Below are positions 1-36,057 of a stretch of DNA of 36,057 nucleotides, piece after piece; the stretch's first letter is position 1, and each line of letters opens with the position of its first letter. The notes beneath the pieces are model-generated. The model did not search any database. It was given only the letters and a program-made list of their open reading frames with translations, and had not been told where the DNA came from. Made by a program: the position numbers and the translations under genes. Source of the DNA: Deltaproteobacteria bacterium (GTDB lineage Bacteria > Desulfobacterota > Desulfobulbia > Desulfobulbales > Desulfurivibrionaceae); assembly GCA_026388735.1 (NCBI GenBank), contig JAPLJG010000014.1, positions 3,496 to 39,552 on the forward strand, read 5' to 3'.

Positions 1-1293
1 CTGGTGGTGGCCGGATTGGGCGGCGGCTCGGGGAAAAGCGTGGTCGCGGTGGGACTGGCCGCTGCCTTTGCCGGGCAGGGGCGGCTGGTTGTGCCTTTCA
101 AAAAAGGGCCGGACTATATTGACGCTGGCTGGCTGGCCTTGGCTGCCGGATATCCCTGCTACAATCTTGACCCCTACCTCATGACCCCGGCAGCGCTGGG
201 CCATTCTTTCCGCACCCATGTGCATGGGCGGGAGCTGGTCATTATCGAGGGCAACCGGGGGCTGTATGATGGGGTTGATGCCGAGGGAACCTTCAGCACG
301 GCCGAACTTGCCAAGACCTTGGGGCTGCCGGTGCTGCTGGTGGTTGACCAACCCAGATGTTCGAAATTTGCTTTATATTTCCGGTTTTGATGTTTTACGC
401 CAATGGCCAGAATGTATGTTCCCAATTGCAGTACCCATCATTAAATGCCCCGCTCCAAGGAGGACGCCTTCCCGCAACGGCATCTGGGGATAACTCCCTG
501 CCCGGAGCACGCGGGAGCCGAGGGGGCGGTGCAGGCCCTGGCCGATAAGGCGGCGCGCTATCTGGATCTTGGCGGGATAGAAAAAATGATGGCCCCCTGT
601 GCCAGCGAGCCGGAAGCGCCGCGCCCGGAGCGGCAGGGCGCGGAAGACGCGGTGCGGATCGGTATCCTCAAAGATGCGGCCTTTCAGTTTTACTATGCGG
701 AAAACCTGGAGGCGCTCACCCGCTGCGGCGCCCAACTGGTGGAAATCAATGCCCTGACCGCCACGGAGCTGCCGCAGCTCGATGGACTCTATATCGGCGG
801 GGGCTTTCCTGAAACCAGCGCCGGAGCGCTTTCCGCCAATGCCTCTTTTCGGGCCTCCCTGAAAAGAGCAGCCGAAGTCGGCCTGCCTATTTACGCGGAG
901 TGCGGCGGCTTGATCTATCTTGGCGAGAGCATGGTGCTTGGTGACGAGGTCTTCCCCCTGGTGGGCATTTTTCCGGTGCGGTTCGGTCTGATGAAAAAAC
1001 CCCAGGCCCATGGCTACACCGTGCTGAAGGTCGAGGGGCAAAATCCGTATTATCCCGAGGGTATCGAGATCAAGGGGCACGAATTTCGCTACAGTCGGGT
1101 GGAGGAGTGGGCTGGGGAGGCGGGTCAGCTTGCTCTGAGGATGGAGCGCGGGGTGGGCTTTGTCGGTGGCCGGGATGGCTTGGTGTTTATGAATGTGCTG
1201 GCGCTCTACACCCATATCCATGCACTGGGCACAACATCCTGGGCTCCGGCCCTGGTGGCCAGGGCGCGGGAGCATCGGGCCGTGCTGGGTTGA
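1..1293 (+). pseudogene. cbiA: cobyrinate a,c-diamide synthase, interrupted and cut by the window edge
   Basis: CbiA/CobB amidates the a and c side chains of cobyrinate using glutamine and ATP in cobalamin synthesis. The 5' part (frame 1, bases 1-348) has the N-terminal P-loop (GLGGGSGKS), then FKKGPDYID and GNRGLYDGVDAEGTFSTAEL, and ends at LLVVD. The 3' part resumes in the same frame near base 445 (PRSKEDAFPQRHLG) and carries the class I glutaminase domain with nucleophile Cys in YAECGGLIYLGE (about base 900) and the late GHEFRYSR motif; it stops at 1291-1293. Between them lie about 96 AT-rich bases unrelated to the family, containing an in-frame TGA (388-390), so the end of the synthetase domain is missing. 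The true start lies a few codons before the window. Family identity is firm. Whether the break is real or an assembly join cannot be told from sequence alone. Confidence 0.85.
349..444. other. AT-rich foreign segment replacing the middle of cbiA
   Basis: About 96 bases, clearly richer in A and T than the GC-rich coding sequence on both sides. They sit where family members have the end of the ATP-binding domain. The segment keeps the flanking reading frame by length but brings in TGA at 388-390. No terminal inverted repeats, target duplication or recognisable transposase fragment were seen. It could be a remnant of a mobile element, a deletion scar filled with other DNA, or a chimeric assembly join. 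The boundaries are approximate (a few bases) because they were set by loss of family similarity. Confidence 0.6.
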
Positions 1294-1382
1294 GGCCTTT
1301 TCCGCCCGGTGTTGATGACAGTCATGCTGGGTGCATCTGGTCGCAGGTGAAAATCTTGTAAAAATAAAACGGAGGGGTGCGG

Positions 1383-1874
1383 ATGCAGCAGGGAATACGG
1401 GTAGTTGTTCTCGGAGTGGCGGCGGTATTGGTCTTGGCGGGGGCGGCAGGCGCTGCGGATAGTATCCGTGAAGGCAAGTGGGAGTTTACATCCGAGATGC
1501 AGATGGAAGGAATGCCGCAGATGCCCGCCTTGCCGCCGGGGGTGAAGCTGCCGCCGGGGATGTCGGTTTCTACCCGGGGGAATACCATGCGCTCGACAAT
1601 GGTGAAATGTATCACCAAGGACGATCTGGTCCCCGCCTCCGATCAGAAAACCGACAACAAGTGCAAGACAACCAAGATGGAGCGCAAGGGCAACACGGTT
1701 ACCTGGAACACCGTCTGCAATGACGGGGGGATGAAAATGACAGGGGACGGAGTCGCCACCTATACCGGTGAGGTCATGGACAGCACAATGACCATGACAA
1801 CCCAGGGCCAGGGGCAATCCATGAAACAGGTGGTGAAGACCAAGGGGAAATATCTCGGAGTGTGCAGCAAATAG
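1383..1874 (+). CDS. secreted DUF3617-type protein
   Basis: Predicted 163-residue exported protein. ATG at 1383 is preceded at 6 bases by GGAGGGG (1371-1377); an in-frame GTG at 1377 overlaps that site, so ATG is preferred. Residues 1-25 form a signal peptide ending near AGAAGA, followed by SIREGKWEFTSEMQMEGMP, the opening typical of DUF3617 proteins. The body is rich in Met, Pro, Thr and Lys and has Cys near VKCITKDDLVP, CKTTK, VCNDGG and the C-terminal VCSK, suggesting disulfides in the periplasm. Function of the family is unknown. It stands alone between the broken cbiA and a minus-strand gene. Confidence 0.8.
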   Translation: MQQGIRVVVLGVAAVLVLAGAAGAADSIREGKWEFTSEMQMEGMPQMPALPPGVKLPPGMSVSTRGNTMRSTMVKCITKDDLVPASDQKTDNKCKTTKMERKGNTVTWNTVCNDGGMKMTGDGVATYTGEVMDSTMTMTTQGQGQSMKQVVKTKGKYLGVCSK

Positions 1875-1940
1875 CCTGATGCCGCCACCCCTGGCTGGGG
1901 AGCGGTGGTGCTCTTCAGCCGGTAGGCGGCACGGGCTTGG

Positions 1941-2303
1941 TCAGTGGCTGGTGTAAATGCCGAGAACCTTGGCCTCGATCTTCATTCGGGTGGCGCCATC
2001 GGGCAGCGGCTCCTGCCAGTGGATGAACTGGGTCACCACCCTGGTAAAGGCACCATCGTCCTCTTTGCACGCCTCGCAGATGCTCTCGGCCTCGTCCCGG
2101 TAAATGATCACTTTGCTGGCAGGCTCTCCCTTGCAGTCAACCGCCGCCATTTTTCGGCAGCCGCATTCCAACCGGATAACCGCCACCCCGATTCCATCGG
2201 GACTTCCTTCCAGGATGCCGGCAATCATGGCCTCTTCATTTTTCTGGGCCTTGAGTTCAGGGCTGGGTGTGGTTTTCTTTTTGATCTTTGGTTTGCTGCT
2301 CAT
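1941..2303 (-). CDS. Cys-rich hypothetical protein
   Basis: 120 residues, family not recognised. ATG at 2303 is preceded on the minus strand by an AAAGG-like site. The N-terminus is Lys/Pro-rich (about residues 1-22), followed by a compact domain with Cys47, Cys49, Cys57, Cys76 and Cys79 (ECGC, DC, ICEAC), an arrangement that could hold one zinc ion. No signal peptide or membrane segment, so probably cytoplasmic. It converges on the DUF3617 gene and diverges from the ferredoxin gene across a 296-base gap. That it is a real gene is inferred from coherent composition and the Cys pattern. Confidence 0.65.
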   Translation of the reverse strand: MSSKPKIKKKTTPSPELKAQKNEEAMIAGILEGSPDGIGVAVIRLECGCRKMAAVDCKGEPASKVIIYRDEAESICEACKEDDGAFTRVVTQFIHWQEPLPDGATRMKIEAKVLGIYTSH

Positions 2304-2326
2304 GCCATGGGCCTTTTTCGGACAGT

Positions 2327-2384
2327 TTTTAGGAGAATACCAGGGAAACGTCTGCGCAAAAAAACAACGGTTGGTATCCTAAAA
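2327..2384. other. imperfect inverted repeat, possible RNA structure
   Basis: TTTTAGGA-ga-ATACCA (2327-2342) pairs with TGGTATCCTAAAA (2372-2384): 13 pairs with a two-base bulge, enclosing an A-rich loop. It lies just upstream of the minus-strand Cys-rich gene and about 45 bases before a plus-strand terminator-like hairpin. It may be the 5' leader structure of the minus-strand gene, or the body of a short plus-strand RNA. Confidence 0.4.
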
Positions 2385-2429
2385 GATCAGAGCAGACTGG
2401 TCAACATGAATTGTCTTTGCCCCTCGGGT

Positions 2430-2459
2430 GCCCCTGATTGTGCTGGGGCTTCTTTTTTA
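2430..2459 (+). terminator. weak intrinsic terminator with no gene upstream on its strand
   Basis: GCCCC (2430-2434) and GGGGC (2445-2449) form a 5-bp GC stem with a 10-base loop, followed by TTCTTTTTTA. The stem is short but the T tract is good. No plus-strand gene lies between the end of the DUF3617 gene and this site. Confidence 0.4.
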
Positions 2460-2488
2460 TTGACAAAAAAATGGCGGTGCATTAGAGG
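2460..2488 (+). promoter_or_regulatory. candidate sigma-70 promoter for the ferredoxin gene
   Basis: A perfect -35 TTGACA (2460-2465) is followed after 17 bases by TAGAGG (2483-2488), a poor -10. It is the best -35 in the 296-base gap before the ferredoxin gene. It directly follows the terminator-like hairpin, which would shield it from read-through. Confidence 0.35.
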
Positions 2489-2599
2489 GAAAGGGAAATT
2501 TGTGTCTTTTTTGGGAAGCAATGGCTCGATATTCTGCCCCGTTCTGTGGCAGTGCGATCTTGTTTATCATTTTTTTTAACCTTATATGGAGGAAGTACT

Positions 2600-2785
2600 A
2601 TGTGGCAGATTGATATTGATAAGGACAAATGTGCCGGTGATGCAGAGTGCGTAAACGCTTGTCCCGCACAGGTGTATGAGATGGTTGACGGCAAGGCCGA
2701 AGCTGTGAATGCTGACGAATGCCTGGGCTGTGAGACCTGTGTAGAGGTTTGCCCCGAGGGTGCAATCACCGTCACCGAGGTGTAA
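2600..2785 (+). CDS. 7Fe-type ferredoxin (Desulfovibrio ferredoxin III-like)
   Basis: A 61-residue electron carrier for low-potential anaerobic metabolism. ATG at 2600 follows GGAGG at 2588-2592. The second motif is a full [4Fe-4S] set: Cys41, Cys44, Cys47 and Cys51 followed by Pro (CLGCETCVEVCP). The first motif is Cys11-Ala-Gly-Asp14-Ala-Glu-Cys17-x3-Cys21-Pro, so the usual second cysteine is Asp14. That is the hallmark of D. africanus ferredoxin III, which has the same length and the same Asp14, and which binds a [3Fe-4S] cluster able to take up a further metal ion. The cluster type here is inferred from that match. The gene is monocistronic, with its own terminator downstream. Confidence 0.92.
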   Translation: MWQIDIDKDKCAGDAECVNACPAQVYEMVDGKAEAVNADECLGCETCVEVCPEGAITVTEV

Positions 2786-2817
2786 TGTAGAAATTGTAGA
2801 ACATCCTATGAAGTGTG

Positions 2818-2856
2818 TAGGCCTATTCCCACGATTGGGGGTAGGCCTATTTATTT
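2818..2856 (+). terminator. intrinsic terminator after the ferredoxin gene
   Basis: The two arms are TAGGCCTA (2818-2825 and 2842-2849), with an inner CCCA/TGGG helix around a CGAT loop and a short mismatch between helices. TTTATTT follows. It lies about 35 bases after the ferredoxin stop. Confidence 0.7.
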
Positions 2857-2907
2857 GCGGGCTATGGACGGGTTCGGTATGGTGTGGCAGACTCCGAGGG
2901 GGAAAAC

Positions 2908-3339
2908 ATGAACTGGCTGGCCCGTTTGAAGCCTGGCGCGAGCACCAGCACCAATCTCCTGGCTGCCGCCCTGATGTGGAGTTGCATCGGCCTGTTTCTC
3001 ATGGTGCGGGGCTATCTCCTGCACCCGGCTCTGCCTGGGATTTTTCTGGGCCTGGCCCTTGGGCTTGGTACGCTGAAAGCCTTTCTGGTTATTGAGCGGG
3101 CGGCCCGGAAGAATATCGCCCGGATTGTAGCGCGTCCGGATGGGATGTGTCTTGGCGGGGTATACTCCTGGCGGATGTGGGGGATGGTTGTCTGCATGAT
3201 GCTTGGCGGTCGCCTGCTGCGCAATTCCTCCGTGCCTCCTCTGGTGGTCAGTGTTATATATGTTGCTGTTGGATGGGCGCTGCTGTTATCGAGCCGGCTC
3301 ATCTGGCAGGAATGGAACGCACGCAAAGTTCTTCGCTGA
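2908..3339 (+). CDS. small integral membrane protein
   Basis: 143 residues, family not recognised. ATG at 2908 has GAGGGGG 5-6 bases upstream; a GTG at 2884 would add eight residues without a better site. Four hydrophobic stretches are visible, at about residues 17-37, 42-64, 90-105 and 115-133, with Arg/Lys-rich connectors (ERAARKNIARIVAR). This topology suggests an inner-membrane protein. It ends 18 bases before alr and may be co-transcribed with it. Confidence 0.7.
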   Translation: MNWLARLKPGASTSTNLLAAALMWSCIGLFLMVRGYLLHPALPGIFLGLALGLGTLKAFLVIERAARKNIARIVARPDGMCLGGVYSWRMWGMVVCMMLGGRLLRNSSVPPLVVSVIYVAVGWALLLSSRLIWQEWNARKVLR

Positions 3340-3357
3340 GATAACGGGTTGTCTGGT

Positions 3358-4491
3358 ATGGGAACACCTTCCTGGAATAGAGTGGAGATCGATCGTGCCG
3401 CCCTGCGCCATAATTTTCGGCAGGTGCGACAACTGATCGGCCCGGCGGTGGATATCTTGGCCGTGGTCAAGGCTGATGCCTATGGGCACGGCCTTGTCCC
3501 GGCAGCCCAGGCCTTTGCCGAGGCAGGGGCTACGGCCTTCGGCGTGGCTGAGGTCGAAGAAGGAGTGCGTCTGCGTCAGGTCGGAATAACCGGGCAGATC
3601 GTAATCATGCTTGGCGTTGACCGGCAAGGGGCAGCGGAGGCGGTGGCCCATGAGCTTACCCCCGTGGTCTATACCCTGGAAGCCCTGGAGTCTCTTGCCG
3701 CGCAGGCGGCAAAGGCCGGTTGCCGGAAAGGGGTGCAGATCAAGATCGATGTCGGCATGGGACGTCTTGGTCTTCTCCCCCACGAAATTGCGCCGTTTGT
3801 GGTTGCCTTGCGCCGGTTTCCCAATCTTTATCTTTCCGGGATTGCCAGCCATTTTCCCAAGGCCGATGTGGCAGGTGACGCCATTACGGAAGAGCAGTTT
3901 GCCCTGTTTCAGGAGCTGTTGAGCCAGGTGCAAGACGAAGGGGCGGGGCGGATCAGGCATATTGCCAATTCGGCCACCCTGATGCGCTACCCCGAGATGC
4001 GCTGTGACTTGGTGCGGCCGGGTATTTCCCTGTATGGCTGTTACCCGGCGGAGTGGCTGGGGCAGGCTTCCGCCTTGGATCTGCGGCCGGTCATGCGTTT
4101 TGTCACCACGGTGCTTCAGGTCAAGGAGGTTCCGGCGGGGCAGGGGATCAGCTATGGCCACAGGTATGTGACCGATCGGCCCACCAGGCTGGCGGTTTTG
4201 CCGGTGGGGTACGCTGACGGTTATCTGCGGCGAATGGCGGGCAAGGCCGAGGTGTTGCTGGCTGGGCAGCGGGCGCCGGTCCGTGGTATGATTTGCATGA
4301 ATGCCTGCATGGCCGATGTGACGGATATTCCTGGGGTCAAGGCCGGGGATGAAGCGGTGCTGCTTGGCTGTCAAGGAGCAGGGGAGATCAGGGCCGAGGA
4401 GATCGCCCGCTGGTCTGACACCATCAATTATGAGATTCTCTGTCTTTTCGGCTCCTGCAACCGGCAGGTGTATGTTGATCCTGTGAGCTGA
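3358..4491 (+). CDS. alr: alanine racemase
   Basis: PLP-dependent enzyme that interconverts L- and D-alanine, supplying D-Ala for peptidoglycan. 377 residues from ATG 3358; a TTG at 3349 is an alternative and neither has a strong ribosome site. The PLP lysine is Lys38 in AVVKADAYGHG. The phosphate-binding and second-base regions follow, with GMGRLG, RPGISLYG and the catalytic tyrosine in GISYGHRY, then MNACMADVTD in the C-terminal beta domain. Length and motif order are normal. The last bases overlap a copy of the right arm of the dispersed repeat described below. Confidence 0.95.
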   Translation: MGTPSWNRVEIDRAALRHNFRQVRQLIGPAVDILAVVKADAYGHGLVPAAQAFAEAGATAFGVAEVEEGVRLRQVGITGQIVIMLGVDRQGAAEAVAHELTPVVYTLEALESLAAQAAKAGCRKGVQIKIDVGMGRLGLLPHEIAPFVVALRRFPNLYLSGIASHFPKADVAGDAITEEQFALFQELLSQVQDEGAGRIRHIANSATLMRYPEMRCDLVRPGISLYGCYPAEWLGQASALDLRPVMRFVTTVLQVKEVPAGQGISYGHRYVTDRPTRLAVLPVGYADGYLRRMAGKAEVLLAGQRAPVRGMICMNACMADVTDIPGVKAGDEAVLLGCQGAGEIRAEEIARWSDTINYEILCLFGSCNRQVYVDPVS

Positions 4492-4499
4492 ACAGTTAC
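4487..4499. repeat. solitary arm of the dispersed structured repeat
   Basis: GCTGAACAGTTAC is identical to 13 bases of the right arm of the repeat at 27594-27768. It includes the alr stop codon (TGA, 4489-4491). No matching left arm or repeat body was seen nearby. It could be a decayed copy, or a chance match given its length. Confidence 0.4.
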
Positions 4500-4526
4500 A
4501 AAAATATTTTCTGGATTAGAAAGACA

Positions 4527-6185
4527 ATGATCAAGACACGCCTGAAAACATTGATAGACCACTGCTTTACCCAGGGGGTTGAGGCCGGATTCTGGTCCGT
4601 CGCTGCGGCGGGGGCTTATTCCCTGGACGAACCCAAGCACGCGGGCCAAGGCGATCTGGCCACCAACCTGGCCATGGTGGTGGCAGGCAAAGATCAGAAA
4701 AATCCCCGGACCATTGCCGCCCAGCTGGTGGAGATGCTTGCCCCCCATACCGATCTGCTGGACAAGGTGGAGATCGCCGGGCCGGGCTTTGTCAATTGCT
4801 ACATCAACAAGTCTGTCTGGCAGTCCGTGCTGCCCGAGGTCTGTGGTCAGGATGCAAGCTTTGGTCTGAGCAAGATCGGCCAGGACAAGAAGGTGCTGGT
4901 CGAGTTTGTCAGCGCCAATCCCACCGGGCCTTTGAGTGTTGGGCATGGGCGGCAGGCGGTTTTAGGCGACGCCATTGCCAGCCTCCTTTCTGCCACCGGT
5001 CATCAGGTCACCAGGGAATATTATTACAACGATGCCGGCCGACAGATGCGGGTGCTGGGCGAATCCACCCGAGCCCGCTATCTTGAAGCGTTGGGGCTGC
5101 CCTTTATCTTCCCGGAAGACGGCTATCAAGGCCAGTACATCCGTGATATCGCGCAATCGCTCATCGAGGAGCGGGGTGATTCCCTCAAGGATGAACCGGA
5201 TGTCATGGTGTTCAAGGCTAAGGCCGAGCAGGTTATCTTTGCCGATATCAACGGGACCTTGCATCGTCTGGGCATTGTTTTTGACAACTACTACAATGAA
5301 CATTCCCTCTACGAAAACGGTCTGGTTGATGATGTTGTCGCCTCCCTGCGGGAAAAGGGACTGGCCTACGATCAGGACGGGGCGGTGTGGTTCAAGGGCA
5401 CCGAGTGTGGCCTGCCCCAGGACCGGGTGATCATCAAGTCCACCGGGGAGCCGACCTACCGGCTGCCGGACATGGCCTACCACCGGGAGAAATTTAAGCG
5501 CGGTTTTGACTGGATGGTGGATATCTTCGGCTCCGACCATATCGCCACGGTGCCGGATGTGCTGGCCGGGGTCAAGGCCCTGGGCTATGATCCAACCAAG
5601 GTGACCGTGGTCCTGCACCAGTTCGTCACCCTGTTGCGCGATGGGCAGCAGGTGAAGATGTCCACCCGCAAAGCCAATTTCGTTACGGTGGACGAGCTGC
5701 TCGACGAGGTCGGTGCGGATGTGGCCCGCTTTTTTTTCCTCATGCGCAAAGCGGACAGCCAGCTGGAGTTTGATCTGGATCTGGCCACCAAGACCAGCCA
5801 GGAAAATCCGGTCTACTATGTCCAGTACGCCCATGCCCGACTGCATAGCATCCGCAGGCAGGCCGAGGCCAAGGGCGTTATCCTGGGGAACTTGGAGGAT
5901 GCGCCGCTGGCCCGGCTCACCCTGGATGACGAGACCCATTTGCTCAAGGCCATGGCCGCTTTTCCCGCTCTGGTGGAAGGTGCGGCCCTTGATCTGGCTC
6001 CGCATCGGCTCGTTTTTTTCCTTCAGGATGTTGCCGGACAGTTTCATAGCTACTACAATAAGCACCGGATTGTTTCCGAGGATGCGGAATTGAGCCGGGC
6101 CCGTCTCTGGTTGGCCATGGGCATAAGGGTTGTCTTGCGAAATGGTCTTGCCCTGATTGGGGTGAGCGCTCCGGAATCCATGTAG
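4527..6185 (+). CDS. argS: arginyl-tRNA synthetase
   Basis: Class I synthetase that charges tRNA-Arg; 552 residues, normal length. The N-terminal Add1-type domain is followed by the ATP-binding signature ANPTGPLSVGHGRQAVLGD (about 130-148), then NDAGRQMRVLGES, the KMSTR loop at 377-381 (KMSKS counterpart), ADSQLEFDLDLA, and a C-terminal all-helical anticodon-binding domain. The HIGH motif reads Ser137-Val-Gly-His140 rather than His-x-Gly-His; from memory this variant occurs in a subgroup of bacterial ArgRS. The gene lies 35 bases after alr and the reading frame is intact. Confidence 0.95.
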   Translation: MIKTRLKTLIDHCFTQGVEAGFWSVAAAGAYSLDEPKHAGQGDLATNLAMVVAGKDQKNPRTIAAQLVEMLAPHTDLLDKVEIAGPGFVNCYINKSVWQSVLPEVCGQDASFGLSKIGQDKKVLVEFVSANPTGPLSVGHGRQAVLGDAIASLLSATGHQVTREYYYNDAGRQMRVLGESTRARYLEALGLPFIFPEDGYQGQYIRDIAQSLIEERGDSLKDEPDVMVFKAKAEQVIFADINGTLHRLGIVFDNYYNEHSLYENGLVDDVVASLREKGLAYDQDGAVWFKGTECGLPQDRVIIKSTGEPTYRLPDMAYHREKFKRGFDWMVDIFGSDHIATVPDVLAGVKALGYDPTKVTVVLHQFVTLLRDGQQVKMSTRKANFVTVDELLDEVGADVARFFFLMRKADSQLEFDLDLATKTSQENPVYYVQYAHARLHSIRRQAEAKGVILGNLEDAPLARLTLDDETHLLKAMAAFPALVEGAALDLAPHRLVFFLQDVAGQFHSYYNKHRIVSEDAELSRARLWLAMGIRVVLRNGLALIGVSAPESM

Positions 6186-6225
6186 GGTATCGGGGCATGT
6201 CCTGTTAAAGATCAGCATGGGGAGG

Positions 6226-6250
6226 CGATGCCAGATGTTGTCTGGCATCG
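6226..6250. other. perfect 10-bp hairpin between argS and the SPOR gene
   Basis: CGATGCCAGA (6226-6235), loop TGTTG, TCTGGCATCG (6241-6250). No T tract follows, so it is not an ordinary terminator. It ends 12 bases before the SPOR start codon, which has no good ribosome site of its own, so the hairpin could influence translation or mark an RNA processing site. Confidence 0.6.
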
Positions 6251-6262
6251 GATAATCTGGAT

Positions 6263-6847
6263 ATGACCGCACCGAAGCAGAAAGCCAAATTTGGATTTGT
6301 TGTCCGTTTTGAGCTGGGGTTGTTGGGGATGATCAGCCTGACCCTGGTCACCGGCTGTATCTTTTTCTGGATGTTCATTATTGGCATTTGGGCCGGGCAG
6401 ACCATCCTCCAGCCGACCCCGGGAGAGGAAAAATCCCCGCTGGCAAAGCTTGCCGGGGCGCTACAGCCTGGAAATAAAGCCGCCGTTGAGCCCCTTGCCT
6501 CTGCCGAGCAAAAGAAAAATATGGCGCCGGAATCTGGAGCTTCGCCGGAATCGGCCCCTGCTGCCGGAACGGAATGGGCCGAGGCTGAACCATCTTTTTT
6601 TGCCCTACAGGTTTCTGCGGTTAAGGATCAGGAGCGGGCGCAACAGGATGTGGCCCAGTGGCGGGGGCGAGGCTATGAGGCTTTTTCTGTGCCGCCCGAG
6701 GACAAGGATGATCCGTTTTTTCGGGTCTATGTGGGCAAGTTTGACAAGCTGGCCGAGGCCAATCAGCTCATCGCCAAGCTGGAAAAAGAAGAAAAGGTCA
6801 AGGCCTATATCGCCCTGCTGCCTGCTTCCCGGCTCCAGGCCCCATAA
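6263..6847 (+). CDS. SPOR-domain inner-membrane protein
   Basis: 194 residues. Short cytoplasmic N-terminus (Lys-rich, 1-14), one membrane segment at about 20-45, a low-complexity Ala/Pro/Glu linker (about 48-112), and a C-terminal SPOR fold (about 113-190: FFALQVSAVKDQERAQ, then FRVYVGKFDKLAEANQLIAKL). SPOR domains bind denuded glycan strands at division sites, so a role in cell-wall remodelling or septation is likely; the exact partner is unknown. Start at ATG 6263 with only a weak site (CTGGA). It follows argS by 77 bases, separated by a hairpin. Confidence 0.85.
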   Translation: MTAPKQKAKFGFVVRFELGLLGMISLTLVTGCIFFWMFIIGIWAGQTILQPTPGEEKSPLAKLAGALQPGNKAAVEPLASAEQKKNMAPESGASPESAPAAGTEWAEAEPSFFALQVSAVKDQERAQQDVAQWRGRGYEAFSVPPEDKDDPFFRVYVGKFDKLAEANQLIAKLEKEEKVKAYIALLPASRLQAP

Positions 6848-6927
6848 ATCTTTTTCTTTGCAGGCAGTTATGGTAGAACGAACGGATTCCGCTCAGCCGG
6901 GCGGCCTGAAAAATCTGAGAGGTCGTC

Positions 6928-7431
6928 ATGATTCGTGATGCCAGGATGGACGATGTGAAGGTGATGTATGCCCTGTTGCAGCATTTTGCCAACAAGGGTT
7001 TGCTGCTGGGTCGTTCCCTGAGTTCCCTCTATGATCAGCTGCGGGATTTTAAAGTCTTTGTTAAGGACGGGTCGGATGATTCCGCCTCCGGGCAGATTCT
7101 CGGGATCTGCGCCCTGCATGTCTGCTGGGAAAACCTGGCCGAGATCCGTTCCCTGGCCGTGGTGGAAGAAGCCCAGGGCCAGGGGCTGGGTCGGCAGTTG
7201 GTTGAGGCCTGCCTGGCCGAGGCCGATTATTTTGGCATCAGCAAGGTCTTTACCCTGACCTATCAGCCCACTTTTTTTGAGCGGCTTACGTTCAGGCCCA
7301 TCGATAAGAACGAGCTCCCCCATAAGGTGTGGAGCGATTGTATTCAATGTCCGAAATTCCCGGATTGCAACGAAGAAGCCTTGGTCTGGGAAAAATGCGC
7401 CGTCGCCGCTGACGCTGCTATTACAAAATAA
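6928..7431 (+). CDS. argA: GNAT acetyltransferase, ArgA-like N-acetylglutamate synthase
   Basis: 167-residue GNAT-fold enzyme. The acetyl-CoA loop is at 78-90 (VVEEAQGQGLGRQ), preceded by the core strand AEIRSLAV, and followed by TLTYQPTFFERLTFRPIDK. The C-terminus has CIQCPKFPDC (Cys138, 141, 147), typical of the short stand-alone ArgA-like NAGS of many anaerobes, which lack the amino-acid kinase domain. The predicted step, acetyl-CoA plus glutamate to N-acetylglutamate, opens arginine synthesis. argS upstream and argJ downstream of secA support this. Start ATG 6928 with GAGAGG upstream. Another GNAT substrate cannot be excluded. Confidence 0.75.
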   Translation: MIRDARMDDVKVMYALLQHFANKGLLLGRSLSSLYDQLRDFKVFVKDGSDDSASGQILGICALHVCWENLAEIRSLAVVEEAQGQGLGRQLVEACLAEADYFGISKVFTLTYQPTFFERLTFRPIDKNELPHKVWSDCIQCPKFPDCNEEALVWEKCAVAADAAITK

Positions 7432-7463
7432 TATCGTCATTGGAGTATAGCCAAAACGGCATA

Positions 7464-7516
7464 AAGAGCCGTAACGAAATGGCTAAGAAAGCAAAGATTA
7501 TTTCGTAACGGCTCTT
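7464..7516. repeat. long inverted repeat upstream of secA
   Basis: AAGAGCCGTAACGAAAT (7464-7480) and ATTTCGTAACGGCTCTT (7500-7516) are 17-base arms with a single central A-A mismatch and a 19-base loop. No T tract follows. It lies between the GNAT stop and secA, about 70 bases before the secA start. A short stretch overlapping the left arm (CGGCATAAAGAGCCGTAA, 7457-7474) recurs at 11458-11475 with two differences. Confidence 0.7.
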
Positions 7517-7587
7517 AAACAACATGATGATCGCGCCGGGGTGTGCCTTGCGGCATGCTCTTGGCGTTGACCTCCTGGAGTGGAAAT

Positions 7588-10137
7588 ATGGTCGGTTCTG
7601 TTTTGAAAAAGCTTTTTGGCAGCAAGAACGAACGGGTTCTCAAAAGCATTCAGCCGCTGGTGGCGGCGATCAACCAGCTGGAGCCCGAGATTCAGAAGCT
7701 CGATGACGCTTCGTTGGTGGCGAAGACCGAGATCTTTAAGGCGCGGCTTGCTGCCGGCGCAACCCTGGACAGCCTATTGCCAGAGGCCTTTGCCGTCTGC
7801 CGTGAGGCTGCCTGGCGGGTTTTGGAAATGCGCCATTTCGACGTGCAGCTCATCGGCGGCATTATTCTCCATCAGGGCAAGATCGCCGAGATGAAAACCG
7901 GCGAGGGAAAAACCCTGGCCGCCACCCTGGCCGTCTATCTTAATGCCCTCACCGGCCGTGGGGTGCATGTGGTCACGGTCAACGATTATCTGGCCCGGCG
8001 CGATGCCGAATGGATGGGCAAGCTCTACACCTTTCTCGGGCTTAGCGTTGGCTCCATCCTGCATGAGATGGATGATGCGGCCCGCCGTGAGGCCTACGCC
8101 GCCGATATTACTTACGGAACCAACAACGAGTTCGGTTTTGATTATTTGCGCGACAACATGAAATTCGAGGTTGCCGAGTTCTGTCAGCGCGATTTTCATT
8201 TCGCCATTGTCGATGAGGTGGACTCCATCCTGATCGACGAGGCCAGAACCCCCCTGATCATCTCCGGGCCTGCGGAGATGTCCACCGAGCTGTATGAGAA
8301 GGCGGACCGGATCATCCCTAACTTCAAGGTCGACGAGCATTACACTCTGGATGAAAAGGCCAAGTCGGTCGCGCTTACCGAGGAAGGGGTGGCCCTGGGC
8401 GAGAAGCTTGTCGGGGTGGAGAATCTCTACGACCCCAGGAATATCGAGTGGCTGCATCACCTGAACCAGGCCTTGAAGGCCAATGTGCTTTTCAAGCTGG
8501 ATGTGGATTATCTGGTGCGCAACGGTCAGGTGGTGATCGTGGACGAGTTCACGGGCCGGGCCATGGAGGGCCGCCGTTTCAGCGATGGTCTGCACCAGGC
8601 CCTGGAGGCCAAGGAGCGGGTCAAGGTGGAGCGGGAGAATCAGACCCTGGCCTCCATCACCTTCCAGAATTACTTCCGGATGTATGAAAAACTCGGCGGC
8701 ATGACCGGCACCGCAGACACCGAGGCGGCGGAGTTCAAGAAGATCTACAATCTCGACGTGGTGGTCATTCCCACCCACAACAACATGATCCGTATGGATT
8801 ACGCCGATGTCATCTATAAAAATGCCGCAGCTAAGGATCGCGCTATTATCCGGGAGATCCAGGAGCTGCACAAAAAAGGCCAGCCTGTGCTGGTGGGCAC
8901 CATCAGCATCGATGTTTCCGAGAAGATTTCCGCCATGCTGAAAAAAGTGGGGGTGCCCCATGCGGTGCTCAACGCCAAGCAGCATGACAAGGAGGCCGAG
9001 ATCGTCGCCGATGCCGGACAGAAGGGCAAGGTGACCATCGCCACCAACATGGCGGGCCGCGGCACCGATATCAAGCTGGGCGAAGGCGTGGTTGAGCTGG
9101 GCGGCTTGCATATCCTGGGCACCAGCCGTCATGAGAGCCGCCGGATCGACAACCAATTGCGCGGCCGCTCCGGTCGCCAGGGCGACCCCGGCTCCTCCCG
9201 GTTTTATCTCTCTCTTGAGGACGATCTGCTGCGGATCTTCGGTTCTGATCGTATCTCCGGGATCATGGACAAGCTGGGCATGGAAGAGGACGAGCCCATC
9301 GAGCACACCATGATCAGCCGGGCCATCGAAAACGCCCAGCGCAAGGTGGAGGGGCATAACTTCGATATGCGCAAACACCTGCTTGAGTACGACGACGTGA
9401 TGAACAAGCAGCGCGAGGTTATCTACCGCCAGCGCCGCGAGGTGTTGGGCTCGGATGATGTCCATGAGGTCGTGACCGATATGTTCCCGGAATTGGCCGA
9501 GATGGTGGCGCACGAGTTTGCCGAGTCGCGGGTCTCTTCGGAAGAGTGGGATTGGCATGGGGTTTCCGAGAGGATGTTTGCCCTGTTCGGGTTTTCCGGG
9601 GAGTGGAGTGAGGCGGAGAAAAGGGATCTCGATCTTGGCAGCTTTGCCGAGTTGATCCTCGCCGCCCTGGTAAGTCGTTATGCCCAGCGGGAGCAGGAGG
9701 TCGGCACCGCCAACATGCGTCATCTGGAGCGGGTTGTCTTGCTCCAGATCGTGGACCACCACTGGAAAGAGCACCTGCTCAACATGGATCATCTGAAGGA
9801 AGGCATCAGCCTCCGCGGCTATGGCCAGAAGAACCCCCTGGATGAGTACAAGAAGGAAGGGTTCAACATGTTTGGCGAGATGATCTCCACCATGAAGAAT
9901 CAGACCGTCAGCACCTTGTTTCGCCTCCAACTGGTGCGCGACGAGGAGGTCGCCGAGTTGGAACGCGAGCAGCGGGAGAAACGGCAACCCATGGAGTTGA
10001 GTCGCGGTACCGAAGGGGAGGACGAGCACAAGCCGTTTTCCCGCGAGGGTGACAAGGTTGGGCGTAACTCCGACTGCCCTTGCGGCAGCGGGCAGAAATA
10101 CAAACGATGCTGCGGCAAGAGCAGCGGGAAGAAGTGA
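7588..10137 (+). CDS. secA: preprotein translocase ATPase SecA
   Basis: Motor ATPase that drives secretory proteins through SecYEG. 849 residues from ATG 7588 ([16 protein letters not shown], the family N-terminus) with GGAG 7-8 bases upstream; in-frame upstream codons to 7543 have no support. Walker A is MKTGEGKT (about 102-109), Walker B is in [15 protein letters not shown], and motif VI is in [16 protein letters not shown]. The helical scaffold and wing domains are complete. It ends with the Zn-binding SEC-C motif [13 protein letters not shown], which contacts SecB and ribosomes. It is tightly followed by argJ. Confidence 0.98.
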
Positions 10138-10138
10138 G

Positions 10139-11338
10139 ATGGCAGCAGAAAATTTTTCAGTCCAGGGCTTTAAGGCTGCGGCGGTAAACTCCGGGATCAG
10201 GGGCAAGGATCGGCTCGATCTTGCTCTGATAGTCAGCGACAAGCCCGCCGTGGTGGCCGGGGTCTTCACCGCCAGTCTGGTCAAGGCGGCGCCGGTGCTT
10301 CTGGATATGGAGCGCTGCCGAACCGGCAAGGCCCAGGCCATTCTGGTCAATTCCGGCATTGCCAATGCCTGCACCGGAGAGGAAGGCATGCGCCTGGCCC
10401 GGATGACCACGGCCATGGCCGCTGATGCCTTGAGTATTGCCCCGGAGTTGGTGCAGGTTTGCTCCACCGGCGTCATCGGGCAGCAATTGGAGTTGGCCTG
10501 TTTTCAGCGGGGGATTCCCAAGGCGGCCCAGAGCCTTTCCATTGACGGACTTGCCGATGTAGCCCAAGCCATCATGACCACCGACACCGTGCGGAAGATC
10601 GCGGTGCGCACCGCCCTTATCGACGGCAAGCCGGTCAAGCTTCTCGGCATGGCCAAGGGCGCGGGCATGATCATGCCCAACATGGCCACCATGCTCGGCT
10701 TTATCCTCACCGATGCGAAAATCGAGCACGATCTGCTCCAGAGTATCTTGCGAAAGGTCGCGGCAAAGACCTTCAACGCCATAACCGTGGACGGCGATAC
10801 CAGCACCAACGACACGGTGCTGATCATGGCCAATGGCCTGGCGGAGCACCCGCCCATTGCCGAGAACCGGCCCGAGGCGCTCGCGGCCTTTGCTGCCGCC
10901 CTGGAAGACCTGTGCAAAGAACTGGCCCTGATGATCATCCGGGACGGGGAGGGCGCGACCAAGCTGGTGACCATACGGGTTCAGGGCGCAGCCACCGAGG
11001 CTCAAGCCGATCAGGCAGCCCGGACCGTGGCCAACTCCAATCTGGTCAAGACCGCCTTTTTCGGCGAGGATGCGAACTGGGGCAGGATCATCGCCGCCCT
11101 GGGTCGCTCAGGCGCCCAGTTTGACCAGCACAAGGTGGACATCGCCTTTGACGACGTGCTCATGGTGCAGCACGGCCTGGGCCAGGGTGCCGAGGTGGAG
11201 GCCCGCGCCACTGCGGTGCTGAAAAAACCGGAATTCGTGGTCAGCATCGATCTGCATGCCGGCGAGGGGCGCAAGGATATCTACACCTGCGATTTTTCTT
11301 TGGATTACGTGAAGATCAACGCGGATTACCGGTCTTAG
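10139..11338 (+). CDS. argJ: glutamate N-acetyltransferase / ornithine acetyltransferase
   Basis: Transfers the acetyl group of N-acetylornithine to glutamate, recycling acetyl in arginine synthesis; bifunctional members also use acetyl-CoA. 399 residues. ATG 10139 begins one base after the secA stop, with GGAAGAAG inside the secA end as ribosome site, so the genes are probably translationally coupled. The proenzyme self-cleaves at Ala183-Thr184 in PNMATMLGF, and Thr184 becomes the nucleophile. VDGDTSTNDT and FGEDANWGRI are further family marks. Whether this copy is mono- or bifunctional cannot be read from sequence. Confidence 0.96.
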   Translation: MAAENFSVQGFKAAAVNSGIRGKDRLDLALIVSDKPAVVAGVFTASLVKAAPVLLDMERCRTGKAQAILVNSGIANACTGEEGMRLARMTTAMAADALSIAPELVQVCSTGVIGQQLELACFQRGIPKAAQSLSIDGLADVAQAIMTTDTVRKIAVRTALIDGKPVKLLGMAKGAGMIMPNMATMLGFILTDAKIEHDLLQSILRKVAAKTFNAITVDGDTSTNDTVLIMANGLAEHPPIAENRPEALAAFAAALEDLCKELALMIIRDGEGATKLVTIRVQGAATEAQADQAARTVANSNLVKTAFFGEDANWGRIIAALGRSGAQFDQHKVDIAFDDVLMVQHGLGQGAEVEARATAVLKKPEFVVSIDLHAGEGRKDIYTCDFSLDYVKINADYRS

Positions 11339-11475
11339 GGCGACGGCCTTTTACTGCCCTTGTTGTCGCACCCCATATCTCAGTCACGAATTCTTCGGCG
11401 GAGGCGGCATGCGTAAGCCGTTGTTCATAAACAGCCTCGATTTGAAAATGACATGAGCGGCATAAAGGGCTGTAA

Positions 11476-12630
11476 ATGAATAAACTGAAAGGCACAAGTT
11501 ATTCATCAACAGTCCCTAAAATCCTTTTTTCATCCCTGCTTGTCGCGGTCGTAGCCATCGGCATGCTCCATCTTTTTACCTCCGGCGATTGCCTCGTTTA
11601 TCACAACATCTACCGGCGGCTCAGCTATTTTCCCATTGTTTTGGGCGGCCTCTGGTTTGGCGTGGCCGGCGGGTTGGGCATCGCGGTGCTCTCCTCCATC
11701 GCCTTTATCCCCCACGTTCTCCTCTATGTAGGGCACGGACCGCAAGCATACCTCAGCGAACTAATGGAGATCGTCCTCTACCTCGCTGCCGGGCTGCTGG
11801 TCGGGGTGATCTCCGGGCGGCAGACCCGTCTGCGCGAACGCTACCAGCAGTTGTCCGAGAAACTGCAAGCCTCCTATGTCCGGCTCCATGATGAAACCGC
11901 CCAGCTCATTGAGGCGGAGACCCGGCTGGCCGCGGCGCAGAAATTCTCCGCCCTGGGCAAGCTGTCCGCTTCCCTGGCCCATGAGATAAAAAATCCCCTC
12001 GCCTCCATCAAGGGCACGGCGGAGATTCTCCGCGAAGAATTTCCCAGGGATCATCCCAAACGGGAGTTCGTGGATATCCTTTTTAAGGAAACAGGCCGCC
12101 TGCACGACACGGTGGAGGAAATCCTCCACTACTCCAAGGGGCGGCCCCAGGAACGGGAAGAGGCCACGGAGCCGCTGGCTGCGGTGGCCCGGCACGTTGG
12201 GGCACTGCTGGAAAGGCAGTTGCGGGAAAAACAGGTGCGTTTTCTCCTGCCGGAGAACGGCGAGGCCCAGCATCTGTTGGTGGAAAGCGCCAAGTTCTCC
12301 CAGGTGCTGTTGAACCTTGGTCTCAACGCCTTGGACGCGGTTCGGCCCGGCGGCCAGATATGGCTTCTGGTCGAAAACGGTGCGGACGGAGGCTGGCGGA
12401 TCGCTGTCTGCGACAATGGACCTGGGGTGCCTGAGGCGGAGAAAGAACGGATCTTCGAGCCGTTTTATTCCGGCAAGGCCGATGGCACCGGCCTTGGTCT
12501 GTTGATCAGCCGGAAAATCGTGGAAAGCTACGGCGGCAGCCTCCGGGCCACGGACCGTCCGGGAGGTGGGGCCTGTTTCGAGATTATCCTGCCCGCAAAA
12601 AACGGCGCAGGCCTTGAGCAGGCAGGATGA
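11476..12630 (+). CDS. membrane sensor histidine kinase
   Basis: 384 residues; partner of the adjacent sigma-54 activator. The N-terminus has four hydrophobic stretches (about 14-34, 50-66, 66-86, 96-114) with short loops and no large periplasmic domain, so it probably senses within or near the membrane. A coiled linker (about 118-155) leads to the HisKA H-box SLAHEIKNPLASIKG with phospho-acceptor His169. The HATPase_c domain has the N-box (NLGLNALDA, 280-288), DNGPG (313-317) and GTGLGL (337-342). The architecture resembles NtrB/ZraS-type kinases. ATG 11476 is preceded by AAAGGG. The signal is unknown. Confidence 0.92.
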   Translation: MNKLKGTSYSSTVPKILFSSLLVAVVAIGMLHLFTSGDCLVYHNIYRRLSYFPIVLGGLWFGVAGGLGIAVLSSIAFIPHVLLYVGHGPQAYLSELMEIVLYLAAGLLVGVISGRQTRLRERYQQLSEKLQASYVRLHDETAQLIEAETRLAAAQKFSALGKLSASLAHEIKNPLASIKGTAEILREEFPRDHPKREFVDILFKETGRLHDTVEEILHYSKGRPQEREEATEPLAAVARHVGALLERQLREKQVRFLLPENGEAQHLLVESAKFSQVLLNLGLNALDAVRPGGQIWLLVENGADGGWRIAVCDNGPGVPEAEKERIFEPFYSGKADGTGLGLLISRKIVESYGGSLRATDRPGGGACFEIILPAKNGAGLEQAG

Positions 12631-12640
12631 GGGCGATCGC

Positions 12641-13984
12641 ATGAAACCCCGGATACTTCTGATCGATGATGACGCAAGCCTGCGGCGGGTTACGGAGTAC
12701 AACCTGAGCAGCGCCGGATTTACCGTGCTGGGTGCGGCTTCGGGCAAGGAAGGGTTGGTGCTGTTTCGTAAGCACGACCCGGACCTGGTGATCACCGACG
12801 TGCAGCTTGGCGACCTGAACGGCTTGCAGATCCTGGCGGCGGTGAAAAAGGAGTCGCCCATTACCCCGGTGCTGGTGATCACGGCCTTCGGCTCCATCGA
12901 GCTGGCGGTTCAGGCCATGCAGGAAGGGGCCTTCACCTTTCTGGCCAAGCCTTTTGATCGGGAGGCCCTGCGGCTTTCCTGCCGGAAAGCCCTGGAGCTG
13001 CGGGAGCTGTATGAGCAGAAACAGCAGTTGAGCGGCGAGGTCAACCGGCTCACGGGCACCGAGGGCATGGAAACCGCCAACTCGGCCATGGCCGAGTTGC
13101 TCGACACGGCACGGCGTGCGGCCAACAGCGAAGCCACCGTCCTCATCGCTGGAGAATCTGGCACAGGCAAGGAAGTGCTGGCAAGGCTTATCCACCAGCA
13201 CAGTCCCAGGGTGCAAGGGCCCATGGTGGCGGTGAACTGCGCGGCCATCCCGGAGAACCTTCTGGAAAGCGAACTTTTCGGCCATGTCAAAGGCGCCTTT
13301 ACCGGGGCGGTGAGCAGCCGCAAGGGGCGATTCCAATCCGCCGCCGGTGGCACCCTGTTTTTGGATGAGATCGGTGAGTTGCGGCTGGACCTGCAGGCCA
13401 AGCTGCTCCGCGCCATTCAGGAGCGAGTGGTGGCGCCGGTGGGCGCGGATCAGCCGGAAGCGGTGGATGTCCGCCTGATTGCTGCTTCCAACCGGGATCT
13501 GTACGCAGCCATCGGCCAGGGAACCTTTCGGGAGGATCTCTACTACCGGTTGGGAGTTATTCCCCTGCATCTCCCGCCCCTGCGGGAACGTCGGGAGGAT
13601 ATCCCCGGTCTGGTGGCCCATTTTCTCATTAAGGTGGGTGCTCCCGCTGGAGTACGCTTTTCCGCCGGGGCCTTGGCCAGGCTCAAGGCCCATCTCTGGC
13701 CTGGCAATATCCGTGAGCTGCAAAATATTGTCGAGCGTGCGGTTATCCTTCGCAGGGGACAGCTCATCGAGGCAGAGGAGCTCCAGCTTGCTGCCACGCC
13801 CCAACCTGCAACACCAAACGGGATTCCGGAAATTCCGGATGAGGGACTCTCCCTGGAAGCGGTGGAGCAGGGGTTGATCAAAAAGGCCATGGCTAAGGCC
13901 AACGGCAATCGCTCCGAGGCTGCCCGCCTGCTCAAGATCCCGCGCCATGTTTTGATCTACCGCCTAGAAAAATTCAAACTCTAA
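12641..13984 (+). CDS. sigma-54-dependent response regulator (NtrC family)
   Basis: 447 residues, 10 bases after the kinase, with GAGGG upstream. Receiver domain 1-120 with acidic pocket DDD (10-11 region), phospho-acceptor Asp53 and Lys103. The AAA+ domain has Walker A GESGTGKE (171-178), the sigma-54 contact loop GAFTGA (218-223), Walker B TLFLDEIGE (238-246) and the arginine-finger region REDLYYRL. The C-terminal Fis-type helix-turn-helix is at about 405-447 (NRSEAARLLKIPRHVLIYRL). All elements needed for enhancer-dependent activation are present. Its likely target is the -24/-12 promoter at 14247-14262 via the palindromes at 14124-14158; this is inference from position. Confidence 0.95.
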   Translation: MKPRILLIDDDASLRRVTEYNLSSAGFTVLGAASGKEGLVLFRKHDPDLVITDVQLGDLNGLQILAAVKKESPITPVLVITAFGSIELAVQAMQEGAFTFLAKPFDREALRLSCRKALELRELYEQKQQLSGEVNRLTGTEGMETANSAMAELLDTARRAANSEATVLIAGESGTGKEVLARLIHQHSPRVQGPMVAVNCAAIPENLLESELFGHVKGAFTGAVSSRKGRFQSAAGGTLFLDEIGELRLDLQAKLLRAIQERVVAPVGADQPEAVDVRLIAASNRDLYAAIGQGTFREDLYYRLGVIPLHLPPLRERREDIPGLVAHFLIKVGAPAGVRFSAGALARLKAHLWPGNIRELQNIVERAVILRRGQLIEAEELQLAATPQPATPNGIPEIPDEGLSLEAVEQGLIKKAMAKANGNRSEAARLLKIPRHVLIYRLEKFKL

Positions 13985-14104
13985 GGAACTGCCTGGCAGC
14001 ACCACATCTGCTTTGTCATCGGCCTACTCGTGTGCAATAGCACACTTCGTCGGCCTCTTCCGCGCATCTGCGGCAGCAGCGAAGCGGCGCTGCCGAACAG
14101 TTCC
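13985..14104. repeat. dispersed structured repeat, copy A (120 bases)
   Basis: Begins right after the stop codon of the response regulator. Outer stem GGAACTG (13985-13991) / CAGTTCC (14098-14104), extended by AA/TT; a 2x2 internal loop CC/AA; second stem GGCAGC (13995-14000) / GCTGCC (14089-14094). Inside are a GGCC.../...GGCC helix capped by GTGC-AATA-GCAC and a CCGC-GCATCT-GCGG hairpin. Compared with the other two copies, both sides of each stem have changed together. No T tract follows. Confidence 0.85.
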
Positions 14105-14123
14105 TTGGTTCCTTCATCCGGTG

Positions 14124-14158
14124 GAGAATATTCTCTAGGCGCCTTGGTGAATATTCTC
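14124..14158. promoter_or_regulatory. tandem palindromic activator sites
   Basis: GAGAATATTCTC (14124-14135) is a perfect 12-bp palindrome. GTGAATATTCTC (14147-14158) repeats it with one change, 23 bp further on, roughly two helical turns. The pair lies about 110-120 bp upstream of the -24/-12 promoter, the usual position for binding sites of sigma-54 activators. They are the natural candidates for the DNA sites of the response regulator encoded just upstream. Confidence 0.8.
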
Positions 14159-14246
14159 TATAGTCCAGTTGCTTCCGTTGCCTTCATCTCCGCTTCCGTC
14201 TCGCAACATGCCGTCATATAAGGGATTGCCGCCGTTTGTGTCCAGG

Positions 14247-14262
14247 TGGCATGACGCTTGCT
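14247..14262 (+). promoter_or_regulatory. sigma-54 (-24/-12) promoter
   Basis: TGGCATGACGCTTGCT matches the consensus TGGCAYRNNNNTTGCW at every fixed position, with exactly 10 bases between GG (14248-14249) and GC (14260-14261). The expected transcription start is near 14273, about 20 bases before the first gene of the operon. Confidence 0.9.
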
Positions 14263-14293
14263 TAATGGAGCATAAGGCGAGCGAGGTACAAGA

Positions 14294-14521
14294 ATGGATG
14301 CAAAAAACGGAAACATGATGCGATACATTTGGGGATCATTGGGATTGGTTGGCATACTGGCATTGGTTGTGTGGGCCTTTAACAAGGCCCCTTCCTCGGT
14401 TGGAAATCCTGCGGCCTGGGTCTGTTTGACGTGTGACCAGAATGTCTGTCCGGCAACAACAGCATCCTGGCGGGAGCTTTTTATAAAAATGTTTGGCAGT
14501 AATGCCCCTGAAAAAAAATAA
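14294..14521 (+). CDS. small Cys-containing membrane protein
   Basis: 75 residues, family not recognised. ATG 14294 with GAGG 7-8 bases upstream; first gene after the sigma-54 promoter. One membrane segment at about 11-29 (YIWGSLGLVGILALVVWAF), then a short tail with Cys44, Cys47 and Cys52 (WVCLTCDQNVCP). If the tail is periplasmic, which the weak charge bias does not settle, the cysteines could bind metal or cycle between thiol and disulfide. It ends 11 bases before the DUF2318 gene. Confidence 0.75.
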   Translation: MDAKNGNMMRYIWGSLGLVGILALVVWAFNKAPSSVGNPAAWVCLTCDQNVCPATTASWRELFIKMFGSNAPEKK

Positions 14522-14532
14522 GGAGGATCGTG

Positions 14533-14997
14533 GTGAAAAAAACATCTGTAGCAGTTGCGGCGTTGGTGATGTCTGTGGTGCTGGTTGGTACGGCCATGGC
14601 CGGTTTCTGGGGGGACAAGGTGACGACTCTTGTCCCGGCCAAGGGCCGACTGGAAATTCCGGTGGCCTCGGTCAATGATGGCAAGGCCCACCATTTTAAG
14701 GTGCAGGCCACCGATGGCGTCATGGTGACGTTCTTTGTGCTGAAAAGCAGCGACGGCGTTATCCGGACGGCCCTGGACGCCTGCGATGTTTGCTACCGGG
14801 CGGGTAAGGGGTATGAGCAGAACGGTGATGACATGGTCTGTCAAAATTGCGGCATGCGTTTTCCCTCGGCCAAGATCAACGAGGTGAAAGGCGGCTGCAA
14901 TCCAGCTCCTTTGCCCAGAGTGATTGAAGGCGATAAGCTGGTGATAGCCATGGCCGACATCGACCAAAACAGTTGGTATTGTAAATTCAAAAAATAA
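14533..14997 (+). CDS. exported DUF2318 protein
   Basis: 154 residues. GTG 14533 is preferred because AGGAGG (14521-14526) lies 6 bases before it; GTG 14530 is too close. Signal peptide 1-23 (ends AMA). The mature protein has the DUF2318 signature: DACDVCYRAGKGY, MVCQNCGMRF and VKGGCNPAPL, with Cys84, 87, 103, 106 and 122. In other bacteria this domain is found with FTR1-type iron permeases and FtsX/LolD-like ABC genes, so a periplasmic metal or redox role is likely. No FTR1 or P19 gene is present here. It is followed closely by three more genes of the operon. Confidence 0.85.
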   Translation: MKKTSVAVAALVMSVVLVGTAMAGFWGDKVTTLVPAKGRLEIPVASVNDGKAHHFKVQATDGVMVTFFVLKSSDGVIRTALDACDVCYRAGKGYEQNGDDMVCQNCGMRFPSAKINEVKGGCNPAPLPRVIEGDKLVIAMADIDQNSWYCKFKK

Positions 14998-15012
14998 GGG
15001 GCAGCGGCGCGG

Positions 15013-15453
15013 ATGGCCTACGATCTTGAAAAATATCGGGAAAAACGGGAACGGGTTCTGGGAGTAAAGAAACGGGGCCTGGGGTTCGGCCGGGTGGCGG
15101 GCCTTGTCGCCATTGCCATTCTTCTTGGCTTGGGCCTGGTTGTTGTTCCCCGGTCTATCTCCTTTCTGCAAAACCGTCAGCTTGAGGACGCCATTTACAA
15201 ATTGTCCGGGGAGCGGTCCGAGGCAGACCAGGCGCTGGCGGAACTTAAAAAACAGGAGGGCGTGCGCGATGTGGTGGTGGATGCCCATGGCTCGCGGGTT
15301 GTCGTTACTTACAATAAGGGCGTGCTTGATACGGCAAAGATTTCCGCCTTTCTCCTGAAGCAGGGCGCACAAGCGGTGCTTCTCAATGAAGTGGGCCACA
15401 GCCAGCGGATGCATACCATGAAAAAGGAGGCTGCGGCGACCGGAGGCCAGTAG
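15013..15453 (+). CDS. membrane-anchored protein with HMA-like fold
   Basis: 146 residues. Basic cytoplasmic N-terminus (1-25), one membrane segment at about 26-45, a short coiled stretch (about 53-78) and a domain at about 76-130 whose pattern (LKKQEGVRDVVVDAHGSRV, then DTAKISAFLLKQGAQAVLL) resembles the ferredoxin-like heavy-metal-associated fold, but without the CxxC metal loop. It may therefore act as a protein-protein or non-thiol module. The HMA assignment is by pattern only. Fits the operon by spacing (15 bases after DUF2318, 27 before the permease). Confidence 0.6.
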   Translation: MAYDLEKYREKRERVLGVKKRGLGFGRVAGLVAIAILLGLGLVVVPRSISFLQNRQLEDAIYKLSGERSEADQALAELKKQEGVRDVVVDAHGSRVVVTYNKGVLDTAKISAFLLKQGAQAVLLNEVGHSQRMHTMKKEAAATGGQ

Positions 15454-15480
15454 CCACGCCGGACTGCGCGGGAAAAACAG

Positions 15481-16638
15481 ATGAAGCTCTATCATATCTC
15501 TTGTAACAACCTCAAGCGCCGCAAGGGCAAGGTGATCTTTCTCGTGCTCGGCCTGATGCTGGGGATCGCCACCATTGTCACCCTGTTGTCCATCACCGAA
15601 AGCATGACCCGTGATATCGAAGACCGGCTGGACCGGTTTGGCGCCAACATCGTTATGGTGCCAAAAAGCGAGAACCTTGCCCTGAGCTATGGCGGCATCA
15701 CCGTGGGCGGCGTGAACTATGCGGTGAAGGAGTTTGCCGAAAAAGATATCGCCGGGATTCGGGAGATTGAAAACCGTGAGAATCTCGGCACGGTGGCCCC
15801 CAAGGTGCTTGGTGCGGCCCAGGTCATGGGCCAGCAGGTGCTTCTGATGGGGGTTGATTTTGCGGTGGAACTCCCGCTGAAAACCTGGTGGCATCTGGAT
15901 GGCACCGCGCCAGCGGCCGCAGATGATCTCATCGTCGGGTCCGAGGCCGCCACGACCCTGGATCTTGCCGTCGGCAACACCGTGCCGCTTGGCCGCCGGA
16001 CCTTCAAGGTGGCCGCTATTCTTGAATCCACCGGGGCTGCGGAAGACAGTATGATTATCGGCGATCTCCATGCCGTGCAGGAGGTGCTGGGGAAAAAGGG
16101 CGTTATTTCCCTGGTGGAAATCGCGGCCTTCTGCCGGGATTGCCCGATCACCGAGATGGTCTTGCAGATCGCTGAAAAATTTCCCGGCGCCAAGGTCACG
16201 GCGCTTAAGCAGGCGGTGATGGCCAAGATGCAGTCCGTCGAGTTGTTCAGGGCCTTCAGCTACGGCATTGCCGGGCTGGTGATCTTCATCGGTTCGCTCT
16301 TGGTTTTTGTCACCATGATGGGTGCGGTGAACGAGCGGACCCGCGAGATCGGTATTTTTCGGGCTATTGGTTTTAGGCGGGGCCATGTCATGCAGATTAT
16401 CCTGCTGGAGGCCATTGTCGTTGGCTTTCTCGGCGGGTTTTTGGGTTTTGTCAGCGGCAATCTCATTGCCTGGGCGGTGCTGCCCCTGGTCATTCCCAAC
16501 GGAACCTTTGCCGGTGTGAACCTTTCCCTTGGCGCTCTGGCCATCCTGCTTTCCATTTCCCTCAGCCTGCTGGCCAGCCTCTATCCGGCCAGGAAGGGCA
16601 GCAGCCTTGACCCCAGCGAAGCCCTGCGAGCCCTGTAA
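15481..16638 (+). CDS. FtsX/MacB-like ABC transporter permease
   Basis: 385 residues. TM1 at about 17-39, a large periplasmic domain (about 40-255), then three C-terminal membrane segments (about 262-283, 305-335, 350-370). The cytoplasmic coupling motif NERTREIGIFRAIGFRR (284-300) is typical of MacB/LolCE/FtsX-type permeases, which use ATP hydrolysis for mechanical work on envelope substrates rather than classical import. The periplasmic domain contains Cys218-Arg-Asp-Cys221 (FCRDCP), continuing the paired-cysteine theme of the operon. It would pair with the ATPase encoded next. The substrate is unknown. Confidence 0.88.
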   Translation: MKLYHISCNNLKRRKGKVIFLVLGLMLGIATIVTLLSITESMTRDIEDRLDRFGANIVMVPKSENLALSYGGITVGGVNYAVKEFAEKDIAGIREIENRENLGTVAPKVLGAAQVMGQQVLLMGVDFAVELPLKTWWHLDGTAPAAADDLIVGSEAATTLDLAVGNTVPLGRRTFKVAAILESTGAAEDSMIIGDLHAVQEVLGKKGVISLVEIAAFCRDCPITEMVLQIAEKFPGAKVTALKQAVMAKMQSVELFRAFSYGIAGLVIFIGSLLVFVTMMGAVNERTREIGIFRAIGFRRGHVMQIILLEAIVVGFLGGFLGFVSGNLIAWAVLPLVIPNGTFAGVNLSLGALAILLSISLSLLASLYPARKGSSLDPSEALRAL

Positions 16639-16647
16639 GGAGAAGCC

Positions 16648-17343
16648 ATGCAAACAAGAGAAAACGCAGTGCGCCATCTCATCGAGATCAAGGATATCGG
16701 CAAGGATTACCAGGCCGGGGCAAACACGGTGAGCGCCATCCGGCACATGAACTTTCAAGTGGATGACGGTGAGTTCATCAGCATCATGGGCCAGTCCGGC
16801 TCCGGGAAAAGCACTCTGTTGGCCGTGCTGGGCGGGCTCAACCATCCGAGCCGGGGGCAGGTTTTGGTCGATTCCCTGGATGTCTATGGTCTGAGCAGCG
16901 AACAGCGGGCTGATTTTCGCAGCGAGTATATCGGCATTATTTTTCAATCCTTCCAGCTCATCCCCTACCTAACGGTTTTGGAAAACATCAAGCTGCCCAT
17001 GGCCATCACCGGGATCTCCGCCAAGGAGCAAGATGCCATGGCCCACTCGGTTTTGGAAAAAGTGGGGCTTGGGGCCAAGGCCGAGCGTTTGCCGGATCAG
17101 CTTTCCGGCGGCGAGCAGGAACGGGTCGCCATTGCCAGGGCCATTGTCAACCGGCCTCCCATCCTGTTGGCCGACGAGCCCACCGGCAGCCTGGACAGCG
17201 AGACCGCCGAAGGGGTTATGGCTCTGCTCCGCCAGTTGAACAAGGAAGGGTTGACCATCATCATGGTGACCCATAACCCAGACGCCTGCCGCCATGGCGA
17301 CCGAACCATCCTGGTCCGGGACGGGCTCTGTCTGGCCCAGTGA
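16648..17343 (+). CDS. LolD/MacB-like ABC transporter ATP-binding protein
   Basis: 231 residues. ATG 16648, preceded by AAGGAG, lies 9 bases after the permease stop. Walker A GQSGSGKS (48-55), Q-loop near Gln100, ABC signature LSGGEQ (152-157), Walker B LLADEP (173-178) followed by TGSLDS, H-loop His209 (MVTHNP). The Thr-Gly-Ser-Leu-Asp after Walker B and overall size match the LolD/MacB/FtsE group. It energises the preceding permease. Last gene of the sigma-54 operon; downstream GGTTTTTTT (from 17351) may end the transcript, though no strong stem is visible. Confidence 0.92.
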   Translation: MQTRENAVRHLIEIKDIGKDYQAGANTVSAIRHMNFQVDDGEFISIMGQSGSGKSTLLAVLGGLNHPSRGQVLVDSLDVYGLSSEQRADFRSEYIGIIFQSFQLIPYLTVLENIKLPMAITGISAKEQDAMAHSVLEKVGLGAKAERLPDQLSGGEQERVAIARAIVNRPPILLADEPTGSLDSETAEGVMALLRQLNKEGLTIIMVTHNPDACRHGDRTILVRDGLCLAQ

Positions 17344-17362
17344 TTCCGGCGGTTTTTTTAAA

Positions 17363-17406
17363 CAAAGGATAATTACCTTTGACAGTATTCTTCTGATGCT
17401 TATAGA
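17363..17406 (+). promoter_or_regulatory. sigma-70 promoter with overlapping small palindrome
   Basis: -35 TTGACA (17379-17384) and -10 TATAGA (17401-17406) with a 16-base spacer; TAGAAT at 18 is an alternative. CAAAGG (17363-17368) and CCTTTG (17376-17381) form a 6-bp inverted repeat running into the -35, which could be an operator. It drives the binding-protein/chemoreceptor genes, with a leader of about 140 bases. Confidence 0.6.
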
Positions 17407-17553
17407 ATGAATCATTGTGTACGTATTACTCCGTATTCAATTGTGCTTCCGCTGTATGGCAAACGTCTGCGTCGGAAGGTTCCTTGTCGTGCCTGTATGG
17501 GGGTTCCGGGTTATCCGGGAAAAGCATGAAATAATACAGCAAGGAGAAGTGTC

Positions 17554-18447
17554 ATGGGAAGCAGCATGAAGAAGATCGGAATGATGGGTTTGACCCTGTT
17601 GGCCAGCGTCATGTTTGTTGCGGCGGCGCAGGCGGAAATCAAGATCGGCATCCTGGCCCTGCGGGGTGCGCCCAAGGTCATGGAGGAATGGGCCGCCACC
17701 GGGGAGTATCTCACCGGCAAGATGGGCGAGCCGGTTACCATTATGCCCTTGGAGTTTGCGGCCATTGAGCCCATGATCAAGGACGGCAAGATCGATTTCG
17801 TGTTGGCAAACTCTTCTTTTTTTGTGGAGATGGAAAAACTGTACGGAGCCAAGGCTGTGGCCATGCAGATCAATTCGGCGGGCGGTAAGCCGGTCAAGGA
17901 GTTCGGCGGGGTAATCCTTGCCCGCAAGGACAGTCCCATTAATACGATTGCTGACCTCAAGGGCAAGAAATTCATGGTGGTGAAGGCTTCCTCTTTTGGC
18001 GGTGGCCAGATGGCGCTGCGGCTTCTGCTCCAGAACGGCATCGATTACAAGAAGGATTTTGCCGAGTTCAAGGAAGGCGGCAAGCATGACAACGTGGTTC
18101 TCGCCGTGAAAAATGGGGCCATGGATGCCGGCACCGTTCGCACCGACGTCATGGAGGCCATGGCAGCAGAAGGCAAGATCTCCATGGCTGATTTCAAAAT
18201 CATCAACCAAGTCAAAGACAGCTTCCCCTTTGTGCATAGCACCGAGCTGTATCCCGAATGGCCCATGGCTGCGGCAAAGCATGTAGATGCTGCCAAGGTC
18301 AGCAAACTTGCCGAGGCCCTTATCGCGATAAAGCCTGATTCCGATGCGGCAAAAAAAGCTGGGATCCTCGGCTGGGGACCACCTGCTGATTTCAAGAGCG
18401 TACGGGAATGCCTGAAGGCGCTTAAATATGGGGCCTTTGCCAACTGA
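17554..18447 (+). CDS. PhnD-like periplasmic substrate-binding protein
   Basis: 297 residues. ATG 17554 follows AAGGAG by 7 bases. Signal peptide about 1-27 (ends AAAQA), then EIKIGILALRGAP, the first strand of the PhnD/SsuA/transferrin-type binding fold. Later landmarks are KDGKIDFVLANSSFFVEME, the hinge strand FGGVILARKDSPINTIADLKG, and SFPFVHSTELYP. Proteins of this fold bind phosphonate, phosphite or other oxyanions or small organics. No permease or ATPase gene is adjacent. Instead a second binding protein and a chemoreceptor follow, suggesting a sensing role. Ligand not predictable. Confidence 0.88.
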   Translation: MGSSMKKIGMMGLTLLASVMFVAAAQAEIKIGILALRGAPKVMEEWAATGEYLTGKMGEPVTIMPLEFAAIEPMIKDGKIDFVLANSSFFVEMEKLYGAKAVAMQINSAGGKPVKEFGGVILARKDSPINTIADLKGKKFMVVKASSFGGGQMALRLLLQNGIDYKKDFAEFKEGGKHDNVVLAVKNGAMDAGTVRTDVMEAMAAEGKISMADFKIINQVKDSFPFVHSTELYPEWPMAAAKHVDAAKVSKLAEALIAIKPDSDAAKKAGILGWGPPADFKSVRECLKALKYGAFAN

Positions 18448-18476
18448 TCTGTTTGGGGGGCGTTAAGTTTGTGCTG

Positions 18477-18518
18477 ATTTTGCTGGCTGGGGGGGGGTAC
18501 GCCGCCAGCCAGCAAAAT
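18477..18518. terminator. 14-bp perfect hairpin after the first PhnD-like gene
   Basis: ATTTTGCTGGCTGG (18477-18490) and CCAGCCAGCAAAAT (18505-18518) pair perfectly around a G-rich loop. No T tract follows on the plus strand, so it may be a weak terminator, an mRNA-stabilising hairpin that sets the ratio of the two binding proteins, or a protein site. The first ten bases recur as a direct repeat at about 18539-18548. Confidence 0.55.
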
Positions 18519-18618
18519 TATGCGCAGACAGGCGGGGGATTTTGCTGGACCGTTGTTGTGTTCTTCGGGCTTGCCTGCCAAGAACACATTGCTCAGTGCC
18601 AAAAAAAAGGCGGATACC

Positions 18619-19448
18619 TTGCTGATTAAGATTGTTTTGGCCACGATCCTCCTTATTTCCTGCCTCGCAGCCCCGCTGTTTGCCTCAGAAACCTATGTTT
18701 TTGGGGTGCATCCCTATAAAAACCCCGCAGAGCTGGCAATCATCTTCAAGCCCATGATCTCTTTGCTTGAGGCAGAGACCGGGGCAAAAATCTCCTTCCG
18801 GAGCGCCAAGGATTACGAGTCGTTCAATCAGGCTACCCTTAAAGGGGAGATAGATATTTTTTTCATGGGCCCTTCGCCCTACGCCGAACTTTCTGGCCTG
18901 CATCCGGACAAGGTGCGTCTGGTGGCCACGGCTCTCAATAAGGGCAAGCCGACCTTTAAGGGGGTGATTGTGGCCAAAAAAATGGGCCCATCAATTCCCT
19001 GGCCGATCTCAAGGGTAAGAAATTTGCCTTTGGCGACCGCGATTCCGCGCTCTCCTGTTATATCCCGGCGGCAATGCTGATGGATGCGGGGGTTTTTGAT
19101 TCCATGACGTATGATTTTACCGGCAAGCATGAGAACGTGGCTTATTCCGTGCTGCAAGGCAGGCATGATGCAGGCGGTCTTAAGCCGGATGTTGCCGAGA
19201 AATTCATGGCTCAAGGGCTTAAGGTGATCGCCGAGAGCGCCCCTGTGTACGAGCATGTTATTGGTGTTGGCCCTAAAGTTGATGCTGCCACCATGAAAAA
19301 GATCCAAGCTGCCTTGGTCAACTTGAAAGATCCGACGGTGGCTACTTCCATCCAGAAAGAATATACCGGCTTTGCCATTACCAAGCCGAGCGATTATGCC
19401 AATCTGTTTGGCATTATTAAAAAAGTTGATGCCAAGATTTCCAAATAA
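18619..19448 (+). pseudogene. second PhnD-like binding protein, frameshifted in an A7 tract
   Basis: About 276 residues if restored. TTG 18619 with AAGG upstream gives a signal peptide (LLIKIVLATILLISC...LFASE) and the fold start TYVFGVHPYKNPAELAIIF. The frame is right through GVIVAKK, then is lost at A7 (18976-18982). One added A, or a -1 shift, gives AKKNGPINSLADLKGKKFAF and joins the second frame, which runs through AAMLMDAGVFDSMTYDFTGK to the stop at 19448. The rest is undamaged, so the lesion is recent, a base-calling error, or tolerated by slippage. A start at ATG 18520 would add 33 residues without a ribosome site. It lies between the first binding protein and the chemoreceptor. Confidence 0.85.
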
Positions 19449-19491
19449 TTCAAAAGACGCAGGGCGTATATCCATACTAAGGGGATTGTAA

Positions 19492-21117
19492 ATGGCTTCG
19501 AAAAATAAAGGAATTGCCGCCAGGTTTATTCTTATCGTCTCAGTCCTGGCGCAGGGTTTGATGGCCGTGCTGGCGGTGGTTGCTATTTACACCGCCAGTC
19601 ATTCCCAGAGCAAGCAGGCGGATGGGTTTGTCAGTCGGCTCAAGTCCGAGCAAGCCGAGCAGGAAAAGCTGTTGGCCGGGGAGCTGAGGCAGAAGGGGAA
19701 TTCCATCGCCGCTCTTCTTGCCCAGACAGGCTCGGCTCTGATCGTGGGGTATGATTTTGATTCCCTGACCAGGCTTGCCGTTAACGCCAAGGATGACGCC
19801 GATATTGTCTCTGTAGTATTTTATGGCAAGGACAAGGCCGTGGTTGCTCAGGCCAAGGATCAGGAGGAAGCCAAGGAAACTCTGCGCAAGGAAATCCTGT
19901 TCGATGGCAAGACCATCGGATCTGTCGAGGTGGGCTTAAGCTTTGCCGGGGTTGAGAAGAACTCTGCTGAAGTCTCTCGCCGTATCGAGGAGATGGTGCA
20001 GACCACCCAGGAAGAATTGACTTCTTCTTCCTGGCGTTTGGGGATGGTTATCGTTTTTGCCATCGGTGGGGTGGTGGTGGCCCTCTGTTTTGCCGTGTAC
20101 TGGAGTTTGTCTCGTTTTGTCATCACCCCGGTTGGCCGGATTATTAACGGGTTGGAAGACTGTGCCGCCCAGGTTACTTCGGCCTCGGGGCAGCTTTCCG
20201 GCGCAGCGCAGAGCTTGGCTGAAGGCGCCTCCGAAGAGGCGGCTTCCCTGGAAGAGACCTCCGCTTCCCTGGAAGAGGTCTCGACCATGGCCCGTCGCAA
20301 TGCCGATAACGCTGCTGAGTGCAATTCGCTCATGCGCGAGGTGAATGCGGTGATGGGCAAGGCCAATCAGTCCATGGCCGCGCAAACGACAGCCATGGGG
20401 GAAATCTCCAAGGCCAGCGAGCAGACCTCGAAGATCATCAAAACCATTGACGAGATCGCCTTCCAGACCAACCTGCTTGCTCTGAACGCTGCGGTCGAAG
20501 CGGCTCGGGCCGGCGTGGCTGGGGCCGGGTTTGCCGTGGTCGCCGATGAGGTCCGCAATCTAGCCATGCGGGCGGCGGAAGCGGCTCGGAGCACTGCAGA
20601 TCTTATTGAAGGTACCGTGAAAAAAGTGAAAGAAGGTGAGGATCTGCTGGTCAGGACCAACGATGATTTCTGCGAAGTTGCTGAGGTGGCGGCCAAGGTT
20701 GGCAGTCTGGTGGATGAAATCGCTGTTGCTTCCAATGAGCAGACCAAGGGGCTTGATCAGGTCAACACAGCGATACGCGAGATCGACCGCGTCACCCAGC
20801 AAACCGCAGCCAGCTCGGAAGAAGCGGCCAGTGCCTCGGAAGAGCTGAGCGCTCAGGCCGAGTACATGAAGAAGTATGTGGATGATCTGGACCATCTGGT
20901 CAGCGGCAGTGGGGCCTCCGGCGCTGGTGCGGGGAAATCCGGGGCAACGGCAAAAATGGGGCGGCCGACAAGCAGGAAGTCCACCCCTGCCCTGACCGCA
21001 TCTCCCGCCGCAAAGACGGCAGGAAAGAAACCCAAGGTCATTGCCGCCCCGGCTTCAGGGAAGAAAACAGGCAAGGATGTTATTCCTTTTGATGAGGATG
21101 CGTTCGAGGATTTTTAG
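19492..21117 (+). CDS. methyl-accepting chemotaxis protein
   Basis: 541 residues. ATG 19492 follows AAGGGG. TM1 about 12-33, a periplasmic ligand domain of about 150 residues (34-182, probably a single Cache-like fold), TM2 about 183-205, a short HAMP-like stretch, then a long cytoplasmic coiled coil. The conserved signalling tip is at about 318-358 ([36 protein letters not shown]), where CheA and CheW dock. The Glu/Ala/Ser-rich repeats before and after are methylation regions. A 65-residue Ala/Pro/Lys linker ends in the acidic FDEDAFEDF, a common delta-group tail possibly used by CheR/CheB. The upstream binding proteins may present ligand to it. Confidence 0.93.
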
Positions 21118-21218
21118 AAGACAAAGGCTCTTGTGAAAGTCATCGCCCAGGCGAAAGCCGAAATGATGACGATGCTGCTATGTAGGATTTTTGCAAGAGG
21201 CTAGCAATAAAAGAACTG

Positions 21219-21264
21219 AAGACAAAGAAGGCCGGGAGCATCTGCTTCCGGCCTTCTTTGTCTT
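21219..21264. terminator. bidirectional terminator between the chemoreceptor and ribF
   Basis: A 22-bp nearly perfect stem (21219-21240 with 21243-21264, one G-T pair) around a 2-base loop, between convergent genes. The ribF stop codon lies at its right edge. The minus-strand downstream sequence is T-rich (TTCAGTTCTTTTATT), so it serves ribF best. Confidence 0.85.
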
Positions 21265-22237
21265 AGCGGTTGTATTTCTCTTCGCAGGACAGGCGGATTT
21301 CCTTTTGGGCATCCGCAAGAACCTTCTTGGCGTCGGCCACGTCCTGGTTGATCTGGCTGGCCAGTTCTTCCGGCCCGGAAAACTTTTTTTCTCCGCGCAG
21401 GAAGCGGAGTAGGTTGATCTTGATCGGCTTGCCGTAGATGTCCTTGTTGAAATCGAAGATATGGGTTTCGGCGGAAAGCTGGCTCCCGGCAAAGGTCGGG
21501 TTGTAACCGATGTTGAGCACGCCGCCGTAGCATTTGCCGCCGTAGATCACCTGGGTAACATACACGCCCAGGCGGGGGCAGAGATCCTCCTCGGCAATGG
21601 TCAGGTTGGCGGTGGGGAAGCCCAGCAGCGGGCCGCCGCGCTGCTGGCCCATTTTGACCTCGCCTCGAATCTGGTAGTAGCGCCCCAGCAGTTTCTTGAC
21701 ATCGCTCATCTTGCCAAGGCCCACAAGCTCTCGGATTTTGGTGCTGCTGGCCAGCATATCCCCTACATAATAGGGTTCCACCACCGAGACCGAGAAGCCT
21801 TTGGCCTCGCCTTGCGCCTGGAGAAAGGGGATGTCGCCCTGGCGGCTCTTGCCAAAGGCATAGTCGTACCCAACCACCAGCTCCTGAACGCCGATGGTCT
21901 TGCGCAAGACCTCATCCACAAAGGTCTCGGCCGGGGTGTTGGCAAATTCCTTGGTAAAGGGCAGGATGATCAGCGCGTCGATATTGGCCAGGGCGATGAG
22001 TTCTTTTTTCTGTTCTAGGGTGGAAATGAGCTTAAGACCGATGTCGGGCCGGACCACCTTGAGCGGATGCGGTTCAAAGGTGACGGCCACACTGGCGCCT
22101 TTGTTCCGATAGGCGCGGCTCACCACCTCGGAGAAGAGAATCTGATGGCCCAGGTGGACGCCGTCAAAATTGCCGATGGTGACTGCGGCCTTGGGAAAAG
22201 GACCTGGGATGTCGTTGATATTCGTGTATATGTCCAT
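21263..22237 (-). CDS. ribF: bifunctional riboflavin kinase / FAD synthetase
   Basis: Makes FMN from riboflavin and then FAD. 324 residues from ATG 22237 (MDIYTNINDIPGPFP); codons further upstream run into the dispersed repeat and are rejected. The N-terminal nucleotidyl-transfer domain has AAVTIGNFDGVHLGHQ, FEPHP and SSTKIRELV. The C-terminal kinase domain has GGPLLGFPTANL and LGVYVTQV, then NIGYNPTF. Length and order are normal. The gene is on the minus strand, with repeat copy B starting 30 bases upstream of its start codon. Confidence 0.95.
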   Translation of the reverse strand: MDIYTNINDIPGPFPKAAVTIGNFDGVHLGHQILFSEVVSRAYRNKGASVAVTFEPHPLKVVRPDIGLKLISTLEQKKELIALANIDALIILPFTKEFANTPAETFVDEVLRKTIGVQELVVGYDYAFGKSRQGDIPFLQAQGEAKGFSVSVVEPYYVGDMLASSTKIRELVGLGKMSDVKKLLGRYYQIRGEVKMGQQRGGPLLGFPTANLTIAEEDLCPRLGVYVTQVIYGGKCYGGVLNIGYNPTFAGSQLSAETHIFDFNKDIYGKPIKINLLRFLRGEKKFSGPEELASQINQDVADAKKVLADAQKEIRLSCEEKYNR

Positions 22238-22267
22238 GGTAATAGGCGTCCTGGTTGTGTGTGCCCC

Positions 22268-22419
22268 GTAACTATCCAGCAGCACCGCATCTGGTTTGTT
22301 ATCGGCCTGCTTGCATACCAATGTATAGCTCCCAGGCCTCTGCCGCGCATCTGCGGCACTGCTGAATAGTTACGCTACCGTGGTTTCTCTCACGTTCTGG
22401 CGCCAAGCTGGATAGTTAC
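22268..22419. repeat. dispersed structured repeat, copy B
   Basis: Outer stem GTAACTA (22268-22274) / TAGTTAC (22367-22373); internal loop TC/AA; second stem CAGCAG (22277-22282) / CTGCTG (22359-22364). Inner helix GGCCTG/CAGGCC capped by ATAC-CAAT-GTAT, and TGCCGC-GCATCT-GCGGCA. A second right arm GCTGGATAGTTAC (22407-22419) is a perfect 13-base complement of the left arm (22268-22280), so two alternative closings are possible. It lies between the ribF start and the tRNA-Leu promoter. Confidence 0.85.
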
Positions 22420-22499
22420 GTGCCCACACAATAGGCGACAACCTTGAAAAGGTCAAGCTGCCGCCGAGATGGATTTTTTGGGGCCGTGGGTAATTTGTC

Positions 22500-22529
22500 T
22501 TGACAAACACCACACGAAAAAATTATTAT
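22500..22529 (+). promoter_or_regulatory. promoter of the tRNA-Leu gene
   Basis: -35 TTGACA (22500-22505), then TATTAT (22524-22529) after an 18-base spacer (TTATTA at 17). The tRNA begins about 17 bases after the -10. A good match to sigma-70 consensus. Confidence 0.75.
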
Positions 22530-22545
22530 CGCCTCTCACTGATGT

Positions 22546-22632
22546 GCCGAAGTGGCGGAATTGGTAGACGCGCTAGGTTCAGGGCCTAGTGGGGGTTTCC
22601 TCGTGGAAGTTCGAGTCTTCTCTTCGGCACCA
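22546..22632 (+). tRNA. tRNA-Leu (anticodon CAG)
   Basis: Class II tRNA of 87 bases including encoded CCA. Acceptor stem GCCGAAG/CTTCGGC with discriminator A and CCA (22630-22632). The anticodon stem CTAGG/CCTAG surrounds loop TTCAGGG, with anticodon CAG at 22580-22582, reading CUG. It has a long variable arm and a T arm with GTTCGAGTC. It has its own promoter and terminator and no neighbouring tRNA. Confidence 0.96.
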
Positions 22633-22662
22633 TCTTGAAAATGTTTTCGCGGTGAAAAATCT

Positions 22663-22691
22663 GGTCATGCTTCGGCATGGCCTTTTTTTTT
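22663..22691 (+). terminator. intrinsic terminator after tRNA-Leu
   Basis: GGTCATGC, TTCG tetraloop, GCATGGCC (one T-G pair), followed directly by nine T (22683-22691). Textbook form. Confidence 0.92.
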
Positions 22692-22771
22692 GCCGTGCGC
22701 AACGGTTTGGCGCGCTTGGATGCCAATAGCGTCTGGTGTTTTGCTCTCTGCGGCGTCTGCCTCTCTTTTTG

Positions 22772-22802
22772 TTGACCTGGGAGGGGGGAGCCGTGCTATA
22801 CT
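22772..22802 (+). promoter_or_regulatory. candidate promoter for motA-motB-rhomboid
   Basis: TATACT (22797-22802) preceded by TG in the extended -10 position. TTGACC (22772-22777) lies 19 bases upstream, a slightly long spacer. About 45 bases before motA. Confidence 0.5.
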
Positions 22803-22845
22803 GGGACATTTCCCCCTTGGATAACTCAACGGAGTCGCAGAGCAT

Positions 22846-23625
22846 ATGGATATAGCTACCCTTATCGGCCTGTTTATGGGCTTCGGGGCCGTGATTGGCG
22901 GCCAGCTTCTTGAAGGCGGCCACATCGACGCCCTAATTCAGCCCACCGCAGCCCTGATTGTTTTGGGGGGAACGTTTGGCGCAACCTTTGTCTCCTTTCC
23001 CATCCAAGATCTTCTGCGCGCCTTCAGCAGCGCGGCCACGGCTTTTTTTCCCCAGGAGGAAGACCCGGAGGATCTGATCGGCAAGCTGGTCGGTTTTGCC
23101 AGCACCGCCAGGAAGAACGGTCTGATCACCCTGGAGCAGGACGCGCAGCGGGTCAAGGACCGTTTTCTGGGCCAGGGGTTGGAAATGGTGGTGGACGGCA
23201 TGGACCCCGAGGAGGTCATGGCGGTTCTGCAGATCGAACTCACCAATTTCGAAGAGCGCCATAAGGTCAGTGCCGAGGTGTTTGAGGCTGCTGGCGGCTT
23301 TGCCCCGACCATCGGTATCATCGGCGCGGTTTTGGGCTTGATCCATGTAATGAACAATCTCTCTGACACCTCCAAGCTTGGCGCGGGAATCGCCGTGGCC
23401 TTTGTGGCCACGATCTATGGCCTGATGACCGCCAACATTGTCTGTATCCCCATCAGCACCAAACTCAAGAAACGATTGAAAGAACAGATTCTCCAACGGG
23501 AAATAGTGATCGAGGGTCTTCTTGCCATCCAAAAAGGCGAGAACCCCCGGATGATCGAAAAACGTCTGCGGGGCTTCACCCTGACCAGCGGGGTCCTGAT
23601 CTACAGTCGAGGTGGAGGTGGTTGA
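22846..23625 (+). CDS. motA: flagellar motor stator protein MotA
   Basis: 259 residues, four membrane segments (about 3-20, 33-52, 150-172, 180-200) and a large cytoplasmic loop between TM2 and TM3 that contacts FliG. Family marks include the N-terminal GFGAVIGG, QPTAALIVLGGTFGAT and the TM3 region GGFAPTIGIIGAVLGLIHVM. With MotB it forms the ion channel that powers flagellar rotation. The gene is followed by motB with a one-base overlap. It shows that the organism is, or was, flagellated; no other flagellar gene is in the window. Confidence 0.95.
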   Translation: MDIATLIGLFMGFGAVIGGQLLEGGHIDALIQPTAALIVLGGTFGATFVSFPIQDLLRAFSSAATAFFPQEEDPEDLIGKLVGFASTARKNGLITLEQDAQRVKDRFLGQGLEMVVDGMDPEEVMAVLQIELTNFEERHKVSAEVFEAAGGFAPTIGIIGAVLGLIHVMNNLSDTSKLGAGIAVAFVATIYGLMTANIVCIPISTKLKKRLKEQILQREIVIEGLLAIQKGENPRMIEKRLRGFTLTSGVLIYSRGGGG

Positions 23626-24425
23626 TGAGCAGACCAAAAAGAAAAAAAGCCCATGAGAAGGAACCGAACCTGGAGCGGTGGCTTGTTTCTTATGCGGATT
23701 TCATCACCCTGCTTTTTGCCGTCTTTGTAATGCTTTACGCCATGTCCATCGTGGACCAGAAAAAAATGGAAGAGGTGCAGGCCTCCATCCAATCCTCTTT
23801 CTCAGGGCCTCAAACCTTAACTCCGGCGCTCAAGGTTATCGGCAACAAGGACTTTGGCTTGATCCCCGAAGCGGTGGAGCAGCCGGTGCCGTCACAGTCT
23901 CAGGCCCAGGATGAGGCCGCTGCCGCTGCCGAGGCCCAGGAATTCAGCGAGATCAAGAAAGAGGTCCAGGATAATCTTCAAGGATACGGCGCAAAGAATG
24001 AGGTGCAGTTGACCATCAACGAGCGCGGCCTGGTGATCAGCCTGAAAGAGGCGGGGTTCTTCCCCTCCGGCACTGCCCAGGTGCAGCCGGCAGCGTTGCC
24101 TCTGCTGGACAAGATCGCCAGCTCCATTTCCCGCTATGACAATACCCTGCGCATCGAGGGGCACACCGATAATGTGGCAATCAAATCCGTGGCCTTTCCC
24201 TCGAACTGGGAACTCTCCACGGCCCGCGCCAACAGCATTGTTCACTATCTCATCGAGAGGCACGGCTTTAAGGGCGCCAAGCTGTCCGTGACCGGGTATG
24301 GCGAATATCGGCCCATCGCGAATAATGCCACCGAAGAAGGCCGCAAGCTCAATCGGCGGGTTGATATTGTCATGCTCTCCAAGAAGGGAGCCCAGGGTGA
24401 GGCGTTGAAATTCGGCGGGGAATAG
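23625..24425 (+). CDS. motB: flagellar motor stator protein MotB
   Basis: 266 residues. ATG 23625 overlaps the motA stop (TGATG), implying translational coupling. Basic N-terminus (1-12), one membrane segment (about 21-42) with the essential ion-binding aspartate Asp25 in SYADFITLLFAVFVMLYA, a plug/linker rich in Ala, Gln and Glu (about 85-105), then a C-terminal OmpA/MotB peptidoglycan-binding domain (about 140-262) with IEGHTDN, NWELSTARA and LNRRVDIVM. Ion type (H+ or Na+) is not decided by these residues. Confidence 0.95.
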   Translation: MSRPKRKKAHEKEPNLERWLVSYADFITLLFAVFVMLYAMSIVDQKKMEEVQASIQSSFSGPQTLTPALKVIGNKDFGLIPEAVEQPVPSQSQAQDEAAAAAEAQEFSEIKKEVQDNLQGYGAKNEVQLTINERGLVISLKEAGFFPSGTAQVQPAALPLLDKIASSISRYDNTLRIEGHTDNVAIKSVAFPSNWELSTARANSIVHYLIERHGFKGAKLSVTGYGEYRPIANNATEEGRKLNRRVDIVMLSKKGAQGEALKFGGE

Positions 24426-24428
24426 CCG

Positions 24429-25316
24429 ATGGACGCTGAGTTCGGGGAGGTGTCTGTCGGGGTGACCCCGGAGGCCGACCTGGCCCATCTTTGGTCCTTG
24501 GTCTTGCACGCTGCGGATATCGATCATCATTTGCACCATGGCGAAGCGGGTTGGCAGCTTCTGGTTTCAGAGGAAAATGCTTTCCGCGCCACGGAAGAGC
24601 TCCGCCTTTTCAGCGAAGAAAACCATAACTGGCCGCCGGAACGGGCGGCGCGATCCGGCCGGGAGACGATTGTCGAGAACTCCCCGCCCGTGCTGCCGGT
24701 TATTGGCGCTCTGGTTGTTTTTTATGCCATTACCGGGGGCTGGGAGGGTCACAGTCACTGGTTTGCCAGCGGGGCGCTCGACCGGGTAAGCGTGATAGGC
24801 GACGGGCAGTGGTACCGGTTGGTCACCGCCCTGACCCTGCATGCCGACAGCGCCCACCTTCTGGGCAATGTTTTTTTCGGCGGTTTGCTGGTCTATTCCC
24901 TCTGTCGGCATCTTGGCAGCGGCATTGCCTGGTTTTCGGTGCTGCTCACCGGTGTTCTTGCCAATGCCATCAACGTGTTCTTTCATGACGATCTCTATCA
25001 TTCCATTGGGTTTTCCACTGCGGTTTTCGGCATGGTCGGTATCTTGAGCGGTATGCGTTTGCGCCGGATCGGCGGTTGGCAGGAGGTGGTGCTTGCCTTG
25101 GGCAGCGCGGCAAGCCTGCTGGCGCTTATGGGTTCATCCGGCGAGAGGACCGATTTGGGCGCGCATTTCTGGGGGGTCGGCATTGGCCTGCTGGTCGGGA
25201 TGATTCTTGCCGCCCTTGGCCTTGCCGGGAAACGGGTTCTCGCTCCGGTTGGGCAATGGCTGCTCTTTGTCGGCAGTATGGCGATAGTGCTTGGGTGTTG
25301 GCTGTACGCCCTGTAA
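24429..25316 (+). CDS. rhomboid family intramembrane serine protease
   Basis: 295 residues, 3 bases after motB and probably coupled to it. A cytoplasmic N-terminal domain (about 1-80, His/Glu-rich) precedes six to seven membrane segments. Active-site features are complete: His143-x3-Asn147 (HLLGN, oxyanion region), nucleophile Ser196 in GFSTA (194-198), and base His246 in GAHFWG. It should cut single-span membrane proteins within the bilayer. Being part of the motAB transcript is unusual; a stator or envelope substrate is conceivable but unproven. Confidence 0.88.
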   Translation: MDAEFGEVSVGVTPEADLAHLWSLVLHAADIDHHLHHGEAGWQLLVSEENAFRATEELRLFSEENHNWPPERAARSGRETIVENSPPVLPVIGALVVFYAITGGWEGHSHWFASGALDRVSVIGDGQWYRLVTALTLHADSAHLLGNVFFGGLLVYSLCRHLGSGIAWFSVLLTGVLANAINVFFHDDLYHSIGFSTAVFGMVGILSGMRLRRIGGWQEVVLALGSAASLLALMGSSGERTDLGAHFWGVGIGLLVGMILAALGLAGKRVLAPVGQWLLFVGSMAIVLGCWLYAL

Positions 25317-25453
25317 CCGTGAGAAGGCTGGTAAAGTGAAGCGCCAAGCTCAGGCATGGGGTAAGGTGATACGTTCAGGTGTGGCATGGGGCGGATGTTG
25401 CCCATGCTGCACGGAAAATTGGTACGAATTTTTTCAAAAAAGGAGTCGAGCCC

Positions 25454-26587
25454 ATGGCTTGGGATGATCAGGATCAGCAATCCCCTTGGGGCAAGAAGAA
25501 AGGGCCGCAAACCCCGGAAGAGCTTATTGCTCTCTTGCTCAACAAGCTCAAGGAGTTTTTTGACGGCGGAATTGGCGGGGGGAAGAAGGGTGGAGCTGGC
25601 ACTGGTGACAGTCCAACTCCGGGGAGCTCCGGTCCGGGGCTCTTGGGTGGCCTCGGCAGGTTCGGTCTGATCATCGGCATTCTTTTCTTGCTCAATATCG
25701 TCTATTCCGCCTTTTATACCATCGCTCCAGGGGAAAAGGGTGTGGTGCTGCGTTTTGGCAGATACGTCAAAACCACCTCTCCTGGCCTGAATTTCAAGCT
25801 GCCGCTCATGGACGAGGTCATCAAGGTCGATGTGGAAAACGTCCGCAAGGAAGAGTTCGGCTTTAGGACAAAAGTCCCGGGGCAGCGCACCGAGTATCAG
25901 AAAACCGGCTTTGACGCCGAGTCGCTCATGCTCACTAGCGACCGCAATGTCATCGATCTGGAATGGATCATTCAGTACAAGGTGCAGGATCCTATCCTTT
26001 TTGCCTTCAAGGTCAAGGATGTCAAGCAGGCAGTTCGTGATAGTTCCGAGGTTGCCTTGCGTCGCATTGTCGGCAACATGACTTTTGACTATGTGCTCAG
26101 CAACCGGGAAATGTTGGCAGCAGGCACCCAGCGGGAGGTTCAGGCCTCTCTGGATCGCTACCAGGCCGGGGTTAAGATCGTCACCGTCCAGCTGCAGGAC
26201 GTGAATCCTCCGGAAAAGGTGAAGCCTGCTTTTAATGAGGTCAACGAGGCGGATCAGGATATGAAGCGGCTGGTGAACGAGGCTGAGGAAGCATATAACC
26301 GGGAGGTGCCCAAGGCACGGGGCGATGCGAAAAAGATGCTGGAAGAGGCGCAAGGCTACGCGGTGGAGCGGGTGAATCTGGCCCAGGGCGAGGCCTCCCG
26401 TTTTCTGGCCATCCTTAAGGAATACAAGGGGGGGCCGGATGTCACCCGCAGGCGGATGTATTTGGAAACCATGCAGGAGGTTCTTCCAAAAGTTTCCGAG
26501 ATCTATGTGGTTGACGGAAACAAGGGGGGGCTCCTTCCGTTTCTTGATGTGAGGGGCGAGTCCAAGGGGACTCCGAAGGCGCCCTAG
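25454..26587 (+). CDS. hflK: FtsH protease modulator HflK
   Basis: 377 residues from ATG 25454 with AGGAG 8 bases upstream; earlier in-frame codons back to 25379 have no site. The cytoplasmic N-terminus is Gly/Lys-rich and contains WGKKKGPQTPEELI. One membrane segment lies at about 70-90, followed by a periplasmic SPFH/band-7 domain (TIAPGEKGVVLRFGRY... to about 260) and a long coiled coil with EAYNREVPKARGDAKKMLEEAQGYA. With HflC it forms a cage around FtsH in the inner membrane and tunes membrane-protein degradation. hflC follows after 77 bases. Confidence 0.95.
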   Translation: MAWDDQDQQSPWGKKKGPQTPEELIALLLNKLKEFFDGGIGGGKKGGAGTGDSPTPGSSGPGLLGGLGRFGLIIGILFLLNIVYSAFYTIAPGEKGVVLRFGRYVKTTSPGLNFKLPLMDEVIKVDVENVRKEEFGFRTKVPGQRTEYQKTGFDAESLMLTSDRNVIDLEWIIQYKVQDPILFAFKVKDVKQAVRDSSEVALRRIVGNMTFDYVLSNREMLAAGTQREVQASLDRYQAGVKIVTVQLQDVNPPEKVKPAFNEVNEADQDMKRLVNEAEEAYNREVPKARGDAKKMLEEAQGYAVERVNLAQGEASRFLAILKEYKGGPDVTRRRMYLETMQEVLPKVSEIYVVDGNKGGLLPFLDVRGESKGTPKAP

Positions 26588-26664
26588 TAAAAAGCGGGTA
26601 TTTTCGTTCAGAAATCAGTCCGGGCCGAAGCAGCACAGGCCAAGATAAAAGATAGGGGAAGCCA

Positions 26665-27591
26665 GTGAATAAGATACTGCGTGGTGTTGGGATAGCGGTG
26701 GTGGTTGCGGCGGGAGTGGCGCTGTTCAATGCGTTTTTTATTCTGCCCGAGGGGCAGCAGGTGGTGATCACCCAGTTCGGCCGTCCGGTGGGCAAGCCCA
26801 TCACCGAGGCTGGTTTGCAATTTAAGGTTCCCTTTATCCAGGATGTGACTTTTTTCGACAAGAGAATTCTCATCTGGGACGGGGATCCCAATCAGGTTCC
26901 AACCAATGATAAGACCTTTGTCTATCTGGATGTCACTGCCCGTTGGCGCATCTCCGATGCCCTGGTTTTCTTGCAGGCGGTCAACAACGAGCAACGGGCC
27001 CAGACCATCCTCGATGATATCATCGATGGCACGGTCCGGGATTTGGTCAACAAGAATGACCTGGTTGAGATCATCCGCAGTTCGGATTGGGATCCGGAGG
27101 GCATGGGGTTTGGACCTGCGGGCAAAGAAGATCAGATCCACTATGGTCGGGATAAGATTACGGCCCTGATCCACGCCAACGCCTCCAAGGTTACGCCCAA
27201 GTACGGTATTGAACTGGTGGATGTGATGTTCAAGCGGGTCAACTATATCGACACGGTCCAGCAGCGCGTGTACGAGCGGATGATTTCCGAGCGGAAACGG
27301 ATCGCGGCGGAAAAGCGCTCCACCGGCGAGGGGTTGAAATCGGAGATTCTCGGTAAGCTTGAGCGGGAATTGCGAGAGGTGAGCTCCCTGGCTGTCCGCG
27401 AGACCCAGAAGATCAAAGGCAAAGCAGACGGCGAGGCCTCCAAGATTTATGCGGAGGCCTACAATCAGGACCCCGAATTCTACGCCTTTTCCAAGAGCAT
27501 GGATGCCTACCGGCTCACCATGGGACAAAACACCCGGCTGGTGATTTCCCCGGACTCGCCGTTTTATCGCTACCTGAAAACCCTCAAATAA
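26665..27591 (+). CDS. hflC: FtsH protease modulator HflC
   Basis: 308 residues. GTG start at 26665 with AGGGGA upstream. N-terminal membrane anchor (about 5-25), SPFH domain beginning ILPEGQQVVITQFGRPVG, then a coiled coil (EKRSTGEGLKSEILGKLERELREVSS) and the conserved KGKADGEASKIYAEAYNQDPEFYAFSK... region near the C-terminus, which ends PDSPFYRYLKTLK. Partner of HflK. Its stop codon is two bases before repeat copy C, whose outer stem runs into the last bases of the gene. Confidence 0.95.
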   Translation: MNKILRGVGIAVVVAAGVALFNAFFILPEGQQVVITQFGRPVGKPITEAGLQFKVPFIQDVTFFDKRILIWDGDPNQVPTNDKTFVYLDVTARWRISDALVFLQAVNNEQRAQTILDDIIDGTVRDLVNKNDLVEIIRSSDWDPEGMGFGPAGKEDQIHYGRDKITALIHANASKVTPKYGIELVDVMFKRVNYIDTVQQRVYERMISERKRIAAEKRSTGEGLKSEILGKLERELREVSSLAVRETQKIKGKADGEASKIYAEAYNQDPEFYAFSKSMDAYRLTMGQNTRLVISPDSPFYRYLKTLK

Positions 27592-27593
27592 CT

Positions 27594-27768
27594 GTAACTG
27601 CCCAGCAGCACCGCATCTGCTTCGCAGTCTCGCTATGCTCGCTTAGCTGTCATCGGTCGGCTCATGTGCAATAGCACGTTTCGCCGGCCTCTTCCGCGCA
27701 TCTGCGGCACTGCTGAACAGTTACAGTTTGGGGTATAGCCTCTTTTTCGTGCTGCGCTGGACAGTTAC
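27594..27768. repeat. dispersed structured repeat, copy C (longest)
   Basis: Outer stem GTAACTG (27594-27600) / CAGTTAC (27718-27724), extended to 11 bp by flanking AACT/AGTT; internal loop CC/AA; second stem CAGCAG (27603-27608) / CTGCTG (27710-27715). Inner helix GGTCGGC/GCCGGCC capped by GTGC-AATA-GCAC, then CCGC-GCATCT-GCGG. A 26-base insert relative to copies A and B lies after GCATCTGCTTC. A second right arm GCTGGACAGTTAC (27756-27768) pairs with the left arm with one mismatch. It fills the gap between hflC and a convergent gene. Confidence 0.88.
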
Positions 27769-27778
27769 AAGGAACCGA

Positions 27779-28447
27779 TTATTCCAAGTCGAGGGGAGTA
27801 ATGGGGTAGGCGGGTCGGTGTTCCTCGGCAGAGAAGGGGAGTCGGCCCTTTTTGTTGAGCAGCACCAGCAGCTCTTCAAGCTGGGTTTCGCTTTTTAGGT
27901 CCGATTTGCCCAGCAGGGTGAAGCGGCAAGAGCAAGAGGTCAGCTGCCCTCCGCACCACGGGCAGATTTCCACCGGACAGCCCAGGGTGTGGAACTCGCC
28001 GTCCGCCACATGGCAGAATGGACAGAGGTCGTGGTGGAGATGGGCCGGTACATAGACCGGGAATTTGCTCAGATCCGCATACTTTTTGAGAAAGGCCTCC
28101 CGATTTTCGAGATTGAAAAAGGCCAGCACCTCATCCTCCCAGATGCCCTCCGCAAGGGGACCCAGGAATTCCGCCTGTTCGGTGGAGGCCAGGTAGAGAT
28201 AGTCGGCTTGGGCTGTGGTGGCGCAGATCAGGAAGGTTCCTTGCCTGCGGTCCAGCAGACGGAGCACGGTGATGGCGTCTTCCAACCCTTCGGGCAGATA
28301 GCTGTAAAAGGCGTGGAAGATGTTCAGGCCCACGTGGTCCGTGCCGTGTTTTTCCACCAGGGCCGTAGCGGTGGTCAGATCAGCCGGGGGCACGGCATAT
28401 TGCATGAGCAGCTTGATGTCGGCGAGTCGTTGGTCAAGAGTGGGCAC
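27779..28447 (-). CDS. zinc-ribbon hypothetical protein
   Basis: 222 residues, family not recognised. The N-terminal two thirds are soluble and mixed alpha/beta with no catalytic motif seen (TDHVGLNIFHAFYSYLPEG, then LLDRRQGTFLICATTAQADYLYLAS). A Cys-rich segment follows at 142-174: Cys142, 145, 157, 162, 165, 172 and 174 (CPFCHVADG, GCPVEICPWCGGQ, SCSC), enough for one or two zinc sites. Probably cytoplasmic. It is followed upstream-to-downstream on the same strand by thiE with a 28-base gap, so the two may share a transcript. Confidence 0.75.
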   Translation of the reverse strand: MPTLDQRLADIKLLMQYAVPPADLTTATALVEKHGTDHVGLNIFHAFYSYLPEGLEDAITVLRLLDRRQGTFLICATTAQADYLYLASTEQAEFLGPLAEGIWEDEVLAFFNLENREAFLKKYADLSKFPVYVPAHLHHDLCPFCHVADGEFHTLGCPVEICPWCGGQLTSCSCRFTLLGKSDLKSETQLEELLVLLNKKGRLPFSAEEHRPAYPITPLDLE

Positions 28448-28475
28448 GGTTCTTCCTCTGTTTTAAATCCTTGCC

Positions 28476-29153
28476 TCAGGCAAGCGTGGTTTGGTGCTGG
28501 ATTGCGGCCAGCCAGGCGCTGGTTTCTGCGGCGATATCGTCGGCCTCGGTCAAGGCCGTGACCACGGCCAATCGTTTGGCTCCCATGGCGGTCAGCTCCG
28601 GGATATGTTCTTTTTTGATGCCGCCCATGACCGTGAAGGGCAGGGGGCTTAGGGCGCTGAATTTTGGTATGGCCCCAGGCCCGAGGAAGCTAGAGAGGCC
28701 GGCCTTGGTCTGGGTGGCGTAGATTGGCCCGATGTTGAAATAGGAGGCCCCGCGCCTTTCGGCGGTGGCGGCCTGTTCTTCCGTGTTGCAGGACACGCCG
28801 ATGATGAGTTCTGGGGCCAGGGCGCGGACCTCTGCTACAGGGAGGTCGCTGTTGCCCAGGTGGACCCCGTCGGCGCCGCTGATAAGGGCAATATCCACCC
28901 GGTCATTGACGATGAACAGGGCCCCGGCCTCCAGGGTTTTCTGGCGGAAGATTTTTGCTTTTTCACAGAGGCGCAGGCCATCGGACTCCTTGTCCCGCAG
29001 CTGGACGATTTTCGCCCCTCCGGCCAGCACCGCGTCCAGCCAGGCAAGGTCGTCGCGACCCTTGGCCAGCCGTTCACAGGAGACCGGGTATAGGGCGACC
29101 TCTTCGATGAATTTCTTGAGCCGCTGCTGGTACAAATTGGTTTTTTTGTGCAT
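28476..29153 (-). CDS. thiE: thiamine-phosphate synthase
   Basis: Joins HMP-pyrophosphate and thiazole phosphate to give thiamine monophosphate. 225 residues from ATG 29153 (MHKKTNLYQQRLKKF), with AAGGAG 8-10 bases upstream; the earlier in-frame start at 29216 is less likely. TIM-barrel motifs: KIVQLRDKE (substrate loop), FIVNDRVDIAL, DGVHLGNSDLP (usually HLGQ.D; Asn is a mild variant), IGVSCNTEEQ, YFNIGPIYATQTK and MGGIKKEHI (phosphate loop). The N-terminus is slightly longer than average. Confidence 0.9.
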   Translation of the reverse strand: MHKKTNLYQQRLKKFIEEVALYPVSCERLAKGRDDLAWLDAVLAGGAKIVQLRDKESDGLRLCEKAKIFRQKTLEAGALFIVNDRVDIALISGADGVHLGNSDLPVAEVRALAPELIIGVSCNTEEQAATAERRGASYFNIGPIYATQTKAGLSSFLGPGAIPKFSALSPLPFTVMGGIKKEHIPELTAMGAKRLAVVTALTEADDIAAETSAWLAAIQHQTTLA

Positions 29154-29195
29154 TGCCACGGCTCTCCTTGCGGGCGGCGGATCCCAGGTTCTTAC

Positions 29196-29223
29196 TTGAA
29201 AAAAAAAGGTATCCAAGTATATT
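29196..29223 (+). promoter_or_regulatory. candidate sigma-70 promoter for citrate synthase
   Basis: TTGAAA (29196-29201) and TATATT (29218-29223), spacer 16, about 90 bases before the citrate synthase start. It lies in the AT-rich divergent gap with thiE. Confidence 0.55.
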
Positions 29224-29312
29224 AAACGATTTGGTACTATCTTTCATTACGGTTTTTGTGAAAATACAGGCGAACCGCCGTTATAGGCGCGGCACAGCAG
29301 CGAAGGGTACTT

Positions 29313-30617
29313 ATGGGAAATGTGATTGTTGGTCACGAAACAGCAGAGTTGAAGCTTGACGGTAAGGTCTACCAGCTGCCGATCATTGTCGGCAGTGAGG
29401 GGGAAAAGGCCATCGACATCCGGGCCTTGCGCGCCCAGTCCGGCTATATCACCCTGGACAGCGGATTCATGAATACCGGCTCCTGTTGCAGCAGCATCAC
29501 CTTTCTCGACGGAGAGCAGGGGATTCTCAGCTATCGCGGCTATGCCATCGAGGACCTTGCCGAGCATTGCACCTTTGTCGAGGTCGCCTATCTTCTGGAC
29601 CACGGGAGCCTGCCCACCCAGGCGGAGCTGAGCAAGTTCAGTCATCTGCTCGGCAAGTACGCCATGGTCCACGAGGACATGATTCGGTTTTTCGATGGCT
29701 ATCCGCCCAACAGCCCACCCATGGCCATCCTTTCCTCCATGGTCAACTCCCTGTGTAGCTTTTACCCGGACATGCTGGACAATCCCCTGGAGAATGTCGA
29801 TAAGATGGCGGCCCGGTTGCTTTCCAAGGTGCGGACCATTGCCGCTTTTTCCTACAAGAAATCCATGGGCCAGCCCCTGGTCTATCCCCGGCATGATCTG
29901 AGCTACTGCGCCAATTTCCTGAACATGATGTTCGATTCGCCGGTCAAGCCATACGAGATCAACGATACCGTGGTCCGGGCCCTGAACAAGTTGCTGATCC
30001 TCCACGGTGATCATGAGCAGAACTGTTCCACCGCCACGGTGCGGGTCGCTGGCAGCGCCCGGGTCAACCTCTACGCCTCGATCTCCGCTGGAATCAACGC
30101 CCTGTGGGGGCCGCTCCACGGCGGGGCCAATCAGGCGGTGATGGAGATGCTCACCCAGATCCATGCGGAGGGTGGGGACTATAAAAAATATGTCGCCAAG
30201 GCCAAGGACCCGGCCGATCCCTTCCGTCTGGTCGGCTTCGGGCATCGGGTTTACAAGACCCACGATCCGCGCTCGCGCATCATCAAGAAGGCCTGCGATG
30301 ATGTGCTGACGGCCTTGAATATCTCCGATCCCCTGCTGGATATCGCCAAGGAGCTTGAAGAGGTAGCCTTGCGGGACGAGTATTTTGTGGAGCGGAATCT
30401 CTATCCCAATGTGGATTTCTACAGCGGCATCATCTACCGGGCCATCGGCATCCCCACCAATATGTTCACGGTGATGTTCGCCCTTGGTCGCCTGCCCGGC
30501 TGGATCGCCCACTGGAAGGAGATGTGGGACGATCCCGATTGGCGGATCAGCCGTCCCAGACAGATCTACGTCGGCCCCAAGCGGCGACCTTTTGTTCCCC
30601 TTGCCGAACGGTCCTAG
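29313..30617 (+). CDS. gltA: citrate synthase (hexameric GltA type)
   Basis: Condenses oxaloacetate and acetyl-CoA to citrate. 434 residues. Signature regions: HGDHEQNCSTATVR (231-244), the catalytic histidine His269 in GPLHGGANQAV, His311 in FGHRVYKTHDPR, and the catalytic Asp368 in NVDFYSGI. The N-terminal beta domain (ELKLDGKVYQLPIIVG) is typical of the E. coli-like type II family. Motifs and length are intact. Own promoter candidate 90 bases upstream; single gene. In this metabolic setting it could serve glutamate synthesis or the oxidative branch. Confidence 0.96.
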   Translation: MGNVIVGHETAELKLDGKVYQLPIIVGSEGEKAIDIRALRAQSGYITLDSGFMNTGSCCSSITFLDGEQGILSYRGYAIEDLAEHCTFVEVAYLLDHGSLPTQAELSKFSHLLGKYAMVHEDMIRFFDGYPPNSPPMAILSSMVNSLCSFYPDMLDNPLENVDKMAARLLSKVRTIAAFSYKKSMGQPLVYPRHDLSYCANFLNMMFDSPVKPYEINDTVVRALNKLLILHGDHEQNCSTATVRVAGSARVNLYASISAGINALWGPLHGGANQAVMEMLTQIHAEGGDYKKYVAKAKDPADPFRLVGFGHRVYKTHDPRSRIIKKACDDVLTALNISDPLLDIAKELEEVALRDEYFVERNLYPNVDFYSGIIYRAIGIPTNMFTVMFALGRLPGWIAHWKEMWDDPDWRISRPRQIYVGPKRRPFVPLAERS

Positions 30618-30648
30618 GAATTATTTCTGACCATTAGTGCCGAAGTGC

Positions 30649-30852
30649 TCAAACGCTGCCGCACATGGCCTGATAGTTTTCACATTCCCGCAGACAGAGA
30701 AAGGGGCAGGGTTCCTTGTTGAACCATTTCTTTCGCGGGCACCAGTAGCGATCCTTGTACGGTTCGTTGCACCCGCTGCTCGTGATTTTTTGCCGTTTCC
30801 TGGCGCCGAAATGGACCACATTGCCGAGAATCGAAAACCGAATGATTGCCAT
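30649..30852 (-). CDS. small Cys-rich protein
   Basis: 67 residues, family not recognised. Good evidence of translation: on the minus strand GGAGG is 7 bases before ATG 30852. Cysteines are at 28, 38, 49, 53, 57 and 64 (GCNEPY, YWCPRKKW, EPCPFLCLREC, MCG), in a basic, aromatic-rich context. The spacing C-x3-C-x3-C near the end suggests metal or cluster binding. No signal peptide. It converges on citrate synthase and diverges from the aminotransferase. A slightly shifted reading (30621-30821) lacks both site and pattern. Confidence 0.7.
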   Translation of the reverse strand: MAIIRFSILGNVVHFGARKRQKITSSGCNEPYKDRYWCPRKKWFNKEPCPFLCLRECENYQAMCGSV

Positions 30853-31094
30853 TTCGATACCTCCTGCCTGTACGGGCTGATCTTCCCCCTGTTACCTTCT
30901 CTATCGGCAATGTTGCGGCGCTGATAAAGGACTTATTGACTTCTGGCAAGGGCTGGTGTTAATAAATACCCTTTATCCGTGCGCCTGGGCGAGGTGTGTT
31001 GCCACACCGTCGATTGTACTCTCCTGATTTGATTGCATATCCCGCCAGCCGCACCGAAGACAGAATCACGATTTTTTTAAGGGAGATTGCGTGC

Positions 31095-32399
31095 ATGCGT
31101 ACTGATATCCTGCATAGCGGCGCCGGGGAACTGACCTACGAAATCCGCAACATCGTCATTGTCGGCGAGAAGTTGCAGAAACTGGGGACTAAGGTCTACT
31201 GGGAGAATATCGGTGACCCCGTTGCCAAGGGGGAAAAGATTCCCCAGTGGATGAAACAGGTTGTCTCCGATCTGGTCATGGAGGACGCCACCTACGGCTA
31301 TTGTCCGACCCGGGGGATGCTGGCGACCAGGGAGTTTCTTGCCGCCAAGACCAACAAGCGCGGCGGGGCGCAGATCGGTCCCGATGACATCATCTTTTTT
31401 AACGGCTTGGGCGACGCGATCAGCAAGGTTTTCGGCTTCCTGCGCCCGACCGCCCGAGTGGTGGTTCCTTCGCCCAGTTACACCACCCATTCTTCGGCGG
31501 AAGCAGCCCATGCCGGAGACCGGCCGGTAACCTACTGGTTGAATCCCAATAATTACTGGTATCCCGATCTCGATGATCTGGAAAAACGGATCAAGTACAA
31601 CCCGGCCGTGGCCGGCATCCTGATCATCAACCCGGACAACCCCACCGGCGCGGTCTACCCCGAGGAAATCCTGCGGGGCATGGTGGCGCTGGCTCGGAAG
31701 TACGACCTGTTCGTGATCTGCGACGAGGTGTACCAGGCCATCATCTACAACGGCCAGAAAACCCTGCCCCTGGCCGAGGTGATCGGAGATGTGCCCGCGA
31801 TCTGCATGCGGGGCATTTCCAAGGAAATGCCCTGGCCCGGCTCCCGCTGCGGCTGGATCGAGGTCTACAATGGCGATCGCGATCCCATGTTCGCCAAGTA
31901 TGTGACCTCGATTTTGAACGCCAAGATGGTGGAGGTCTGCTCTACCACCCTGCCGCAACGGGCGATTCCGGCCATCCTCAGCCACCCGCAGTATCTCCCC
32001 TATTTGCAGGAGAGGATCAGTCGCTACGAGAAGTTTTCCAACATCGCCTACGATGCCCTGAAGGACATTGACGGCGTGCTGGTGAACCGGACCAACGGTG
32101 CGTTCTACATGAGCGTGGTTTTCAAGGAGGGAAGACTGAACAGCCGACAGACCCTGTCTATCGGTAACAAGGAGGTTCGCGCTCAGGTGGAAAGTCTGGT
32201 GGGCGGGACGAATGTTGCCTATGACAAGCGTTTTGTCTATTACCTGCTGGGTGCCACCGGCGTCTGCGTGGTGCCGCTTTCTTCCTTCGCCACCGAGTTG
32301 CAGGGCTTCCGGATCACCTTGCTTGAGCGCAACGAAGAGCGGTTCACCGAGATTTTCCAGATCATTGCCGATGGGATCAGGCAGTATCTGAATTCATAG
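31095..32399 (+). CDS. class I/II PLP-dependent aminotransferase
   Basis: 434 residues from ATG 31095 with AAGGGAG about 9-10 bases upstream. Fold type I marks: WENIGDPVAKGE, YCPTRGMLATREFLA, the segment IINPDNPTGAVYPEE, CDEVYQAIIY (Asp210 and Tyr213 contact PLP) and Schiff-base Lys243 in RGISKEMPWPGSRCGW. Slightly longer than the AspC/AlaT average. Substrate cannot be fixed; alanine, aspartate or aromatic amino acids are possible. A TTGACT (30936-30941) in the 242-base upstream gap may be its -35, with a poor -10. Confidence 0.88.
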   Translation: MRTDILHSGAGELTYEIRNIVIVGEKLQKLGTKVYWENIGDPVAKGEKIPQWMKQVVSDLVMEDATYGYCPTRGMLATREFLAAKTNKRGGAQIGPDDIIFFNGLGDAISKVFGFLRPTARVVVPSPSYTTHSSAEAAHAGDRPVTYWLNPNNYWYPDLDDLEKRIKYNPAVAGILIINPDNPTGAVYPEEILRGMVALARKYDLFVICDEVYQAIIYNGQKTLPLAEVIGDVPAICMRGISKEMPWPGSRCGWIEVYNGDRDPMFAKYVTSILNAKMVEVCSTTLPQRAIPAILSHPQYLPYLQERISRYEKFSNIAYDALKDIDGVLVNRTNGAFYMSVVFKEGRLNSRQTLSIGNKEVRAQVESLVGGTNVAYDKRFVYYLLGATGVCVVPLSSFATELQGFRITLLERNEERFTEIFQIIADGIRQYLNS

Positions 32400-32416
32400 C
32401 GTTGCGGTTGTGCTAC

Positions 32417-32457
32417 AAAAAAAATCCTCTTTCCTTTGCGGGAAGAGGATTTTTTTT
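32417..32457. terminator. strong bidirectional intrinsic terminator
   Basis: An 18-bp stem (32417-32434 with 32440-32457; one T-G pair), 5-base loop, A8 at the left end and T8 at the right, between the convergent aminotransferase and DUF1003 genes. It works on both strands. Confidence 0.93.
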
Positions 32458-32475
32458 GTTAGTTGATGCCTCGGT

Positions 32476-32967
32476 TCAGTCAATCTCCTGGTGCGTGGCG
32501 GTCGACCCGGAGAGGCCCGATTTCGCCTGCATCTCAGCAAGCAATTGGTGTATTTCGAGCAGGGCTGCATCCTGTGCTGCCAGGTGCTCGAGAATGGCGT
32601 GGACCTCCTGTTCGGCCTTTTTATTAATCAGGTAATCGTTGCGAGCCTCCAGCCGGTCTCGGTTGGCCTGTCGGTTCTGGCTCATCATGATGATGGGCGC
32701 GGCATAGGCGGCTTGCAAGGAGAGTACCAGATTCATGAAAATGAAGGGGTAGGGGTCCCAGTGGCGTAGCCAGGCGGTGACATTGACAATAACCCAGATT
32801 GCCAGGATTATTGTCTGGATGCTAATGAACCACCAGCTTCCCAGATTTGTTGCAACCCAGTCGGAGGCTTTCTGTCCGAAGGTCAGTTGGGTTGCAATGA
32901 TTTGGTTGACGTTTTGTACCGGCGGATGGTCGTGTTTGAACGGTTTGGGGAATCGTGGCTTGGTCAT
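32476..32967 (-). CDS. DUF1003 membrane protein
   Basis: 163 residues. Two membrane segments (about 45-66 and 73-94) and the family core ASDWVATNLGSWWFI, DPYPFIFMNLVLSLQAAY and APIIMMSQNRQANRDR, followed by a cytoplasmic helical tail (about 105-155). Function of DUF1003 is not established. The stop lies just beyond the shared terminator. The lipoprotein gene upstream on the same strand is 36 bases away, so the two probably form an operon. Confidence 0.88.
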   Translation of the reverse strand: MTKPRFPKPFKHDHPPVQNVNQIIATQLTFGQKASDWVATNLGSWWFISIQTIILAIWVIVNVTAWLRHWDPYPFIFMNLVLSLQAAYAAPIIMMSQNRQANRDRLEARNDYLINKKAEQEVHAILEHLAAQDAALLEIHQLLAEMQAKSGLSGSTATHQEID

Positions 32968-33003
32968 CTTTCTTCCGTTTTCATTTCCATGGACCGCAAG
33001 TTT

Positions 33004-33819
33004 TTACGGTTTCCTGGTGGAGAGCACGATTTGCTGCATCTCAAGCTTGAGTTGGCGGTTTTTAACCTCGGTCAGGCTGAATGAGGCAACCTTATCCTCG
33101 ATGAATACATGATACACCTGGAATGAGCCCGAGAGTTGCTTGTGGCGGCATTTTTGGACGATCACCCCGCCGTCGTTTCCCCGGTAGCGTTTTTCGATGA
33201 TGAGGTTGGGGAAATGTTTTTGGGTCAGTAGCACATCGAGGGGCGTTTTCTCCCTGGCGGCCTGTTTGTCTCCGGTGCCAAGCATGGATTGTACGGTTTT
33301 GCCGATTGCTCCGGCGATACTGTCCCCGGCTACATAGAAATATCCCCGTTGTGTACTCTTGTCTTTGTCCGTAGTCAGGGTGACAAAACGGGTGATCAGT
33401 TGGGATTGTCCGTCTCTGCCGAGGATAGAACCTTCTCCCTGGGTTGAGACCACACGCCAGGGCCGTTGGTAGGAGAAGACCAAGCCCGTGTTGTAATCCG
33501 TAAAGATCTGGGGTTGTGGCGCAGGTGGTTGAGTCGGTTGCGACTGAGGTGACGGTTGCGCGTCCTGAGTCGGGACGGTGGCCTTGTCCGGCGGTGTTCC
33601 TGTGGCTGTTTGCGCTGCATTGTCTTTGGGGATCAGGGAAACACGTTTCCCTTTTGTTTCAGGACGAACCGCCGCAGTTGGTTTTTCTGGCGGGGAGCTT
33701 GGGACTGCCTTCGTTTCTTTGTCCGTGCGAGGAGCTGGGTCGTGCACGGCGGGCAGGGTGCAATTGCTGACAAGGAAAATAAGGGCGAGCATGGTCGGGA
33801 TATAGGTATGTTTTTTCAT
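33004..33819 (-). CDS. lipoprotein with Pro/Gln-rich linker
   Basis: 271 residues. Type II signal peptide with lipidated Cys20 in LIFLVSNC (Asn at -1 is less usual). A long low-complexity linker rich in Pro, Thr, Gln and Ala (about 22-110) separates the anchor from a folded C-terminal domain (about 112-271) with FTDYNTGLVFSYQRPWRVV, then ITRFVTLTT and YRGNDGGVIVQKCRHK. That domain was not recognised. Probably anchored to the outer or inner membrane and reaching into the periplasm. Co-oriented with DUF1003. Confidence 0.75.
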   Translation of the reverse strand: MKKHTYIPTMLALIFLVSNCTLPAVHDPAPRTDKETKAVPSSPPEKPTAAVRPETKGKRVSLIPKDNAAQTATGTPPDKATVPTQDAQPSPQSQPTQPPAPQPQIFTDYNTGLVFSYQRPWRVVSTQGEGSILGRDGQSQLITRFVTLTTDKDKSTQRGYFYVAGDSIAGAIGKTVQSMLGTGDKQAAREKTPLDVLLTQKHFPNLIIEKRYRGNDGGVIVQKCRHKQLSGSFQVYHVFIEDKVASFSLTEVKNRQLKLEMQQIVLSTRKP

Positions 33820-33914
33820 GGGGTCTCCATTGCCTCAATCTGCTGGGAATGCATGCAAAGGTGTACCGTCGGTCGAGGAGGCTGTCAATCGCAAAAAAGT
33901 GAAGTGCCGGATTG

Positions 33915-33953
33915 CGGGGCAGAAAAAGATTGCTGCCCCGGTCTTTTTTTTTT
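33915..33953 (+). terminator. strong intrinsic terminator upstream of trpS, no plus-strand gene before it
   Basis: CGGGGCAG (33915-33922) and CTGCCCCG (33933-33940), 10-base loop, then T10 (33944-33953). Its polarity is plus, yet the preceding genes are on the minus strand. It therefore ends either a short RNA starting in 33820-33914 or a trpS leader (attenuation), or blocks antisense read-through. No Trp-rich leader peptide and no T-box core were found. Confidence 0.88.
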
Positions 33954-34059
33954 AACATCCACTGCCTCAGAGTAGAAGTATGATGCGCAGTGATAATCCG
34001 GCGGCGTACGCCCGGTTGGGCCTCCTCTTCCGCCTGCCCGTTACCAAGAGAGAACTTTA

Positions 34060-35025
34060 ATGAGAATTTTATCCGGGATTCAGCCCTCTGGCCAGCTTCA
34101 TATCGGCAATTACTTCGGCATGATGCACTCCATGATCGCCAACATGGATTCCAGTGAGCTGTACGCCTTTATCGTGGATCTCCATGCCCTTACCTCGGTG
34201 CAGGATCGGGAGCGCTTGTCGCGCGGTACTCTTGAGGCAGCCACCGATTTTCTTGCCCTGGGGCTTGACCCGGAACGTTGTACCTTCTGGGTGCAGTCCG
34301 ATGTGCCCGAGGTCACCGAGCTGACCTGGATTCTTTCCGTCCTCACCCCCATGGGGTTGCTGGAGCGTTGCCATTCCTACAAGGACAAGGTTGCCAAGGG
34401 CGTTGCTTCAAGCCATGGCCTGTTTTCTTATCCGGTGCTCATGGCCGCCGACATCCTGCTTTACCAGGCCGAGCGGGTGCCGGTGGGCAAGGACCAGAAA
34501 CAGCATCTGGAGGTGGCCCGCGATATCGCCATCAAATTCAACAACACCTTTGGTGAGACCTTTGTCGTGCCCGAGCCGGTCATCGACGACAACCTGGCCA
34601 CCATCCCCGGCCTGGACGGGCAAAAGATGTCCAAGTCCTACGGCAACACCATCCCCATCTTCGCCACCGAAAAGGAGTTGAAGAAAAAGGTCATGGCCAT
34701 TGTCACCGACGCCACCCCGGTGGAAGAGCCCAAGGACCCGGAGAAATGCAACCTCTTCAGCCTCTACAAACTCTTCGCCCCGGCGGATCGGCTGGCCGAG
34801 GTGCATGGCCTTTATGTCAACGGCGGGGCCATGTACGGCAAGATCAAGCTGGAACTGCTCGATCTGCTCTGGGAGTATTTTCGGGAGGCACGGGAGAAGC
34901 GGGAGCAGTTGCTGGCCGATCCGGGCCAGGTGCGGGATATTCTCCATCGGGGCGCAATCAAGGCCAGGGAAAAGGCGGTTGTCACTCTGGATATGGTGCG
35001 CGACCGGGTTGGCTTGAAGTATTAA
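34060..35025 (+). CDS. trpS: tryptophanyl-tRNA synthetase
   Basis: Class I synthetase charging tRNA-Trp. 321 residues, normal. GIQPSGQLHIGNYFG holds the HIGH-type motif (HIGN, 14-17); KMSKS is at 189-193 in GLDGQKMSKSYGNT. YPVLMAADILLY and PVGKDQKQHLEV (Trp and dimer contacts) are intact. ATG 34060 follows AGAGAG. A plus-strand terminator lies about 105 bases upstream. Confidence 0.97.
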   Translation: MRILSGIQPSGQLHIGNYFGMMHSMIANMDSSELYAFIVDLHALTSVQDRERLSRGTLEAATDFLALGLDPERCTFWVQSDVPEVTELTWILSVLTPMGLLERCHSYKDKVAKGVASSHGLFSYPVLMAADILLYQAERVPVGKDQKQHLEVARDIAIKFNNTFGETFVVPEPVIDDNLATIPGLDGQKMSKSYGNTIPIFATEKELKKKVMAIVTDATPVEEPKDPEKCNLFSLYKLFAPADRLAEVHGLYVNGGAMYGKIKLELLDLLWEYFREAREKREQLLADPGQVRDILHRGAIKAREKAVVTLDMVRDRVGLKY

Positions 35026-35082
35026 GGGGCGTATGGCCTCTGATTCCCCTGTGTCCGCAAGACCATCGTTGAGGTATTTGGC

Positions 35083-35796
35083 ATGGAAGAGAACAATCGG
35101 GATTTTGATGCCGTAAAACATTTCGACTCAAAACGTGCAAACGTCTATGACTCAAAAATTCGGAGAATTGTTCCTGGTTATGAGGCGATGCATGATCTTT
35201 CCCTGAACCTCCTCCACCGCCATTTTCCTTCACAGGCAAACATACTCGTAGCCGGGGCCGGGACTGGCCAAGAAGCTATTGCTTGTGCTCAAGCAAACCC
35301 CTCTTGGCACATTACCGGTGTAGATCCTACGGAAAAGATGCTTTCCGTTGCCAGAATTCATGTTGAAGAATTAAATTTATACGACAGAGTCAAACTGCAT
35401 TTGGGCTGGGTTAAAGATTTGCAAAGCAATGTGCATTTTGATGCTGCGACCTCAATTCTTGTTATGCAGTTCATCCCTGACGATGGGGGGAAAAGGGAAT
35501 ACTTGCAGGAAATATCCTCCCGGATGAAACCAGGGGGGAAGTTCATCATTATTGATTTGGTCGGAGATAAAACATCCAAGGAATTTGAGGTATTTTTGTC
35601 AACTTGGAAGGCGAGGCAGCTTCGTATGGAGGAAGATGCCGAAGAGGTTCAAAAAGACTTTGAGCATATCGTCAGGGACATACAGTTTATCACCGAAAAC
35701 AGGATGAACAATTTGTTGCAGGAAGTTGGGTTTAAAAATATTTGTAAGTTTTTCCATGCCTATCTTTTTTGTGGCTGGGTTGCGGATAAAACATAA
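35083..35796 (+). CDS. class I SAM-dependent methyltransferase
   Basis: 237 residues. SAM-binding motif I is at about 54-63 (ILVAGAGTGQ), the acidic end of strand 2 at Asp81 (GVDPTEKM), motif III at about SILVMQFIPDD, and a post-core MKPGGKFIIIDLVG. Substrate unknown; small-molecule methyltransferases of this kind are common. Codon use is visibly more A/T-rich than that of trpS, which suggests later acquisition. It follows trpS by 57 bases. The C-terminus (NICKFFHAYLFCGWVADK) looks complete. Confidence 0.85.
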   Translation: MEENNRDFDAVKHFDSKRANVYDSKIRRIVPGYEAMHDLSLNLLHRHFPSQANILVAGAGTGQEAIACAQANPSWHITGVDPTEKMLSVARIHVEELNLYDRVKLHLGWVKDLQSNVHFDAATSILVMQFIPDDGGKREYLQEISSRMKPGGKFIIIDLVGDKTSKEFEVFLSTWKARQLRMEEDAEEVQKDFEHIVRDIQFITENRMNNLLQEVGFKNICKFFHAYLFCGWVADKT

Positions 35797-35825
35797 AACC
35801 ATCACTAATTATCGACAGTCTACCT

Positions 35826-36057
35826 TTACGGTTTTTTCCCGTCCTCCTTTTTTTCCACCAGCGTTGCCGGGACAATGCTTCCGTTGCCATACCGGTCGCT
35901 GATGGTGTCGATCGCCTTGTAGAGGCGGCAATCTTTTTCCCGGTTCGGGCCATCGCCAAACAGGGTCATCTGGCCGACAGCCCCCGCAGGGATCAGGTTA
36001 GAAAGTGTTATCCCCAGTAGCCGGATGGGGCGCAAGCCGATCTCGGTTTTGGCAAGA
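35826..36057 (-). CDS. dinB: DNA polymerase IV, C-terminal end (partial)
   Basis: Only the last 76 or so codons are in the window; the gene continues past its right edge. The frame reads LAKTEIGLRPIRLLGITLSN, then QMTLFGDGPNREKD and AIDTISDRYGNGSIVPATL, which is the little-finger domain tail and the QLxLF-type clamp-binding motif of Y-family polymerases. The clamp motif here is QMTLF. Error-prone translesion synthesis is the family role. It converges on the methyltransferase gene. Confidence 0.82.
   Translation of the reverse strand, partial: LAKTEIGLRPIRLLGITLSNLIPAGAVGQMTLFGDGPNREKDCRLYKAIDTISDRYGNGSIVPATLVEKKEDGKKP

Follow-up and report, generated by a model that had tools for sequence, protein, structure and literature searches.

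A MITE-like hairpin repeat with compensating arms, frequent at stop codons, in the Desulfobulbales

The window analyzed here, a stretch of 36,057 nucleotides from a deltaproteobacterium of the family Desulfurivibrionaceae, contains three intergenic repeats that share one architecture. They raise the question of what kind of element they represent and of what keeps their arms complementary. All three were recovered at the coordinates given by a first-pass annotation made from the sequence alone, which had read them as a structured RNA family or a REP/RAYT-like mobile element.

The repeats of the window and their fold

Copy A is a hairpin of 120 nt on the minus strand (13985..14104), which includes an optional 14-nt module and has no recognizable tail. 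It was found in the stop-adjacent orientation, immediately 3' of the stop codon of a plus-strand gene (12566..13984) read from its sequence as an NtrC-type sigma-54 response regulator. Copy B, flanked by a tRNA and by the 5' end of a ribF-like gene (also named by reading the sequence), includes a 106-nt hairpin of the short form with a variant apical stem ATAC/GTAT (22268..22373, minus strand) and a tail (22374..22419, minus strand), which reads GTAACTATCCAGCTTGGCGCC... on the minus strand and has the left terminal repeat at its outer end. It is flanked by a candidate worn target duplication (22261..22267 GTGCCCC and 22420-22426 GTGCCCA, matching by eye at 6 of 7 positions), where the criteria for tail and duplication come from other copies. 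Copy C is composed of a 131-nt hairpin (27594..27724, minus strand), which has an optional 25-27-nt module but not the 14-nt one, and a tail (27725..27768, minus strand), and no target duplication was recognizable around it by eye. Its hairpin lies 2 nt past the stop codon of an HflC-like membrane protein gene (26665..27591, plus strand, named by reading the sequence), again in the stop-adjacent orientation. The outer limits first drawn for B and C were correct, but each of these copies is a hairpin plus a separate tail of 44-46 nt.

The outer arms of the three copies differ and yet remain complementary, as first noticed. The architecture had been assigned to the plus strand, but the minus strand is preferred and folds better in all 40 aligned copies of the same genome. 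On the minus strand, the consensus is one long helix starting GTAACTG-UU-CAGCAG-UG-CC, with a symmetric AGAU/AGAU loop, a conserved AAGAGG...CCGAUGAC internal loop, and an apical stem. The core is 105-107 nt long, and some copies contain the 25-27-nt and/or the 14-nt module. What had been described as a 2x2 loop (YC/AA) corresponds to U·G or U-A pairs within the long helix. What appears on the plus strand as another loop (CA/CA) is a tandem U·G/G·U. Similarly, the two GCATCTGC motifs, previously placed in a single-stranded part and a hairpin loop, are both sides of the symmetric internal loop. Kink-turns consist of tandem G·A pairs beside a 3-nt bulge and are bound by L7Ae-type proteins; the AAGAGG...CCGAUGAC internal loop appears kink-turn-like when the consensus is read by eye.

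An alignment of 35 copies from the genome of the window (38 pairs) included 18 pairs that vary on both sides, and 96.2% of its cells were paired: 1,118 were Watson-Crick, 160 were G·T, 22 were A·C, 29 were other combinations, and one was a gap. Loci L012 and L028, which have internal deletions, were left out of the alignments of this genome, and L007, L015, L035, L037, and L040 were left out of the final alignment and the covariance model. Wobble cells numbered 160 on the minus strand against 22 on the plus strand, and still 74 against 22 when pairs 9, 16, and 17 were excluded (p = 9e-8). The ratio of G·T to A·C differed little between convergent (22:5) and unidirectional (36:9) gene settings. 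Since this one-strand bias is independent of the direction of neighboring genes, it was assigned to a step of the mobile phase in which the element would be single-stranded, as RNA or ssDNA. Relative to the upstream gene, the strand that folds better is the antisense one, which is unexpected for a hairpin of a 3' UTR.

Among 106 hairpins identified in the 98 loci searched, 33 of the 38 pairs changed on both sides and 96.3% of the cells were paired, in an alignment fitted to the structure of the model and hence biased towards it. The 574 both-sided cells compared with 142 in shuffles, and covariation as observed was reached by none of 500 shuffles for either the 35 copies or the 106 hairpins. 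The shuffle control ignores relatedness; when relatedness was kept and the partner was slid by 1-3 columns, the count of both-sided cells for the 106 hairpins fell from 574 to 35-74. Because the alignment leans to the model and the shuffles disregard relatedness, the strongest evidence is the comparison of orthologous sites. With covariation above shuffles and arm changes that are largely compensatory, the proposal that fold rather than sequence is conserved was upheld.

Size and distribution of the family

Far more than three copies were found in the genome of the window by both BLAST and covariance model. A BLAST search with copy C identified at least 51 pieces at no fewer than 40 places (best 40 of 70 candidates). 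The model, built from the 35 copies, gave 87 matches, which represent about 62 distinct places after removal of opposite-strand duplicates by hand (150 of 1,954 candidates scored). In the complete relative G019, a single contig of 3,097,763 bases, the element occupied at least 143 places.

By DNA search, the element was detected in 43 of 58 genomes (that of the window counted), including all 17 of its genus. The model search was positive in 18 of 18 genomes, with one to 144 matches each, where the genomes had been picked for having a DNA match and eight other DNA-positive genomes outside the genus were not included; two of the 18, G057 and G054, had 84 and 53 matches, respectively. A GTDB scan with the inner core of the element yielded at least 107 stretches, and the 80 listed titles named Desulfobulbaceae, Desulfurivibrio, Desulfobia, Desulfatifera, Deltaproteobacteria, or Proteobacteria. 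Across a sample of the phylum, nine of 198 genomes matched (E <= 1e-5, strict filters). Six of these were outside the order, and three of the six (L456-L458) clearly share the fold. Two weak matches of about 37 bits in other families of the phylum (L460 and L461) contain AGATGCGAGGAAGGAC ... TGACAA(C/A)GCAGATG with different outer arms, and possibly represent a sister repeat family. No match to one 207-base query was found among plasmids and phages.

The element had not been recognized as a named RNA family, and the Rfam scans agree. At gathering thresholds, a tRNA was the sole family found in the window, and no score for the repeat reached gathering level in the window or in one copy each from L020, L117, and L461. 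Permissive scans gave no matches for L020 (a copy from the same genome) or L461 (a distant copy), and six sub-threshold matches, mostly to miRNA hairpin models, for L117 (a G019 copy).

The mobile unit and its position at stop codons

An intact copy is about 150 bp long and includes a tail of 43-54 nt and a hairpin of about 106 nt, with GTAA/TTAC ends and an 8-bp target duplication. Read on the minus strand, the duplication is followed by the tail beginning GTAA..., the imperfect hairpin ending ...TTAC, and the second copy of the duplication. The tail, upstream of the hairpin in this reading, starts as the hairpin does (GTAACTATCCAGC..., GTAACCGTTCACC..., GTAACCACTCACAGG...). Perfect 8-mers around tail and hairpin were found in 18 of 156 copies against 0.78 expected from shuffled partners, and when one mismatch was allowed, a duplication anywhere upstream was found in 42 of the 156 against 10.4 expected; this set was compiled without L150, which is truncated by the end of its contig, without some matches that were repeated or on the opposite strand, and without a few weak or cut ones. 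Examined loci totaling 1.3 Mb, among which overlaps may cause a place to be counted twice, contained 61 GTAA..TTAC-type ends with a duplication, and 47 of these were spaced 150-159 bp apart. Near-identical units recur in the relative G043, where the duplication was perfect or had a single mismatch in 15 of 18 analyzed copies (two more of its 20 copies, L272 and L273, are cut at contig ends).

Empty sites were observed as well. Copy #21 of G019 has one clean empty site in the relative G024, and the element is also absent at the G024 site of copy #52. For copies #0, #16, and #17 of the genome of the window, all with a duplication, relatives were found without a hairpin at the site. The unit is short, multi-copy, and without coding capacity, and has terminal inverted repeats and a target duplication; it is a MITE-like, non-autonomous element. 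A longer, gene-carrying version with an exact 8-bp duplication was not found upstream of the 156 copies in the flanks examined, and the 1.3 Mb of loci likewise yielded none with the same ends. The 71 copies of G019 showed no obvious replication-strand bias (21:20 and 11:19 by half, with the origin assumed at position 1). Two sites in G024 differ from their G019 counterparts in other ways: L406 (site #65) has three tandem hairpins against one in G019, and L399 (site #37), where G019 has a tailed copy, includes a tailed element of another subfamily with an apparent duplication of its own, as if the site had been struck twice.

No transposase was tied to the element in the genomes and loci searched. 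An IS66-type enzyme is the best guess for its mobilization, where the likeness of the ends is only suggestive. IS66-type insertion sequences in L247 and L250 have GTAA ends and 8-bp duplications, and IS66 ends in G024 and G019 include GTAAGCGCTCAGCA, which is close to the hairpin end GTAAGCGTTCAGCA. Unlike IS66, the present element has no DDE gene, and the likeness of the ends extends over only about 14 nt. The IS66 DDE gene was not found in the genome of the window, and it occurred in six of 30 relatives (two as fragments) and in none of 16 of the genus, among draft genomes that may lack it. IS66 was rejected as the parent of the element, since its ends are alike but its gene was not found in most hosts and no hairpin was found in the five IS66 loci.

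The position of the element relative to genes was assessed for 225 distinct copies (46 from the genome of the window, 108 from other loci, and 71 from G019), with flanking genes called by a simple codon-usage ORF script rather than a gene caller. Where the duplication had at most one mismatch, the hairpin end faced a stop codon in 37 copies and a start codon in 28 (two unknown). Where it had three or more mismatches, these counts were 93 and 17 (four unknown; Fisher p = 1.3e-4). Nearly all of the stop-facing copies in this second group, 88 of 93, were located at -6 to +10 nt from the stop. Similarly, the 32 tail-less copies of G019 faced stop and start codons at 31:1, and the 39 tail-bearing copies at 24:13 (two unknown). 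The stop codon was at offset -4 in 47 of 146 stop-adjacent copies, and 40 of the 47 start with GTAA, so that the TAA of the hairpin itself serves as the stop codon. At the empty sites #8 and #15, a native stop codon was seen by eye at the same place.

In duplication-bearing copies, 29 of 36 ends were stop-adjacent against 15.9 expected from a model of uniform insertion, and their tail side was stop-adjacent in eight of 24. For duplication-less copies the count was 84 of 89 against 18.0 expected, a value that is on the low side because it was computed without subtracting the lost tail. Since copies with an intact duplication are already enriched at stop codons, target choice could contribute to the pattern. 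The 18 copies of G043, the youngest-looking, included three ends that face a recognized stop codon, none of which adjoins it, five that face a start codon, and ten without a recognized gene. Given that none of these ends adjoins a stop codon, the position of other copies at stops may be a matter of survival or age and not of function. A run of at least five T within 60 nt past the hairpin was found in eight of 34 stop copies of G019 against 3.7 in shuffles, and in 23 of 57 others against 6.6, with part of these runs derived from the tail. With a signal this weak, an intrinsic terminator formed by the T-run was set aside.

Change at orthologous sites and the competing explanations

Tail-less, stop-facing hairpins of G019 were compared with a part of G024, where both flanks matched one place in the latter. 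Six such sites retain the hairpin in G024 (#18, #39, #56, #64, #65, and #67, with the third of the three tandem copies used for #65), and five are hairpin-free (#3, #4, #6, #8, and #15), which implies a fast turnover. At site #23, which faces a start codon, G024 contains a different tailed element. Among the 132 outer pairs of the six retained sites, 116 were the same, 11 had changed on both sides and were still paired, four had changed on one side and were still paired, and one was broken. The 11 two-sided changes compare with about 1.4 expected if the arms changed independently.

Within the genus of the window, 18 of 46 copies had a hairpin at the same site of a relative in the loci examined, giving 25 comparisons that are not all independent, as relatives recur among them. 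Unchanged pairs numbered 298. Two-sided changes left 19 pairs complementary and two unpaired, a total of 21 against 5.7 expected. One-sided changes retained pairing in 28 cases and involved an unpaired state in 22, six of which were in the misaligned row #39; six cells were gaps. At these sites G·T was again favored over A·C (32:8). The arms were not flawless throughout: in the 88 stop-adjacent, duplication-less copies, 45 of 1,320 outer cells were A·C or unpaired, and in G043 this was the case for 21 of 270, partly as an effect of register.

One stem pair was particularly variable. Pair 5 of the G019 hairpins occurred as T-A (31), A-T (24), G-C (10), and C-G (6), and was complementary in 71 of 71 copies (shuffled mean 23.5), while its neighbors, pairs 4 and 6, were invariant. 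Subfamilies account for part of this variety; the A form seems to go with one apical loop when judged by eye. At some orthologous sites, the interiors of the hairpins differed where the outer arms agreed. For example, copy L082 and its counterpart L163 in a relative have different apical stems, and the modules of copy L005 are absent from its counterpart L053. Such mosaics suggest that interiors may be exchanged between dispersed copies.

On balance, the explanation that we favor is a MITE, spread across the order, whose hairpin has been retained time and again as a structure at the 3' end of the upstream transcript. An enzyme acting in trans, cutting at the GTAA/TTAC ends and leaving 8-bp duplications, would mobilize an element of about 150 bp, and insertions of this element would survive for the most part at the borders of genes. 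Where the hairpin end meets a stop codon, the copy would persist while its tail and duplication decay, and its pairing would then be preserved through compensatory changes. The host probably uses such a hairpin at the 3' end of the transcript, where it may block 3' decay, or help termination or ribosome release, a role that has been proposed for REP elements. Within this account, the data show the unit with its duplication and an empty site, the position at stop codons with its orientation bias, and compensation at orthologous sites, while the enzyme, the sequence of events, host selection, and a role at the RNA level are inferred. A more elaborate version, which we regard as rather doubtful in its entirety, describes a transposon with an 8-bp duplication that moves via one folded strand (RNA or ssDNA) with kink-turn-like loops. 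It would have seeded hundreds of domesticated, stop-codon-carrying 3'-end control hairpins throughout the order, with interiors exchanged and outer arms drifting locally by compensatory pairs.

The competing account of a purely selfish MITE, in which the hairpin would be for transposition only, is unlikely, with mobility itself clear from the duplications, the unit spacing, and the empty site. The placement at stop codons would then be survivor bias in compact genomes, as the G043 copies would allow, although few of these were scorable, and the G·T to A·C bias, which does not follow transcription, is consistent with this account. The arms would be kept complementary either because mobility is under selection or because template switching corrects quasi-palindromes. 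However, copies that have lost both tail and duplication stay paired while their arm letters change at orthologous sites, and the orientation bias is greater in the duplication-less copies. In addition, correction at the DNA level would erase the conserved tandem G·U and would not favor G·T over A·C.

Two systems with preferred strands were also considered. The attC sites of integrons are hairpins after a stop codon with one preferred strand, the bottom strand recombined by IntI, which is antisense to the gene, and a fold that is kept while the sequence is free; the present hairpins match this placement and strand logic. Integron integrases were above the cut-off in nine of 17 genomes, including that of the window (G000:C45:2150-3076). 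However, eight of the 17, G057 and G054 among them, had none above the cut-off, and the 14 integrase loci (191 kb) contained one strong copy, also seen on the other strand, and one weak copy. The hairpins are attached to ordinary genes rather than cassette arrays and contain no GTTRRRY/RYYYAAC boxes when compared by eye with this motif. It is scarcely credible that they are dispersed attC sites, and they are not those of the integrons in these genomes. Two side observations come from integron loci: L443 contains a candidate cassette-type repeat at 3535 and 4788, and group II intron domains (Rfam RF02001 and RF01998) were found at L442:5635-5928, about 2.4 kb from the integron integrase of G019.

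Mobilization of a REP-like element as ssDNA by a RAYT (Y1) transposase appears highly improbable. Y1 proteins were found in all 17 genomes searched, and one strand of the hairpin is preferred, as this mechanism would have it. However, none of the seven RAYT-like Y1 loci (L431-L437, assigned by frame length and in three cases also by eye) carries the hairpin within flanks of up to 1.5 kb. Among the matches listed for G019, the shortest distance between a hairpin and one of the two Y1 genes is 3.2 kb, and the sole Y1 protein found in the genome of the window is of the IS200 type, at a locus without the hairpin. Among 11 Y1 loci, L430 alone has a tailed copy, which adjoins a broken IS200-type gene. 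No target duplication is known from the Y1/RAYT mechanism, whereas the mobile form here has one of 8 bp. Of the original interpretation, a dispersed element with a conserved fold was thus retained, but REP/RAYT mobilization was rejected. Separately, in L041 (G000:C71), a sequence that looks tRNA-like by eye is closely followed by a gene for an IS200-type transposase.

Correia/NEMIS, RUP, and ERIC elements are bacterial MITEs with hairpins used by the host. The present element resembles them as a non-autonomous unit of 100-160 bp with terminal repeats and a target duplication, and as an intergenic, high-copy element that folds as RNA. It differs in its 8-bp duplication, its third, internal terminal-like repeat (the tail plus hairpin arrangement), its one-strand wobble, its strong arm covariation, its stop-codon placement, and its spread through an order. 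The placement at stop codons has a precedent in REPs, which are described as palindromic, high-copy repeats of 20-40 bp near 3' ends, in the GTAG and CGTC superfamilies, where the GTAG terminus often supplies the stop codon (PMC3733652). That codon is TAG in REPs and TAA in the present hairpin, which at 106 nt is much larger and whose terminal tetranucleotide GTAA, unlike the GTAG/CGTC tag, lies within the stem. Palindromic multicopy families are also reported in a Geobacter genome paper (PMC2996986). Within the part of the open-access literature covered, we found no description of a MITE with an 8-bp duplication whose remnants at stop codons are hairpins that evolve by compensation.

The same genomes contain both tailed, duplication-flanked mobile copies and stop-codon copies with compensating arms, and the family offers a large natural experiment on the possible passage from selfish hairpin to host element. 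Its stem pairs, which change and remain complementary, permit a direct test of selection against hairpin-templated repair. The repeat, for which no Rfam family reached threshold, marks a probable genome-wide 3'-end feature in the Desulfobulbales.
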